A DNA stretch of 64,000 bases, taken from positions 4,819,116-4,883,115 of the forward strand of contig NC_051121.1 of assembly GCF_014839805.1 (NCBI RefSeq). Direction: 5' to 3'. Source of the stretch: Manduca sexta (taxonomy: Eukaryota; Arthropoda; Insecta; Lepidoptera; Sphingidae). The position numbers and the translations under genes were made by a program. How positions within the stretch are numbered: position 1 is the stretch's first letter; each line of letters starts with the position of its first letter. Below are positions 1-64,000 of this stretch, piece after piece. The notes below the pieces were generated by a model. The model searched no databases. It was not told the origin of the DNA and worked only from the letters and a program-made list of their open reading frames with translations.

Positions 1-832
1 TAAAACCTTGAACCAGCAAAACTATTAATTTGGCGCAGCAAAGTGAAAACAACTTATGACTATCATTAACCACTTTTAGTCTGCACGTTGTCGTACATAA
101 AATCGTCTGCAGACACTTTTATTGTAAACTCAACCGTATAGTGCGTCATCTAAAGTTGAGTTTTATTACTCATTGCTGTGTTGTGTAAAAAATATCCGCT
201 TCCATTATACGTTAGCAAAATTATGCTTTTCGTTCTAAATTCTTTAACAACTCTGTGTTTAATAACACATTAAAACTTACTGCATGCTGTCCAGTATAAA
301 ATTATAAATATAGCTTCGTATTTCATCGACTCCACAATTTCTTTGAAAATTTTCAAAATGTTAATATGATAATAGTGAGAGCAAGACACTTGGCTGTTAA
401 CTGCATGATAGTGAAAAACTTTATCACCCTTAAACATTAGCTGTTAAGTCTCATAATTGTGTAGTATATCTTCATAGCTATAAGACTAAAAATATACTGT
501 ATACAACATCCTAGCTATAATATGACTCAAACTGGCTCTATTTCTCTTTCAAATTATTCTTAGGGATTGGTAGAGTTAGCTCCAATCTGAATGTAATATT
601 AAAAACCTGATACCCTATAACTTTCTACTCTACATACTTTTACCTTGTTTTTGATCTCTAGAATTTTGATCTTTCACAGTAATATAAAGGTACTTCTTAT
701 TTTTTTTAATTAACCATAATGGCTACTTTCAGCCATTTTGTTTTTAATACTAGGTTTTGCCTGAGGCTCTGCCTGTGTGAAAAAGTTTTTCCAGGATAAA
801 TATTTTACCGGGATAAAAAGTAGCTTATAGTA
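1..832. other. AT-rich non-coding DNA
   Basis: No convincing coding region on either strand. Around 755-832 there is a degraded tail of the dispersed repeat that also occurs near 29965, 58709 and 52200. Its marks are a GCCTGAGGCTCTGCC-like end and a GGATAAAAAGTAGC stretch. Nothing else is recognised. Confidence 0.5.
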
Positions 833-833
833 C

Positions 834-938
834 TTAAGGCGATACCTCAAGGTCCATTTTCATACATTTTGTTTCACCTTTAATCTGGGTAACTAAACAA
901 GTATTGGCAATTAAAAAAAATTGAGGTATCGCCTTAAG
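834..938. mobile_element. Short MITE with 18-bp inverted ends and TTAA flanks
   Basis: An 18-bp sequence CTTAAGGCGATACCTCAA at 833-850 is repeated as its exact reverse complement at 921-938, about 70 bp away. Each end carries a TTAA outside GGCGATACCTCAA. This fits a tiny non-autonomous DNA transposon with a TTAA target duplication, as in piggyBac-type elements. There is no coding capacity. The superfamily assignment rests only on the TTAA and is inference. Confidence 0.6.
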
Positions 939-1840
939 GAGTAATGTTAAAATATGGAGTAAATTATTAGTAAAAAACTTTTCAAAATCGCTTTAGTAGT
1001 TCCTTAGATTACTGCGTCTAAATGAATTCAGCTTTAAATATTAGTATAGATATAATTATAAAATCTACAAAAATTATGCAAGTACCTACAAAATTTGCTC
1101 GGAGCCATCGCTGTGATATTACAAGTCTGAGACCACTTTTCATCTGTCAGCCTTTCTTGTGCGGACGGGTACGCTCATTATGCACCCAGTAACCATCTGC
1201 TAGAGATGTGCTATTAATTCGTGTTTTTCTAGCTCTTATACTTAGTTTGGGAAGTAAAAACCGAATGTAAGTTTTGATAGAGTCGTGCCGGACTTAGCTG
1301 CATTGATACGTTTGTGATTTTTAACATATATCAAGCCTTTACATCCGAAGCAGTAGACACATGTGCAACCAGAGCGCCTATTTTCGACACGTGGTATTCC
1401 ACCCTATGATGTGGTAGGGGGCGAACCTATCGCCATGTTAGGTAAAAGAAGAAAATATAAGCTGAGAAATAACATAAAATATTTAAATACTGTGACATGA
1501 ACTATATTAAACTGTTAGGCGAAATATGAAAAATTTAATTCACCATAATTTAAAAGAAAGAAAGAAAAGCTGTTTGAATGTTTGCTCGCTAAATTTAATT
1601 CCAGAGGTCCGCAGACGGGATGATATTTTAATACCCCTATAAGACGTTTGTTGCTTTGTGTCCAACCCTTTGTATAGAATCTGGATAATAACTTTAAGAC
1701 TTGTATGTCTTGTGGATGCGAGATATAAATATTTTGCTCTGTATTTATGTTTGAAATAGCCGTTTATAATTATGGTTTAAATCTGGGATTTATGTTGCTA
1801 AACGTTTGAAACCTAATTTTCTTACTTACTTAGTTTCTCT
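939..1840. other. AT-rich non-coding DNA with a SINE scrap
   Basis: No gene seen. At 1393-1445 a fragment reading as the minus strand of the family-A SINE body is recognisable (CCTATGATGTGGTAGGGGGC, then CTATCGCCATG). The rest is unassigned. Confidence 0.45.
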
Positions 1841-2112
1841 TAATAACTGTCTCGGTGGTGTAGTTGTACTGCATCTGCAGTACTGGTATGATGACGCGGT
1901 ATGGCAGCGCTTTGAGGTCCTAGGTTTAAATCCCGGGTCGGGCAATGTGATATTTGGGTTTTTCTGCCTAATGTTAGCCCGGAGTTTGGAATTTGTGCCC
2001 GATATGGCGATAGGCTCGCTCTCTATCACATCATGGGATGGAACACACTTGGCGAAATGGGTGCCCTAGTTGCGCCTCTGCTTATCCCTAGGGTCATAAA
2101 TGCGTGATGTGT
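1841..2112 (+). mobile_element. tRNA-derived SINE, family A, near full length
   Basis: The head resembles a tRNA gene with RNA polymerase III boxes: an A-box-like TCGGTGGTGTAGTTG and a B-box-like GGTTTAAATCCCGGGTCGGG. The conserved body has GCCCGATATGGCGATAGGCT and ATCACATCATGGGATGGAAC, and the end is TAAATGCGTGATGT. The short reading frames across it on both strands are by-products of the repeat. Related copies lie at 6062, 10056, 21826, 37486 and 53396. Confidence 0.8.
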
Positions 2113-2277
2113 GTTTTTTTTGTGTTTTAAACGGTTCCCAATCTCAATCTTCGATTCGACCCCAGAATTAACCAGAATTAATTAATCAGAATAAGGTATT
2201 TGTAAGAAAAATCTTTGTTCTGATTGGTCTATTTTTGAGATAGATTGGGATCGTTTATTGAAAATAGAAGTTAGTGG

Positions 2278-2450
2278 TTTGAGATAAAGCTAGTTATCGG
2301 ATTTCATAGCGATTTTTTTTGTATTTTATTATTCTCCTAAAGCTATCAAGGCTGGAGCCTTCACCGGGTGGACTGAGGTGTTGTTCATCCGAATAGTGAG
2401 CTATAATATCTACCTACATTTTACAATTTTCTACAGTGGTGAAGGGTGAA
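2278..2450 (+). repeat. Dispersed repeat, family E, partial
   Basis: Contains GGACTGAGGTGTTGTTCATCC followed by CTACCTACATTTTACAAT, which recurs near 29160 and 54775. The upstream half, with the CTTCGAA motif seen in other copies, is degraded. Classification is unknown. Confidence 0.5.
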
Positions 2451-2796
2451 TTGTCCAAAAGAGAACTTGACACAACGTATAGATACTGCTAATATGCATA
2501 AATATGATCTGCAAATCAAAGCAAATCAAAGCAAAGATAATTAGATTTATAAATTACGAAAGGAAAGCTGATAGGAATCGAGATAATAGCCTCCTCGCCA
2601 CTGATACGATGTAAAGATATTTAAAGTGATTTTATAATGTAATAAAGTCTACTCATAAAGCGTATGATGCGTTCAAAATGGCTGACTTGACCCGACATAG
2701 TAAAAAATCATTAGACTATTCAGTAGCGGCTTTTCACTATTCATTAAAATCTATGTACAGTTATGATTTTATTACAGTAAATAAGGCTTAAATAAA

Positions 2797-3118
2797 ATGC
2801 GGCGATAGCTTAGTTGGATGTGGACGGACAGCCGAGAATAATGTCCGCAGTTTTAAAATCCAAGGGCACACACCTCTGATTTATCTAAAATGATGTGTGT
2901 ATTCTTTATGAATTATCGCTTGCTTTTAACGGTGAAGAAAAATATTGTGAGGAAATCTGCATACCTGAGATATTCTCTACAGGAATTTTGAGGGTTTGTG
3001 AAGTTTACCAATCCGCACTAGGCCAGCGTGGTGGACTAAGGCCTAATTCTTCTCAGTAGTAGTGGAGGACCTTGCCCAGCAGTGGGACAGTATGCAATAC
3101 AGATCTGATATTATTGTA
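2797..3118 (+). mobile_element. tRNA-derived SINE, family B, near full length
   Basis: Begins GCGGCGATAGCTTAGTTGG (A-box-like) and continues with AAGGGCACACACCTCTGA. The body includes CCAATCCGCACTAGGCCAGC and GTGGTGGACTAAGGCC, then a tail with CCCAGCAGTGGGACAGTAT. Other copies are at 7596, 29489, 32036, 49035 and 52985. The B box (GTTTTAAAATCC) is decayed here. Confidence 0.75.
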
Positions 3119-5090
3119 TTATAAATGAGGTTTAATAAAAGGTGAATATTATATTTGTGTTCATGTCCCATGAGTTGAGGTGTCTCAGAATGTTAAGGTT
3201 CCTTAAATTCAAAACATATATTAAATTCACGCCATAATCTCATAAACTAATTCCCGCCACGTCTTCGAACAACTAATCTAATAAAATCTTACAGAAACTT
3301 TTGAAAAGGAGTTAACGCACTAAATAATCTTTATTAAATTGGGAAAAGTTTAAACGGCGACAGCAAAACTACATAAAACAAAATTAAGGCACACAAGGAG
3401 CTTTACATTTAAATTACAATAAAATGTGTTTGAATAAACACAAATTGCAGTTTCCACATTCATATTTAAATTGAAGCTCAACACCGTAGCTCGTAGCGCG
3501 TAGCCCGTAGCCAGGTGCAGCCGCGTAGTAACGCCGATCGATCAGTACGCGACATGCGAAATAAAATTATGTTCGTAGCTCGTTAAATATTTTATTATCG
3601 TTAAATTGATACTATTGTCAGAATTTATATCATATTTATTATATCTCTTTTTATTAAATTTACTGACAAATGAAATTTATTATTTCCACGAAAAATAGTT
3701 AAAAAGAAAATTGACGTATGAAAATTCTTTATAGTAGTCTTCTTATTAATAAAGACATTAGTATTTTGACTGTTAGGGATTTGATTTCAAAGGCACATTT
3801 TTTGTGATTTATAACGTCTTGATACAATTGCCTTTATACTAACGGAATGTGCGGTGAATGTAACACTCTTTGATTACATTTTACGAACAGTTTTTTCTAT
3901 TGTCTACCGCTCTAGCGGTCCACTTTCCGGTATTTTTTACCACCACACATTTAAAAACCACACGAAGTATTGTCGGACCTACGATTTGAACCCGGGAACT
4001 TCAGATTCATAAATAATAAACGCTACTATGATATAAACGGATTAAAAAAAATAAATAACACTAAAAATATAATTATCAGTCCAACGTATTCAGTGGAATT
4101 TATGATCTCATAATATACATAATTTTAATAAACAATAATTTCTAAAAACGCTCTCCTATTCAGATTTCAATTTTATTGTAACTGTACTAAGGTTACAAAT
4201 TACCTGAATTTCGCAGTTCCGAGGGCTGTTGTATGTACATGATATTGATTTATGATAACCTTGCTATATTCTGTGGAGTTACGGCTTTTGAATAGTTTTG
4301 AAGATGTTTACGAACGGCAAGAATATTTCCAATTATATTCTCACTATCTTTTTACCTCAGCTTGCCTTTTTCAGTAATAGTGCCATACTTTTCTGAAAGA
4401 ATTTTTCAGACGGTACAGAAGTTCTAGGGATCACTGTGTTCTAAAAACACAAAACTGAAACATTAATTATACTCGAAAAAAATGTCATTCCACGTTCAAG
4501 TCATTCATTCCATGGAACATTGGCAATGTTACTAGTTAACGGTAAAAGTAATGAACACGTTAGATACTCAGAAAGAATCTATTGCGGTCTTAAATCCATG
4601 GCGAATAAATACATGTCAAAATATGTATACCTACTTACCAAAGTTATTCCAGGGGCTATGACTTAGTGCATCTCAGTTTGGATCTTAAGTGCGATGCCAG
4701 CTATTACGCTGTCACATGAGCATCTCAAGATTTAATAAACACATATCAATAACGTTACTTTTAAACATGATCTTGGTAGAATAATGCTATTTAATAATGC
4801 TATTTTAATAATTCCGACTGCTGAGAGCTGTAGCTGAGCTGAGTTTAATCTATTTTACAGAGCCAACTCAGATGTTAACACGTATTCAATTCTTAAGTTT
4901 TGTTTATTAAACAAGTAAGCGATTCCTATCCGAATTTCGGCCACGGCGGCCAATCTCAACGGAGATTACCAAAACACAATAGTGGCGAATGTCAAAGTTT
5001 TCCGAACGGTAAGACACAACATAGATGCATTAATGCGGTCTGCAGAGTTTTAATGATATTTAAATTTTACATAAATTCCATATAAAGAAA
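3119..5090. other. AT-rich non-coding DNA
   Basis: No gene recognised. A small CpG-bearing patch at 3487-3555 holds repeated CGTAGC words. At 3950-4030 there is a decayed tRNA-like SINE end on the minus strand (GATTTGAACCCGGGAAC). The 4650-4740 stretch has words shared with the repeat at 9555-9765. The remainder is unassigned. Confidence 0.45.
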
Positions 5091-5540
5091 AGCCGGCAAG
5101 AATCTGGTTATATGGTACCTTCGTCACTGCACAAGTGTGTGCGCAATACCCTGTGTAATTTTTACAATTACAACTACGCCACCAAGGCAGTCTCTTATTA
5201 AATACTTCAGTAACTTAAACATTTACTTAAGATCGTACTCAAAGGTGAGACATAAATTCTAGATTAGGGTAGCAGGCAAGAATCGGGTTATATGGTACCT
5301 CTTCCACTAGTGTACAAGCGCGTGCGCAATACCCTGTGCAATTTTTACGATGGAAAAATCCAGTCATAATTAATTTGGCCCGACCCGGGATTCAAACTCA
5401 AAACCTCAGCGCGGTAGTCGTCTTCGTACCGTTTACAATTATAACTACGCCACCGAGACAGTCTCTTATACTTCAGTATTTTAAACGTTTACTTAAGATC
5501 GTACTCAAAGGAGAGATCTACATCTTACTAGGTTTAAAAA
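5091..5540 (-). repeat. Tandem duplication of a tRNA-headed SINE and flank
   Basis: Two copies (5091-5272 and 5275-5540) both start with GGCAAGAATC and GGTTATATGGTACC, and both end with CTTAAGATCGTACTCAAAGG. Read on the minus strand, the second copy has a good B box at 5382-5400 (complement of CCCGACCCGGGATTCAAAC). The first copy lacks about 75-85 bp covering that B-box region. A related element lies at 30225-30395. The flanking sequence is duplicated too, so this is a local duplication and not two insertions. Confidence 0.65.
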
Positions 5541-6061
5541 GTCTCATTCAGTGACACGCATGTTCCATTTTTAAAGTAACGATAAACGCAAACTAATTTG
5601 TTACATTTTTTATATAAAAGTAAATTAATGCTACTATGTGGTTCGTAAGTATGGGCTACAATTAATATCACTTACTCGCAAAAAACATTCAGGCAATTAA
5701 CCTAAAAGGTTCACTTGTAAGCTCGCTTAGGCGGACAATTCTCTGATAAATAACAGTTCTTAGTCCATTTTATTTAGAGCTAAGTTCTTGTTTTATCCAT
5801 CTAGGTAACTTATTATATTATATAGATACCAACATGAACAATTTTAGGATATAAAATTATTGCTTAATAACTAATCATATAACTAATGTTATTCGGTATC
5901 ACTTATTGACTATTAAAACTCGCAATCAATAAAAAAATACTTTAGTTCTTTGTTGTGTCACTTTATCAACAAACTAAATCGGTTACGGTAAACAAAACTT
6001 TACTTGAACTAATTAAAAACAAGAACAACTCAAAGAAAGTAAATATTTTTAGAGTGTATTC
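5541..6061. other. AT-rich non-coding DNA, nothing recognised
   Basis: No open reading frame of interest, no repeat family recognised by eye, and no GC shift. Confidence 0.4.
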
Positions 6062-6300
6062 ACACACACTCATCCCTTTTATTCCCGAAGGGATAAGCAG
6101 AGAGGCAACTGGTGCTTAAAATTACCGGTGTGTATTCCGTCCCATGATGTGATAGGGGAGAGCCTATCGCCATATCGGGGACAAATTCCAGACTCCGAAC
6201 TGATAGTGAAAGAAAAACTCAATATCACTTTGGCCGGAGATCGAATCCAAGACCTCAGCACTGCAGACTTTCTAATAAAACTAAGCTAACAAGACAGTCA
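6062..6300 (-). mobile_element. tRNA-derived SINE, family A
   Basis: Read on the minus strand this is the family-A SINE. The body words CCCATGATGTGATAGGGG and CCTATCGCCATATCGGGG are on the plus strand as complements of the element. The B box is decayed (GATCGAATCCAAGACCTC). Confidence 0.7.
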
Positions 6301-6759
6301 TCGACCGTATTCAGTTGCAAAATAATACTCTTTTGCAACTATTTTAAAGTGTAGTCTATTTTACGAGTGACACACACATCCATCACTTCAATCTGTATCG
6401 ACGCAATTTTACAATATAAGCGATGAAGCTCAGCGTACGAAACATACTTTGCAGCAGCAATTTCTGTAGAATCGTATTATCATCAGAACGATTTGCAGAC
6501 CTTCGAAAAACCTTCAGAAATTTTAACCTTTCGCCACCGCTAATTTGTATTTAATTTTCAACAAAATTAATAAAATATAAAAATAAAACTCTTGATTTTC
6601 TTGAAAAGTAAATTGGAGACAAGTAATAAACTATTCAAGTCCAATATTACATAGTTCAGAATCAAACGTCTATTGTCAAACAACAAACCACAAACTATTG
6701 ATTACTCTTCCTAGATATCTCAACATCCTCGTGGAAACCGTTTGAAAAACTGAAACACA
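6301..6759. other. Non-coding DNA, nothing recognised
   Basis: Moderately AT-rich, with no reading frame or repeat that can be supported. Confidence 0.4.
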
Positions 6760-6990
6760 CACATATACCCACGCCTGCACTCGCTCGGCCCAGACGGGGC
6801 GGCGAGCCCCTGTGCGAGCGAGATCGGAGATATTACCTCTACGAGTTAGAAGAGAGCGGACGGGTGATATTGACCTTGCGAAGCGTGACGTCATTCGCGA
6901 CCTAGCTGCAGCTTCCCTTGTACCTGTTGCGTATGTGTGCGTGATCCAGACCCTGAATTAACGTTGTGTGCGTGAGTTTCCTTAAACGAT
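6760..6990. promoter_or_regulatory. CpG-dense patch, possible promoter or 5' exon
   Basis: This stretch is much richer in G, C and CpG than its surroundings. It holds an 8-bp inverted repeat (CTCGCTCG at 6780-6787, CGAGCGAG at 6815-6822) enclosing a second GGGGC/GCCCC stem. A TGACGTCA-like CRE site lies near 6887. A 72-residue open frame on the minus strand shows no family resemblance. It lies beyond the 3' end of the GRXCR gene, so it would serve a different gene. This is inference from composition only. Confidence 0.3.
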
Positions 6991-7595
6991 AGTTGGGTGT
7001 TGCGGGAATTTTATGTTTGTGATATTGGGGACTGTAACTGTTTGTTTTTAAATACTGTTAAGGATTGATTGATTATTAATTTTTGAATTCAGTAAATACT
7101 TGAATTCGTCTTAACTTAGATATAAGAACTACGTTCATTTTCTAAAAAATAATTATGTTTAGCGCATTGCATAACTTGAATATAGGCAATGCACCTATTG
7201 ACTTTAAGAAATAGACTAAGACATAATTAGGTAGCAAAGAAACAGACTCCACAGTAGTACACGAATCATCCAAATATTAACAAAATATTTCAAATCATTT
7301 CACATGGAAAATATAAAGCTACTTTACCCAAGTAGAACTCAATTATCCAAATTATTTTAGACAAATCACAAGATTACCAAACACCGCGCATGCCCGCGAC
7401 GCGCGTAGTAGTGTGCGTGCCTCGTTCTTATAACAATTCGTGCAACAGGCTGGGTGTGTTCGTGTTACATCGATTTCCGACACAAAAGCAACAGGCCAGT
7501 AACAACGTTGCTTAATTACCGCAATTCGGTAAACAATCGTAATTACAACAATGTATTTGGCGTAATTATTGTTCCTTGTAGATGTTTTATAATAA
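6991..7595. other. Non-coding DNA with a small CpG patch
   Basis: No gene recognised. A second short CpG-rich stretch occurs at 7383-7430 (GCGCATGCCCGCGACGCGCG). The 60-residue open frame near 7454 has no recognisable similarity. Confidence 0.4.
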
Positions 7596-7918
7596 TAATA
7601 ATATCAGCCCTGTATTATATACTTACCCACTGCTGAGCACGGGCCTCCTCTACTACTGAGAGGGATTAGGCCTTAGTCTACCACGCTGACCTAGTGCGGA
7701 TTGGTAGACTTCACACACCTTCGAAATTCCTATAGAGAACTTCTGAGATGTGCAGGTTTCCTCACGATGTTTTCCTTCACCGTTAATGCGAACGATAAAT
7801 TCACAAAAAATACACACATGATTGACATGATTTTAGAAAAGTCAGAGGTGTGTGCCCTTGGGATTTGAACTTACGGACATACGTCTTGGCAGTCCGTTCC
7901 ACACCCAACTAGGCTAGT
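7596..7918 (-). mobile_element. tRNA-derived SINE, family B
   Basis: Minus-strand copy of the family whose plus copy is at 2797. Plus-strand words include CCTCTACTACTGAGAGGGAT, CCAGTGCGGATTGG-like text, CCTCACGATGTTTTCCTTC and GTCCGTTCCACACCCAACTA. The last of these is the complement of the tRNA-like head. Confidence 0.75.
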
Positions 7919-8114
7919 AGATGTTTTAGTATATGATTAAATATTCGGTACTTGAGTACGTGTTCGACAGACATGTGTCGAATGTCGAGGCATAATAATT
8001 TATACAAAGTATGGTCGATCTGTATACTGCTGTTCGGTGCGGTGGAGTCATTTTGTCAGGCCTGGATAATTAATCGTTTATACACGATTGCTCTATAGGG
8101 TTCCTGAAATCACA

Positions 8115-8300
8115 TATTTTCTTAGAGATTACCAGTCTTACTTATAAAAATTTCGCAAAGCTATGCTTAGTTAAGACACGAATTTACTCGATCAGGTGTA
8201 AGTCAAAACCCGCCATTTTGCCTCTTAATAAGGCTTAAACTAGGAAACCAGTGATGTATTGACAGCTATTTAAGCAGTTCTTATTATTTTATGTTACGGA
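8115..8300 (+). repeat. Dispersed repeat, family G
   Basis: Shares a long block with 13100-13275 in the opposite orientation, including CAAAACCCGCCATTTTGCC and TTGACAGCTATTTAAGCAG. The class is not recognised. It could be the end of a larger DNA element. Confidence 0.5.
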
Positions 8301-8814
8301 CAAATCTTACTAGTGCAGCGTTAGTCAATTATTACAAAAAGTATAGTCTATTTTGAGTGTTGATACCTGTTACGCAATGAAATTGCTCTAATATTTTAAT
8401 TTAATTAATATAATTAAGACTTATAACAACTTTAATAGTACTATTTTACATAAATTCAACGATTACTTAGCAAAAAATACTCCTAAAGCAATATTCTTAA
8501 TTATTAGCCACGAGGCCATAAATGTTAGATTGGTTGACCGACCAGTCGACGGATTTTTTGACAAATTTGCTGTAAGCCTTTGATAGTTTGACTCGACTGC
8601 AAAAGGTGAGTTGGATGAATTTTTGAGTGGAACATTTTATAGGGTGGCTGACTGATAATTATAGATTACGAAATTTTTTATTACAAAGTTGACACTTTTA
8701 AGAAGAAGTTCCAATTAGAAAGTAACAGCTAAGGTGCCGGTTTAAAAAAAAATGGAGATCTTTTTAAATGCGTATACTTTAACCCGATGCTACTCAAATT
8801 GCGTCCTGCTGGGC
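8301..8814. other. AT-rich non-coding DNA, nothing recognised
   Basis: No supported gene or repeat. An open frame starting near 8752 runs into the SINE-like repeat that follows and is not a gene. Confidence 0.4.
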
Positions 8815-8950
8815 TTTTCAATTTTTTTTGTGGAATACCAAACAATACTTTGTAATTCAAAATGTTGGATGGTGTTTCTACAGTTTATGGGCGGTGGTAT
8901 CGTTTACTATCAGGCGATCCTCAACCTCGTCTCGTCTTTCAGAGTAATAA
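8815..8950 (+). mobile_element. SINE-like repeat, family C, 3' part
   Basis: Contains GGAATACCAAACAATACTTTG, then TTCAAAATGTTGGATGGTG and TTATGGGCGGTGGTATCG, ending in an A-rich tail near 8947. These words are shared with copies at 30957, 55335 and 59395, and with minus-strand copies at 14885, 37158, 49915, 62618 and 63868. Confidence 0.65.
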
Positions 8951-9389
8951 AATAAAAAAAGATTTGGTGCATCGAGGTTTTGCAAGTTAACCAGATGAGT
9001 TCAAAATACTATTAAAACTAAAAAATCTTCAAAGAATCCAAAGATGACTTCAGCTTACTAATAAGAATGAAATAATTTAGTTTATTGTGAACATTTTTAA
9101 TAAATAAAACGTTAAAATTTAATTACATTTATAAACAGTACAGAAGGTCAATAAATTTACATTATCTTAGTGGTCTTAAGACGTCTTTGTCCCAAATAAA
9201 AAAGGTTGAGTACAGCCGCTTAACATGTTCATTGAACGATATTATTTAGTGTTTTGTCTTTTCGTGTAGACAAAACATTGTAGAGTTTTTCAATTGAAAC
9301 ATATCAGTTTGAGGCCGTATTAAGAAATTAATATCATCTTTGAGTAATATCTCAAGTAGACATTAAAATTAAACTATTGTTTAGTCCCC
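8951..9389. other. AT-rich non-coding DNA, nothing recognised
   Basis: Nothing supportable on either strand. Confidence 0.4.
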
Positions 9390-9515
9390 CACCGTGACCA
9401 CGAAGGCTGCAAAGTCTTCGAAACGTCGGGAGAAAATAAAATATATTAAAACCATGATAAAATCCGAAAAATAGTTAAATTTGAATGTCTAACATTCGCG
9501 TAAACATAAGAATTA
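9390..9515 (-). repeat. Dispersed repeat, family E
   Basis: Marked by GTCTTCGAAACGTCGGGAG and, downstream, CATTCGCGTAAACATAAGAA. The same pair in the opposite order and strand is at 36275 and 49792, and in the same strand at 39440. The class is unknown. Confidence 0.55.
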
Positions 9516-9554
9516 AGTTATTATTTCCAGTAGATATTTAATGTATTGAAATAT

Positions 9555-9765
9555 TTAATGAACCAAGCTGCCATTTAATAGCTTATTCTCAGTTGAGTTG
9601 GTGCTGTTACATAAACAAAACTCAGCTTTCAAAATCCGTCACATATTATGCCTCAAAATGTCATTTGAGCTGAATGTTTATAATATGGGTTTTCAATAGG
9701 GACTATCTTGAGATGCCGACTTTAATTTGACAGCATCTCAGCTGATATCGCACTTGAGAGCAAAA
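9555..9765. repeat. Low-copy repeat shared with 57240-57445
   Basis: The words GACTATCTTGAGATGC and GATATCGCACTTGAGAG occur here, and their complements occur near 57250-57312. The similarity is patchy, so this is an old copy. The minus-strand open frame at 9703-9897 is not supported as a gene. Confidence 0.35.
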
Positions 9766-10055
9766 CTGAGTTAAATTTATAAATTTTGAGTGTAGTATAC
9801 TGACACACGCCTGAAATTTTTTTTTACAATCTGTCAGAAGAAAATCGTTTATTACACTTGATATTTTATCATGGTAAAGTTCACGAACGAGCAACACATG
9901 TTTGATGTCATAAAAACTAACATAAAAACTTGTCTGATCTCAGTATCAAGCACGAATGGTTTAAGTAGCTTGTTTCTCTCCTCCTTAATACAGCGTAATA
10001 TATTGTTGCCTTTAGACTAAGGTAATTTTGATGTTTATTTAAAACAAACACATAT

Positions 10056-10285
10056 CTCTTTTTTATTAGCAAAGGTAGGCAGAGATCGAACTAGGATACC
10101 CACTTTTTGCTATATGGGTTTCGTCCCATGATGCGATAGTAAGAGAGCCTATCGCCATATCGTACACAAATTCCAGACTTCGGGCTGTTACTTAGTAGAA
10201 CCTAATATTGCTTCCTGAGCTGGGATTCGAACATGAGATCTCGTACCGCCCATGCTACTACGTCAGTCGGCACCACTAGATTAAA
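10056..10285 (-). mobile_element. tRNA-derived SINE, family A
   Basis: Plus-strand text TTTCGTCCCATGATGCGATA and GAGCCTATCGCCATATCG is the complement of the SINE body. GAGCTGGGATTCGAACATG is the complement of its B box, followed by the decayed head. Confidence 0.7.
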
Positions 10286-10662
10286 GCATTGTTTTACGTT
10301 TATATTGTTTTATAATAGATAAATTCCCTGTTTATCTCGCCACCTTGACATGCACTCAGTCATAGCGTGGATGAGTTATTTATAGACTTTCATGTAGGTC
10401 AGTGTTGGTCATTCTATTAGTCTTGTTATTTCGACTGTGAACAGCTCAGGTTTCATTGAGGCATGGAGTCTAGAGTTCTTGATTAAGAAACCTAAGCTTG
10501 AAATTGGATTTGAGGAAAGGTTGCTTGTTGCGCTATTTCGCAATGTTTTTGATGTTGACAAAAGCTGTTGATAATTTGGCTGGTTGCTGGCGTTTGTTTA
10601 AATTACAAGGGCTATTAAGACTTTAATAAAATTCAATTATAATTTCCTTTCTTTCTTTAGTG
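10286..10662. other. Non-coding DNA, nothing recognised
   Basis: No supported gene or repeat. Confidence 0.4.
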
Positions 10663-11028
10663 CGTCTGAATGACGAGGCGAGCATACCGCTTGCCTGATA
10701 GTAAGCGATATGACGAAGACTGCCTATAAACAGTAGAAACACTATACAAAACTTTTAACTATAAAATATTGCGTGGCTTTCCACTGCGCTCGTTACCATA
10801 AGACATATTATAATCTCATAAGCCTATAATTACGCTGGCTACAATATCCTTCAAACCGAAATACAATATACATGTACACTGCTACTTGAAGAAATAGAGT
10901 TTGCCGATAAGCCCATAATTACACTGGCTACAATATCCTTCAAAACGCTACTATAGTGCATATACACTGCTGGTTGGCGGTAGAAATAGACATTGCGGTG
11001 GTACCTACCTAAACGGTTCTTCGCATAC
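10663..11028 (-). mobile_element. SINE-like repeat, family C, with internal duplication
   Basis: Contains CGCTTGCCTGATAGTAAGCG, AAACAGTAGAAACACTAT and TTCCACTGCGCTCGT-like words, ending GACATTGCGGTGGTACCTAC. The block with TTACACTGGCTACAATATCC and CTTCAAA occurs twice (about 10838-10870 and 10912-10945). This copy therefore carries a short internal duplication. Confidence 0.65.
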
Positions 11029-12258
11029 GGGAAACCAGAAAACGTTTAGAAAAATCTCTCCGCTATAAGAAAAAATGATTCCTAAATCTTTAGCAATTTT
11101 ATTGGTTAATTACTTTACAATATAAAAGGAACATTCCGCTGGGACATTTCTGTGAATAGAAATGAAAGTACATAATCCTGAACAATAATCGAAAGAAAAT
11201 TTACCAAGCTCGAGAGACCAGCAATATCCACGTTGAAAAACCGAATTAATAAAAAAGGTTAACTAGTATTTACGTAAAGTGGGCTGGTCGTAAAGTCCCG
11301 TACTTTCCCGTTTAATTTCGTGAACCGTGTGGGATAAAGAAAACATTTTATTGCAGCAAATAACAACCGACGGGCGTAACTTGGCAGTTTCCGTGTAGTC
11401 TAGACGCCTACGCGATGTTAGTACAACCGAATTGGGGTCACTCCCACATTGATATACTTATTCTGGTTGTACCGATATTGGGATTTTGTAGCGAAGAGAT
11501 TTTATAATATAGCTCAAATTACAATTTCACGTAACTGTATAGTTATTTCAATTAAAAAAAAAAACAAAATTATGTTTCAAACTGATAATGAAACCTAGTA
11601 CTTCAAGGTTCAATTTGCTGCCATTGAAGCTGTGAGATTAATATTGTGGTCCTTGATAAGAAGTTTTCATATTTATTTACACTTTATACATAAGTAAAGA
11701 CGGACTTAACGCCGAAGCCATTCTCTATAAGTCCTCCTTGGGTGGTGCAGAGACAAAATCGTAGTTCGAGCAACTGATTTTAAACGTAATATATAGAGTT
11801 AAAATAGTAATATGTTAATACGAAAATAAATACAATAATTAATATATTAGATAATAATACATATTACATATATAAAATAATAATAAAATATTACTGGTTC
11901 ACTATTACAAGGTCCCATGTTATATTTGATGTGCAAATTGAATTATATATATCACATAATTCGAAGTATTTTTCTGTAAAAATTTCCAATAATTTCAAAA
12001 CAGAAATAAAGGAGGAACCAATAAAATTACTGTTTTTTTTTTTATTTTTTACCATCATGAAAATTTTTAATCTCATTCTTGCAACATAAGTAAAAATGAA
12101 CATAGAACCTTGTTATAGTAAGCCGTATTTGTCGATAGCAACGAGAATTATTCGTGACGTGTTTATATTACGTGTGTTTGTTATGAAATATTGGACGTTT
12201 AACATGAATGCTTGTATTTGACCAATATAAGACTCGTATGATATATTTGTTGTAATAA
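11029..12258. other. AT-rich non-coding DNA
   Basis: No gene recognised. At 11893-11990 there is a repeat shared with 30880 and 59967 (CACTATTACAAGGT, then CAAATTGAATTATATAT). The 70-residue minus-strand frame there is made of that AT-rich repeat. The rest is unassigned. Confidence 0.4.
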
Positions 12259-12320
12259 AAATAAATTATTTTATTCCAAAGAGGTTAAGTATGACCTCTT
12301 TAGAATAAAATAATTTATTT
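12259..12320. repeat. Near-perfect 27-bp fold-back
   Basis: Arms at 12259-12285 and 12294-12320 are reverse complements with one mismatch and an 8-bp spacer. The arms are AT-rich, with an inner AAAGAGGT/ACCTCTTT. It could be a minimal MITE or a replication snap-back. Confidence 0.6.
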
Positions 12321-12644
12321 GAACATGTAAAATGTTATACATTATTAAGATTTCGCTAATATAACCTCTACTACCAGTGGGGGAAGCACTTCTTACCGGA
12401 GGAGACCAGGTAAGAAACTAGTGTTGCTTTTTTAAAAATCAGTTTTAGGTATAGGTTACAGAGCATGGTACAAGGAAAACAATGTTTTGTTATTGTTTAT
12501 GTACTAATAAAATAGATAAGAAATATTTTTTTAAATTCCCGTTAATGTTGGCTATATTTATTTTCATTGTTTAATTAATTAAAGTGGTATGTATTTTAGG
12601 TGATGCACTGAATGAAAAATTTTAGTGGCATTTTTATTGTGAAA

Positions 12645-12925
12645 CTAGTTGATCCGACAGACGTCGTCCCGTCTTAACTATGAATTTGCAGCGCATAGTT
12701 ATTTGAAACAATTGACAGTTATACAACAAATGACAAATTAATATTTTCGTTAAGTTTTGGTAAATTTTCTAAACATCCGCGCAATTTTTGAATTTTTTCT
12801 TTCATAAGAACCTTCTACTGACAATAACAAACACAACAAAAAAAAAATGTGAAATCGGTCCAGCCGTTCACGCGTGATGGCGTGACCAAGGGAAATAGGG
12901 ATTCATTTTCATATATGTATAGATT
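12645..12925 (+). repeat. Dispersed repeat with conserved 3' end
   Basis: Contains AAATCGGTCCAGCCGTTCAC and GCGTGATGGCGTGACC, then a TATATGTATAGATTA end. I associate this pattern with abundant non-autonomous repeats of lepidopteran genomes. The 5' boundary, near the GACAGACGTCGTCCC word, is uncertain. Confidence 0.45.
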
Positions 12926-13099
12926 AATGACACAATATCCACATTATTAATATTTTACAACTACCAAAGTTAAGATAACATATTTTAGTAATGTAATGTT
13001 TTGTTTCTTTTTCATATGAGTAATAAATTTCGAGTTGATAGCTTCAAGAAATGTGGCTAGCACGCTGTTTCGTTGGGAGGATCACCTTAATGATAAGCT

Positions 13100-13275
13100 T
13101 GAAAATATTCAGTCTTACTTATAATTTTGTTTTAGCGTTAATATAAAGAATTGCTTAAATAGCTGTCAAAAACATAACCAGTTCCTAATTTAAACCTTAA
13201 GAGGCAAGATGGCGGGTTTTGACTTACAGCTGATCGAGTAAATTTGTGTTTTAACTAAGCATAGCTGCGATTTTT
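13100..13275 (-). repeat. Dispersed repeat, family G
   Basis: Inverted copy of 8115-8300. It includes AAATAGCTGTCAAAAA, GGCAAGATGGCGGGTTTTG and AACTAAGCATAGCTG. Confidence 0.5.
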
Positions 13276-14754
13276 TTTGTAATAGACTGAATACGTTAAT
13301 GGATCACTTTGGTAAGTATAGATGTACATCAAACAGGCGACGAATGTTACCTTCATTGCTTATGTCCATAAGTGGTTCCATTAAAACAACAAATAGGTAA
13401 TTAAAAAAATATTTATTAAAACAAATTATTTACAATACACCCTTACAATATTAATGTTAATATTGGGGTACAATTCATTGCTAATATCGTTTAAATATAA
13501 TTAATTAGGATTATTTTTATACTATCACAACTGGACGGATCCGCCATTTGGCTCGACATATGAAGTACAGTCGACGCAAAAAATACTTAACACTAAAATT
13601 TTTAACTGATAATATTAATAGTTTATCATTGTATTGGTAATTTTAGACATGGAAATGTTAAATCATAAGAGAATATATTTGAGCAAGATAATACTTATAC
13701 ATATTCAACTAACTGTACTTCACAATACAATACCGCACAATCATATAACATATGTGTTTATTCAAAAATCATGCATAAACTTATATCTACAAGGTATAAA
13801 ATCTATAAACAGCTTGTATAAAAATATGATATTGCATCTAAGTTATGGCATACTATTCATGAAAAGTATAAAAAAAAGTTACACGCATCCATTTTTTGGT
13901 AAAATCAGACGAGTGTTGATTTAAGCCTTATTATTCGAAAAGGATAGGAAAATACGAAAGTATTTGATGCATACAGTTTTATATTGAAATATGAATACTT
14001 TATATTTCTCTTTATGAATAAGTACAAAGAAATTAAGGTCATAGGAATATACAGTACTTTTTAATGTTATTTTGCGCAGTGTTAAAGTTCGGTTGATGAA
14101 CCTTCAAACACTTCAGTGGTCAATAAACAATCGATGTTCGAATGCTTTGATAAATTATTTGAATGAACAAAACTAATTCAATTAAAAGTCGTTCACCGAT
14201 GAACAGAAATTGGCGCGTTACAAAATTTTGAATAATATTTGTGAATACTTAATTGTGTTAATGAAGTTTTATTTTAGAATTCAATTTGTTGAAAAAATAA
14301 TGTTGTTTTCGTTTTCATTTGACTGTCAAAGGAATTTTACTAACATAAATATGTATTAAAAAATCTTCAGAAACATCTAATATTTATTGTATAAAATCCA
14401 TCTCTAAAATATCCATTAACAATACATGTGATTTTTACAGATCTTGTAATACATGTTCCTATTACGGACGATTTGCTTTCTAGTATAAATGTCAAATCCA
14501 TCAACAGATTCTAACGGCTTATCTTATACTTTGATTTGATCTTCTGTCCATGTTCCTTTTGGAAACTGCGCACATTTGGTGGATTTACCTCTCCCAATTT
14601 TATCGTTGTTTTTACTTTATCTATTGCGGCGTTTCGTTCTTGTGTTGTGAGTAGTCGAGATTCTATTTTATGTACTGACTTCGTCTTTTTGCAATTACCA
14701 CCGTGCTATTGAAGGACAGTTTTATTAACCATAAGAAAGAATAAGGAATTTTTG
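13276..14754. other. AT-rich non-coding DNA
   Basis: No supported gene. The 96-residue open frame at 13634-13924 is low-complexity in composition (rich in I, L, Y, K and H). It resembles no family I know and is most likely chance. Confidence 0.4.
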
Positions 14755-14860
14755 ACTATATAACCTATATAGCTGCGAAAGCTGTACTTCGAACGCCCGT
14801 AATTGCAGACGGATATGCCCTCGTAGACGGAATAGGGCCCCGAAATTATAGTACATCTGA
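14755..14860 (-). mobile_element. Half copy of the 41278 fold-back MITE
   Basis: Contains AGCTGTACTTCGAACGC, CCGTAATTGCAGACGG and CGTAGACGGAATAGGGCCC. This corresponds to one arm of the element at 41278-41474. Confidence 0.55.
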
Positions 14861-14884
14861 GACTAACACTTCATAATTAAATGT

Positions 14885-15100
14885 TTTATTGCTTTGAATG
14901 ACGAGATGAGCTTGCCGTTCGCCTGATGATAAGTGATACGACCACCCATAAATAATAGAAACACCATCTAACACATTGAATTACAAAGTATTGTTTGGTA
15001 TTCCACTGCGCTCGCCATGCTGAGACATGAGTTGTTAAGTCTTATTGTGTCCAGTAGTTACACTGGCTACGATTTTCTTCAAACCGGAATACATTTTGTA
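14885..15100 (-). mobile_element. SINE-like repeat, family C
   Basis: Contains TTGAATGACGAGATGAGCTT, GCCTGATGATAAGTGATACG, CCACTGCGCTCGCCATGC and GTCCAGTAGTTACACTGGCT. Confidence 0.65.
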
Positions 15101-16282
15101 TTGATTCTATCCTTTTCGAAATGTAAATTACACCTAACCTAAAAATTTTATAGCGGCCTTTATACAATTTTAGCGAAAAAAAATTCTTTCTTCGTTCTAC
15201 CAACCACTATTATTATAATAAAAATGCCCACAGAATTTAGTGCATAAACATTTTTTCTTACATATAACTAAGATACCTTATCAATAAATTCATTTTATGA
15301 AGCAGCCACGATTTAAAAGCTTGTGATTTTTTTATTACAGTTCGTACATTTATTTTGTTTATTTAGATTTCAAATATATCTTCCTTAATACGTTTTTGTT
15401 AATCGGAAGATAATTGAAGATTACTTATATCGAATCCTTTATCGTTAGATAATTTTCATAAATTTTGACATAGCAACATAATTGTATATCAAAATTACAA
15501 AGTTGAAAAAAGTTTTTTGGTCGAAATTTATTGTGGATTCAATGGATTTTTGGACGTTCTTTTATTTTCTATTTTAATTAGGGATGAATTATAAAACAGT
15601 TCTACAAAAGTACTTAATACTAAGTAATTATGAGCATTTTATGGTATTTTTCATAAAGTAATAAAGTAACCCGTCAAGTAATATAGCGATCTAGCATTTC
15701 TGTAGCAGGCGTAAAAACAAAAACCTTTTAGACTATTTTGTAGCTACATTAAGCAGATTTAATCTTGATACTATATTTTACATGACATTGCTTTCGAACA
15801 ACAAAGATCAAGTTCATGCAATCAGCGCACATAATTAAAGAACTTATGTTCTTTAAGTTTTGAAATTCGCGCCATCCTTATCTACATCAATTTAATTTTT
15901 TCTATAAAAAGATAAATTGAAATCACTCGATTGAATCAGATCGTATTTTCAATAATAATAACATCTACTATAATAACATCAGGGATCTATAAGACATCAC
16001 GAACCAATGCAGTTTACGTTTATTTATCTCCGCATAAAATATTCATTTCGAATCCAATACTTGAGACCGTTTATACATCTGTATTCAGTTGCAAACAATT
16101 TTGCAAATCGAGATTTATTTTCCCGACTTACTAGATCAATACGATGTTAAGACCAGTTCTTGGACACAGAAAAAGCCGTCAAACCAGTCCATTTGCGATA
16201 ATTGTTCAATACCAAAATCTTCAGCAATTAGCATATTCATTACCTCGATCTGCCTTATCTACGCTGTTTAATAGTACTTATA
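15101..16282. other. AT-rich DNA downstream of the GRXCR gene
   Basis: Contains the presumed 3' untranslated region of the minus-strand GRXCR gene, whose stop is at 16283-16285, and unassigned AT-rich sequence beyond. A minus-strand AATAAA lies at 16114-16119, about 165 bp past the stop, and is a reasonable poly(A) signal. Overlapping short plus-strand frames at 15931-16338 have no support. Confidence 0.4.
16114..16119 (-). terminator. Candidate poly(A) signal of the GRXCR gene
   Basis: AATAAA on the minus strand about 165 bp after the stop codon. The hexamer is common by chance in AT-rich DNA, so this is only a candidate. Confidence 0.3.
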
Positions 16283-16459
16283 TTAAGAGCATGCTTCACA
16301 CCTCACAAGGCCTACTTCGTCACAATTCATACATTTAAGCGCGACGAATTCTGCCGTGAAATGGTTTCGATGGAGGCTCTTCTTGGATCCGTTGCAGATG
16401 CGGCACGGAAGAAGACGGAATCCACCGCAAACTTGGCAGGTTGTGCATGCATCTGGACT
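16283..16459 (-). CDS. GRXCR1-like protein, last exon (cysteine-rich domain)
   Basis: This exon encodes the final 58 residues and the stop (TAA) of a glutaredoxin-domain cysteine-rich protein. It begins after a strong acceptor (TTTTCTCTATTCCAG, ending at 16460) in phase 0, matching the donor of the preceding exon. It has four CxxC pairs (residues 8-11, 19-22, 43-46 and 54-57 of the exon) in a DnaJ-type zinc-binding arrangement. Conserved words include CGGFRLLPC, NGSKKS, RNHFTAEF and LKCMNCDE. This is the most diagnostic part of the GRXCR1/CG31559 family. In vertebrates GRXCR1 acts in hair-cell stereocilia; the insect role is not established. Overlapping frames on both strands are shadows. It lies about 11 kb from the previous exon, and that intron contains an entire LTR retrotransposon. 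Confidence 0.88.
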   Translation of the reverse strand, partial: SPDACTTCQVCGGFRLLPCRICNGSKKSLHRNHFTAEFVALKCMNCDEVGLVRCEACS

Positions 16460-16734
16460 CTGGAATAGAGAAAAGGATAGTATTAGCAAAAATAAAAATA
16501 AGAATACGTTTTTTTATATTTTTATATGTGTATTTTTTTAAAAATGTGTATGTATAAATGTAAAAAAAGAACCTTTCAAATAAAGATAATAGACACAGAA
16601 TACCGAATAATTCCTTTTTTTTTGCAATAGTCCCTGCAGCTTGCAAGCGCCGTCTTTGGCAGTATTTCCTCCATAAGTACAGATAGAAAGAGTACTTGTA
16701 AGGTGTATAGACCCCAACAAGAGTAATGTATCTT

Positions 16735-17090
16735 AAAGGGCTTTTACGTGTTGGATTCATGTCCCTGAAGCCTTCCGAAAGGACTGGCCTTTATGTCGTG
16801 ATTTCCCGCAGAATACTGACTAGGACTATTGTTGTAAATAAGCCTGATATTGTGATAGTAGATGGATTATCTCAAAGTGCAATATTTGTTGACGTCACCG
16901 TTCCGCATGAAGATTACCTTGTTAACGCCGAAATAATGATAGATAAATATTGAAACTTGGCACACGAGGATACTGAAATGTGGGATGCGGACTCTACAAT
17001 TATTGTCCTCATTTCCGTTTCTGCGCATGGGTTGCCAAAGAGTCTCGACCAACATCTCCAGAAGCACTCAATTGAACCGCAAGCAAAAGC
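16735..17090 (+). pseudogene. Non-LTR retrotransposon ORF, C-terminal scrap
   Basis: The frame opening near 16726 contains NKPDIVIVDG and FVDVTVPHEDYLVNAE. It stops, then continues in the same frame or a neighbouring one with NLAHEDTEMWDADSTIIV and SLDQHLQKHS. I recognise this order (KPDI, then VDVTVP, then MWDVDSTII, then SLDQHL) from the C-terminal region of insect retrotransposon polyproteins. The PD and D-x-T-x-P spacing is compatible with a nuclease-like fold, but that is inference. The fragment is truncated at both ends and carries a stop after DKY. Confidence 0.6.
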
Positions 17091-20000
17091 TAGTAAATTA
17101 TAATTGTAAAAGAAAAACATATATTTCCAGATAGATCTAAAAAAATAACTTTCCGTTTTAAAAAAACATCGTTCTTATAAACTCATAATTAAAATATAGT
17201 ATCTCTATCACAACATTGGTCGTATAGATTTTTCCGCGACAATATTTCCATCGACTCCAAACATTCCATTATCGTAGTCGTGAAAACATCGGAATTTTCT
17301 ATACCCGATAAAATGTATTAATTTCGCCGAGACTAACTTTTATGGCGTATCAAGTATCAATAAACGGAAAATTTATGAGGAATCATTTCATAGGTTATAA
17401 CGTCCAGACAAGTTTCGATGAATTCATGTTATTTTCATACAATGTTAGGCTGAACATAACATATTTTGAAACGACGATGCTCTTCAAATGCAGCTATAAC
17501 GGTCAGTAAACGTTGTTCGATGTTGGATCATATTTTTTTATATACAAATGAGTATGTTGGAAACTCAGTGCGTCTCAAAAATATGTAGGCATGTAATAGA
17601 CCTTTAGCCTGCATCCAAGTGCTAGGCAGATCTGTTCCTTCTGCGATTGCAATAATTACTATTTTCAGTTATGGCCAAGGTATAATTTCGATTTTTTTAA
17701 AGTGAGTATCATCTGGAAATCTTTGGGGGAGACTCATGTTCAGGAGTGGCCATCCTGTGGCTGTTGATGATGATATTGATATATATAAACAAATGTTTGA
17801 ATGTATGTTTCAGATGGACACTAAAACGTCTGAAGCGATTTTATTGACATTTTTAGGAAACCTTCAGAATAGCTCAGTGATCCTGTGAAGTCATCTGGCT
17901 ATAGATTATGTTCCCCGTATAAGCTGGGGCGCGTCGCTAAGATATTATGAACTGCTTGTTTCATTATAAATGATATTACTATGTGTTAGGGCAGGAAGGG
18001 GGATATCTTCAATGAGTTTTCTTTATTGATTGTTTCAAGTGTTGTTTATTTCGTGGATTATGGTTTTACAAATTTGATGTGCAACCGCCTTGCGACACTT
18101 AGAACACAAGAAGAGAGAAAAAAATGGTGCGCAATCATAGACGACACAAAAATATTAACATAGAATTACAATTGATCTATGGACGTAAAGTTGTGACCAC
18201 AACGCCAATAGATGTCACTGTAGTCCGCAACACTATGATAAAAAATCGATAAGGAGTGAATATTTACATGTTGAAGTAAACTTTGAAACGCTGAAACCAT
18301 TTGGATGAATTTGGCACACAGAAAGCCATGTCCCAAATTGATATTCTGATCCTTGAATAGTATATTATAGTCGGTTTTTTTTCTGGTAGAAGTGTCACCT
18401 GGCGATGGATGCAAAACATAGTTATATACATATATGTATATCGACAAATATAATATAGTTCAGTCAGACGTTAAGATAAATCTGGGATTTATAAAATCAT
18501 TTTTCATCACAGTTACAGTTTGATATATTTTTGAAGTTTCAAATCCTTCTATAACTTTGAATTTAAACTCGCGGAAGAAATAATTTATCAAAGCCAGCTC
18601 AACGATATCTAAGGTTTTTTGGAATATTTGAAAGATAGAAGCCGGAGAATTAGTTCAAAAGGTTGAATGTCGTATGCTTTTTAAGGGATTAATGTTCAAT
18701 TTTATTTGTTTTATAAGAGAAGCCATGTGAGCCAATTTGCATAATTAATATCTGTCTTTTTAACTTTGTTTTGAATTTCCCTTCGTGCCTGTTGGATTGA
18801 TGACAAAAATCATGGCGGTAAGGGTGGGTGCGATACTAATAACAACAGATGCAATCTAGGAGAGGCAGATGTCCTGCAATGAATATGGTTTGATAGATTA
18901 CTTTAATGTGTTTTTATTGCCTGCTTTCAATAAGGTTGGTGAAAATAGATATTGCCACGACAAACCAAAATATGTGGATATTTGTTTTAATTATGCGTGT
19001 TGAATAATACAGAAGCATTTATTATTTAACATTATAGTGTTAGTTCTTATAAGTAGACATAACTCTACTTCAAAGATTGCTAAGGCATTTTTAACCATAT
19101 GCCTAATTGAATTACGCAGTTATTTATTTAGCTAACTTTTACCAAATAAAAGAAAAAGCAAATACTGGAATAAAGTGTTAAGTATATTATGAACGTAACG
19201 CAACATGTTAACACTTAGTGAGTGTTGCTAAATACTTAATATGCCAGGGCCGGAGTCAGAAGTAAGAGTTTAATTTCGGGCTTTTGTCGATATTTTATCA
19301 GCAGTAACTGTTCTATTTGAATAGTAGCCCACTGTTGCGCTAGGATATCCTCTGCTACAGTATGGTACTTGTCTATAAACATTCTTCCACTGCGTTGGAC
19401 TAATGCGGGTTGATAGACACCTCGACTTTTTAATAAAATATATCCCACTGAGTAAATGATGAACAAGCTGGAATAATAGGTTTATTTTCTATGTTTGGTT
19501 TGGCACCTCATTGTATAAGTAACAGAAAATAATGCAAATGAGAAATTTTTGAAATCAGCATCGAAATTGGGCAATAAATTAAGCCGTGTTTAATATTTAA
19601 AATATTGTTGTGAGCAAAAGTGTTATCTCTTTCTCGCGCATGCAACGTTCAGCCGGCGAGACTTGGTGACGTCACAGAACATTATTACTGTTATTTGACA
19701 GCTACCCCTTCCAGTTAATTACAAAGCTCTATAACTTATTTAATATTGGGTGCATATTGAAAATATTTTTTCCATTCGATTTTGGATGACGTACATTTTT
19801 GATAAATATATTAAAAAAATAAGCTGTCAACAACAACCCTTTTAATGTCAACACTTTCTGGTAACACAACATCTGGTGCAGAAGGTTCAATGCCGCACCC
19901 TAATAAAAAAAAAGTAATGTCTACAAAATAATACTGATTGTACTGTCGACCTTAAAGGAAAGGTAAAGAAGGGGTTGTTAGGGTTTTTATCCAATTTCTA

Positions 20001-21010
20001 ATTCTCTCATTGCGGCTCTGACTTCTACATTCAGTTACATAAATGTACTTGAAATAATAAGCAACAAGGAGTCGATTTCACTGCATTACTATTGACGTTG
20101 TTCAAACTCGCTTATAGTAATGGCGTTGTATAAATATGAACTACCTGTATTTATGACTTCGGTAGGAAAATAGTTTTACCGGAATAAAAGTCGTCAATAC
20201 AAAACAAAATATGACTTATGTCACTAACATAAAGTTTAATTTTAATAAAGCTTAGAAAATTCCAATATATATTTTTTCTGTTACTAAAAAATATATATAA
20301 TTAAACCAGTAGATTCACAAATGACTCTATTTTTTTTACTGGATCGACAAAATGACCTCACTGTATCTGATGCTAAGTGGATTGAGTCCTGATAGAGATT
20401 CGACTGACTAGAGACATTTATTCCTCGCTAGTCGACACAATTATGGCGGCCTGTTTGAAGTTTCCTACTTCTTTGTTACGTTTGTCAAAGCCAAGTAACA
20501 TTACAGTTTCGATAGTGCTCTAGCTTCTAGAATATAAAGACTTATATACTATTTCTTTGAATTTGTCAAAGGCTAACTGGTTGTAGCCAAAGTTTTAAGT
20601 TAATGCATCGACTATTGATCCGGATATTTACAGCGAAAATTCTCGAAAGCTTTTAATATAAATGAAAAGTCGAGTCGTGGTAACTATGCAGTGCAGAGAG
20701 ATGCCGATTTTTTTTCTAATATAGTTAACTGGGATATTGCCTCCTTAGTTTTTTTTCAAATGATTTCAATTGGCATTTATTTTTCGACAATTTAGAGCGT
20801 GTTCGATATATTAGAGCGTGTTTCCGCAAGTTCCGCTATTTAATTCGTAGCTGTCTCTGTAGTTTTTTCCTATGTGAGTAAGTATACAAATGTTACATTA
20901 TATTTCCCGTCAGTTATTAAATAAATGTTTTTTTTTGGGGGGAGGGTTTGACGGATTAACGGATAGATTTGTGTGTGTAAGAATTTGAGTTATAATATTC
21001 ACGTTCTTAC
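17091..21010. other. AT-rich intronic DNA with sparse repeat scraps
   Basis: No coding region supported. At 19300-19445 there is a decayed minus-strand copy of the family-B SINE (TAGCCCACTGTTGCGCTAGG, then AATGCGGGTTGATAGAC). At 20390-20455 there is a fragment of repeat family D (TAGTCGACACAATTATGGCG). A CpG-bearing stretch at 19633-19680 holds the palindrome GTGACGTCAC. The rest is unassigned. Confidence 0.4.
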
Positions 21011-21025
21011 ATACGGCGACTGCCT

Positions 21026-21822
21026 TTTTACGTAGGTAAATCGTCAGTTGACTATCTCCCGCCTTGGGATGGGCGGGAGGGCGTGTCAGACTTTTACTGA
21101 CTAAGAACCTACGGTGTTCCCATCCTTTGCCTATGTGCCTAGGTCCAAGATCCGGTGGCATTGAGACCTAGGCAGGCACCGGCCCTAAAGGGCCCCGCAA
21201 ATTATACTGACACTGCTCTTCGAGGCGCGCGTGGAACACTACGCGCCGTACACACGGAAGCCGTTAGGGGTGTTTCGGGCGACGAGCTACCCAATGCTCG
21301 TCACCCGACGGTCCGCGCCTACGGAGGCCGACGATCCTCAGCAGACGTTCGACGCCCGCGTCTTGTGCGTCTGCCGTGGCGGATGGGACGTTGGGCGCTT
21401 TGGCGCCGTATCCGTTCCGCCACCTCCTTTGCGAGCATCACGTCCTCGCAGAAGGAGGTGACTGCGTCCACTCTCTCTCGCCCCGGAGCATGGCTTCTAC
21501 CAGGCCCCGACGCGAGAGGTCTCCGCCACCTATGGCCGTTGTGAGAACACGGCGGTGCTCAGCCCAAGCTGGGCACACCTCCACCGTATGCTCCACCGTG
21601 TCCTCCGGCCGATCCGCACAGTAAAACTCTCGGGCGTATCCTCCACCCGGATCCGATACAGGTACCTGCCGAAGCAGCCGTGACCGGTCAGTACCTGCGT
21701 CGTCCGGAATGAGAGGACGCCGTGACGTCTCGTCAGCCACACCTCGAAGAGGGGACTTACCGCCGCTATCGTGGCGTGCCCAGCCAAGGGTTGCGACAGT
21801 CGTTGTCGCCATTCCGCCATGA
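21026..21822 (-). mobile_element. 5'-truncated GC-rich LINE with 15-bp target duplication
   Basis: Flanked by ATACGGCGACTGCCT at 21011-21025 and 21823-21837. The element lies on the minus strand with its short A tail (TTTTT on plus) next to 21025. It is strikingly GC-rich. The minus-strand frames give the C-terminal end of an ORF2: RRHGVLSFRTTQVLTGHGCF, then YCADRPEDTVEHTVEVCPAW, then AEHRRVLTTAIGGGDLS, the family's terminal zinc-finger region. The frames do not join without frameshifts, so it is dead. The 3' untranslated region has a GGCGGGAG-containing inverted repeat near 21060-21080. The second copy is at 43302-43781. Confidence 0.8.
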
Positions 21823-21859
21823 ATACGGCGACTGCCTCGGTGGCGTAGTTGTATTGCAT
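21438..21859 (-). pseudogene. LINE ORF2 C-terminus, frameshifted
   Basis: Two overlapping minus-strand frames (one ending at 21530, one at 21438) together cover the region from a LTGHGCFGRYLYRI segment to the C-D-EDTVEHTVEVC finger and the PAWAEHRR stretch. At least one frame change separates them. The first part of the longer frame extends into the neighbouring SINE and is not LINE sequence. The finger with its H and C residues is known from R1/Jockey-type ORF2 ends; the exact clade is inference. Confidence 0.65.
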
Positions 21860-22098
21860 GTCCGGTACAATAGCGCTCTGAGGTCCTGGGTTCGAATCCC
21901 GGGTCGGGCAAAGTGATATTTGGGTTTTTCTGCTCAGTATCAGCCCGGAGTCTGGAATTTGTGCCCGATATGGCGATAGGCTCGCCCCCTATCACATCAT
22001 GGGACGGAACATACTTGGCGAAAAGTGGGTGCCCTAGTTGCGCTTCTGCATACTCCTTCGGGGATAAATGCGTGATGTTACGTATGTATGTATGTATG
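21826..22098 (+). mobile_element. tRNA-derived SINE, family A, intact head
   Basis: The best-preserved copy. It has the A-box-like CTCGGTGGCGTAGTTGTA, the B box GGTTCGAATCCCGGGTCGGG at 21890-21909, and the body GCCCGATATGGCGATAGGCT and ATCACATCATGGGACGGAAC. It ends with TAAATGCGTGATGTTA and a (TATG) run at about 22081-22097. The LINE at 21026 is inserted at its 5' edge. Confidence 0.85.
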
Positions 22099-22182
22099 AA
22101 TTATAATATTTACTGTAGTCTCTTTATCTTCAAGAGAGTCTGGAATGCAATCGAAACAGTTCAATAAACTTTATAATTTAAT

Positions 22183-22186
22183 ATAG
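22183..22186. repeat. Target-site duplication ATAG, left
   Basis: Matches ATAG at 26774-26777 on the other side of the LTR element. Confidence 0.7.
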
Positions 22187-22506
22187 AGTTAGCAAATTCT
22201 TCTAGAAGACCGGGAGGCTTAGTTTAGCTGCAACTATAACGTAGGATTATATCCTCTTTGGTTTAAAATGGCCAGCTCGCGCTGACCATTGCGTCGTCGA
22301 TATATTTGTTTGAGCTGTCATTAATTAATTGTTGGATCGGACGGACGTTCACAATCTTTTCGCTAGCTATTTTTGTGTTCTTGATTATTTGTTAATTTGA
22401 TACAAATTATTCTCTTTTGTAAATTAGTACAGTTTTTGTTATAAGTAATAATGACTATTTTAGTTTATGTTAATTTTTATAATAAATAAATGTAAAAACC
22501 CTAAAT
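22187..22506 (+). repeat. 5' LTR of gypsy-type element (320 bp)
   Basis: Begins AGTTAGC and ends CCCTAAAT. By eye it is identical over its full length to 26454-26773. AGTTA starts are usual for insect gypsy/17.6-type LTRs. An AATAAATAAATG near 22483-22492 could serve as a poly(A) signal. Confidence 0.9.
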
Positions 22507-22520
22507 TCAGAAGTGGGATT
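22507..22520 (+). promoter_or_regulatory. Possible primer-binding site, tRNA-Leu-like
   Basis: TCAGAAGTGGGATT follows the 5' LTR immediately. It matches, from memory, the complement of the 3' arm of animal tRNA-Leu, but the leading TGGTG that would pair with the tRNA CCA end is missing. The assignment is tentative. Confidence 0.4.
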
Positions 22521-22604
22521 GTGCCACATTCTGACGCCATTTTCTAAGACGTGTATAAAATTTAAATTCTTTGTTTTTAATCCCTACTTTCTTGTTTGTT
22601 CGCC

Positions 22605-23463
22605 ATGCCGAATATTAAAATTAAAAGTGGAACTAGGAGTCGTGAACGTTCTTCCGTTTCGAGAATTGAGCAACAGCTTGAATCTGTAATTTCTAGATTA
22701 AATGCGTTTGAATAAAATGATTCCAGGATTCACAATGCAGATAAAATTACTGTGTGTGCTGAGGTGACTTCGCGTGCACTGCAGCTACCCGCGTGACAAA
22801 CCGCACGCTCGCTTACACCACCGATGCCGTGCGGGCCTGGAGGACCTGAGGCTGGAGGTTCACTACCAGCAACGCCTAGCAATGTATCCCGCGCATGTAG
22901 CGTGGATGCGTGCGTCGCCTTCCACCACCGAAGGTGTTATGAATGAGGTGACAAATAAGCTAGTAACAGTCATCAAGGCGCTTAACCCGGTAAGATCCAA
23001 TCAAATATTTATTTCGAATTTTGACCCATCCTTACATAATTTTAATGTGTGGTGTAATGAGGTAGAACATCTGCAAAATATTAACCGATGGGACGACCGT
23101 GAATGTTTAGCACGTATAGGCCTTTGTCTAAAAGGTGATGCTCGTATCTGGCTTAATGAGTGGACAACTAATGATCGCTCTTGGTCGAATTTCAAACGAG
23201 AGTTCCAATCATTGTGCCCGCGTCGAGTAGATATTGCAAATATTCTTATCGAAGTTTTAAAAACCGATTCAGATCAGTATTCTACATATTCTGAATATGC
23301 TAGACGTTTACTAGTGCGTTTAAGAATTGTTCGGGGGTTAAGTGAGGAACTAATTTCTGCGATTATAGTGCGTGGCATAACAGAGCTTCAAATTCGGTCA
23401 GCTGCTATGAATACGAATTTGTTACCTTGTGATATAGTTAGCTTTTTATCAGTTTTATATTAA
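22605..23463 (+). pseudogene. Broken gag of the gypsy-type element
   Basis: An ATG at 22605 opens 36 codons (MPNIKIKSGTRSRERSS, then IEQQLESVISRLNAF) ending in TAA at 22713. The frame continues in register to another stop, then shifts to the long frame 22774-23463. That frame contains the retrotransposon gag core: FDPSLHNFNVWCNEVEH, CLKGDARIWLNEWT, WSNFKREFQSLCPR and YARRLLVRLRIVRGLSEEL. The order and spacing match the Retrotrans_gag domain of Ty3/gypsy elements. The first part of the long frame (22774-22930) is much more GC-rich than the rest and may be foreign. At least one stop and one frameshift make it non-functional. Confidence 0.8.
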
Positions 23464-23795
23464 ACCTTATTCGAAGGCACAGATCAAATCACGTCCTAAT
23501 AATAATCCTAACAATAAAAACTATTCGCACAAAAAGATAATTCAGGTGCTAAGTCAAAATGTTTTACTTGTGGGGAGTTTGGACATAAACAGACCACTTG
23601 CTCTAAACGTTTTAAACAAAATAACGAATCTGATAAAAATCAGTCGTCAACTTCGAAGCGGTTTTATACAGATAGCTTAGTATTAAGGTCTGAACCGTGT
23701 GGCTTTTGCAAAAAGATGGGTCATAGGTCGAAGATTGTTTCGCAAAACAGCGTATTAAATCACGCAGAAAATCTAATGTAAATTTTTGAAGCGAA
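23464..23795 (+). pseudogene. Nucleocapsid region with two CCHC zinc knuckles
   Basis: After the gag stop, another frame gives PYSKAQIKSRPNNNPNN, then a shift leads into the first knuckle CFTCGEFGHKQTTC (23560-23601). The second knuckle begins CGFCKKMGHRSK at 23698. Its last cysteine is reached only after a one-base shift near 23735. Paired CCHC knuckles are usual in several gypsy lineages. At least two frame changes are present. Confidence 0.75.
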
Positions 23796-23814
23796 GCTGT
23801 AAATGAATACAAGT

Positions 23815-24180
23815 TTAATGATATTGCAGCTACAGTGATTCAAGGGGTTCCTGTAGATATTCTTATAGACAGTGGTTCTCAAATTTCTTTAATAGCGGAA
23901 TCAGTAACCAAACATTTTCAGTGTACCCAAACTCCTTCTTTTTGTACATTGCGTGGTATTGGAAGTGATCATATTGAGTAGACTCAAGTTAACGTAGTAG
24001 AAAAGCTAGAGCTTTTCTACTACGTTAACTGTTGAATTTCCTGAGATTACACTTGAACTAGATTTCCACGTGGTGCCCGATCAATATTTCAGTATTCTTG
24101 TAATATTGGGTACCGATTTACTTAATATAGAGGGTGTGGTTTATACCCGAATGCGAGGTGCTCAAAGTTTAACGTGATCC
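23815..24180 (+). pseudogene. Retroviral-type aspartic protease, broken
   Basis: Reads IQGVPVDILIDSGSQISLIA, with the catalytic D-S-G at 23868-23876, and later DFHVVPDQYFSILVILGTD and the LLNIEG end typical of the protease tail (ILGTDLL). A TAG occurs at about 23979. A 44-bp palindrome at 23987-24030 then interrupts the sequence. Confidence 0.75.
23987..24030. repeat. Perfect 21-bp palindrome with 2-bp spacer
   Basis: Arms at 23987-24007 and 24010-24030 are exact reverse complements, separated by AG. The arm starts AGTTAACGTAGTAG. The fold-back sits inside the protease reading region and destroys it. It looks like a template-switch product. Confidence 0.85.
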
Positions 24181-24207
24181 AAGTCAGTTTTTGATGTACA
24201 ATTAGTT

Positions 24208-24816
24208 GTGCATCAATTCAATATTAATACTTCTGTTATTGGTATTGAGAGGGAGCAGTTACTTTCTGTAATTAATGAATTTTCTAATTTTTTCGTTACT
24301 GGTACAACCATTACTACTGTTACCACTGGATCAATGCATACTCGGTTGCACAATAAAACACCCATAGTGTATAGACCATACAAAACGTCCTATCATGAGA
24401 AAATACGAGTCCAAGAGATAGTTAAAGATTTGCTCGATAAAGGGATAATTAGAGAACCGGAATCTGAGTTCTCTAGTCACATTCTTCTTGTGAAGAAGAA
24501 AGACGGTAGTAACAGAATGTGTGTGGACTTCCGTGCATTAAATGCAATTACTGTTAAAAATCGCTATACGTTAACACTTATTAAAGACCATATAGATCGT
24601 TTTTGGGCAAGGCCGTCTATTTTACTAGCCTTGACATGGCTACAGGCTTTCATCAAATTAAAATGGATAACGATTCAATTCAATGTACGGGCTTCGTAAC
24701 GCCTGAAGGGTATTGCGAGTATCTTAAAGTGCCAAGTGCCATATGAACTTGGCAACGCCCCTGTCGTATACCAACGTATGATAAGTAATACTCTGCGGCT
24801 AAAGATTTCTTATGTT
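24208..24816 (+). pseudogene. Reverse transcriptase of the gypsy-type element, N-terminal half
   Basis: The frame 24208-24699 contains VNEFSNFF-like linker text, YRPYKTSYHEKIRVQEIV, LLDKGIIREPESEFSSHILL, VKKKDGSNRMCVDFRALN and KNRYTLTLIKDHIDRF, i.e. RT motifs 1-2. The next motif (LDMATGFHQIKM, about 24632-24668) is in a different frame because of an indel near 24625. The motif TPEGYCEYLKVP and a degraded NAPVVYQRM segment follow to about 24780. Confidence 0.82.
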
Positions 24817-24960
24817 TACGCAGAATGAGCTCACAGTGTCTTGCAAGTCTAGCAGCCGGTCTTTTGGGTTCCGATTTAATTAAATGTCGAACTGGATCCC
24901 AGGCTTGTACAAGCTTCCAACCATCTTCCCTATTGAACTCTACGACCTTTTATTGAATCT
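24817..24960 (-). other. Foreign patch inside RT, coding-like on the minus strand
   Basis: The gypsy RT sequence is interrupted here. Read on the minus strand, the patch gives an open stretch with EDGWKLVQAWDPVRHLIKSE and KRPAARLARHCELILRK, more protein-like than the plus strand. It runs on antisense into RT, so the true border is about 24817. The plus-strand word CGCAGAATGAGCTCACAGTG recurs near 54877. I do not recognise the family; it may be a piece of another retroelement. Confidence 0.4.
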
Positions 24961-25550
24961 GGCAAGGTGCTTGTATATATCGATGATTATAGTCGAGGTA
25001 CACTCGCGCGCCATGGTCTACGTGACTATCGCGGTGAGCGCGCAGGCACACCTCATTGGTCGGGAAGATGTCACGTGCGACGCCTGGATACACCGTGTTT
25101 CGGATACTCGCCGTTACGAGGTGTATCGTGCAGGCAATGTACTGCGACCTATACGGACGGGGAGTCTGCCACTAGTCACTGCTCTATGATGTATTCGTAC
25201 CAAGCATGACGGTCGAGGAAGGTTTGCATACTCTCAGAGAAGTATTAAGGACTTTGACTACTGCAGGTTTTTCAATAAATCTTAAGGAGTGTACTTTTAT
25301 TACGAAGGAGATTGAATATTTGAGTCGTACAATATGTTTTGGTCAGGTAAAGCCGAGCGCGTATAAAATCGAAGCTCTAGTTAAATCTTGTATACCTAAC
25401 AACGTTAAGAAGGTGAGACAATTTTTAGGTCTCGCTGGATACTTCAGGAGATACATACCTGGATATTCATTGCGAACGAGATGTATCGCTGATCTACTCC
25501 GCAAAGGTGTGCAGTACCAATGGAGGTGGAAACTCCCTTTTTAACAAACA
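24961..25550 (+). pseudogene. Reverse transcriptase catalytic part with an insert
   Basis: GKVLVYIDD-like text puts the YIDD catalytic motif at 24976-24987. The RT sequence is then broken by a GC-rich insert (about 24992-25205). It resumes at 25206 with TVEEGLHTLREVLRTLTTAG, FSINLKECTFITKEIEYLSR, then QVKPSAYKIEALV, VRQFLGLAGYFRRYI and CIADLLRKGVQYQW. After this the gypsy sequence stops. The expected RNase H and integrase are missing. Confidence 0.8.
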
Positions 25551-25839
25551 CTTATATGTTTTAGGTATCATCGACAGACCCCTTTGCAGGGAATGTCTGT
25601 CGGATGACGAAACAGCCTCCCATGTTATCCTGGAATGCGGAGGTGTAGCTGCACAGCGGGCTGAAATCCTCGCTACACCGGGGTCACTCCGAGAAGCCTG
25701 TGGAGGAGTCATGAAGATCCTGCGCTTCTGGAAGGAGTGGGGCTGGCTAGACCCAGAGCCGGCATTCCGCACAAAACGGCCCGATCTACTAAGCGCTAAG
25801 TGTATTTCGAGTATCCCGAGGGCTCTACTCATAGTGTAA
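25520..25839 (+). pseudogene. Captured C-terminal end of a LINE ORF
   Basis: The frame 25507-25839 gives NSLFNKHLYVLGIIDRPLCR, then ECLSDDETASHVILECGGVA, then AQRAEILATPGSLREACGG and ILRFWKEWGWLDPEP, ending SIPRALLIV and TAA. This is the terminal zinc-finger-like segment (C-C-H-C) after the reverse transcriptase and RNase H of certain non-LTR retrotransposons. The frame is intact to its stop. The junction with gypsy RT is at about 25520-25526, just after the QYQW codons. The final codons already form the first hairpin of the array that follows, so the array belongs to this LINE end and not to gypsy. Confidence 0.78.
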
Positions 25840-26247
25840 TGCATCCTGAGGGCTCTGCATTTGTGGTACGCTCCGCACCCAAGGGGCGGCGGATGTAGTA
25901 CTGATAACGCACCCTGAGGGCTCTGCGTTTGTTGGGTGTACATCCCGAGGGCTCTGTACATCCATATTTACTAGTAACCTGAGGGCTCTGCTAGTGTATT
26001 TTGAGATAACCTGAGGGCTCTGTCTCTAATTTGCGTTTCTTGAATTGTATATCCTGAGGGCTCTGTACATTCATATTTACTAGTAACCTGAGGGCTCTGC
26101 TATTTTAGTTTTGAGATAAACTGAGGGCTCTGTCTCTTACTCTGCGTTTCTTGAATTGTATATCCTGAGGGCTCTGTACATTCATACTATCTAGTAACCT
26201 GAGGGCTCTGCTAGTTTAGTTCTGAGATATCCTGAGGGCTCTGTCTC
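25809..26247 (+). repeat. Array of twelve hairpins with a conserved 14-nt loop
   Basis: Twelve units share a loop of the form A-N-C/A-C-C/T-GAGGGCTCT. Loop starts are about 25813, 25843, 25911, 25942, 25976, 26008, 26051, 26085, 26118, 26162, 26196 and 26229. Each loop is flanked by complementary arms that differ between units: GAGT/ACTC, AATGC/GCATT, AACGC/GCGTT, GGGTGTAC/GTACATCC (one G-U), ACTAG/CTAGT, GAGA/TCTC and TGTA/TACA. Unit 8 has one stem mismatch. From 25942 the units repeat in sets of three with a period of about 110 bp. No coding role is seen after unit 1. A separate GC hairpin (CCGCACCC with GGGGCGG) lies at about 25873-25890. Confidence 0.9.
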
Positions 26248-26453
26248 TTACTTTTTAACCATTTATTGACTGACTTCTCTAATATATAAAAATGTGTTTT
26301 AAAGGTGATGAGGATGAGATCGAAGATCACAGAACGAGTGGAAGCAACGTTGAAAGTTCGTTGCAAGAAGTTGGGTTCATGTTGACAAGTTGCAGCGGTC
26401 ATCCAGCCCAAGCCACAATACGGGCGAGGACGCACCTTCTTCAGGAGAGGCCG
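26248..26453 (+). other. Gypsy element tail before the 3' LTR
   Basis: An open stretch from about 26294 reads KGDEDEIEDHRTSGSNVE, then SLQEVGFMLTSCSGHPAQAT, and ends in a TAG formed within the LTR start. It may be the extreme C-terminus of a pol or integrase frame. AGGAGAGGCCG at 26443-26453 is the likely polypurine tract. Confidence 0.5.
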
Positions 26454-26773
26454 AGTTAGCAAATTCTTCTAGAAGACCGGGAGGCTTAGTTTAGCTGCAA
26501 CTATAACGTAGGATTATATCCTCTTTGGTTTAAAATGGCCAGCTCGCGCTGACCATTGCGTCGTCGATATATTTGTTTGAGCTGTCATTAATTAATTGTT
26601 GGATCGGACGGACGTTCACAATCTTTTCGCTAGCTATTTTTGTGTTCTTGATTATTTGTTAATTTGATACAAATTATTCTCTTTTGTAAATTAGTACAGT
26701 TTTTGTTATAAGTAATAATGACTATTTTAGTTTATGTTAATTTTTATAATAAATAAATGTAAAAACCCTAAAT
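26454..26773 (+). repeat. 3' LTR of gypsy-type element (320 bp)
   Basis: Same sequence as 22187-22506 by eye, with no difference found, and followed by the ATAG duplication at 26774-26777. Confidence 0.9.
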
Positions 26774-26777
26774 ATAG

Positions 26778-27211
26778 TTTATACGAAACACCGTTCCTTC
26801 TTTTTTTCGTCCGTATTTTCAAATTCATAATTTAGTTACTTAGTAATAAGTGCTCTTTTTGTACTAACTGGCGTTGTTAAAGCCTCATTAATTTAAATTA
26901 CGTAGACTGACTCGGGGTTTTTAAATTTTGATATCTAACACAAGAATAAATTGTAATAAGAAACGTTTTCGCTGAGAAGCAAGTCTTATTGACATAATCT
27001 ATACTGTTCATATAACTGAAGAGATTTTTCTTTATTTTAAGTCTCTTTTGTTTTGATATGATTCTGAAAAATCGTTCATTGCTTAGCAATTATTATTTCT
27101 GCTACTATAAATTGCTAATATCAAAGCCCAGCATGGCAATTATAAGGCTATTGGTCTGAAACATCGTTCATATATCTATACATGTAACTAATTTTTGCTC
27201 ACAGCGTCGCT
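26778..27211. other. AT-rich intronic DNA, nothing recognised
   Basis: No supported gene or repeat. The 63-residue minus-strand frame has no resemblance to known families. Confidence 0.4.
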
Positions 27212-27412
27212 TATAGTGGAGTGGGGTCCAATAGAATGTCGACTGACGAGAGATGATTAGCCATCGGTAGTCGACACTATTATGCCGGCCTGTTGGTACT
27301 GGGCTATACACAGGCTGATCCCGTAACGCGACACACTTACACGATACACTATGGCGGGTTTTAACCGGTGGTCGCTATCCGGGCGGATATAAAATATATC
27401 CTACCACCAGAT
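27212..27412 (+). repeat. Dispersed repeat, family D
   Basis: Marked by GGGGTCCAATAGAATGTCGA, TAGTCGACACTATTATGCCG, CACTATGGCGGGTTTTAACC and GTCGCTATCCGGGCGGAT. Inverted copy at 42462-42655, direct copy at 60575-60722, fragment at 20390. It ends only about 38 bp from the small GRXCR exon. Confidence 0.65.
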
Positions 27413-27449
27413 AATAAATAAGAATATAATATAATGAAACTTCTCTAAC

Positions 27450-27515
27450 CTTATAAGGTTTCAACATTTTCCTCAGCTCGCCGCTTTCGTTGAGTTTCTC
27501 TACCGTGTCAGCGTC
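27450..27515 (-). CDS. GRXCR1-like protein, internal 66-bp exon
   Basis: Exactly 22 codons, phase 0 at both ends: DADTVEKLNESGELRKMLKP followed by YK. It is preceded by the acceptor ATAATTTTATTTCAG (ending 27516) and followed by donor AAG/GTTAGA. The text continues the glutaredoxin fold, following the IDGQHIG end of the upstream exon. It corresponds to the conserved VERLNESGELRxxLxPYK linker helix in GRXCR-family proteins. It joins in frame to the cysteine-rich last exon. It is too short to stand out as an open frame, and was found by completing the protein between the two larger exons. No defects are visible. Confidence 0.9.
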
Positions 27516-27724
27516 CTGAAATAAAATTATATCAAAAATAAATAAGAATCAAAATGTATCGACATATTAAAATCACATCAATGCTATTATTTATCTTATA
27601 TTAGGACATGATACCAGATCGAATCATCAAATATCACTGGAATTATTTATGTTAGAAGATGTAGAAAACCATCGATATATTATTTGTACTGAACATATAT
27701 CAATGTAGAAAACCCATTTGTATG

Positions 27725-27774
27725 TAGGTATATGAGAAAATCCAAATGTAGGTATATGAGAAAATCCAAATGTA
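27725..27774. repeat. Two tandem copies of a 24-bp unit
   Basis: TGTAGGTATATGAGAAAATC plus CAAA is repeated twice in direct tandem. Confidence 0.7.
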
Positions 27775-29034
27775 TATTCAAAAATAGAATACAATTTAGT
27801 AGGAATTTCAGTATTTAATTTTTTATTTTATTATAGTACAGTTACAGAAACAAACAGTGTAACAACAAAAATAAATTATTACAAATTACTTAATACGTAA
27901 TGCCAATAAAGTTTCCAACATCTAAAAAGAACGGCTATGAATCTCTATCTTTTTCTCTATTAATAAATAAGGCCGGCTTTTAGACGTCTCGTAAATGTTA
28001 CAAAAAAGTATACTTTTAATACAATTGTTTAAAACAGATACAACAGTTATTTGAAGAAACACAACAAACTGTTCGTAAACTTTGAAAATGCACACGTGTA
28101 AGAAAATCACGCTTCCGCTAGCGAAGATGTTTTCACTTCCGTTTCCGTCGCTTATCGAAGTTAAGTTGTCTTGTAAGGAAATGGAGAGACGCAATGCTCT
28201 TGGAATTCATATGATGGTAAGTGTACTATTTCAATTCGTGAAAAGCACATCAGTGGCGAAGGGTGAAAATTTTCAAAAGGGAACCCGACGAAATATTTTT
28301 TTCTACAGTTAACATAATATATTACGCTGTTCACAATAAATTAAAATCAGTAAAATATCATAATACTTAATAATTTCCTTCTAAAATATGTCTAGTCTCT
28401 AAATTTAAGTACAAAATAATCATATATTTTGAACATAGGTACCTAAAAGAGTCCAACAAGAATTAATAACGCACAAACACTAATTATACATTCTAAATTA
28501 TTAAAAATATTTCGCGCCAATAGATCAACATGAAGCCGCAAATTCTCGGGTTACCCTGAAGTACACAGACACGCATGCACACTTGTATTTTTACGTCACT
28601 TCCAAAAGATTAGACAAAGACACCGCGCTGCGTGTGAAAGAGACAACAATATCGCGAGGGAAGCTATGCACTGCGCGCGAGTTACGATTGAACGAATTGA
28701 TAGGAATGACAGATATCACTGAAGTATTGATTTAATTTAATAAATATAAGATGACTTGTTTGAATATACTATATTTATTCTAGTTATATTGTTATGTTTT
28801 TCTTTTATTATTTTTAATTAATTTACAAAAGGTAACCCGATAGGAATCGGCTTGTATGGACGCTTCGCCACTGAAGCACATCGAAACTTTATCACCAGAT
28901 TGAAATTTTTAATAAACGATTTTAGTTTAGCTATGAGAGGGCAGTTAGGTAAAGACTAATATTTAATAATTTATGTATATATATGTATAGAAGATGTGTG
29001 TATGTATGTTCCTTATGGACTTAAACTGAAGCTA

Positions 29035-29235
29035 TTTTGATAAAAAAATTCTTATGTTTACGCGAATGTTATACATTAACATAAAACTATTTTACGGTTT
29101 TTATCGCGATTTTTTATATTATAATTTTTTTCCCATTTCGAAGACTAGCTTTCATGGTCACGGGACTGAGGTGTTACTCGTCAAGTAGTATAGTAACAAT
29201 AACTACTTTTGTAGTAAAATATCTTTCCTCTATAT
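29035..29235 (+). repeat. Dispersed repeat, family E
   Basis: Contains TTATGTTTACGCGAATGTTA, CATAAAACTATTTTACGG, TTTCGAAGACTAGC and GGGACTGAGGTGTTACTCG. It is one of the longer copies. Confidence 0.6.
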
Positions 29236-29488
29236 ATCGACTACAAAAGTAACTTCCATGCCGTGTGAGTAAAATTAACTTGTATTATAAAACACGTTAC
29301 CGCCGCGGGGAGTATTCAATACACGTTAACTGCACGGGTTTTATCGGCGTTATCCTACTTAGTCAGGGAATTAAAACCATAATACGGATATGGCATTTGG
29401 ATAAAAAAAAATGTAGTTTAAAAATGGTAAAATTTTAATTTGTTAAAATTGAACAAAAATCGCGATATAATATTATAATAATAATAAT

Positions 29489-29772
29489 CTTAGCCCTGTA
29501 TTATAATATACTGTCCTGAGAGGGATTAGGCCTTAGTCCACCACGCTGGCCCAGTACGGATTGGTAGACTTCACACACCCTCAAAATTCCTATAGAGAAT
29601 TTCTCAGACATGTAGGTTTCCTCACGGTGTTTTTCTTCACCGTTAAAGCAAGCGATAATTCACAAAGAATACACACATAATTTTAGAAAAGTCAGTGATG
29701 TGTGCCCTTGGGATTTGAACTTCCAGACATTCGTCTCGGCAGTCCGTTCCACAGCCAACTAGGCTACCGCTG
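29489..29772 (-). mobile_element. tRNA-derived SINE, family B
   Basis: Plus-strand complement text: GAGAGGGATTAGGCCTTAGT, GGCCCAGTACGGATTGG, CACGGTGTTTTTCTTCACC, GGGATTTGAACTTCC (B box) and CAGCCAACTAGGCTACCGC (head). Confidence 0.75.
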
Positions 29773-29964
29773 CTCAAAAATAAATACCGCATCAAAATTT
29801 TACAGTTCTTTGTAATATAGTACGGCGAAGCTTAATGCTTACCGTGTGGATGGTATGAAAAACCTTAAAAACTGAGGATTACGTTTTACCTTGGGATACA
29901 CGAGAAATCATGATATCCGATTACTGGGCTTTGATGCGACGAGCTATTTCGATTTATTATATTT

Positions 29965-30180
29965 ACTAGCTTTTGCTCGCGGCTTCGTCCGTGTGAAGAA
30001 GTTTTCTTGGATAAAAATCCTGGTTTATATTTTCCCTGGATAGAAAGTAGCGGTCCTTCCCAGGGTTTTAAACTATATATCCAAACTAAATATTATAAAA
30101 ATCCATTTAGTATATTTTAAAAAAATCGATAGCATACAGACAGATATTCTCTGTTCCTTCACTCTCATAGTCTGGTGAGA
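29965..30180 (-). repeat. Dispersed repeat with GCTCGCGGCTTCG end
   Basis: Starts ACTAGCTTTTGCTCGCGGC and TTCGTCCGTGTGAAG, then GATAGAAAGTAGCGGTCC. The same family occurs at 31604-31822, 52192-52566, 58709-58985 and 63348-63622, typically running from an ATATTATAAA start. I associate it with very common non-autonomous repeats in Lepidoptera; the class is uncertain. Confidence 0.5.
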
Positions 30181-30224
30181 CGACAATCAAATATGACATG
30201 GAGGAGCTGTGAGGGAGCACGGTG

Positions 30225-30395
30225 GTACCAAACCGCCAACTTTCTGACTCGTAGCTGCGACGGAGTAATTTTTGAGACGGAAAAACCCAGTCACAATTAA
30301 TTTTTGGCCCGACCCGGGATTCGAACCTAGAACCCCAGCTCAGTAATCGTATTTGTACCGTGTACGCATTACAACTGCACCACCGAGACCGTCAA
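30225..30395 (-). mobile_element. tRNA-derived SINE, related to family A
   Basis: Plus-strand text GGCCCGACCCGGGATTCGAA is the complement of a well-kept B box. AACTGCACCACCGAGACCG is the complement of the head. The body is the GGAAAAACCCAGTCACAATT type shared with 5275-5465. Confidence 0.7.
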
Positions 30396-30956
30396 ATTGC
30401 CAGTCACTTGTTTTTATATTTTTTTTAAATATGAATATACCTATATTAATTGATAATATTTATTTGTATAATAGAGTAATATTCACGTGAAATTTGTAGG
30501 TATTTTTTTAATAGAAACTGTTAGTAATTTCCATGTTTTGGAATAGATTCATTTTGACATCATCAAAATATCGTCGAGCGTTAAATTTCGCCATTACATA
30601 ACGAAACAATTTAAAGCATTTAATAACGAAACAATTCAATGATATTCTATTAAACAATTGTTATCATAGATTTCTCTAACTGCGTAGAACCATTGTTTTC
30701 CAACATCTCTCTTTCTAAAAAAAGACGTAATACCGTCTACTAGAATTTTCTCGAAGGTAAACGTCTCTTGCACGTAAATTATTTTATGAAATAGCTCGCG
30801 GTCCAGCGTTGCGTCTTTGTTTATTTAAGGGTTTCTCTGAAAAATACTTTGACAAGTTTTATTTGTACAATTTCACTATTACAAGGTTCTATGTTATTGT
30901 CAAATTGAATTATATATGACACGATTATGTGTCTATTTTGTAATATTTTACTGGTG

Positions 30957-31215
30957 ACAGGTTGCTACCATCGTAATGTCTATTTCTGCCGCCAAGCAGC
31001 AGTGTGTAGTCACTGTTGTGATCGGTTTGAAGGACATTGTAACCTGTGTAATTACTGGACATAATGGGACTTAACATCTTATGTCTCACGATGGCGAGCG
31101 CAGTGAAATACTAAACAATACTTTGTAATTTAAGATTGTATTTCTACTGTTTATGGTCGTATTGCTTACCAACAGGCGAACGGCAAGCTCGTCTCGTCAT
31201 TCAAAGCAATAAAAA
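30957..31215 (+). mobile_element. SINE-like repeat, family C, near full length
   Basis: Reads CATCGTAATGTCTATTTCTG, CCGCCAAGCAGCAGTGTGTA, GTCACTGTTG, GACATTGTAACCTGTG and TTATGTCTCACGATGGCGAG, then a TGGTCGTATTGCTTACCAA stretch. It ends in an A-rich tail near 31210. Confidence 0.7.
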
Positions 31216-31262
31216 AAAATACGGTATAAAATCAATTATCCCAAAAGGAAAATAAATTTATT

Positions 31263-31822
31263 TATTAAGACCATGTCCTGGATTAACCCACGGGCTACAT
31301 TTATTTCGAGTAATTTGCTCCCGTGATATAAATTGATTGTTTTAATCTGATTTTGTTAATAGATGGCGCTGGCATCATACTGTGTTTTAGTGACTTGTAG
31401 CGAGAAGTCTTTCCCGCAGGCAAAGTCGGGAGAAACAGATACTATTATAAATGCGAAAGTACGTGTTTGTTACGTTTTCATGGATACACCACTAAATCAA
31501 TTTTGACGAAATTTGCTACAAAGAACTTAAATTATAAAAAAGGAAATAGTATTGCTTATGTTATTCTAAATATGTTTACCTTTTACGTTGACGTCGCAAA
31601 CACCCAATCTATACTAATATTATAAAGAGTAAAAGTTTCTTACTTTGTTTGTGGTGCCTAATTTCTGAAACTTCTCAAGCGATTTTAAAAATTCTTTCAT
31701 TATTAGGAAACTACATTCCTCTTGAGCCCTATAGGCTTTTATTCCAGGAAAATGTATAGCAGGACTTTTATTACAGAAAAACTTTCTCACGCGGGCATAG
31801 CCGCGGGCAAAAGCTAAGATCA
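31263..31822 (+). repeat. Two overlapping copies of the GCCGCGGGC-ended repeat
   Basis: The first part (31263-31435) has TGTCCTGGATTAACCCACGG and ATAGATGGCGCTGGCATC. The second (31604-31822) runs from TATACTAATATTATAAAGAG to CGCGGGCATAGCCGCGGGC and AAAAGCTAAG. The 67-residue minus-strand frame at 31620-31823 is repeat sequence. Confidence 0.55.
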
Positions 31823-32035
31823 AATATCCGACGGAAAATTCAATACAATTTTATGGTATCTTTACCCGACCACTTATCTGAATTTTGTTTGATTATTGAT
31901 CAGTAAGGAAAACACCTGAGCTCGAAATGTCAGGACTTGGGAACCGTACTAAAAATCTACGTGTACGAGACGTCGTTTACCTTCGAGAAAATTTTAATAG
32001 GATGGTATTGGCATACATATTGAATTTTACTTATA

Positions 32036-32352
32036 ATATTATCCCTGTATTTTATACTATCCCACTGTTGGGCATGGGTCTCCTCTACTATTGAGAGGCA
32101 TTAGACCTTACTCCACCACGCTGGCCTAGTGCGGATTGGTAGACTTCACACACCCTCGAAATTCCTACAGAGAACTTCTTAGGTATGCAGGTTTCCTCAC
32201 GATTTTTTCCTTTACCGTTAGAGCAAGCGATAATTCACAAAGAATACAAACATAATTTTTTTTTTAGTAAAGTCAAGTCAACTCTTGGGATTTGAACCTG
32301 CGGACATTCGTCTCGGCAGTCCGTTCCACACCCAACTTGGCCATCGCCGCTA
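32036..32352 (-). mobile_element. tRNA-derived SINE, family B
   Basis: Plus-strand complement: TATCCCACTGTTGGGCATGG, GTCTCCTCTACTATTGAGAG, CTGGCCTAGTGCGGATTGG, GGGATTTGAACCTGC (B box) and TTCCACACCCAACTTGGCC (head). Confidence 0.75.
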
Positions 32353-35300
32353 TTTAGTTACTAAGGCTGGCTCCACAACCTCTCACCTCTATACAATTAA
32401 TGCTAAATATGTTCTAATCATAGTGCTGTCTTCTTCAACTCGTAATGAATGACAGTGACAGCACGAAATTTTAAATATGTTTAGCGCTAAACATGTTTAA
32501 TAAGTCGTTTTGTAAGCCAGCCTAAGACATTGTGGAAACGTAACCTAACATAAAAAAAAATTATGGATGTTAATTTAACAATAATTATGTTCTTTTTTGA
32601 TGATTACGACATATTTCTGACAAAATTATGATTGCGGGAGACACTGCTTTAAAAATGTATATTATTGTCATTTTTTTATTTCATATTCCATCATGAATAA
32701 TTTAACACGCTGTATTTACAGAAGTGTCTATGTATGTATTCAGGTCTAACTCCTAAATTACTGAAATCATTAAAACGATCACAAATCATATTTGTATCCT
32801 TGAATAATCACGATTGAAGTTCCAAACGATGTACCCTTTGTCAGAAAGTGTTTATGCCATTTGTAATGCTATAGTTAACGCTTTGGATTTCATATAATAA
32901 GTAGGTTAATGGATATAACGATTTATGATATTGTCAGCAGGTTTTCTAAAGGATATTAAAATCCGGTGTCTGAAGGACTTGAAATTATTTGCTCTGTTTA
33001 TTAACACGTAAATATATTTTTTAAAGTCGGTCATGGTTTGTGAAGACACTATTTAGTTTGAGCATTTATTTTAAATTTAATATCGTCAGTTAAGTATCGA
33101 GAAGAGAAGATCGAGAAAAATGGCTTATTGCTGTCAATTTAGAGTTTAATTTATTTTAAACTGGTCGAAATTCGACACCGAATTTAATATCTTTGAAATT
33201 AAAATATGGAATTTAATCATGCCAAATCGCACACTGATCCATGCACACATTGTGCTAAAAGGGGTACATTGCTTTTTTACTTGTTTTAAATCTCACCTAC
33301 GTCTGGAGAAGTTTAGTATTAGCCTATTTAGTAATTTTATTTTTTAATAGCTTCCCCATACACGACTTACCCGAGGTTACACAGTTTTAAAAGTGATATG
33401 TACCAATGTTTTTTATTGATTGTCCCTCGCTGGGCAAGGGATAACCTTAAAATTATATCAGCCAGTCTTATTTCGCGGCAGTTTTCAAAAATGTACCTAT
33501 TTATTACTCTAGTCTTTCTTTTGTTTCCTTTTCTCTCTTTTTTCTGGCAGGCACCGAAAGGCAACTCACAATTAGTTATGTCCAAATTTTCAATATGGGT
33601 ATATAGCCTGATATAATATGCAGGTGTATAATAATATATTTAGTAATAACAATGTCGTAACACCTGCAAAAATACCGCATTTAATTAACAAAAGTAAGGT
33701 GTTTATGCAACGGTAAACAAGTAAAGGCTATTGCACGGTGTTAAGTTGAAGGTCGGGCATACACGTGGCTCGAGGGTGGCAGACGTGTCACTGACATGAC
33801 AAACAAGAGGGAACCAAGTTTCGCGTGTCACTTCATACGAGTACCGGCTTATGCTTCTACGAGACGTGTCTTTTGTTTTAAGGCTCTGTATTCTGTTTTA
33901 TGTTTTATACAAATTGTTTTTGGCTTGCATTTTTTTTTTATTTTATTGTCATATTATATGCGCATGCGTATTGCTTGTAGATTAAAGATTGATGTTATTG
34001 AGATAGTTTTAACTCATAACACGACCCTCAACTGATAAGCGTCTACAGACAGCCTTTTGAGGGCGACTTTACTGTGCATGTAATAAGGTCATTTTTTGTT
34101 AAGCAATTTTGACAGCTCGGACAATTCATTGGACCGAGATTGTTTTTAAAACATAGCCTTTTATTGTGTTTATAGTTTATTTTAGACTCGGAGGTACACC
34201 TTTAAGGGTAGACCATTGCAGTATTCATTTCTGCCTCTAAGCATCTATATGCAAATACTGCACTTAATACGTTCCAGTTTAAGAAACATTCAAGCTAATT
34301 AACAGGTATTACGAGAATTAACAACACTTCTATATCTCGAAGTAACGAGCTAAACCAAGAATTCAATTTTCTAGAAATGATTGCTATTCATTTTTAACAT
34401 GCTGTTTACCATCAAGAAGTGACTACCACATTTATACATTCGGTTGCATAAAAAAACTGAGCTTTATATATTTAGGATTGGTTTCAAAAATTCTAAGTAA
34501 ATTATACCCGTCACATAAATGTATAAGTAATCTATGCTCCTAAATAAATGATAATAAATGATAAATATTTAATAAGATCTGTCAAATATAATTTACTCTA
34601 AGTAAACAGTGTTGGTTCTCTTCCACATAATCTTATCTACGATAATGATCGTTCAGCAATCGACGCCTGGCAACGTAAACAATGTGTACCTTCGGGAACT
34701 TAACACAATCAGATTATCTTCAGACAAGGATAATCAATCTTATGGAGAAGGAATTAACGATCACTATATAATGATAACATAATACGTCGTGGAGTGGGAA
34801 ATGTCTTATCTATAAAAATATATCCATCATTAATTTAAAACAGCGTTTTGTTCCTAATTCAAATTTATAACCGTTGAAAAAATTTACAAAAAAATGATTT
34901 GTTTATCTGTACGGGAGTTATTAAATAAACTCAGGACATTGTGTTTTAGATATAAGGAATTAAAAACAATTTTCAAATACTTGAAACAATTTCTCACATA
35001 GAAATATATTTTGTCTCGAGTTTACATTGCACAGTTCATCGTCCGCTTGAGGTTAGAGCGAAAAAATTACGAAGTGTGACCGAAGATAGCCCGGTTCCTA
35101 ACATGGCCCACCATCTTTTGTTTTTTTTTGTGTTGCAGTGCAAAAACATACTTGGATTTTTTATTTTTCTTTTATTATGCCGTTCATATCTTGTAATTTA
35201 ATAAGACTTTTGTTTATATTTTTCCATGAAACGATTTTATAATTATATTCAATTTAAATGGGCCATCCGTGATTCCATTACCATAACTAAGACTTGCTTT

Positions 35301-36274
35301 CTAATTCATACTAATGAGTACTACATTTTATTATTACGAGTAATGGAAAATTATCTTCAACACAAAATATTTCCAGACGCATTATCTCAAAAAGTGTATT
35401 TTTTACATTGGAAAGAATGGCCATTAAGTCGTGTTTAGTAAAAACATGCCCATTTCTTTTCCAGTCTAGAACGTCTAACCTTAATGAGTGGATCCATTAT
35501 TACCACTGATCATTAGAGAGGCAACATATATTAGAACACGTTGGCCTGTGGTTTGAACTGCAGCGTCTTAAAATATAAAATCCTTGCCAATTTATGTCAC
35601 GAGCGGAACATTACAGTTAGTCAGTATGAGCGAAAGAGTGCAAAAGGCCTTTGTTAAAGTAATATTCTCAGTCAGTCAGTACGGATACAGTTTAAAGTAG
35701 AAAAGGAAAGTTAAAGTAACAAACGAAACCAAAACATTTGTAGTTACTAGCTCTAAACAAATGTACAATGCTTTTGAAGTTCTTGTGTTGATCTTCGATG
35801 ATACATCGCTTTACGTTATCAGGCAACATTTGACGCGCAACATGTACTACAATGTTGCCTTACATTGACCTATAATAACTGTACTACTTAACAAACATAA
35901 AATAAGTTCTGTGAACTGTACAGCCAAAAAAAATCTTACTAAACCGCCGGGAATTGAAACTCAAACAACTAATGTGCTCTGACTATTAGAACAAATATAT
36001 TTTATAGCTTAGATTACGTAGCAGTAATATTTACTAGCTCTTAGACAAGAGACCGGACATTTCAACGCGAAAGTCCCGTATAAGTCGGTGATAAAATATA
36101 TTTACTGTAATGTCTCGTCTTACGGAGATGACTTTTTGGGTGTGTGCAAGGTTGAGTGTAGATTCAGTACTTGTGTGTGTGTGTTCAACAGGTAGAGGTA
36201 CAAGATGTATCGATTCGGCGGGACGCTTTGTCACAATGCATAGAGATATTCCGCTATATAAATATGACGTAGAA
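32353..36274. other. AT-rich intronic DNA, little recognised
   Basis: No supported coding region. Open frames near 33367-33616 (both strands), 33796 and 35226 have biased, membrane-like or AT-driven composition and no family resemblance. A diverged SINE-like end (CCGGGAATTGAAACTC) occurs near 35945. Confidence 0.4.
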
Positions 36275-36430
36275 TAATGATTTCTTATGTTTACTCGAAT
36301 GTTAGATATCGAAATAAAACTTCGGATTTTATTGCGGTTTTTATATTACTTTTCTACCTACGTTTCGAAGACTGCAATTAAAATCCGAAATAAGTTTTAA
36401 ATCGATGACGAATGTTATAAAATAATGCAA
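36275..36430 (+). repeat. Dispersed repeat, family E
   Basis: Reads TTATGTTTACTCGAATGTTA, ATAAAACTTCGGATTTTATT and TACGTTTCGAAGACTGCA. Confidence 0.55.
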
Positions 36431-37157
36431 AAGTTTAATCATGTTTTTTTTAATAAATTTGTCAGTCGATTTGGCTGTAAATAGTGCTTTTGGGGTGTTA
36501 GCTTACTTGGACGTTAATAAGTTATAAGTTAATAAGGTTCTTCATAATACTAAAATGAGATGGTTTTTTTGGTGGTTTCAATTAAAGAAATCTATAGGCT
36601 TAAAAGGTACACTTAATTACAATAATTACAAAATATAATTACCGAAAATACTTTAGATAGTATCATTTCATAAATGTAGAGCCAGACTGGCCTATCTAGA
36701 GGAATCTAGGTCAATAAAATGTTTTTTAACTCTTAGTAATTGTTTCGATATTTCTCCGAAAACTTTACTTCAAACCGCAAATATTCCACGAAAACTCAAA
36801 TCTGTCTGCGATTAAGCATTTCACTATAACCACGGAACGAAAACCATTGTGTAAAGTGGAAAACTAAATTACAAAAGGCCGGGTTAAATGCATTTCATAA
36901 CGGCGCAACTTTGTAGGAAATCGAGAGTTCATGAAAAACTGTTGTTTGTTAGGAATTGTATGGAAGCAGTGGTCGTGTATTTTTTAATTTAAGTCTCCAG
37001 TTTGTAGCCAGAAGACATTTAGGACTGTTTTTCAATAACAACATCGCATGCTAGTCCCGTTTCGTATGGTAATATGTTTATAGATACAAACATTCTTATT
37101 ATTCTGTAATCCCTTTTCAAAAGTTTAAGCTGTCTGCGCACATATAATTAATTTTTT

Positions 37158-37450
37158 TAGTGCTTTGAATGACGAGACGAGCTTGTCGTTCGCCTGATGG
37201 TAAGCGATACGATCACACATAAACAGTAGAAACACTATCCAACAAAAAGAATTACAAAGAATGTTTTGTATTCCACTGCGCTCGTCATCCTGAGATATGA
37301 GATGTTAAGTCTTATTATGTCCAGTAGTTACACTGGCTATAATGTCCTTCAAACCGGAACACAACAGTGACTACACACTGCTGCTTGGCGGCAGAAATAG
37401 ATATTACGGTGGTACCTACACACGCGGACTTTCACGTGAGAGATCTAACA
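37158..37450 (-). mobile_element. SINE-like repeat, family C, near full length
   Basis: Contains GCTTTGAATGACGAGACGAG, GCCTGATGGTAAGCGATACG, CCACTGCGCTCGTCATCC, CTGCTGCTTGGCGGCAGAAA and TTCACGTGAGAGATCT, i.e. the whole family body in minus orientation. Confidence 0.7.
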
Positions 37451-37485
37451 CCAGATTCTCCCGATATCATGACTGTTTACAGAAT

Positions 37486-37732
37486 CATAAAGAATCATCT
37501 TTCAACCCGAAGGGGTAGGCAGAGGTGCTATCAGGGCAAGTATTGTCATGTGTGTTCCATACCATATTGTGATAGAACTTATTACCATATCGGGCTAAAA
37601 ATCCAGACTCCGGGCTGATACTGAATAGAAAAACCTAATATCCTAAGGATTAGAACCCGGAAACTTATATATAGTAATATTTAACTTATATATAGCGATA
37701 GTCATATTGCACACGCCATTGAGGCAGTCTAG
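37486..37732 (-). mobile_element. tRNA-derived SINE, family A
   Basis: Plus-strand complement text includes CTTTCAACCCGAAGGGGTAG, CCATACCATATTGTGATAG and CCAGACTCCGGGCTGATACT. The head is decayed (CATATTGCACACGCCATTGA). Confidence 0.65.
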
Positions 37733-38453
37733 ATCTTAATTATTTTTAGTTCACAAATTATATATTTTAACTTCATAACTCAATTCCGGACGGCGTAATG
37801 GACATTTTATTAGCCTCAAAACATAAGGTATTACTTAGTGAGTTTCCAAGGCCTCTTACCTTGAGAAAGCATTAAAATGAAACCTTCCAGGCATATTGAA
37901 GGGATCCGAAATGACCTTCTGTTTTGCACGCGACAAAACACCTTCAGATTATCTTATATTAAACATAGCATATTGAATCTTTATGGTATTAGGATAGAAT
38001 TGTTTATCAAATGCATAATTTCAATGTAACAAGTCTTAAAACAGACATACACGCATAGTTTCACTTTATACTATGCACTAAGTACTTTTCGTAACAATAA
38101 ATTTATCATCAAAGCATCAAACTCTAAATTGAGCGAATAGTGTTTTTTTATTCACACTTGACACTAATAATGTAAACTGCGCCTTTGCGAGACAACGGCC
38201 TGCTGCTTGTAAAGTGATATAATCTAAAGTAGAGGTTCTAGTACCGTGGTATTTACCCCAAGCGAGCACCATTCGTGGTGCAAACAATAATGGCTACAAA
38301 GTGACTCCATCACTAATGCGGGAAGGATTTTTGCATACGATAAGTACTTTCTTCTGAACGGCATCAGTCCTTCAATCGCAATTGATTAAAAAAAGGAAAA
38401 TATTCTATCTGAATAAAGATCTAAAAGTGAGACACTGGTTATAAGCTACTCAC
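37733..38453. other. AT-rich intronic DNA, nothing recognised
   Basis: Sequence between the SINE and the GRXCR donor at 38453. No repeat or coding signal was noted. Confidence 0.4.
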
Positions 38454-38687
38454 CCCAATATGCTGTCCATCAATGAAGAGCTGTGGCACCAGGATATGCT
38501 CACTCCTCATTCTATCCCTGATCTCATCCTGGTACTCTGTGCTCATGAACACGTCTCTTTCTTCATACTTTATTAACAGATTCCTCAGGATCTTCTTCAC
38601 GAGAACGCATCGCTGGTACGTTCCTCGGACGATTCCCATCGTTGTAGTGTAGACTACTACTTTGCCAGCATCTTTTTCTTTATAACT
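38454..38687 (-). CDS. GRXCR1-like protein, glutaredoxin-like exon
   Basis: 78 codons, phase 0 at both ends, between acceptor TTGTTACAG (ending 38688) and donor GGG/GTGAGT. The protein runs from KVVVYTTTMGIVRGTYQRC, the first beta strand and active-site helix of a glutaredoxin fold, through VKKILRNLLIKYEERDVFMS and EYQDEIRDRM to VPQLFIDGQHIG. The last stretch is the cis-proline/GSH-site region. Where thiol glutaredoxins have CPYC, this has TMGIVRGTYQRC, so the CxxC pair is absent, as known for the GRXCR family. With the exons at 27450 and 16283 it gives the complete C-terminal half of the protein. No start codon belongs to this exon; earlier exons were not found in the window. Confidence 0.9.
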
Positions 38688-39439
38688 CTGTAACAATAGG
38701 AGTGTTTCATTATTTTTACGTAGTTATTAAATGAATTATAAATAAAACTGTGGATAATTTAGTTAATACTAGCGCCATCTACTGAAACTTGAGGGTACTA
38801 TTTGTAACATACTTATTTTGTTACTCAACGGCTTGCTTGTACGGAACGGAATGCAATGTACTTTCTAGTTCAAGAAAGACGCGATAGATGGCGTTAATTC
38901 GTAAATTGATATTTTAAAATTATTGGACCGACAGATAAAACATTTTCCATTACTGTAAATTCTAAAATAAATAAAATATTGTGTTGACGTATAACAACCA
39001 TTAATGAAAAATTCAATTTTTTTTTTCTTTCATTAAAATAATAAGTATTATGTTAAAGCAGTAAAAATAAATATAATTTTATTGTTGTTCTTTCTTATAT
39101 TATGCTTTTATAGTAATTATTTTCAAGGTAAAAAATGAAACCGCTGCCGTTAGATGTTTTTTTCAATTATAGTAAGCCGTTGGATTGAAATGTATCTATC
39201 GACGGACGTAATATAAATTGGCGGGAAAACTTGATAATGCAGACTTCCTAAGTTAATGCCGGGTAATGTAACAACGATTTCAATCCTGGAAAAAAGTATG
39301 TGTACTAAATACTTTAATAATTATAATTGATCCGTCTGCTTCTTGAATCATACAAGTCAAAAACAAAAGATTCAAACAAATATTTTGAGAAATAATAGAA
39401 AAATACTGCTTTTAGTAAAAAGAAATTGTTTACAATTAA
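38688..39439. other. AT-rich DNA upstream of the glutaredoxin exon
   Basis: Presumed intron of the GRXCR gene. No upstream exon was recognised. An ATAGATGGCGTTAATTCG scrap near 38883 resembles the repeat at 52390. Confidence 0.4.
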
Positions 39440-39605
39440 GTATCACGATGATTTCTTACGATTACGCGAATGTTGTATATTGAGACTTTGCAGTCTTCAT
39501 GATCAACCACGTGACTACAGACTGTGAAGTCTTCGAAACGTCGGTAGAAAGTTATAATATAAAAAACCGCAACCCCGAAAAATAGTTTCATTTTAATATA
39601 ATTAT
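39440..39605 (-). repeat. Dispersed repeat, family E
   Basis: Contains GATTACGCGAATGTTGTATA, GTGAAGTCTTCGAAACGTCG and GTAGAAAGTTATAATATAAA. Confidence 0.6.
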
Positions 39606-39916
39606 CATGGTTTAACCATGTTGTTGGTTGCACTAAACAAAGTCTGTTACCCAACTCTTCGCTAATTCACACATTTAGGCCACAAACAGCAAATGCAATG
39701 AAGGCGTCGAACTGTCAAACAAATTCACATCTTTTACGTGGTGGCCGCACTTCGCAAGTTTTACGCAATTTCCTCTCGGCCTTTCGGTATGATGGCGGAA
39801 AAAAGCGTTACTAAAATTTGTTTTGGTTTAGATATATATAGAAATTAAAATTTGTTTATTTATTTTTAAATATTGTCACCTCAAGCTTGAATAATTATTG
39901 TTCACTATGCGATTTA

Positions 39917-40085
39917 AAATCTTATGTCTCAGAGAGTCGAGCGCAGAGAAATACCATACATAGTATAATATTATTATGATTATTTAGGTAAATATTATAT
40001 TAGTTAAAATTTTGTATGGTGTTGCTACTGTTCGTGGCCGGTTAACATCAGGCAAGAGGCATGTTCATCTTCTCATTCAAAGGCA
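39917..40085 (+). mobile_element. SINE-like repeat, family C, decayed
   Basis: Reads CTTATGTCTCAGAGAGTCGA, GCGCAGAGAAATACCATAC and, after an AT-rich gap, TGGTGTTGCTACTGTTCG, CATCAGGCAAGAGGCATG and TTCTCATTCAAAGGCAATG. Confidence 0.5.
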
Positions 40086-41277
40086 ATGTAAAAACATGAA
40101 ATGCTTATAAATTTTTCACCGGAATATTATAAATTTAATGAATATAAGTACAAAACAACACAATCAAGAGTCCAGCTTGATAAATACTAACACAACGTCA
40201 TGCTTACATCTAAGCAATATTGTATTCCGGTATAAAGGTTTTCTGTAGGATTTAAAGGATTGTATTAGCATTTATAAGAAGGACAGTTATGAGGCTTGCG
40301 AAAGAGAGTGACTGTCTCATTTTTTACTTGAAAAAAAAAAACCTTTTTTTTATTGTGTAAGTGACAGTACATTTACAACTGTACCATCTTCTAGTTACGC
40401 AACAAACGTCTTTAACGTTGATGCAATTGTTTTGTTTTGTGAGCCAATATTGATTGGCCGATGACACGTGTTACGTGATCCGCCGTTTATTGTTCTAGTA
40501 TTTAAATGGCAAACTAATTTGACCGAGATTTAAGTGGGGCTTAGTTTAACGTATTTTTTAAATACCAGATCTATTTTGTACTAGTAGAGGTAAAATCTTG
40601 ATTGAGCATAAACAAGAGATAAATGCTAATGGATTGGGTATAAAGATTTTTTCTTCTACCATCCCTTCTACCACTTCATAGTAATATTCCATTTTTATTT
40701 GTTAGCTTTGTTGTATTTTTACAAAGGCGCTCTGTCATCATCTTAAAAATAGGGTAAGGCATTGATTAGTGTTGTTATACTAATGTTTAATATTATTCAT
40801 GAAACAATTCCTTTTATACTTTTATTTTGCTTAGACATGGACATGCGGAAGAGATCTTAATTTCATTTAGTTCATTATTCATTCAGTTTTTAGATAATAT
40901 ATTAAATTAGTAGTCATAAGCATTTCCGTTAAACAAAATTCTTTTCTTACGTTGATTGCAAAATGCCGTTCAAAAAAGTTGAAATCGCAATCATCTTTAG
41001 CGGTCGTAACTTTTAAAAATGAGAAAGTATGAATTACGGTCAGGCAAATATTGGAGTCTGCAATTCGCCTGTTATGTCATGAACAATAATTAACTCGAGT
41101 TACGCGATGTCACCTTTTCGAAGGGTATTTACGTAATGTTCATCCGGCAAGTTATGCATTATGTAGGCTAGATTTTGATTTTTGAAGGACATTAAAAAGC
41201 TCATTTAGGGAGCAAATATACGATAAATAGACGATACGATAGGTATGCGGTGGAGCGTAAAAACATTACGAAGGTCA
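40086..41277. other. AT-rich non-coding DNA, nothing recognised
   Basis: No supported gene or named repeat on either strand. Confidence 0.4.
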
Positions 41278-41474
41278 GGGGGCCTATTCTGTCTACGGAG
41301 GTTTATCCGTCTTTTTGCAATTACGGGCTTTCTATTCGAAGGACAGCTTCGATAGCTGTACAGGTAATAAAGTTAAAAAATCACCTTTTTACCTATACAG
41401 CTATCAATACTGTTCTTCGATTAAAACGCCTGTAATTGCAAATAGACGGATATGCCCCCGCAGACGGAAAAGGG
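41278..41474. mobile_element. Fold-back MITE with about 80-bp arms
   Basis: The left arm reads GGGGGCCTATTCTGTCTACG, then TTTGCAATTACGGGC and GATAGCTGTACAGGTA. The right arm reads TACCTATACAGCTATC, then GCCTGTAATTGCAAATAGAC and CCGCAGACGGAAAAGGGTTC, which is its imperfect reverse complement. Half copies occur near 14755, 48960 and 60180. There is no coding capacity; the 61-residue frame across it is an artefact. Confidence 0.7.
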
Positions 41475-42002
41475 TTCCCTGATCCTAAATTATTTGGCAA
41501 TACGTGTGAAGAGCTATTTATTAAAACCAAAGTTAGTTTAGCGTACAAAAAAAATTTTTACATGGAAAACATCAATCCAAATATTTCGATGAATATTAAA
41601 TACTGACTTATAAAAATCGTTAATACATTTTTTGTTCTTGGCTTAAAATGCTAACACATTCCCACCAATTAAAATGCAATATACTAAATATACTACATGA
41701 CAAAAAAGTACAGAATATCGACATTAAAAACCTGCATATTGCGATAGGTGCGTATACTGGTTTCGTTTCCGCGAGAGGAAAAACTATAAGCTTACAGATT
41801 GAATATTTATTCCAATTCCGTATGCAGGACGTGGATACCATATTAAGAGAATTTAAAAACTAAATGTAGCGAAATATCAACTTTTTAACTTGCATTCTGT
41901 GTTCGAAAGACACGATTTTGAAAGAAAGAATTATTTTTCCTGTTAACATATTTAGAATTATGTATATGTGGAGTATATGTGTAACAGACTGGTAAAATGT
42001 AG
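41475..42002. other. AT-rich non-coding DNA
   Basis: Complementary open frames of about 70 residues at 41620-41863 occur on both strands. The plus-strand one (ILNILHDKKVQNIDIKNLHI) is lysine- and isoleucine-rich and resembles nothing I know. No gene is called. Confidence 0.35.
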
Positions 42003-42240
42003 CAAAAACGTTGCCGAGTGGCATCCAGTACACGGAAAGAGAAATCAAGGGAGATAGCACACGAGGTGGGAAGACGAGCTTAAATTAAAAATTGGAATAA
42101 ATGGAGAAGAGTTGCCCAAGCCAGGCAATATTGGAAATCATTGTAGGAGGCCTTTGTCAATAGACGCGCCATCTTCATTATCAGCTGCAGGATGTCCACT
42201 GCTGAACATAGGCCTCCCACAACGATTTCCAAATCGACCG
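42003..42240. pseudogene. Two RTE-type LINE tails facing each other
   Basis: On the plus strand, 42108-42165 reads WRRVAQARQYWKSL, a stop, then EAFV, a typical C-terminal end of RTE-clade reverse transcriptase proteins. On the minus strand, 42185-42240 reads IWKSLWEAYVQQWTSCS, the same protein end from another copy, with its stop. The two ends meet tail to tail at about 42166-42185. Confidence 0.6.
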
Positions 42241-42394
42241 ATTGGAAGTCGCGCCATATTTAGGGGTATTTTGTTTCTGTACTGCATTGTTCAAATTAGT
42301 GTGTAATCTTAAATTTGTTCGGAATAAAGGGCGTAGGCTATAGCCCGTCTTAGTAGGAACTACTGGTGGATCTATTTCTACCGACAATATTTTA

Positions 42395-42461
42395 CAAGTA
42401 CTGTTGTGTTCCGGTTTGAAGGTCATTACACACAGTGTAATAACTTGGCAATAAGACTTGC
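42395..42461 (+). repeat. Scrap of SINE-like family C
   Basis: TACTGTTGTGTTCCGGTTTG followed by AAGGTCATTACACAC matches the middle of family C. Remainder lost. Confidence 0.45.
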
Positions 42462-42655
42462 TAGTAGTAGGATATATTTTATATCCCCCAGGAGAGCGAC
42501 CACCGTACACAAGGAGTTAAAACTCGCCATAGTGGACCACGTGTATCGCCTTCCGGGATCAGTGTATATCCGGTTCCAATAGGCCGGCATAATTGTGACT
42601 GCCGTGGGTAATCATCTCTCGTCACTCGACATTCTATTGGATCCCACTCTAATTA
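42462..42655 (-). repeat. Dispersed repeat, family D
   Basis: Inverted copy of 27212-27412: AGTAGGATATATTTTATATC, AACTCGCCATAGTGG, AATAGGCCGGCATAATTGTG and GACATTCTATTGGATCCCAC. Confidence 0.6.
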
Positions 42656-43287
42656 CTATCAGGTGTAGTAGGGTTACTTTGTCGTGCAAGTAATAAAAAA
42701 ACTACTAATGTCTTAGGGTGACGAGAGGAATCAAAAAATCTGAAAAGTTATACTTTGATTTTTGGTGAAAATATGTCTTATTCATGGATTTTTGGCACAA
42801 TGTTAGCAAAGGTAGGCCAGTATGTCGTTTCGTTTAAATGTAATGTTAAAACCACCCTGTATAAGAACTAAATTGCATTTCTGACCTGGATGTAGCCGAA
42901 GCAATACATCTCATGACCCTTAACATTAAATGACGTAATAGTACGTGACCATGCAATATATAATTTTCGACTTGCACCACACCTGTCCTGCGAGCTGCCT
43001 GCAGGGTAGCAGGTTGCAGCCGGCCTTCCCAGACCGCTCATCTGACTTTCTTAACCGGTTTCGCAACTCCTAAGTGCCAAATAGCGTGGTTTATCATTGC
43101 GTCTTTCTGATATCCTTTAGTTGTTTATCATTGATTGCCTTGAATGTTATTTTGATGCCTATTAAATTGAGATAAGATTGAAAATGCGAAAAGTGAAGCT
43201 TCAAAGATTTAAATAAATTACTAACCATATCATGACCTAAATGACTGTACACTATAATAAAAATATTTCGAATAGTAATCAAAAGTG
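42656..43287. other. Non-coding DNA, nothing recognised
   Basis: No supported gene. A short GC-richer patch at 42975-43050 contains CTGCGAGCTGCCTGCAGGG, without recognisable coding sense. Confidence 0.4.
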
Positions 43288-43301
43288 TTTTATAATAAGC
43301 G
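43288..43301. repeat. 14-bp target-site duplication, left
   Basis: TTTTATAATAAGCG, repeated exactly at 43782-43795. Confidence 0.85.
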
Positions 43302-43781
43302 TTTTTTTTTTTTTTTTTTTTATTTTTTTTTACCTAGGTAAATCGTCAGTTGACTATCTCCCGCCTTGGGATGGGCGGGAGGGCGTGTCAGACTTTTACC
43401 GACTAAGAACCTACGGTGTTCCCATCCTTTGCCTATGTGCCTAGGTCCAAGATCCGGTGGCATTGAGACCTAGGCAGGCACCGGCCCTAAGGGGCCCCGC
43501 AAATTACTCTGACACTGCTCTTCGAGGCGCGCGTGGAACACTACGCGCCGAACACACGGGCCGTTGGGGTGTTTCGGGCGACGGGCTACCCAATGCTCGT
43601 CACCCGACGGTCCGCGCCTACGGAGGCCGACGATCCTCAGCAGACGTTCGACGCCCGCGTCTTGTGCGTCTGCCGTGGCGGATGGGACGTTGGGCGCTTT
43701 GGCGCCGTATCCGCTCCGACGTGACGTCTCGTCAGCCACACCTCGAAGAGGGGACTTACCGCCGCTATAGTGGCGTGCCCA
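43302..43781 (-). mobile_element. Truncated, internally deleted GC-rich LINE
   Basis: Second copy of the LINE at 21026, on the minus strand. Its poly(A) tail shows as a T run at 43302-43331 on the plus strand. It is flanked by the 14-bp duplication TTTTATAATAAGCG. Relative to copy one it lacks about 300 bp: sequence equivalent to 21418 is joined to that of 21720 near 43715-43722. The 5' end is truncated at 43781. Plus-strand frames of 63-110 residues here are GC-driven shadows. Confidence 0.85.
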
Positions 43782-43795
43782 TTTTATAATAAGCG

Positions 43796-45144
43796 TCAGA
43801 TAGATTTTACGCACAATATGAAAATAATGCGTGGCGAAAATTTGCAAATTCGGTCTGATTCTCACGAGACTTTCATTGGAAAAATGCATATATTAACTCT
43901 TATGCAATATTAATTGATATGTCAATGGTCGAAGACCAAATTCACACGTTGAAACGTAAAATTTATTATGAATTTCCTAGTGGTTACTGTCTGTAATTGA
44001 AATTATTACGTAGTTGTAATACAGTTTAAATCTTATTTAACCCTCATTAAGTGTAAATTCATAATTCAATCAATAATTACGATTGACTATTTGATATCAA
44101 TAACATTATTGTCATAAATCATTTTCGAACTGATTGTAAATACAATGAAACTAAATATTTTTACACAGAATAATATTATTTTATTTGCATTAGTCACGAC
44201 AGAAAAAACCTAAACATATCAAACAAAGCGAGGACCGTATCTTCCGTGGCCTTAAATGACGTACTTTCTAAGCAAATTGTATGTTGTTTACATCTAATCC
44301 CGTCATTCGGGATCAATGATTCGCATTCCGAATTAATAAAACATTGAACCGTAAGAAACGGTGTCTGTTCGGCTCCAAACCATAGTAATGGTATTAGGCG
44401 CTCCGTTACTCTGTGGTTACGTCACGCAGATACGCACGGTCAATCCGGACTGACGGTGCATTTGACAGTAATATTAACAAACGGGTTTGTTCATCTTTCG
44501 CGAAACTTCGGTACTGAAGCACATCGCGATATCTTTAAATATTTTATTAACTTGAACTTTATGCTTTATTAGCTTAACATTCAAATTAATTAAGTATAAA
44601 TTTATGTTAATACATACAAGATATTTAGCCATGATAGTTTTTAGAGGTATGCAAAGTAAAAATAAAATTTAAATCCTTCAACTTCTGTATGCTGTAGAAA
44701 TATTCCTATTTAAACATTACGATTATGTTATATGTCTAGTTCATTTTTAAAATCCTAAGTTTGTTTGGAATTCATTTTTGATTGTTTGCATAAAATTAAT
44801 CATAAATCACGAATCTGTCATGTCTATATAGTATTAGAACTGACCGTTTTGAATGATCGTCTGAAAAATCCCAGTACGTATTGCACAGCAACAAGTAAGT
44901 GGTATTATGCGGTCTGTGTTAAAATATTCAATAAATTTTGATTTCTGAGTACATTCGCGAATACAGAAATTATGTTTTATGTAAGTGTGTTTACAAGTGG
45001 TAATTTAATGCTAAACGCGTTGCTTAATAGATTGTGTTAGGTTTTTAAATGAGTCATACTTGGGCACTTTGGAAAGTAAGCATTTAGAATTATCAACTTG
45101 GTAATTATATTTGTAGAGGTATGACATTCTTATACGATGTTGCA
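43796..45144. other. AT-rich non-coding DNA, nothing recognised
   Basis: No supported gene or repeat family. A CpG-bearing patch lies at about 44390-44460. Confidence 0.4.
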
Positions 45145-45191
45145 AATAGTTGGTTCTTTGACCGGTCATTGGTGACCACAAAAGATGGTGA

Positions 45192-45629
45192 GTGGTAGCA
45201 CGCCGTACTTACACCTGGAAATCCCCAGGTGATCGTTATAGAAACCAAATTGACTACATCCTAATTGACGCTCGCTGGCGATCATCTGTATCAAACGTAA
45301 AGACCTTCCCTGGTGCAGATTGTCACTCCGATGACAACCTATTAGTGGCATGGTTTGGTCTACGTTTCAAAAACATACGTAAAGTTTCGCGACCCAAACC
45401 AAGACAGATTGACCCAATGAAGCATTCCATTTTCAGAGAGATGGTAGAAGCTAAACTGTTGGAAAAAAGTCAGAGTTGCACTGAACCAAATGCACAGTGG
45501 AAAGAATTCAAGTCCACTGTGCTTGATTCCCTAGAAAAATGTCAGCCTTCTAGAAAGGAGCCTAAGACCAACATATGGCTATCTACTAATACCTGGGAAC
45601 TAGTGCAGGAACGAAAAGATATCAGCTAA
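45192..45629 (+). pseudogene. RTE-like endonuclease, C-terminal part
   Basis: RTYTWKSPGDRYRNQIDYIL, then DARWRSSV and GADCHSDDNLLVAWFGLRF are the final beta strands and the catalytic S-D-H-type region of an apurinic-type endonuclease; here the expected SDH reads HSDDN. A linker follows (KPRQIDPMKHSIFREMVEAK, then WLSTNTWELVQERKDIS), ending in TAA at 45627. The frame ends where a deletion has removed about a hundred codons before the reverse transcriptase. This protein type is often mis-annotated as craniofacial development protein 2-like. Confidence 0.78.
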
Positions 45630-46526
45630 TGATTGGGAGTGCGAACCCCCCCTCCTTCGTGCTGAAATTGTTTCGGCCATAGCTTCTTTAAAGAACAGAA
45701 AAGCTCCTGGACCAGATGAAATAACGGCAGAAATACTCAAAACCTTGGGGGAAGTTGGAATTAATAAAATGCATGACATTTGCAACGCTGTATGGACAAC
45801 AGGCAAGTGGCCTAAAGACTGGTCAAAGTCTATCATTCTCCCTTTGCACAAGAAAGGATCCATCCAAAAATGTGAAAATTATCGCACACTTGCCCTCATA
45901 TCCCATGCCAGCAAAATCTTGCTCCACATTATAAACAAAAGGCTGAGGCACTTCCTTGATTGGCAAATCCCGCAAGAACAAGCGGGCTTCGTCAAGGGAA
46001 AGGGTACACGTGAACAGATATTGAATGTTAGGCAACTCATAGAAAAATCTTACGAACTCAATGCACCTTTCATCATGTGTTTTATCGACTATATCAAAGC
46101 ATTTGACTGTGTGGACTGGAAGCTTCTTTGGTCAGTCCTTCTGGAGATGGGAGTCCCAAAACATATAGTTGGAGTGCTTCAGGGTCTATACTATGACAGT
46201 CAAGGGACAGTGAAAATCGACAAGACAACTTCGAAAACCTTCCCGTTTGGCAAAGGTGTTCGCCAAGGATGCATCGTGTCCCCTATTCTTTTAATATCTA
46301 TGGAGAATATATCATACGTCAGATCTGTGAAGATTGGAATGGTGGAATAACTGTTAACGGCACAAAAATACTAAATTTACGCTACGCCGACGACACTATT
46401 CTTTTCGCATCCAACGAAACTGAAATGTACAACCTGTTGAATAAAATGGAGCAACATAGCTTGGAGATGGGACTGACTATAAATCGCTCAAAAACAAAAG
46501 ATCATGGTAGTGGATCGTGCTTCTAA
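45630..46526 (+). pseudogene. RTE-like reverse transcriptase, frameshifted
   Basis: From about 45650: LRAEIVSAIASLKNRKAPGP, DEITAEILK, SIILPLHKKGSIQKCENYRT, then QEQAGFVKGKGTREQI, MCFIDYIKAFDCVDWKLLW and GVRQGCIVSP. A one-base loss near 46287-46292 shifts the rest to the frame that continues FNIYGEYIIRQ, NLRYADDTILFASNETEM (YADD at 46383-46394) and GLTINRSKTK. A further one-base shift near 46497 leads into the last domain. The minus-strand frames over this region are shadows. Confidence 0.85.
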
Positions 46527-47148
46527 ACTGGAATTTAATGGGATACTCAAACTAGAAACCGTTGACCACCTCATTTACCTGGGCTCTAGCATTAGTAACA
46601 ATGGATCTAGCGAAGGTGAAGTCCGCAGGAGAATTGGAATGGCTAAAGCTGCAATGTCTCAGCTCGACAAGATATGGAGGGACCGGAGCATCAGCAACAA
46701 GACAAAAGTGGCACTGGTGAGTGCTCTAGTCTTCTCTATCTTCCTATACGGGGCAGAGACATGGACACTAAAAGCTAGAGACCGCCAGCGTGTAGATGCC
46801 TTTGAAATGTGGTGCTGGAGGAAGATGCTCCAAATTCCGTGGACGGCATTCAGGACCAACCTCTCTATCTTAGAAGAACTCAAGCTTGACAAGAAACCTA
46901 GGCTCTCCAAAATTTGCCTGAGGAAAATCCTTGAGTTTTTTGGCCATATCGCCCGCAAACCAGGTGATAACCTCCAAAAATTGATAATCACTGGACGAAT
47001 GGAGGGCAAGAGGTCGAGAGGCAGGAATTCAATGCGCTGGACCGATCAGGTCCGCACCACACTCAACATGAATGTGGCTAAAGCGGTTCGTGTCGTCAAA
47101 AACCGAACCAGATGGCAAAACATCGTGCGCGAAGGACTGTTTCCCTGA
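46504..47148 (+). pseudogene. RTE-like LINE C-terminal domain
   Basis: Continuous to the stop at 47146-47148. The order is VDHLIYLGSSISNNGSS, EVRRRIGMAKAAMSQL, VFSIFLYGAETWTLKARDRQ, RVDAFEMWCWRKMLQIPW, FFGHIARKPGDNLQK, GKRSRGRNSMRWTDQV and RTRWQNIVREGLFP. This is the thumb and C-terminal region common to RTE-type reverse transcriptases. The segment itself is open, but it is out of frame with the polymerase core. Confidence 0.85.
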
Positions 47149-47689
47149 TGACTCACGACCCCCAGCATTGGGGAATCGATGCAAGGAGGAGGAGGTAGCA
47201 TGACTTCACTAGTCTTGTTTAATGTTTTATACACTACGCAGACAGAGTATGGTGGTCGTTGGTGGTCAGTCTGATGGTAAATGGTTCATACATTTTATGA
47301 AATGCAATGACCTAGGGACTTAGCTATGCTGGTGTTTACAGTAAAAACGCTCTTTCTACACCTCTTAAGACAGCCCTGGATATCTAAATTTATAATATAA
47401 AAAAATCCAATTTGTCTTTAATATGACATTTTTAAAATCTAGATAGGATGCAAAGTTTCGAGACTAATATGATGACATTTCCAAATTTGACATTTAGAGT
47501 AGACACCAAGCAGCCTTTAATACACCAAAGCTCGATGACGTTAGAGGTCGCAAGAGGTCAACAGCTAATGTCGATCTAAAAACTCGAAGCACAAACCATA
47601 CAAAAAAATTATAGTTTCTTTCGCGGCGTATAAGTTAGCAGATGTTGCTAGATGGTTGCTAATTTATTTTTGAGTCATAGGCATCCGTT

Positions 47690-48215
47690 CATAGTTGTCC
47701 ATTTCTACTATTTTTAACAGATTTTAAAAAAAGGAGGAGGTTCTCAATTCGACTGCTTTTTATGTTACTTCAGAACTTTTGACTGGGTGAACGAATTTTG
47801 ATGATATTTTTTTATTTGATACATTGTGTTTTATTGTTCGTAATTGTTATAATACATTTGTTGATGTATTTATCTAGCTTAACTAGTAATTTTAGTAATC
47901 TCTGAATCCAAAATTGGTAACCAGTATATAGATAATGTTAAATATTTTTTTGTTTTTTAGTGTAGGTATTTTGAAGGCTGCATGATTTACATTAATGTAT
48001 GAACTATCATTGGGCCATCATTACATTGGTCTAATACTTATCAAGGCCTTCATATCTAACTTTGAAAATGTTAAGGAGAATTTTTAGATAAATGTATACA
48101 AGCTGTTTGCGGCATCGTCCAATTTGAATTTAGGCGTTTTCTTTTTTTGGCGTCGGTTTAAGAATGTAGCCTTGGGCAAACCCGTTAAAATATTTTGTAA
48201 TTAAATATATTTAAG
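47690..48215. repeat. Dispersed repeat, family H
   Basis: Contains AAAAGGAGGAGGTTCTCAA, ACTTCAGAACTTTTGACTGG and ATCCAAAATTGGTAACCAGT. Shorter related copies are at 56590-56720 and 60100-60180. I associate these words with widespread lepidopteran repeats of uncertain class. Confidence 0.45.
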
Positions 48216-48955
48216 TTAAACTAACCTAAATAAAAACGTCATGTAGCAAGAACACAGACATTTTAAAAGTCATGTAATTAGGTCTTTGTCACTTTAACAT
48301 TTGCCACTTGAGTACTTTGAAAGTTTTTCCTGATAATTCAACAAAGCAGACACCCAAAAAAAAACAAATTATTATCAAGTATTCAGTTATTTCTGAAAAT
48401 CTACAGATTACAAAAAATACTTAATAAGACATAGTTTCCCGAAAACTTGAGGACATAAAAACCTAATTTGATACACAAAAACACATTTTTACACTAAAAA
48501 CCGTATTCCAAGAAGTTATTGAAAGTTTACTGTTATTAAGGCACGTATGAATTGAGGTAACGACCCTGAGGGCGATATAGTTGTATCCACTCAGACCGTT
48601 CTTTGTCGTGATTACAATTAAATTTAATAGATTATTTTATTGGTCTTATAATGATGATTTCATTTAATGTTGTGGGTATTAGGTCTTTAATTACTGAGAC
48701 AAAGGTGTGATCATTTTATGAATGCTGAAGATTTGAGTTGATATTGGGTCTAAGAAGCCGTTTCTTATTTATAAATAGTGTGTAATGTGTCAGTGACTTG
48801 TGAACTCTGGGTGGTTGCATGCTAGAATCCTCAACTAGCAGCTGAGATTAGATAATTGTGGTAAAAAAATGAATCAGTGATTGGAATACTAACGAATTTG
48901 GGGAATATTATTTTGGTCTTCAAGTTTGTATACACATATATTGTAGCCTATAGTC
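48216..48955. other. AT-rich non-coding DNA, nothing recognised
   Basis: No supported gene or repeat. Confidence 0.4.
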
Positions 48956-49030
48956 ACGAGGCCATATTCCGTCTACGGGCATTTTCGTCTTTCTTCAATT
49001 GCGATAGGTTTGATAGCCATATATCCCTCA
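48956..49030 (+). mobile_element. Half copy of the 41278 fold-back MITE
   Basis: GCCATATTCCGTCTACGGG, then CGTCTTTCTTCAATTGCG and TTTGATAGCCATATATCCC correspond to one arm of that MITE. Confidence 0.5.
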
Positions 49031-49034
49031 TTTC

Positions 49035-49240
49035 ACACCTTCGAAATACCTATAGAGAACTTCTCAAATGTCCAGGTTTCCTCACGATGTTTTCCTTCAC
49101 CGTTAAAGCGAACGATAAATTCACAAAGAATACACACATGATTTTAGAAAAGTCAGAGGTGTGTGCCCTTGGTATTTGAACCTGCGGACATTCGTCTTGG
49201 CAGTCCGTTCCACACCCAACTAGGCTATCGCCGCTTTATA
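49035..49240 (-). mobile_element. tRNA-derived SINE, family B, truncated
   Basis: Plus-strand complement: CACACCTTCGAAATACCTAT, GTTTCCTCACGATGTTTTCC, TGGTATTTGAACCTGCGG (B box) and CACACCCAACTAGGCTATCG (head). The 100-residue frame across it is not a gene. Confidence 0.72.
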
Positions 49241-49791
49241 CAATATACATATATATTAAAATAAAAAACCTTAATGTGGACCCAATACTTATTACAAGTT
49301 TATGTACATTGCTGTTCTGAAGCCTTGAACTTCAATTACCATGTTTCCCATTCGCTACTAGTTTTTGTAGACATTTCTTTTTGTATGGTCATTATAGTTG
49401 TTATTTCCGACCTGTAATCATGCGAAACCGCAATTGTTACACAAATAGTTCGCGAACTTACCTTGAGTAATAATAAAAAAGATAAACAAAATTCCTAATT
49501 TGCTAGGTGTCATTGGCAAAAGGAGAATGGCTAATATTAGGTTCGTAACAATGTTCTCAAACATTGAAATGATTCAGAGATTCCTTTTCCAGAACTCATA
49601 TTTACTTTAAAAATAAAACAAATCTTCAGTGTTTCTTCAAATCTACGATGACTTATGATTTTATAGCTGCCTATATTTTTTATTTTGCAAATATAGGCAT
49701 AATTTTCATTCTTAAACGAAGCAATTTTCGATAATCAGAAACGACAAGAATATAAAATATTCTAACTTTAATATAATATATAAGAATTCAT
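49241..49791. other. AT-rich non-coding DNA, nothing recognised
   Basis: No supported feature except the left copy of the 12-bp duplication at 49780-49791. Confidence 0.4.
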
Positions 49792-49880
49792 AGTTTTCTT
49801 ATGTTTACGCGAATGTTAGACATTGAAATAAAACTATTTTACGGATATGACGATAAAATCCGTAAAATAATTTTATTTCA
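49792..49880 (+). mobile_element. Fold-back family-E insertion with 12-bp duplication
   Basis: Starts with family-E sequence (TTATGTTTACGCGAATGTTA), then folds back: 49837-49859 is repeated as its reverse complement at 49858-49880 with one mismatch and a short middle. ATAAGAATTCAT flanks it at 49780-49791 and 49881-49892. This indicates a discrete insertion that already carried the hairpin end. Confidence 0.65.
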
Positions 49881-49914
49881 ATAAGAATTCATGATAATCC
49901 TCCTTTTCTATGGT

Positions 49915-50010
49915 ATTGAATGATGTGAAGAGTTTGCCGTTCGCCTAATGGTAAGCGATACGACCGCCCATAAACAGTAGAAACACCATCCAACAACTTG
50001 AATTATTAAT
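49915..50010 (-). mobile_element. SINE-like repeat, family C, partial
   Basis: GCCGTTCGCCTAATGGTAAG, CGATACGACCGCCCATAAAC and AGTAGAAACACCATCCAACA; the other half is missing. Confidence 0.6.
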
Positions 50011-51030
50011 TATTCTTTTGCAAATGCGTCCATAAAACCGTAGTCATAAGAACCAAGAAAGAAGAGAACAAAACAGACAAATTGATTAATGCAATTGAAG
50101 AAGCAAGGCTTAATCGTGTTTTACGATTCACACATTAGCAATCGTGACTGTATCTTCCTGATGACATAATCAAGATCATTCCGTCTTTAGTTCATCGTAG
50201 TGTTTATTATACAATCTGAGAATGAATCTAATATCAATTGAATAAGATTCTTTTTCATATAACCATAAAATTAATGAATTTATTCATTATTATAGGACAG
50301 CCAGTAGTTACAATATTATGTGCCTAACAATAATTAAGAAAAAATATGTTATTTGTAATATCGAATATGAAATTTTGAATAACAAAAGCTTTTTTAATTA
50401 CACCTTTTTTAATGTTTAAGAAATTAGTAAAAACTCAATATATTATCTATATTTTTTTTAAATATTTTTCTTATTATCATTATACCTTTTTTTGATGTAA
50501 CTTTTTATCGTGGAAATAAAGAGGCTATTATTGTTATTATTAACCAGTTTGGTCTTACTAAAACTCGATGAAAAGGATTTTATATACACAAATCAACATA
50601 TTAATACCTAATTATCATTTTATAGCCCTCGACACTCTTTCTTATTATTAAGTTATTATTCAACATATTATTTCAATGTCTAAGGATTCGTTATGATAAC
50701 AGGAAGAGAAGTCATAGCTTGTATTACATACAAATTGATAGTTGATGTGAAATAATTAGCTAGTGATTTGCACGACTTGCATCGTTGCAAGAACCCAAAT
50801 TGTAACATATCATTAATTGAAGGGCACTGAACGGAATAGATGCTATACGATATATATGGTAAGAATATATATATAACACCTTTAGAATTACAATGACGCG
50901 AGTGCAAAAAAGGATAAATTGCCTTTATATTCCGCAACATTTGAAAAATGATAAACTATCGAATGCTACATCTACTGTTGCAATTGCCGAAAGAAAATTT
51001 TTCACGCGGGCGGAAGCAAAGGCAAAAGGT
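50011..51030. other. AT-rich non-coding DNA, nothing recognised
   Basis: Very AT-rich. The 86-residue minus-strand frame at 50680-50940 has no recognisable family. Confidence 0.4.
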
Positions 51031-51308
51031 CTTTTTATATAAAGTTCATATAAGTGGCCTTAATGGAAAATGGAAAATTTTTGATGATCCAATTTTAAAT
51101 ATAACTTTTATAATATATAAGACATTTACATTAATTATCTAATTCAAGATGCCGTACAGACACACAAAAGCTCTTTTTAAATAAAGTTCATATAAGTGGC
51201 CTTAATGGACAATGGAAAATTTTTGATGATCCAATTTTAAATATAACTTATTATACGACATTTACATTAATTATCTAATTCAAGATGCAGTACAATCACA
51301 TACAAAAG
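51031..51308. repeat. Tandem duplication, period about 142 bp
   Basis: The block starting CTTTTTATATAAAGTTCAT at 51031 recurs from 51173 (CTTTTTAAATAAAGTTCAT). Shared words include AAGTGGCCTTAATGG, TTTTTGATGATCCAATTTTA and AATTCAAGATGC. There are a few substitutions and one short deletion in the second copy. Confidence 0.8.
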
Positions 51309-52191
51309 TGTTAGATGTTTACATTGCAAATGAGAACAGTACGGTAACATAAAGCTTGATCAAGTCACGATCCCGCTGGGTGACCTTGTGGTGAGCCGGT
51401 TGGAATCCGTGTTCTATACATCACCGTTTGGGGTTGAGATTTACGCTTTTACAATAGTGTTGTCTCTTTCACTCTTAGGAAAGTGACAAAACAGTTAAGG
51501 CGATGGGCGACGCAGTAGTATTTTTAGAAGTATCACTTCGAAATTTATAATACACATAGAAAAAAAATATATTTCTACTATATGTTATCTTTACTTCGGT
51601 TGTTTAAACTTGTATATAATGTTGATATTGTTTCAATAACTTCATAATGAAAGTGCTACTAGAACAGTTCAGTCTGTATATCTTTAAAATGATCTATCAT
51701 ATTTATTTACAACGGACACAATTAAAAAGACAAATCAAAACGAAACATTTTTTTCATGTCTAAAGTTTACAAAAATACCTAATTTTTATTGAGCCATTTT
51801 ACGTCTTAAATGTAAGGAACGGATGCTTTAGGCTGTTTGCTCGCGTAGTGCCTTACTATAAATATAAATGCATAGTTCCCTAAACGTTTTTAGTTTCAAT
51901 ACGGTGGATTTTTATTTTTTTTAAAGTAAGAATGCACCCCTTGAAACTGCAAGTACATATTCTGTAAGTAAACATATTAGACACATGATCTTGTTATTAC
52001 AATTATATTTCTAGTCTGCATTGAATAGTTAACATAACATGAATGAAATGTTATACACGATTCCTCTTGATTTTCTATAGCTTGTCATTGATAGAGAAAT
52101 TCGGTTCCAGGTTATTTAATTTCGAATTTACAAGGCCATCTATCACCTAATTATTGCATCATTTGTGAACATTTTAATGTTGAATTATTGT
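51309..52191. other. AT-rich non-coding DNA, nothing recognised
   Basis: No supported gene or repeat. Confidence 0.4.
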
Positions 52192-52566
52192 TAATATTAT
52201 AAACACAAAAGTTTGGGAAAATGTTTGGATGTAATGTTTGTTAGAAATAAACATTGAAACTGCTGAACGGATTTGGATGAAATTTGGCACATTATAGAAT
52301 TATGGTCCTGGATTAATACATAGGCTACTTTTTATCCCGGTAATTTGCTCCCATGGAAAATAATGGTTGTTTTCTGATATTTTTAAATAGATGGCGCCGG
52401 TGTCTTCCGCGCAATTATTATTCTGTAACTTTCCTGGAAATGGAAATATATTATTATAAATAATATTTTTTTTCTGTTTTTTTTTTTATATTACGCATCA
52501 CTTAAATATTTTGGAGATTGTAGTAGCAGAACAGGATTTTCAAGCGAGCAAAGCCGCGAGCTACAC
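52192..52566 (+). repeat. Dispersed repeat with GCCGCGAGC end
   Basis: Runs from TTAATATTATAAACACAAAA through TGAACGGATTTGGATGAAAT, GGATTAATACATAGGCTAC and ATAGATGGCGCCGGTGTC, to AAGCGAGCAAAGCCGCGAGC. This is a fairly complete copy of the family also seen at 31263, 58709 and 63348. Confidence 0.6.
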
Positions 52567-52984
52567 TTATTCATTCATAAAATTACATGAATTTGATTTA
52601 AAGCCCATTAGTCCTAAATAGTATATAATTTACGGCCTCTTTACTTACCACATTAGGTAATAGGACTTTGGAAACCAATACATTAAAACTAAGTCATGCA
52701 TTATGATAATGAAAACGTTTTGCAATCGATCGTACGTAGTATATGTTAAGGTCGATTATGTAAATGAGTGGATCGTATTATGTGGAGTTTATAATAAATT
52801 TACAAATATAAAGGTCGACTTGACAACGCCTTGATTTTGGGAATTCCAGATACGTGACTAGGTGAAGATACCATTTTAAATTATGAATTATATGCAAAAA
52901 TATATTAACAAAACGACAGTTACAAAGTAATTCGAGAGAGCACTGGGTACACCTGGCATATTGGCTGTTTCTATACAGCTGGTT
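52567..52984. other. AT-rich non-coding DNA, nothing recognised
   Basis: No supported feature. Confidence 0.4.
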
Positions 52985-53118
52985 ATTAGCGGCGATAGCC
53001 TAGTTGGGTGTGGAACGGACTGCCATGCCGAGACGAATGTCTGCAGGTTCGAATCCCAAGGGCATCCACCTCTGACTTTTTTAAAATTATTCTTTGTGAA
53101 TTTATGCTTGCTTTAAAG
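52985..53118 (+). mobile_element. tRNA-derived SINE, family B, head half
   Basis: A clear tRNA-like head: GGCGATAGCCTAGTTGGGTG (A box) and CTGCAGGTTCGAATCCCAAG (B box at 53043-53060). The body is truncated after TTCTTTGTGAATTTATGC. Confidence 0.75.
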
Positions 53119-53395
53119 GTAAAGGAAAACGAAGAGACAGAAAGACGAGAAGAGTTTCAAGAGGAACAATATCTGAACATATATAATGCTCTCCACACCC
53201 TGATACATGAAATGTGCTGGCTCATAGTATCGAATTATTGAATTACAATGTCTTCAATACCGTAAGACAAGGCTGGTAGACGCCGATCCAGTCTAGGACC
53301 GATTAAATTTTCATCCTGGAGATTCGGAATGATCTCGAAAGGGGGAGTGATATGATCAAGAAGTTGATATGACTAAACACACACACACTCACACA
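53119..53395. other. Non-coding DNA with a CA-rich stretch
   Basis: The end of the SINE frame continues in an unrelated, arginine- and glutamate-rich open stretch (ENEETERREEFQEEQY) of unknown meaning. An imperfect (CA)n run lies at 53379-53405. Confidence 0.4.
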
Positions 53396-53632
53396 GACAC
53401 ACACAACATCACACATTTATCCCCGCAGAGGTATGCAGAGGCGCAACCAAGGCACCCACTTTTCGCCAAGTGTGATCCGTCCCATGATGTGATAGGGGGC
53501 GAGTCTATCGCCATATCGAGCATAAATTCCAGACTCCGGGCTGATATTGAGCAGAAAAGCCCAAATATCAACCCAGGACCTCAGAGCGCTGTCGTACCGC
53601 GCATACATTACAACCAGCCACCGAGGCAAATA
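53396..53632 (-). mobile_element. tRNA-derived SINE, family A
   Basis: Plus-strand complement: TGATCCGTCCCATGATGTGA, TAGGGGGCGAGTCTATCGCC, TTCCAGACTCCGGGCTGATA and ACAACCAGCCACCGAGGC. The B-box half is partly deleted (CAACCCAGGACCTC). Frames of 60-88 residues here are repeat artefacts. Confidence 0.75.
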
Positions 53633-54679
53633 TGACTAGGTAAAATGATTTTGTAATGTAACAAAAGTCACTCAAATACCAACTGTGACTAACAGTGTTA
53701 TGTTACAAATGACTGCAGGACAAGGACAAAACGCGATATTGCCAAACATTTCGTGTATTGTAAATATAATGTTTTACAAGTAATTAAGACGTGTAATGGA
53801 CAATGTTTTTGGGACCTTGAAGGCTCGGTTTCGTTTCGTAAATGTTTTTGATAATATCACAATTTTAAGGGCTTGTTCACTTTTGTTTTTGGGTAATGTA
53901 AAAAATGTAAACGGATGTAGAGTAGCAAGATTCGTGAACATGTCTAGATTACAGATCTAGACGTGACATAAAGACCTAGGTAACCTAGACGAAATTTTAA
54001 AAATATTGTTTTTGTTAACAACACACTATGTATAAAAGGAAAGCGTAAACGTGTCTGTCCTAAACAAATAGCAAAGTGTTGGGAAGACTTAGAGCGAAAT
54101 CAAGCAGGCTGATCAAAAAGACTGTGCGGGATGGAGACACTATTGATATCCTCTAGCCCCTTTAGGGAGATAGGACTTGAATGATGACACTATGTATAAA
54201 GGTAACGAAGTTATTTTACAAATTAAACGTGTACCTACGGATTGTTTAATTCTCGATATAAAAACACGGCATCCTCAATGGGATGATGAACCATTGACGG
54301 ATGTCACGTCGTCTGACAAAACGATACGACTAGCTTTTTCTTAATCAGATCACAACTTTACCAAAAATTCTTACATTACACAAGCAACAGTTATTAACAA
54401 AGGACAAAATGGCCATACGGATACAAGACCAAGTAAATGCCATTCTTATCAATAGTCTGTTGTCGGTAGTTGATAGTCTCAATAGATTCAGTAGAAACGT
54501 CCTTCCCACGCTTTCAACGCTTCAACAGTATTCGTGATGAACTTGTACTCGCTTTGAATCGTCTGTTCCTTGGTTGAGGGTTTCAAATACCAATTTGAGT
54601 TAGCGGTTTACCTATTTATTTTCCCTTCCAGCATCTATATTAGTCATAGGATAAATAAACCGCTGATTTTTTTTAATTA
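53633..54679. other. AT-rich non-coding DNA, nothing recognised
   Basis: No supported feature. Confidence 0.4.
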
Positions 54680-54850
54680 TTAAAATTAAACTCTTTTTCG
54701 GATTTTATCGCGGTTTTAATATTTTAGTTGTCTCACGTCGTTTCGAAGAGTTTGCAGCCTCGTGATCCTGGGGGGTACTGAGGTGTTGGTCATCCGTAAA
54801 GTCAAAGTTCAATAGCTACCTGCATTTTACAATTATACACATTTTTAAAT
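54680..54850 (+). repeat. Dispersed repeat, family E
   Basis: CGGATTTTATCGCGGTTTTA, CACGTCGTTTCGAAGAGTTT, GTACTGAGGTGTTGGTCATC and AGCTACCTGCATTTTACAAT. Confidence 0.6.
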
Positions 54851-54869
54851 TGATGGCTGTTGGTGGTCC

Positions 54870-55140
54870 GATATACGCAGAATGAGCTCACAGTGTCTTG
54901 TTTTAAAATTAATTTTGGCAATTAGATAGCCACTATGTTTTTGCCGCCACTTTGCCGAATAACTGCAAAATGGAATTTTAACTGTAGACCAGATTATGCA
55001 AACAAAGCAGAAAGCAAAGATCTGAATACATCACGAGTAATCGGAAGAAAACAGCTGATGTTAATCCATGAGCAAAACGATAATTGTTTGTTGCGGAAAC
55101 GCAGAATCGAACGCACTACCTTTCGCATGTAATAGCTGAA
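54870..55140. other. Patch sharing a word with the insert in the gypsy RT
   Basis: Contains ACGCAGAATGAGCTCACAGT and GTCTTG, also present at about 24818-24843. A 65-residue plus-strand frame (54935-55132) reads CRITAKWNFNCRPDYANKAE and RKQLMLIHEQNDNCLLRKRR. I do not recognise it. It may be a decayed retroelement piece. Confidence 0.3.
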
Positions 55141-55334
55141 AAAACCGCAAGGAATTAGATCTAACATCAAGGTTAGAGCGAGGAATGCGGATAGCGATCA
55201 AAGGAACAATCAATCATATATATTAATTTGTATTCGTGTAATTTTTTATAATAGGTAATGTAGTTATTATGGTGTAGAGTCGATCGAGTTTGTTATCAAT
55301 GTCTTGCGTAAACTGCGGAGTATCAGTGGTAATA

Positions 55335-55545
55335 TTCGACTATTGGCAGGTCTTTCATATGTGAGAGTCCGCCTAGGTAGGTACCACTGCAACGTCTATG
55401 TCTCATGTCTTAGGATGGCGAACGCAGTGGAATACCAAATAGTACTTTGTAATTCAAGGTGTTGGATGGTGTTTTTACTGTTTATGGGCGGTCGTATTGC
55501 TTACCATCAAGCGAACACTAAGCTCGTCTCGTTATTTAGAACAAT
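55335..55545 (+). mobile_element. SINE-like repeat, family C
   Basis: TCATATGTGAGAGTCCGCCT, then a shortened middle, CATGTCTTAGGATGGCGAAC, GCAGTGGAATACCAAATAGT, GGCGGTCGTATTGCTTACCA and TCAAGCGAACACTAAGCTCG. Confidence 0.68.
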
Positions 55546-56427
55546 CAAAAAAATATATTATTTGTGCCGTAAGTGAAACTGGCTCTAAATTACCTTTAAT
55601 GTTGTCCTTGTTTTAACTTCACCGACTCCCTCAGAGGAGCCCGGCCCGTGCTTAGTTGGATAGTATATCATGCAAGGCAGGTATTATTACAATTATTTAA
55701 TGTCACCTACATACCCACACTCCTTTAGAATTATTGCCATAAAATTCAAAGGTATAGATGACATAACACAAGGATCTGCAATATTTTCCTCACCTGTTAT
55801 GACAAAATTTTATTCTTAGGCCGACAATTAATACTATAATAAAAAGGAATAAACGAGCAATTGCAATCATCGCTTGTAATTTCGATCTAACAACCACTTT
55901 TTACGTTGCATACAGTCTAACTAAATACCTAATGTCGACTCATATTGTCCAATCTACTCCAACAAAATACCTAATATTTTTGAGCATATTAGACCCGTTA
56001 GTAAGTACCGTTGGGTCTTATTTATGACCTAATCGGACATAATGTATGGGATATATCTCGTGATAGTACATTCGATAAATTAGTTAACTGTTATGAAGAG
56101 ATGAATAATGAGATTTAATGTTTAATTTACCAGGTAGAGGTGCTAGTGGTAGAATACTGGTGCTTGGATAGCGACCACCGAACTGTTGCAGAATCCTTCA
56201 GTCGAGTAAATAAAAAGTTTTTGAGGTTATGATTACAATTTTTAACCAATAATATAAATATATATTGTACAACTGACAAACCATTATAATTACTTTTTAT
56301 TGATATTTATTTTGTTTGAAACTTACACTTTTTTATTTTACATGTACGGCTCAAGTAATTTATTGTAGTGTTATTTCCAAGTAGATAAGTATGTGGTTTC
56401 ATTTAGTAACGCAATGTCAAAATGACC

Positions 56428-56430
<3 letters not shown>
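55546..56430. other. AT-rich non-coding DNA, nothing recognised
   Basis: No supported feature. Confidence 0.4.

Positions 56431-56469
<39 letters not shown>
56431..56469. repeat. (TA)n microsatellite
   Basis: About nineteen uninterrupted TA dinucleotides. Confidence 0.95.
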
Positions 56470-56471
<2 letters not shown>

Positions 56472-56589
56472 TAAGCACACTGGCCAGCTACACAATAGAT
56501 TAAAGTAAGAGCTACTGTTTACTATACTGTATTTGAATTATTACTTATATCTCGTTATGTTATTCTCATGTAAGTGACTTTTTGTCTTT

Positions 56590-56720
56590 ACAACCGACTT
56601 CAAAAGAAGGATATTAGGCACTGACTCCAAAATTAGTTAGCAGTATGTATGTAACGTAAATTTCTTTTTTGGTTTCTAGTGGTTTTTGAAGGCGATATAA
56701 TTTTTGTTAAATGTTTGAGA
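56590..56720. repeat. Dispersed repeat, family H, partial
   Basis: CAACCGACTTCAAAAGAAGG, CTGACTCCAAAATTAGTTAG and TTTTTGAAGGCGATATAAT. Confidence 0.45.
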
Positions 56721-57012
56721 ATAAAATTATTTAACCTCAAGTGCTTACGTCCAAACGTGTTAGTTTTAAGACGAACGACCCTCTCGTTTGAAACTTGTTT
56801 ACCTGATTAACCAAAGTGCGTTCATCGACGATTATACCTTTCAAAATCAATTGATCGTTTTGAAACCATTGCCACAATGTTTCAAAAGGGATTAATAAAA
56901 TAATCACCGTTTAAAATCTGCTATGCGTGTCTATCTTACTAAACCGTAAACGCATGATAAACGCAATGTGTTTGCTAACTGATTGATACATTTTGTATAT
57001 GTTTGTAATGAT

Positions 57013-57150
57013 ATCGGTGGTACATGTCCCTTAGTTGGACATGGACCTCATCTTTTACTGACAAAGTTAATCTTATATCGGTGGTATATGTCCTACTGCT
57101 GGACATGGGCCTCCTCTATTACTGAGGGAGTTACCATGTTGGCCTTGGAG
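57013..57150 (-). repeat. Tandem duplication of a family-B SINE end
   Basis: ATCGGTGGTACATGTCCC, TTGGACATGGACCTC and TTTTACTGACAAAGTTA are followed by a second version with ATCGGTGGTATATGTCC, CTGGACATGGGCCTCC and TATTACTGAGGGAGTTA. The unit is about 64 bp. Confidence 0.6.
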
Positions 57151-57239
57151 ATATTAGAGTGTATTAAACAAAGGCTTATCCTGACTTACGAGATTTGGGC
57201 GAATGCTGTTAAAGAAAAATACTAACGGCCATTTTAAGT

Positions 57240-57445
57240 TTTAGTTGCGCTCTCAAGTACGATATTAATTGAGACACTGTCAAATTAGGGTCAGCATCTT
57301 AAGATAGTCGCTATACAATAAACTCACATTAACATTAGCTCAAATGATATCTTGAGTTGTGACTCAATCATACTGTGGTATGTGACAGATTTGAGAGCTG
57401 TTTTTCATTTATTACAGCGTCGACTTAGCTAAGAACAGGCTCTTA
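57240..57445. repeat. Low-copy repeat shared with 9555-9765
   Basis: CTCTCAAGTACGATATT and GCATCTTAAGATAGTC are the complements of words at 9700-9765. This is an old, diverged pair. Confidence 0.35.
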
Positions 57446-58077
57446 AATGACGACATAAGCTATATTTATTGAATAGTTCAATACATTAAATATCTATTTG
57501 AAATCCTACTCAAGCGCGATGATAGTGCGATGAGTAGCCATTAGCGCAAATCTTTACAAAAGTAAATTACGTTGTCCCCAACGAAAGAAGTAGCGAAATC
57601 TCCTCGAATTTGGAATTCTATATTACATTTTTTAATTCCATATATTTTTTTTTATATGAAAATTGTTTTTCAACAAAATAACGATTGACAAGAATCATGT
57701 TCGATACTAAAATACCGTCACGTTGAAATATATTTCGCGTTATAAAAAGCCCGTCATGTCCCAAAGCGAACAAACATAAATCTAGAAGCGATTTGTCCAA
57801 CATAAATACTACATGATACAACCAGATAACAATAAACACGCAACGCTGTCGGATTTAATAATATTTTAATAATGTGTTCGTCGGTGCGTTGAGCATTCTT
57901 CATAATCGTTGAATTGTTATCGTATAATTACGAGTAATGATTGATTTATTATCTTGAGAGATAATCGCGTGGCATTCTGCTTTAAGTGAGAGAAAAAGTA
58001 TGAATGATTTAACTCTATATTATAATGGAGGTGTAAGCCTTTAAGATTATTTCACTATGTGTAATTATGTTACTTGC
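57446..58077. other. AT-rich non-coding DNA, nothing recognised
   Basis: No supported feature. The 73-residue minus-strand frame at 57618-57839 is not recognisable. Confidence 0.4.
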
Positions 58078-58305
58078 TTCGCTGGCGTAGTTGGCTACGT
58101 TGTACGCGTACGACTATCATGTCGAGGTCCTGAGTTCGAATTTCGGATCGGGCCTAAAATATTTTAAGTTGGTTTTTTCATCTTAAATTTATTCAGTGAG
58201 CTCGGAATCAGGAAGTTGGCGTGATGCCTCGTGTCATATTTATCTGAGAGGCTTATACCCTAATATGAGATCAAATACGCTGTTGATGATGATAATGTAA
58301 TGCAA
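58078..58305 (+). mobile_element. tRNA-derived SINE of another family
   Basis: Head TCGCTGGCGTAGTTGGCTAC (A box), then GAGTTCGAATTTCGGATCGG (B box at 58131-58150). The body has GCTCGGAATCAGGAAGTTGG and GTGATGCCTCGTGTC, ending in GTTGATGATGATAATG. The body differs from families A and B. Confidence 0.7.
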
Positions 58306-58708
58306 ACACAGTCCCGATAAAATTCTATAATACATATAGATGGCATAAAAAGATATCAGAACTTATCGGTATCTGAAGCAATAATTCATAATAAATGGAA
58401 TAAATTACTACCGATTATTCTATATAATGCAGTTATAGTATCAGTTATGTAAAGCATGAGACCTGCCTTGGAACTGCCCACGACGCGCCCACGAGATGAT
58501 ACGTCCGGGAGGCAATAAAACCGTTATGGATACGGCATCATTAAATTTAATTCGAATTTGTTATCAAAAAGTTATTACGAATTTATTAGTGTGATTATCG
58601 TGTTCGTAATATGGCTTTTTGTGTTAGCATGTTATTAGTGAAATTAATGAGTATTTCAGTCATTAATTTTCATAGACATGGTATTTTATTGGGAGAAATT
58701 ATGAATGA
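58306..58708. other. AT-rich non-coding DNA, nothing recognised
   Basis: No supported feature. Confidence 0.4.
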
Positions 58709-58985
58709 CTAGCTTTTGCTCGCGGCTTCGCCCGCTTGAAGACTTCCGGGATACATTTTTTTCGGACTTACTTGATATACATATCGTAATATTATGACCA
58801 AATTACACAGAATCATTATAAATTGTAGCCTATGTGTTATTCTGATGTATTAACAATATTACTGTAAAGTTTAATCTAAATCCTTTCAGTAATTTTTTCG
58901 TGGAAGAGGAACAAACATACATACAATATACATCCATCCTCACAAACTTTCCCATTTATAATATTAGTAGGCTCTTTTAATACTA
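58709..58985 (-). repeat. Dispersed repeat with GCTCGCGGCTTCG end
   Basis: GACTAGCTTTTGCTCGCGGC and TTCGCCCGCTTGAAG at one end, TTATAATATTAGTAGGC at the other. This is the same family as 52192-52566. Confidence 0.6.
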
Positions 58986-59394
58986 TATTGTGAACATTAT
59001 TCTAGTTCATATCAAAGAAAAATTCTATTGTTATCTCACATTATTAAGTAATAAAATATTAAATGGTAACAAAGGTAATATCAATAGAACGTGACATTGA
59101 TAATTATTATGGTTTTAATATCAATACCACATCCACGTAATTTTCAGGTGCATGATCAATCAGAGCAGGTGGATTTAGGGTTGTCAACTATCCCTTTTGA
59201 TAAATATTACTTTAAATAGATGAAATCAGAAATTTATATAGGTAATGCGAAATAAAATACGTCTTGTCAATACAAGACATAACAGACCAGAGTGTCAGTA
59301 CATTTATTTTTTATAATAGTTTCATTACATATAATTCTACTAATCTATGATCTAACACCTTTAACTAGTAATAATTTCAATAATCTATTGTATT
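58986..59394. other. AT-rich non-coding DNA, nothing recognised
   Basis: No supported feature. Confidence 0.4.
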
Positions 59395-59690
59395 GGTAGA
59401 TCTCTCATATGTGAGAGTCCGCCTGGGTAGGTCGCAATGTCCATTTCTGCCGCCAAGCAACAGTGTTTAGTCACTGTTGTATTCCGATTTGAAGGACATT
59501 GTAGCCAGTGAAACTACTGGACATAATAAGTCTTAACACCTCATGTCTCAAGATGGAGAGCGCAGTGGAATACTAAACAATACTTTGTAATTCAAGGTGT
59601 TGGATGGTTATGACTATTTATGGGCGATCGTATCGCTTATCATCAGGTGAACGGCAAGCTCGCCTCGTCATTTAAAACAAAAGAAAAAAA
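59395..59690 (+). mobile_element. SINE-like repeat, family C, best copy
   Basis: Complete: TCTCATATGTGAGAGTCCGC, CATTTCTGCCGCCAAGCAAC, AGTGTTTAGTCACTGTTGTA, GAAGGACATTGTAGCCAGTG, AACACCTCATGTCTCAAGAT, TACTTTGTAATTCAAGGTGT and GAACGGCAAGCTCGCCTCGT, with an A-rich 3' tail. The tail suggests a retroposed SINE. No clear tRNA-like head was found. Confidence 0.72.
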
Positions 59691-60574
59691 TAAAAATACT
59701 TCATAACATACAGTTTATTCTGAGGAGGCAACCCTAAGAGAGATGTATATTTAGTTCAATGGTGTGGTTAAACGGTCTACTGGTTGATTTCCTACTTTGA
59801 GATACAGTGGCCTGCGGTTACTCTCCGATTGAGGGATGGCGTCATTTCAGATTTCTATGAATTTGATTAGTCTAATATAAAACGGGACTTAGCATGGGAC
59901 GAATATTAATGCACCGGCATTTATTGAAGGTGGGAGATGTATTAATGCACGTATGTATGTATTAATGTCACTATTACTAGATCTATGTTATATGTATTTT
60001 TGCACAAATTGAATTATATATAATATCATAGGAATCAATGTCATTTTCAGTAAAAAATCATATAGTTATAAATTATCGTAAAATTTTTCATGTATTTATC
60101 TACTTCAACAAGCAACTTTGATTAGTCACTGACTCCAAAATTGGTAGCCAATATAAAGGTAATGTTAAATATTTTTTAGAACGTCCGTAATTGCAAAAAG
60201 ATGGGTAAGTTCCTGTAGACGGAATAGGGCCCGCTGACCTTACTTTTAATTCCAGAATACTTAACAAGTTTTCCATAAAGATTACCTCAATGAACTCATT
60301 ACTGGTGATCCAATCATTGTCTACTAACCGTATGATCCAAGTCTATCCGTTCACGTGTATAAGACACGTGTTTTAAAGACTTGCATCATTGCACGTGATT
60401 AACTTGAACTTGATATTGTTTTTAAACAGGCTGGCATAATTGTACCGACTAGCGATGGGTCACCTCTTGACCGTAGAAACTGTATATAATAATATCTGGC
60501 CTGTATAATATAGTGTCTCTCTGCTCGGCACGGGCTTCGTTTACTAAGAGGTATTAAGTCTAAGTCGACAGTGG
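59691..60574. other. Non-coding DNA with repeat scraps
   Basis: Includes the repeat shared with 11893 (59967-60060), a family-H piece (60100-60180), half of the 41278 MITE (60175-60235), and a family-B SINE scrap (60495-60565, CTGCTCGGCACGGGCTTCG). No gene. Confidence 0.5.
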
Positions 60575-60722
60575 ACATAATTATGCCGGCCTGATAGAAC
60601 CGGATATATACAGACTGATCCCGGAATGCGACACACTTACGTGGGTCACTATGGCGGGTTTTAACACTTTGTGTATACGGTTGTCGCTATCCGGGCGGAT
60701 ACAAACATTTCCTACCACCATC
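60575..60722 (+). repeat. Dispersed repeat, family D
   Basis: ATTATGCCGGCCTGATAGAA, GGAATGCGACACACTTACG, TCACTATGGCGGGTTTTAAC and GTCGCTATCCGGGCGGATAC. A SINE scrap interrupts the upstream half (60420-60574). Confidence 0.62.
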
Positions 60723-62617
60723 TTAATAAGTTAATTAAATTAATGTTTTATAATAGTCATTGACTATCACGTGAAAGTACAATTTAGGATTTGCATATAC
60801 GAAATAAACGTGAGTTTCTATCGAACAAATTAACTACAGAAAGTGTGTTGTTATGGAATGGAATGTTAAGAAAACAGGTAGACATCTCGAAACCGCACCG
60901 TGAAAGCTAACCGAGTGCTTGCGGGATCTGGAAGGTCTGTGGTAGGGGTAAATGCATCATTTACTGGACGTTTTTCTAATTAATTTAATTACGATCGGCG
61001 CTCAATAATGTGGTGAGTAAGTTTTTATTCTGAGACTTTTGTAATTAATTTATGAGCTCGACGATTGCTGAGAGTTTTCTTTTATTTTTATATTACTGGC
61101 AAATGGAATTTAAATACTTGTATGTTTTTTGTTATCCTCAACCATAAAAAATTTGATCTATAAATAAATAAAACAAAAATTGGATTCGACAGCCCGTTTA
61201 TTAGAGATAATAATTGAAATCGTATTTTAAATTATTTATGTTAGATATTTTTTTTGTTAAGAAAATGCCTCGACCGATTCAAACACAAATTATAGTTTTT
61301 TACTTGTACTGTCTGTAAATGGGCGATAATATATGTATATAAGAATAAAAACAAACCTTCATATCACATGTATACCGATAAGCAAGAAATCTACTAATTA
61401 ATTTAAACTCAAATATCCATTCAACAGGGGACCGGACAGGTATTACCAAAAAATGTGAAATTCAGTTTAAAGTAAAGTTTGTAATATTAAAAATATTATC
61501 TCATATTTGTTTTTGTAAAAGAGTTGTGATTTGTATTTTTAAATCAATAAATAAAATACAATAATTATAATATTTTTAGTCTATTCTTTACGGCAAATGA
61601 AACACCAATCACGGAGCATGACGTCACACGTGGGTAAAATGTAAACAAACAGACGTCATCTGGATGTCATACCGCGTTGTGTTATTTTAAAATAAATCGA
61701 TGAATATTTCAATTAATTAAATCATTTGTACACCCAGGGAGGTTATGGCTATGAGATGTATTTATTTATGTTTTAGCTGCCACATGATATGGAATAGAAT
61801 AATTATTTATATAGAATTCTGGTTGTTACACAGTAACCTGAGATTAACACGGTCTATGCAGTGTTGCCAGATCATAATTTCTCTTTACCCCAGGATTATT
61901 TGGAATTTAAAATTTTACCCTTAAACCAATCATAAATAATTCGGTACTTTTTTTTTCTATATCCTTATCTGTGCAGACGCCACTTCTTTCTTCACTTCCA
62001 CTTCAATAATTATTAATTTAATTATCTCATTTTATTAGGAACAACTAGCTGTACACGAAAATTGTATTGAATAAACAATTATAATTGTTTCATGGCCTAC
62101 AATTTTTGTAGGAAACATCTTTCTCTAAGCTCAATATTTATTACAATACCGTGAAACAATAGCTTTAATACCTTAACTCGTAGAATTACCCCAAAAATTA
62201 CCATAAAAAATACCCTGCTGATTCAGTTTTACCCTAAATCTAGGGTAAATAACCCTAATCTGGCATTATTGAATCACTGTTCAAATGACAAGACTTGTCA
62301 AGTTGCTTTATCCACGTATGACGTCACACGAGACGAAATGACATAATGTAGCGTTTGCGCGGGAATTATAGCTATTTAACATTTAGTCATGGTTTTATGT
62401 ACTTTTTAAGCTTTATTTGTGCAAAATACTATTTTTCTTGGCTATTTATATCCACAATGATCAATTTAAAACACCTTCTGAAAATTTGTCCGGTCCCCTA
62501 CTGTAACACGTATCTTACTTGCCCGCGCATTACTTTTTTATCCAATTTATAATGAAAGTAACACCGATGCATTTATATTGTACAATTATCAATGCTATGT
62601 TCTCAATTTTTGTATGC
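60723..62617. other. AT-rich non-coding DNA
   Basis: No supported gene. Two CRE-like TGACGTCAC sites lie at about 61619 and 62320, in similar contexts with CACACG following. Paired TACCCTAAATCTAGGGTAA text near 62228-62247 forms a short palindrome. The 65-residue frame at 62355 has no resemblance to a family. Confidence 0.4.
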
Positions 62618-62790
62618 CAAGACCACCACGCCGCGCCGCTCGCCTGCTGGTAAGCGATACGACCACCCCTACAGAACTTTGTATTACAAAGTACTGCAAG
62701 GCACTCCACTGCGCTCGTCATGCTAAGACATAAGACGTTAATTCTCATATTATCCAGTAATTACCCTACAATGTTCTTTAAGATAGCAAC
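62618..62790 (-). mobile_element. SINE-like repeat, family C
   Basis: GCTCGCCTGCTGGTAAGCGA, TACGACCACCC, TCCACTGCGCTCGTCATGC and ATAAGACGTTAATTCTC. A minus-strand 72-residue frame across it is repeat-derived. Confidence 0.6.
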
Positions 62791-63347
62791 ACTGGAGTTT
62801 TTTCCCGTTCTTTTTTGGTGAGAATTGTTTTCAGAATTAGTGGTAGAGTCAATTGATGGAATCTAAATAATGTATAAAATTTTACAGGTTCAAAAATTCA
62901 TTTAATCTGGAACATAATTGTGCGTGCTCACTAATGCTTAGCATTAGACGAATCTCAAAGCAAAGATTCAACCCGTAATAGCAGCAGAAATATTTCTAAA
63001 CAATAGTAAGAATTTCTTATTTACTTTTGGGATCTAATAGACCCGAAGAAAGATTTAAAATATCTCGTAAACCAGTCAACCGATGTTATAGTATCGTAGT
63101 ATAAAAATATTGTTCAAAACAAAGTGACATTAAAATGTATCATGTCAAATTATTGCTTATGTGTTAATATTGACACATTATTGTTATTTTAATTAAGTAT
63201 TGCAACACATGTAGTCGTTTTGTAATTTTTGTATGATTACGTAAATTCTGTTTACTATACTGCATTTATTGAAGTAATGTGTTAAAATTTATTACGCGCA
63301 ATTATTAATTGCTTATCAATTATAAATATTCAAAACCATATTAGTTC
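62791..63347. other. AT-rich non-coding DNA, nothing recognised
   Basis: No supported feature. Confidence 0.4.
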
Positions 63348-63622
63348 TTACTAATATTACAAATGCGAAAGGTTGTAAAAACGTTTGAATATTTGTTAGA
63401 AGTAAATTCAGAAACACCTGAACGGAGTTGGATGGAAATTGACGGACGGATACACCATGTCTTGGATTAACACATAGGTCACTTTTTATCCCGATAATTT
63501 GCTTCCATTGGCGATATTTAATTTTTAAAACGGGTCAGGGTACAGGTAGGTGGCAGTATAAATCGATAGGGTTTGGAAATTGCTTTTCACGCGGGCGAAG
63601 TCGCGAACACAGTTGCTTTTAA
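63348..63622 (+). repeat. Dispersed repeat with CGCGGGCGAAG end
   Basis: ACTAATATTACAAATGCGAA, CTGAACGGAGTTGGATGG, GTCTTGGATTAACACATAGG and TTCACGCGGGCGAAGTCGCG. Same family as 52192-52566. Confidence 0.58.
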
Positions 63623-63867
63623 TTTTGTTCCTTAAATTACAATCAGTAAATTAAACAAATAATTAGGTTAATCGTTTATTTTGTTTTTATAAGTTAATAC
63701 TTGTAATCTACATCTATTACAAGACTAATTAACATGATAAGGCTAATCAACAATACACGATTAACTTCCATTATATGGGTCTAACTCGGGCTTCGACTAT
63801 TATTTGGAACCTAACATATGTGGCCAAATGTGGGTTTGATACACCTCTGCCTTTTTTTATTTTTTTT

Positions 63868-64000
63868 ATTGCTTCTAATGACGAGACGAGCTTACCGTTC
63901 GCCTGATGGTAAGCGATACGACCGCCCATAAACAGTAGAAACATCATCCAACACCTTGAATTACAACGAATTGTTTGGTATCCACTGCGCTCGCCATCCT
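63868..64000 (-). mobile_element. SINE-like repeat, family C, cut by the window end
   Basis: TAATGACGAGACGAGCTTAC, GCCTGATGGTAAGCGATACG, CCGCCCATAAACAGTAGAAA and TCCACTGCGCTCGCCATCC. A T-rich run before it (63850-63870) is the complement of its A tail. Confidence 0.68.

Follow-up and report, generated by a model that had tools for sequence, protein, structure and literature searches.

Retroviral packaging and dimerisation hairpins are carried by the unspliced RNA only, lie near its 5′ end and are few in number, and to our knowledge the way in which animal LTR retrotransposons distinguish an unspliced genome from a spliced message is poorly known outside the retroviruses. According to an excerpt of PMC4176376, the tails of the LINEs ZfL2-1 and ZfL2-2 tolerate stem swaps if pairing is kept but not loop swaps, so that a retroelement protein can read a fixed loop on an exchangeable stem; in the UnaL2 tail, stem changes lowered activity. 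For the type-D retroviruses SRV-1 and MPMV, an excerpt of PMC4330390 describes a CTE that is bound by NXF1:NXT1 and exports unspliced RNA, that comprises two lobes, each able to bind, and that has a counterpart in a CTE-like motif of a retained intron. Packaging of Ty3 genomic RNA by the Gag zinc finger is reported in part of PMC4974528, and the part of PMC10309623 on Cer1, a Ty3/Gypsy element of C. elegans, gives its CERV protein as needed to export unspliced genomic RNA.

The window, that is the whole 64,000-nucleotide stretch of Manduca sexta DNA that was analysed, contains an array of hairpins in an LTR retrotransposon. As far as titles and the openings of abstracts go, no comparable element or hairpin array was found in the open-licence literature, and the matches listed for the letters CTGAGGGCTCTG were, by title, vertebrate or human studies.

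Probable hairpins with a common loop

Twelve exact GAGGGCTCT sites were found in the window, all on one strand, with starts from 25818 to 26234 and ends to 26242, and a search allowing one mismatch gave 15 matches where 3.37 were expected. The preliminary description had reported twelve units with a 14-nt segment between pairing arms, and in 12/12 units the arms indeed pair over 4–9 bp (Watson-Crick and G-U) around a 14-nt core, A-N-[CA]-C-[TC]-GAGGGCTCT; every stem is one pair longer through an A-U pair within the loop as first stated. Core and arm pairing define, on the forward strand like all features below, hairpin 1 (GAGT/ACTC, 25808–25831), hairpin 2 (AATGC/GCATT, 25838–25861), hairpin 3 (AACGC/GCGTT, 25906–25929), hairpin 4 of the T type (GGGTGTAC/GTACATCC, 25937–25960), hairpin 5 of the A type (ACTAGT/GCTAGT, 25971–25994) and hairpin 6 of the G type (GAGAT/GTCTC, 26003–26026), followed by hairpins 7, 8 and 9 (T, A and G types; 26046–26069, 26080–26103 and 26113–26136) and hairpins 10, 11 and 12 (again T, A and G; 26157–26180, 26191–26214 and 26224–26247). 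Units 4–12 are three copies of a 111-nt block with one T, A and G hairpin in each (25924–26031, 26032–26142 and 26143–26250; 25924–26250 overall), and the window therefore holds about six independent stems, not twelve. The condition named at the outset as refuting the observation, that the units are plain tandem copies of one palindrome, holds for the blocks but fails for stems that differ inside one block or from one element type to the other. Hairpin 8 has lost one stem pair and hairpin 9 has one changed loop base.

The arms GAGT/ACTC, AACGC/GCGTT and GAGA/TCTC had been described as inverted and not direct repeats, and their longest direct repeats of 3–4 nt bear this out. Direct repeats or target duplications were rejected as the origin of the arms, the longest direct repeat being 3–5 nt in 11 units and reaching 9 nt in the remaining one, hairpin 4. 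A hairpin of a different kind, lacking the GAGGGCTCT loop, occupies a unit's place at 25864–25903; it was identified by its fold energy and by its sequence being kept in the related element L113, and the fold of 25860–25908 (−19.2 kcal/mol) was reached by 4 of 500 mononucleotide shuffles. A search of positions 24000–28000 against Rfam 15 at E up to 1 gave two matches, both below the gathering score and both outside the array, which matched no RNA family described there.

A second array, of ten units (eight GAGGGCTCT and two GAGAGCTCT), is carried by another element, L103, where nearly the same loop is borne by stems such as GGAC/GTCC, ATCGC/GCGAT, TTGTGT/GCACAA and ATTATGT/GCATAAT, which differ from those of the window. 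Among the six distinct arm classes of the window, 29 of 30 innermost positions pair with their own partner, a value reached by the true assignment alone among all 720 right-to-left arm reassignments, and sliding one arm side alone abolishes the pairing. As controls, stems of at least 4 were found at 1,611 of 63,850 window positions and at 8 of 163 exact GAGGGCTCT sites in bacterial and viral-contig loci (L001–L072; 40 bacterial stretches and one viral contig with spaced CTGAGGGCTCT, and 31 viral stretches with one core); these look-alikes were discarded on the latter count. When the six window units were aligned with the ten L103 units, 94.5% of cells were paired compared with 71.1% in 500 shuffles, and covariation was 0.698 compared with 0.207, with 0/500 shuffles as high in either measure; slid registers gave at most 51.6% pairing. 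The proposal of a fixed loop on an exchangeable paired stem is supported and gained strength from ten further hairpins, and the arms differ yet pair around a nearly constant core in two element types.

The inner pair (columns 11–16 of the 16 units) is C-G in 14 cases and U-A in another, with a single unit in which it is broken, a small sign that hints at a predicted inner step, CC-YGAG-GG, of which the YGAG would presumably fit the YNMG class of stable tetraloops. Between hairpins 4 and 7, as read by eye, three pairs are altered (G-C to A-U, G.U to A-U and C-G to U.G), one of them on both sides, and all remain pairs. The 243 units of 19 arrays reduce to 27 distinct 24-mers, 21 of which have all six lower pairs intact. 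G.U cells outnumber A.C cells by 17 to 1 in these 27, which are related and have most of their G.U cells at one position, and by 7 to 2 in the 16-unit set (p 0.18); the excess in the distinct units favours sense-strand RNA as the folding form, and folding of the hairpins in sense RNA is likely.

In the folding check suggested at the outset, local hairpins are predicted at short pairing limits, and the energy of the whole array is not below that of shuffles (z −0.19 and, in a second analysis, −0.91 to +0.48). With pairing limited to 40 nt, hairpins exceeded a probability of 0.5 in 6/12 units of the window, 6/10 of L103 and 8/9 of L113; at 60 nt the counts were 6/12, 4/10 and 3/9, and at up to 120 nt or without limit they fell to 0–3 hairpins per array. 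A slightly shorter stretch of the window gave 9/12. By these predictions, pairing over longer distances displaces many of the hairpins when partners may lie more than ∼40 nt apart, and co-transcriptional folding or a protein would be needed to hold them.

The host element and its last intron

The array is hosted by a Ty3/Gypsy-type LTR retrotransposon, of which the window copy (22187–26773) is a pol-deleted derivative recognised by its LTR pair, its target duplication and its gag, protease and partial reverse transcriptase (RT) similarity to the L103 proteins (tblastn). Its LTRs (22187–22506 and 26454–26773) are identical over 321 aligned nt and are flanked, as read by eye, by the 4-bp target duplication ATAG (22183–22186 and 26774–26777). 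The assignment combines these LTRs and the short duplication with the protease–RT–RNase H–integrase order, which was established in L103. The gag remnant (22768–23463) is a stop-to-stop frame with a tblastn match to the L103 gag-protease frame and a weak Ty3_capsid match (E 0.0021, under the Pfam cut-off), and the last part of the RT (25176–25536) has 66% identity to L103 pol residues 115–226 and a weak RVT_1 match (E 0.043, also under the cut-off). The rest of pol, including RNase H and integrase, gave no match in the window copy by tblastn with the L103 proteins. A pair of direct LTRs was found at 10 of 12 loci, with none in L110 and nested pieces in L114, and inspection by eye showed 4-bp duplications for the window copy and for L103, L105, L107 and L108. 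L103 has two frames, one for gag and protease and one for pol, the latter with domains for RT, RNase H, H2C2 and integrase (in order gag-asp_proteas, just below cut-off, RVT_1, RNase H, H2C2 and rve); its pol is 62–82% identical to the L113 pol pieces and had no match in viral contigs, and its gag frame contains two CCHC zinc knuckles, read by eye. Elsewhere in the window, a 395-bp segment occurs twice (21025–21419 and 43327–43718) with 97% identity.

The intron is defined in the L103-type copies. L103 has a donor at TTCGAGG/GTAAGT and an acceptor at TTTTCAG/ATGACG, the 408 nt between them hold the whole array, and one frame is open from the acceptor until just inside the 3′ LTR. Without splicing, L103 pol would end just past hairpin 3. 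Among five L103-type copies, the 408-nt GT-AG stretch is still present in two (C4 and C6) and is exactly what the other three (C15, C3523 and C1722) lack, the 83-nt joined sequence of L103 being present letter for letter in C15; by this precise junction, the three are copies of spliced RNA. One of them is nearer L103 and the other two are nearer each other by their sequence differences, a pattern that fits one intron loss as well as several. The loci L138, L145 and L146 are three intronless copies of one LTR element and record that its spliced RNA was reverse transcribed and integrated. The L113-type elements (L113, L129 and L130) have a like donor (GAGT/GTGAGT), acceptor (AAAG/GTGA) and phase. 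The window-type copies have no donor, and AAAG/GTGA is kept in L104, L106, L110, L119, L120, L124 and L126, with the preceding stretch differing by one base. In the window itself, the remnant of the 3′ intron (25801–26304, from alignment to L113) begins ∼28 nt into the L113 intron, having lost the donor, and its acceptor end is TTTTAAAG.

Exon 2, which encodes an acidic C-terminal tail of pol and ends in a purine-rich stretch before the 3′ LTR, occupies 26305–26453 of the window, where its frame differs from that of L113 through a one-base length difference. It is open for 50–58 codons from the same acceptor phase in 6/6 loci tested. The tails of L103 and L113 (DDDDELQD.. and DEDEIKD..) end near SGEAE at the purine-rich stretch and are like those of L111, L136 and L137. 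In L103, the exon-2 frame continues open into the intron, for 123 nt before the acceptor. Coding of exon 2 is indicated by its open frame and like ends and is weakly supported by a dN/dS of 0.19 to 0.26 when L113 is compared with the decayed L111.

From these boundaries, the array is placed inside the element's last (3′) intron, filling most of it: the 24-nt hairpins take up 239 nt of the 408-nt intron of L103 and 216 nt of the 417-nt intron of L113. Neither intron has a GTAAGT or GTGAGT beyond its real donor, and the window array has none. In L136 and L137, which are 54–71% identical over pieces, an intron at the same place holds a different tandem repeat, with 11 copies in L136 (1–760, C21) and 9 in L137 (C17) of a 36-nt repeat containing GTAAGT; with the real donors included, the GTAAGT words number 12 and 10. 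The hairpin is therefore not required by the whole clade, and the L136/L137 repeat is possibly an array of decoy splice donors, a design that resembles the decoy donors of retroviruses.

Between the RT remnant and the array, the window copy has captured a LINE-like fragment (∼25546–25800), recognised by a C-x2-C-x8-H-x4-C motif read by eye, with a frame that continues into hairpin 1 and stops at 25837–25839. The frame reads through the junction and the first hairpin (25801–25839), and hairpin 1 would give the peptide SIPRALL if the frame were used. The fragment had no relatives in Pfam, in a search of 5.8 billion proteins or in viral contigs, and PDB matches only at E above 1, so that its LINE origin is read from the motif by itself. 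It is present in 14/14 window-type copies and absent from L113, L129, L130, L103, L107 and L111.

Copies, derivatives and signs of constraint

A search of the genome (470 Mb, 4,056 contigs) with the core pattern gave 319 places, and among the matches listed (100 of 319) the GAGGGCTCT-type loop is clustered. Eleven of 12 neighbourhoods examined contained an array, and the twelfth, L111, had one exact core. The 193 nt downstream of the array, used as a query, gave 20 matches: 14 window-type (97–100%), three L113-type (92%), L111 (84%) and, on C27, two pieces of a single place. Arrays of 9–24 units were found in 14/14 window-type and 3/3 L113-type copies located through this exon-2 region, with up to 24 units in the window type, and they differ from the window array mostly by whole 111-nt blocks. 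L113 and the window are 93% identical in the array, 92% in the region after it and 76% in the LTR. In L111, an old relative, the hairpin model (R1) finds four units whose loops or stems have decayed, and at the C27 place two cores with one mismatch stand between unpaired arms. The same model gave 0 matches in ten further 3′ regions (L135–L144). Another LTR-element 3′ region, L147 325–437 (C1046), has four CTAGA.CC.AGGCGGGTGATG motifs spaced 29–34 nt start to start.

Comparison of the three window blocks shows variation in 3 of 42 columns in loops, 2 of 30 in stems and 14 of 39 in spacers. Fisher tests gave p 0.0013 or 0.0056, depending on the treatment of end and gap columns, and p 0.08 for hairpin versus spacer once the 27 columns of the core, by which the units had been defined, were set aside. 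Over the stretch of the first five units in the 14 window-type copies, varying columns number 1 of 70 in loops, 0 of 48 in stems and 3 of 74 in spacers, beside 13 of 43 LINE-like columns; adding the three L113-type copies brings the counts to 2 for loops, 1 for stems and 10 for spacers.

Two derivatives have lost pol. The window type is missing pol's 3′ half and resumes ∼28 nt inside the intron, and L111 has lost nearly everything past the start of gag and resumes ∼9 nt inside it. Both deletions removed the donor and both retain the array from the first hairpin, and since each derivative keeps sequence that is absent from the other, the deletions were taken as independent. Parasitic derivatives of LTR elements usually retain just the cis-acting parts, and retention of the array in both thus speaks for a cis-acting role. 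Considered as a packaging signal, the array is kept in two pol-less derivatives and absent from three mobilised copies.

Possible roles and known counterparts

The likeliest explanation of the array, to which we give slightly less than an even chance, is that it serves as docking sites for one RNA-binding protein and marks unspliced genomic RNA for export or packaging; control of splicing, a neutral repeat and loop-loop pairing rank after it, in that order. The sense RNA of the last intron would fold into hairpins sharing one loop, each predicted to comprise a lower stem, one base, two C-G pairs, a YGAG tetraloop and a three-base CUC bulge. One protein, the element's zinc-finger Gag or a host factor, would read the loop many times over, the many copies would give avidity, and RNA that kept the intron would thereby be tagged for export or packaging, by analogy with the packaging and export elements of retroviruses. 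Docking is favoured by the differing arms that pair around a loop that hardly varies between two element types sharing 62–82% identity in pieces of pol, and is further supported by the lower variation of loop and stem columns than of spacers among the three blocks, by arrays in every window-type and L113-type copy, in a defined intron and in two donor-less derivatives, and by the two zinc knuckles of the L103 gag frame. Counting against it, three of the five L103-type copies came from spliced RNA, which means that packaging and copying succeeded at least once with an RNA that lacked the array. It is also weakened by the lack of an energy excess over the whole array and the few hairpins predicted at longer pairing range, as well as by the lost pair of hairpin 8, the changed loop of hairpin 9 and the other repeat in the L136 and L137 introns.

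The array could instead control splicing, keeping some RNA unspliced by hiding or looping the splice sites, with the ratio of RNAs encoding pol with and without the acidic tail as its aim. That hairpins occupy most of the intron, that the L136 and L137 introns hold GTAAGT words instead and that genomic copies arose from both spliced and unspliced RNA are all consistent with such control, which we nevertheless think doubtful, as the two donor-less derivatives have nothing to splice and yet keep the array, of up to 24 units in the window type, and the L103 and L113 introns and the window array are free of extra donor words. Less probable again is that the hairpins multiplied without function in a tolerant intron through slippage and block duplication. 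Gain and loss of whole 111-nt blocks, the lack of an energy excess and the existence of intronless copies fit such a history, but neutral copying would carry stems along with loops, whereas here the stems differ yet pair and the loops barely change, and the array is retained in both pol-less derivatives.

Pairing between the near-palindromic GAGGGCTC loops, within or between RNAs, might condense or dimerise the genome in the manner of retroviral kissing loops. The GAG and CTC of the loop are self-complementary, the two GAGAGCTCT loop variants form an 8-nt palindrome with a self-duplex of −12.3 kcal/mol, a value that 31 and 21 of 500 shuffles attained, and the self-duplex of the ACCC loop of hairpin 3 was matched by 29 of 500; self-duplexes of the three commonest loops, however, were no better than shuffles (120, 129 and 148 of 500), and the central GG is conserved though it would be unpaired in an in-register GAG/CTC duplex. 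We consider this explanation rather improbable. The preliminary description had placed the array in the 3′ untranslated region of a LINE and offered, as a plausible role, its recognition by the LINE reverse transcriptase or another RNA-binding protein, a reading drawn from the LINE-like frame directly upstream in the window, which recurs in 13/13 other window-type copies; tolerance of stem swaps by LINE tails, in the excerpt of PMC4176376, agrees with it. We now regard it as very improbable indeed. A LINE tail stands at the 3′ end of a LINE, but the LINE-like piece is missing beside the array of L113, L129 and L130 and beside the arrays of other stems in L103 and L107, where the end of pol and a splice donor lie directly upstream, so that the piece joined the array later. 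The host sequence is an LTR-element intron. The target duplication that would have delimited such a tail, CTTTTTAAC at 25537–25545 and 26251–26259, was likewise dismissed, as comparison with L113 identifies its second copy as the LTR element's own sequence.

Should docking for export or packaging prove correct, the array may represent a new kind of control RNA, a suggestion that we advance with more reserve. Located in an intron and expandable to as many as 24 docking hairpins of constant loop and swappable stems, it would stamp the unspliced genome, would be kept and enlarged by pol-less parasites, and would be replaced at the corresponding place of a sister lineage by an array of decoy donors. 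The sequence by itself is enough to show the candidate signal, and nature provides stem-swap, length (9 to 24 units) and intronless variants, which make the question testable with short RNAs and reporters. If the proposal is true, the loop names a specific RNA-protein pair with natural multivalency that would be useful for tethering.

The nearest counterparts each share part of this design. In the stringent-type LINE tails (ZfL2-1, ZfL2-2 and UnaL2), on the excerpt available, the loop is read by sequence and in ZfL2-1 and ZfL2-2 the stem is exchangeable, as in the window array; the likeness is one of sequence pattern and does not imply membership of that class, since a LINE tail is a stem-loop at the end of a LINE and here many hairpins lie inside the intron of an LTR retrotransposon. 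Cer1 belongs to the same class of elements and faces the same problem of exporting intron-containing RNA, which it solves by an element protein, the part of the report seen naming no hairpin array. As in retroviral packaging, the hairpins are placed so that they occur in unspliced RNA only, and a Gag with CCHC knuckles is present here too; retroviral packaging hairpins are few and near the 5′ end, whereas these are many and in a 3′ intron. With the CTE, as described in the excerpt, the array has in common that it would be a cis-acting RNA structure of repeated modules, situated towards the 3′ end of the retroelement's genome and serving the unspliced RNA, and that it lies within sequence that is spliced out, as indicated by its exact loss from three of five L103-type copies, the window copy having lost the donor. 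The CTE is, however, one two-fold symmetric stem-loop of ∼130 nt, whereas the array is built of 9–24 small, separate hairpins that combine one loop with different stems.
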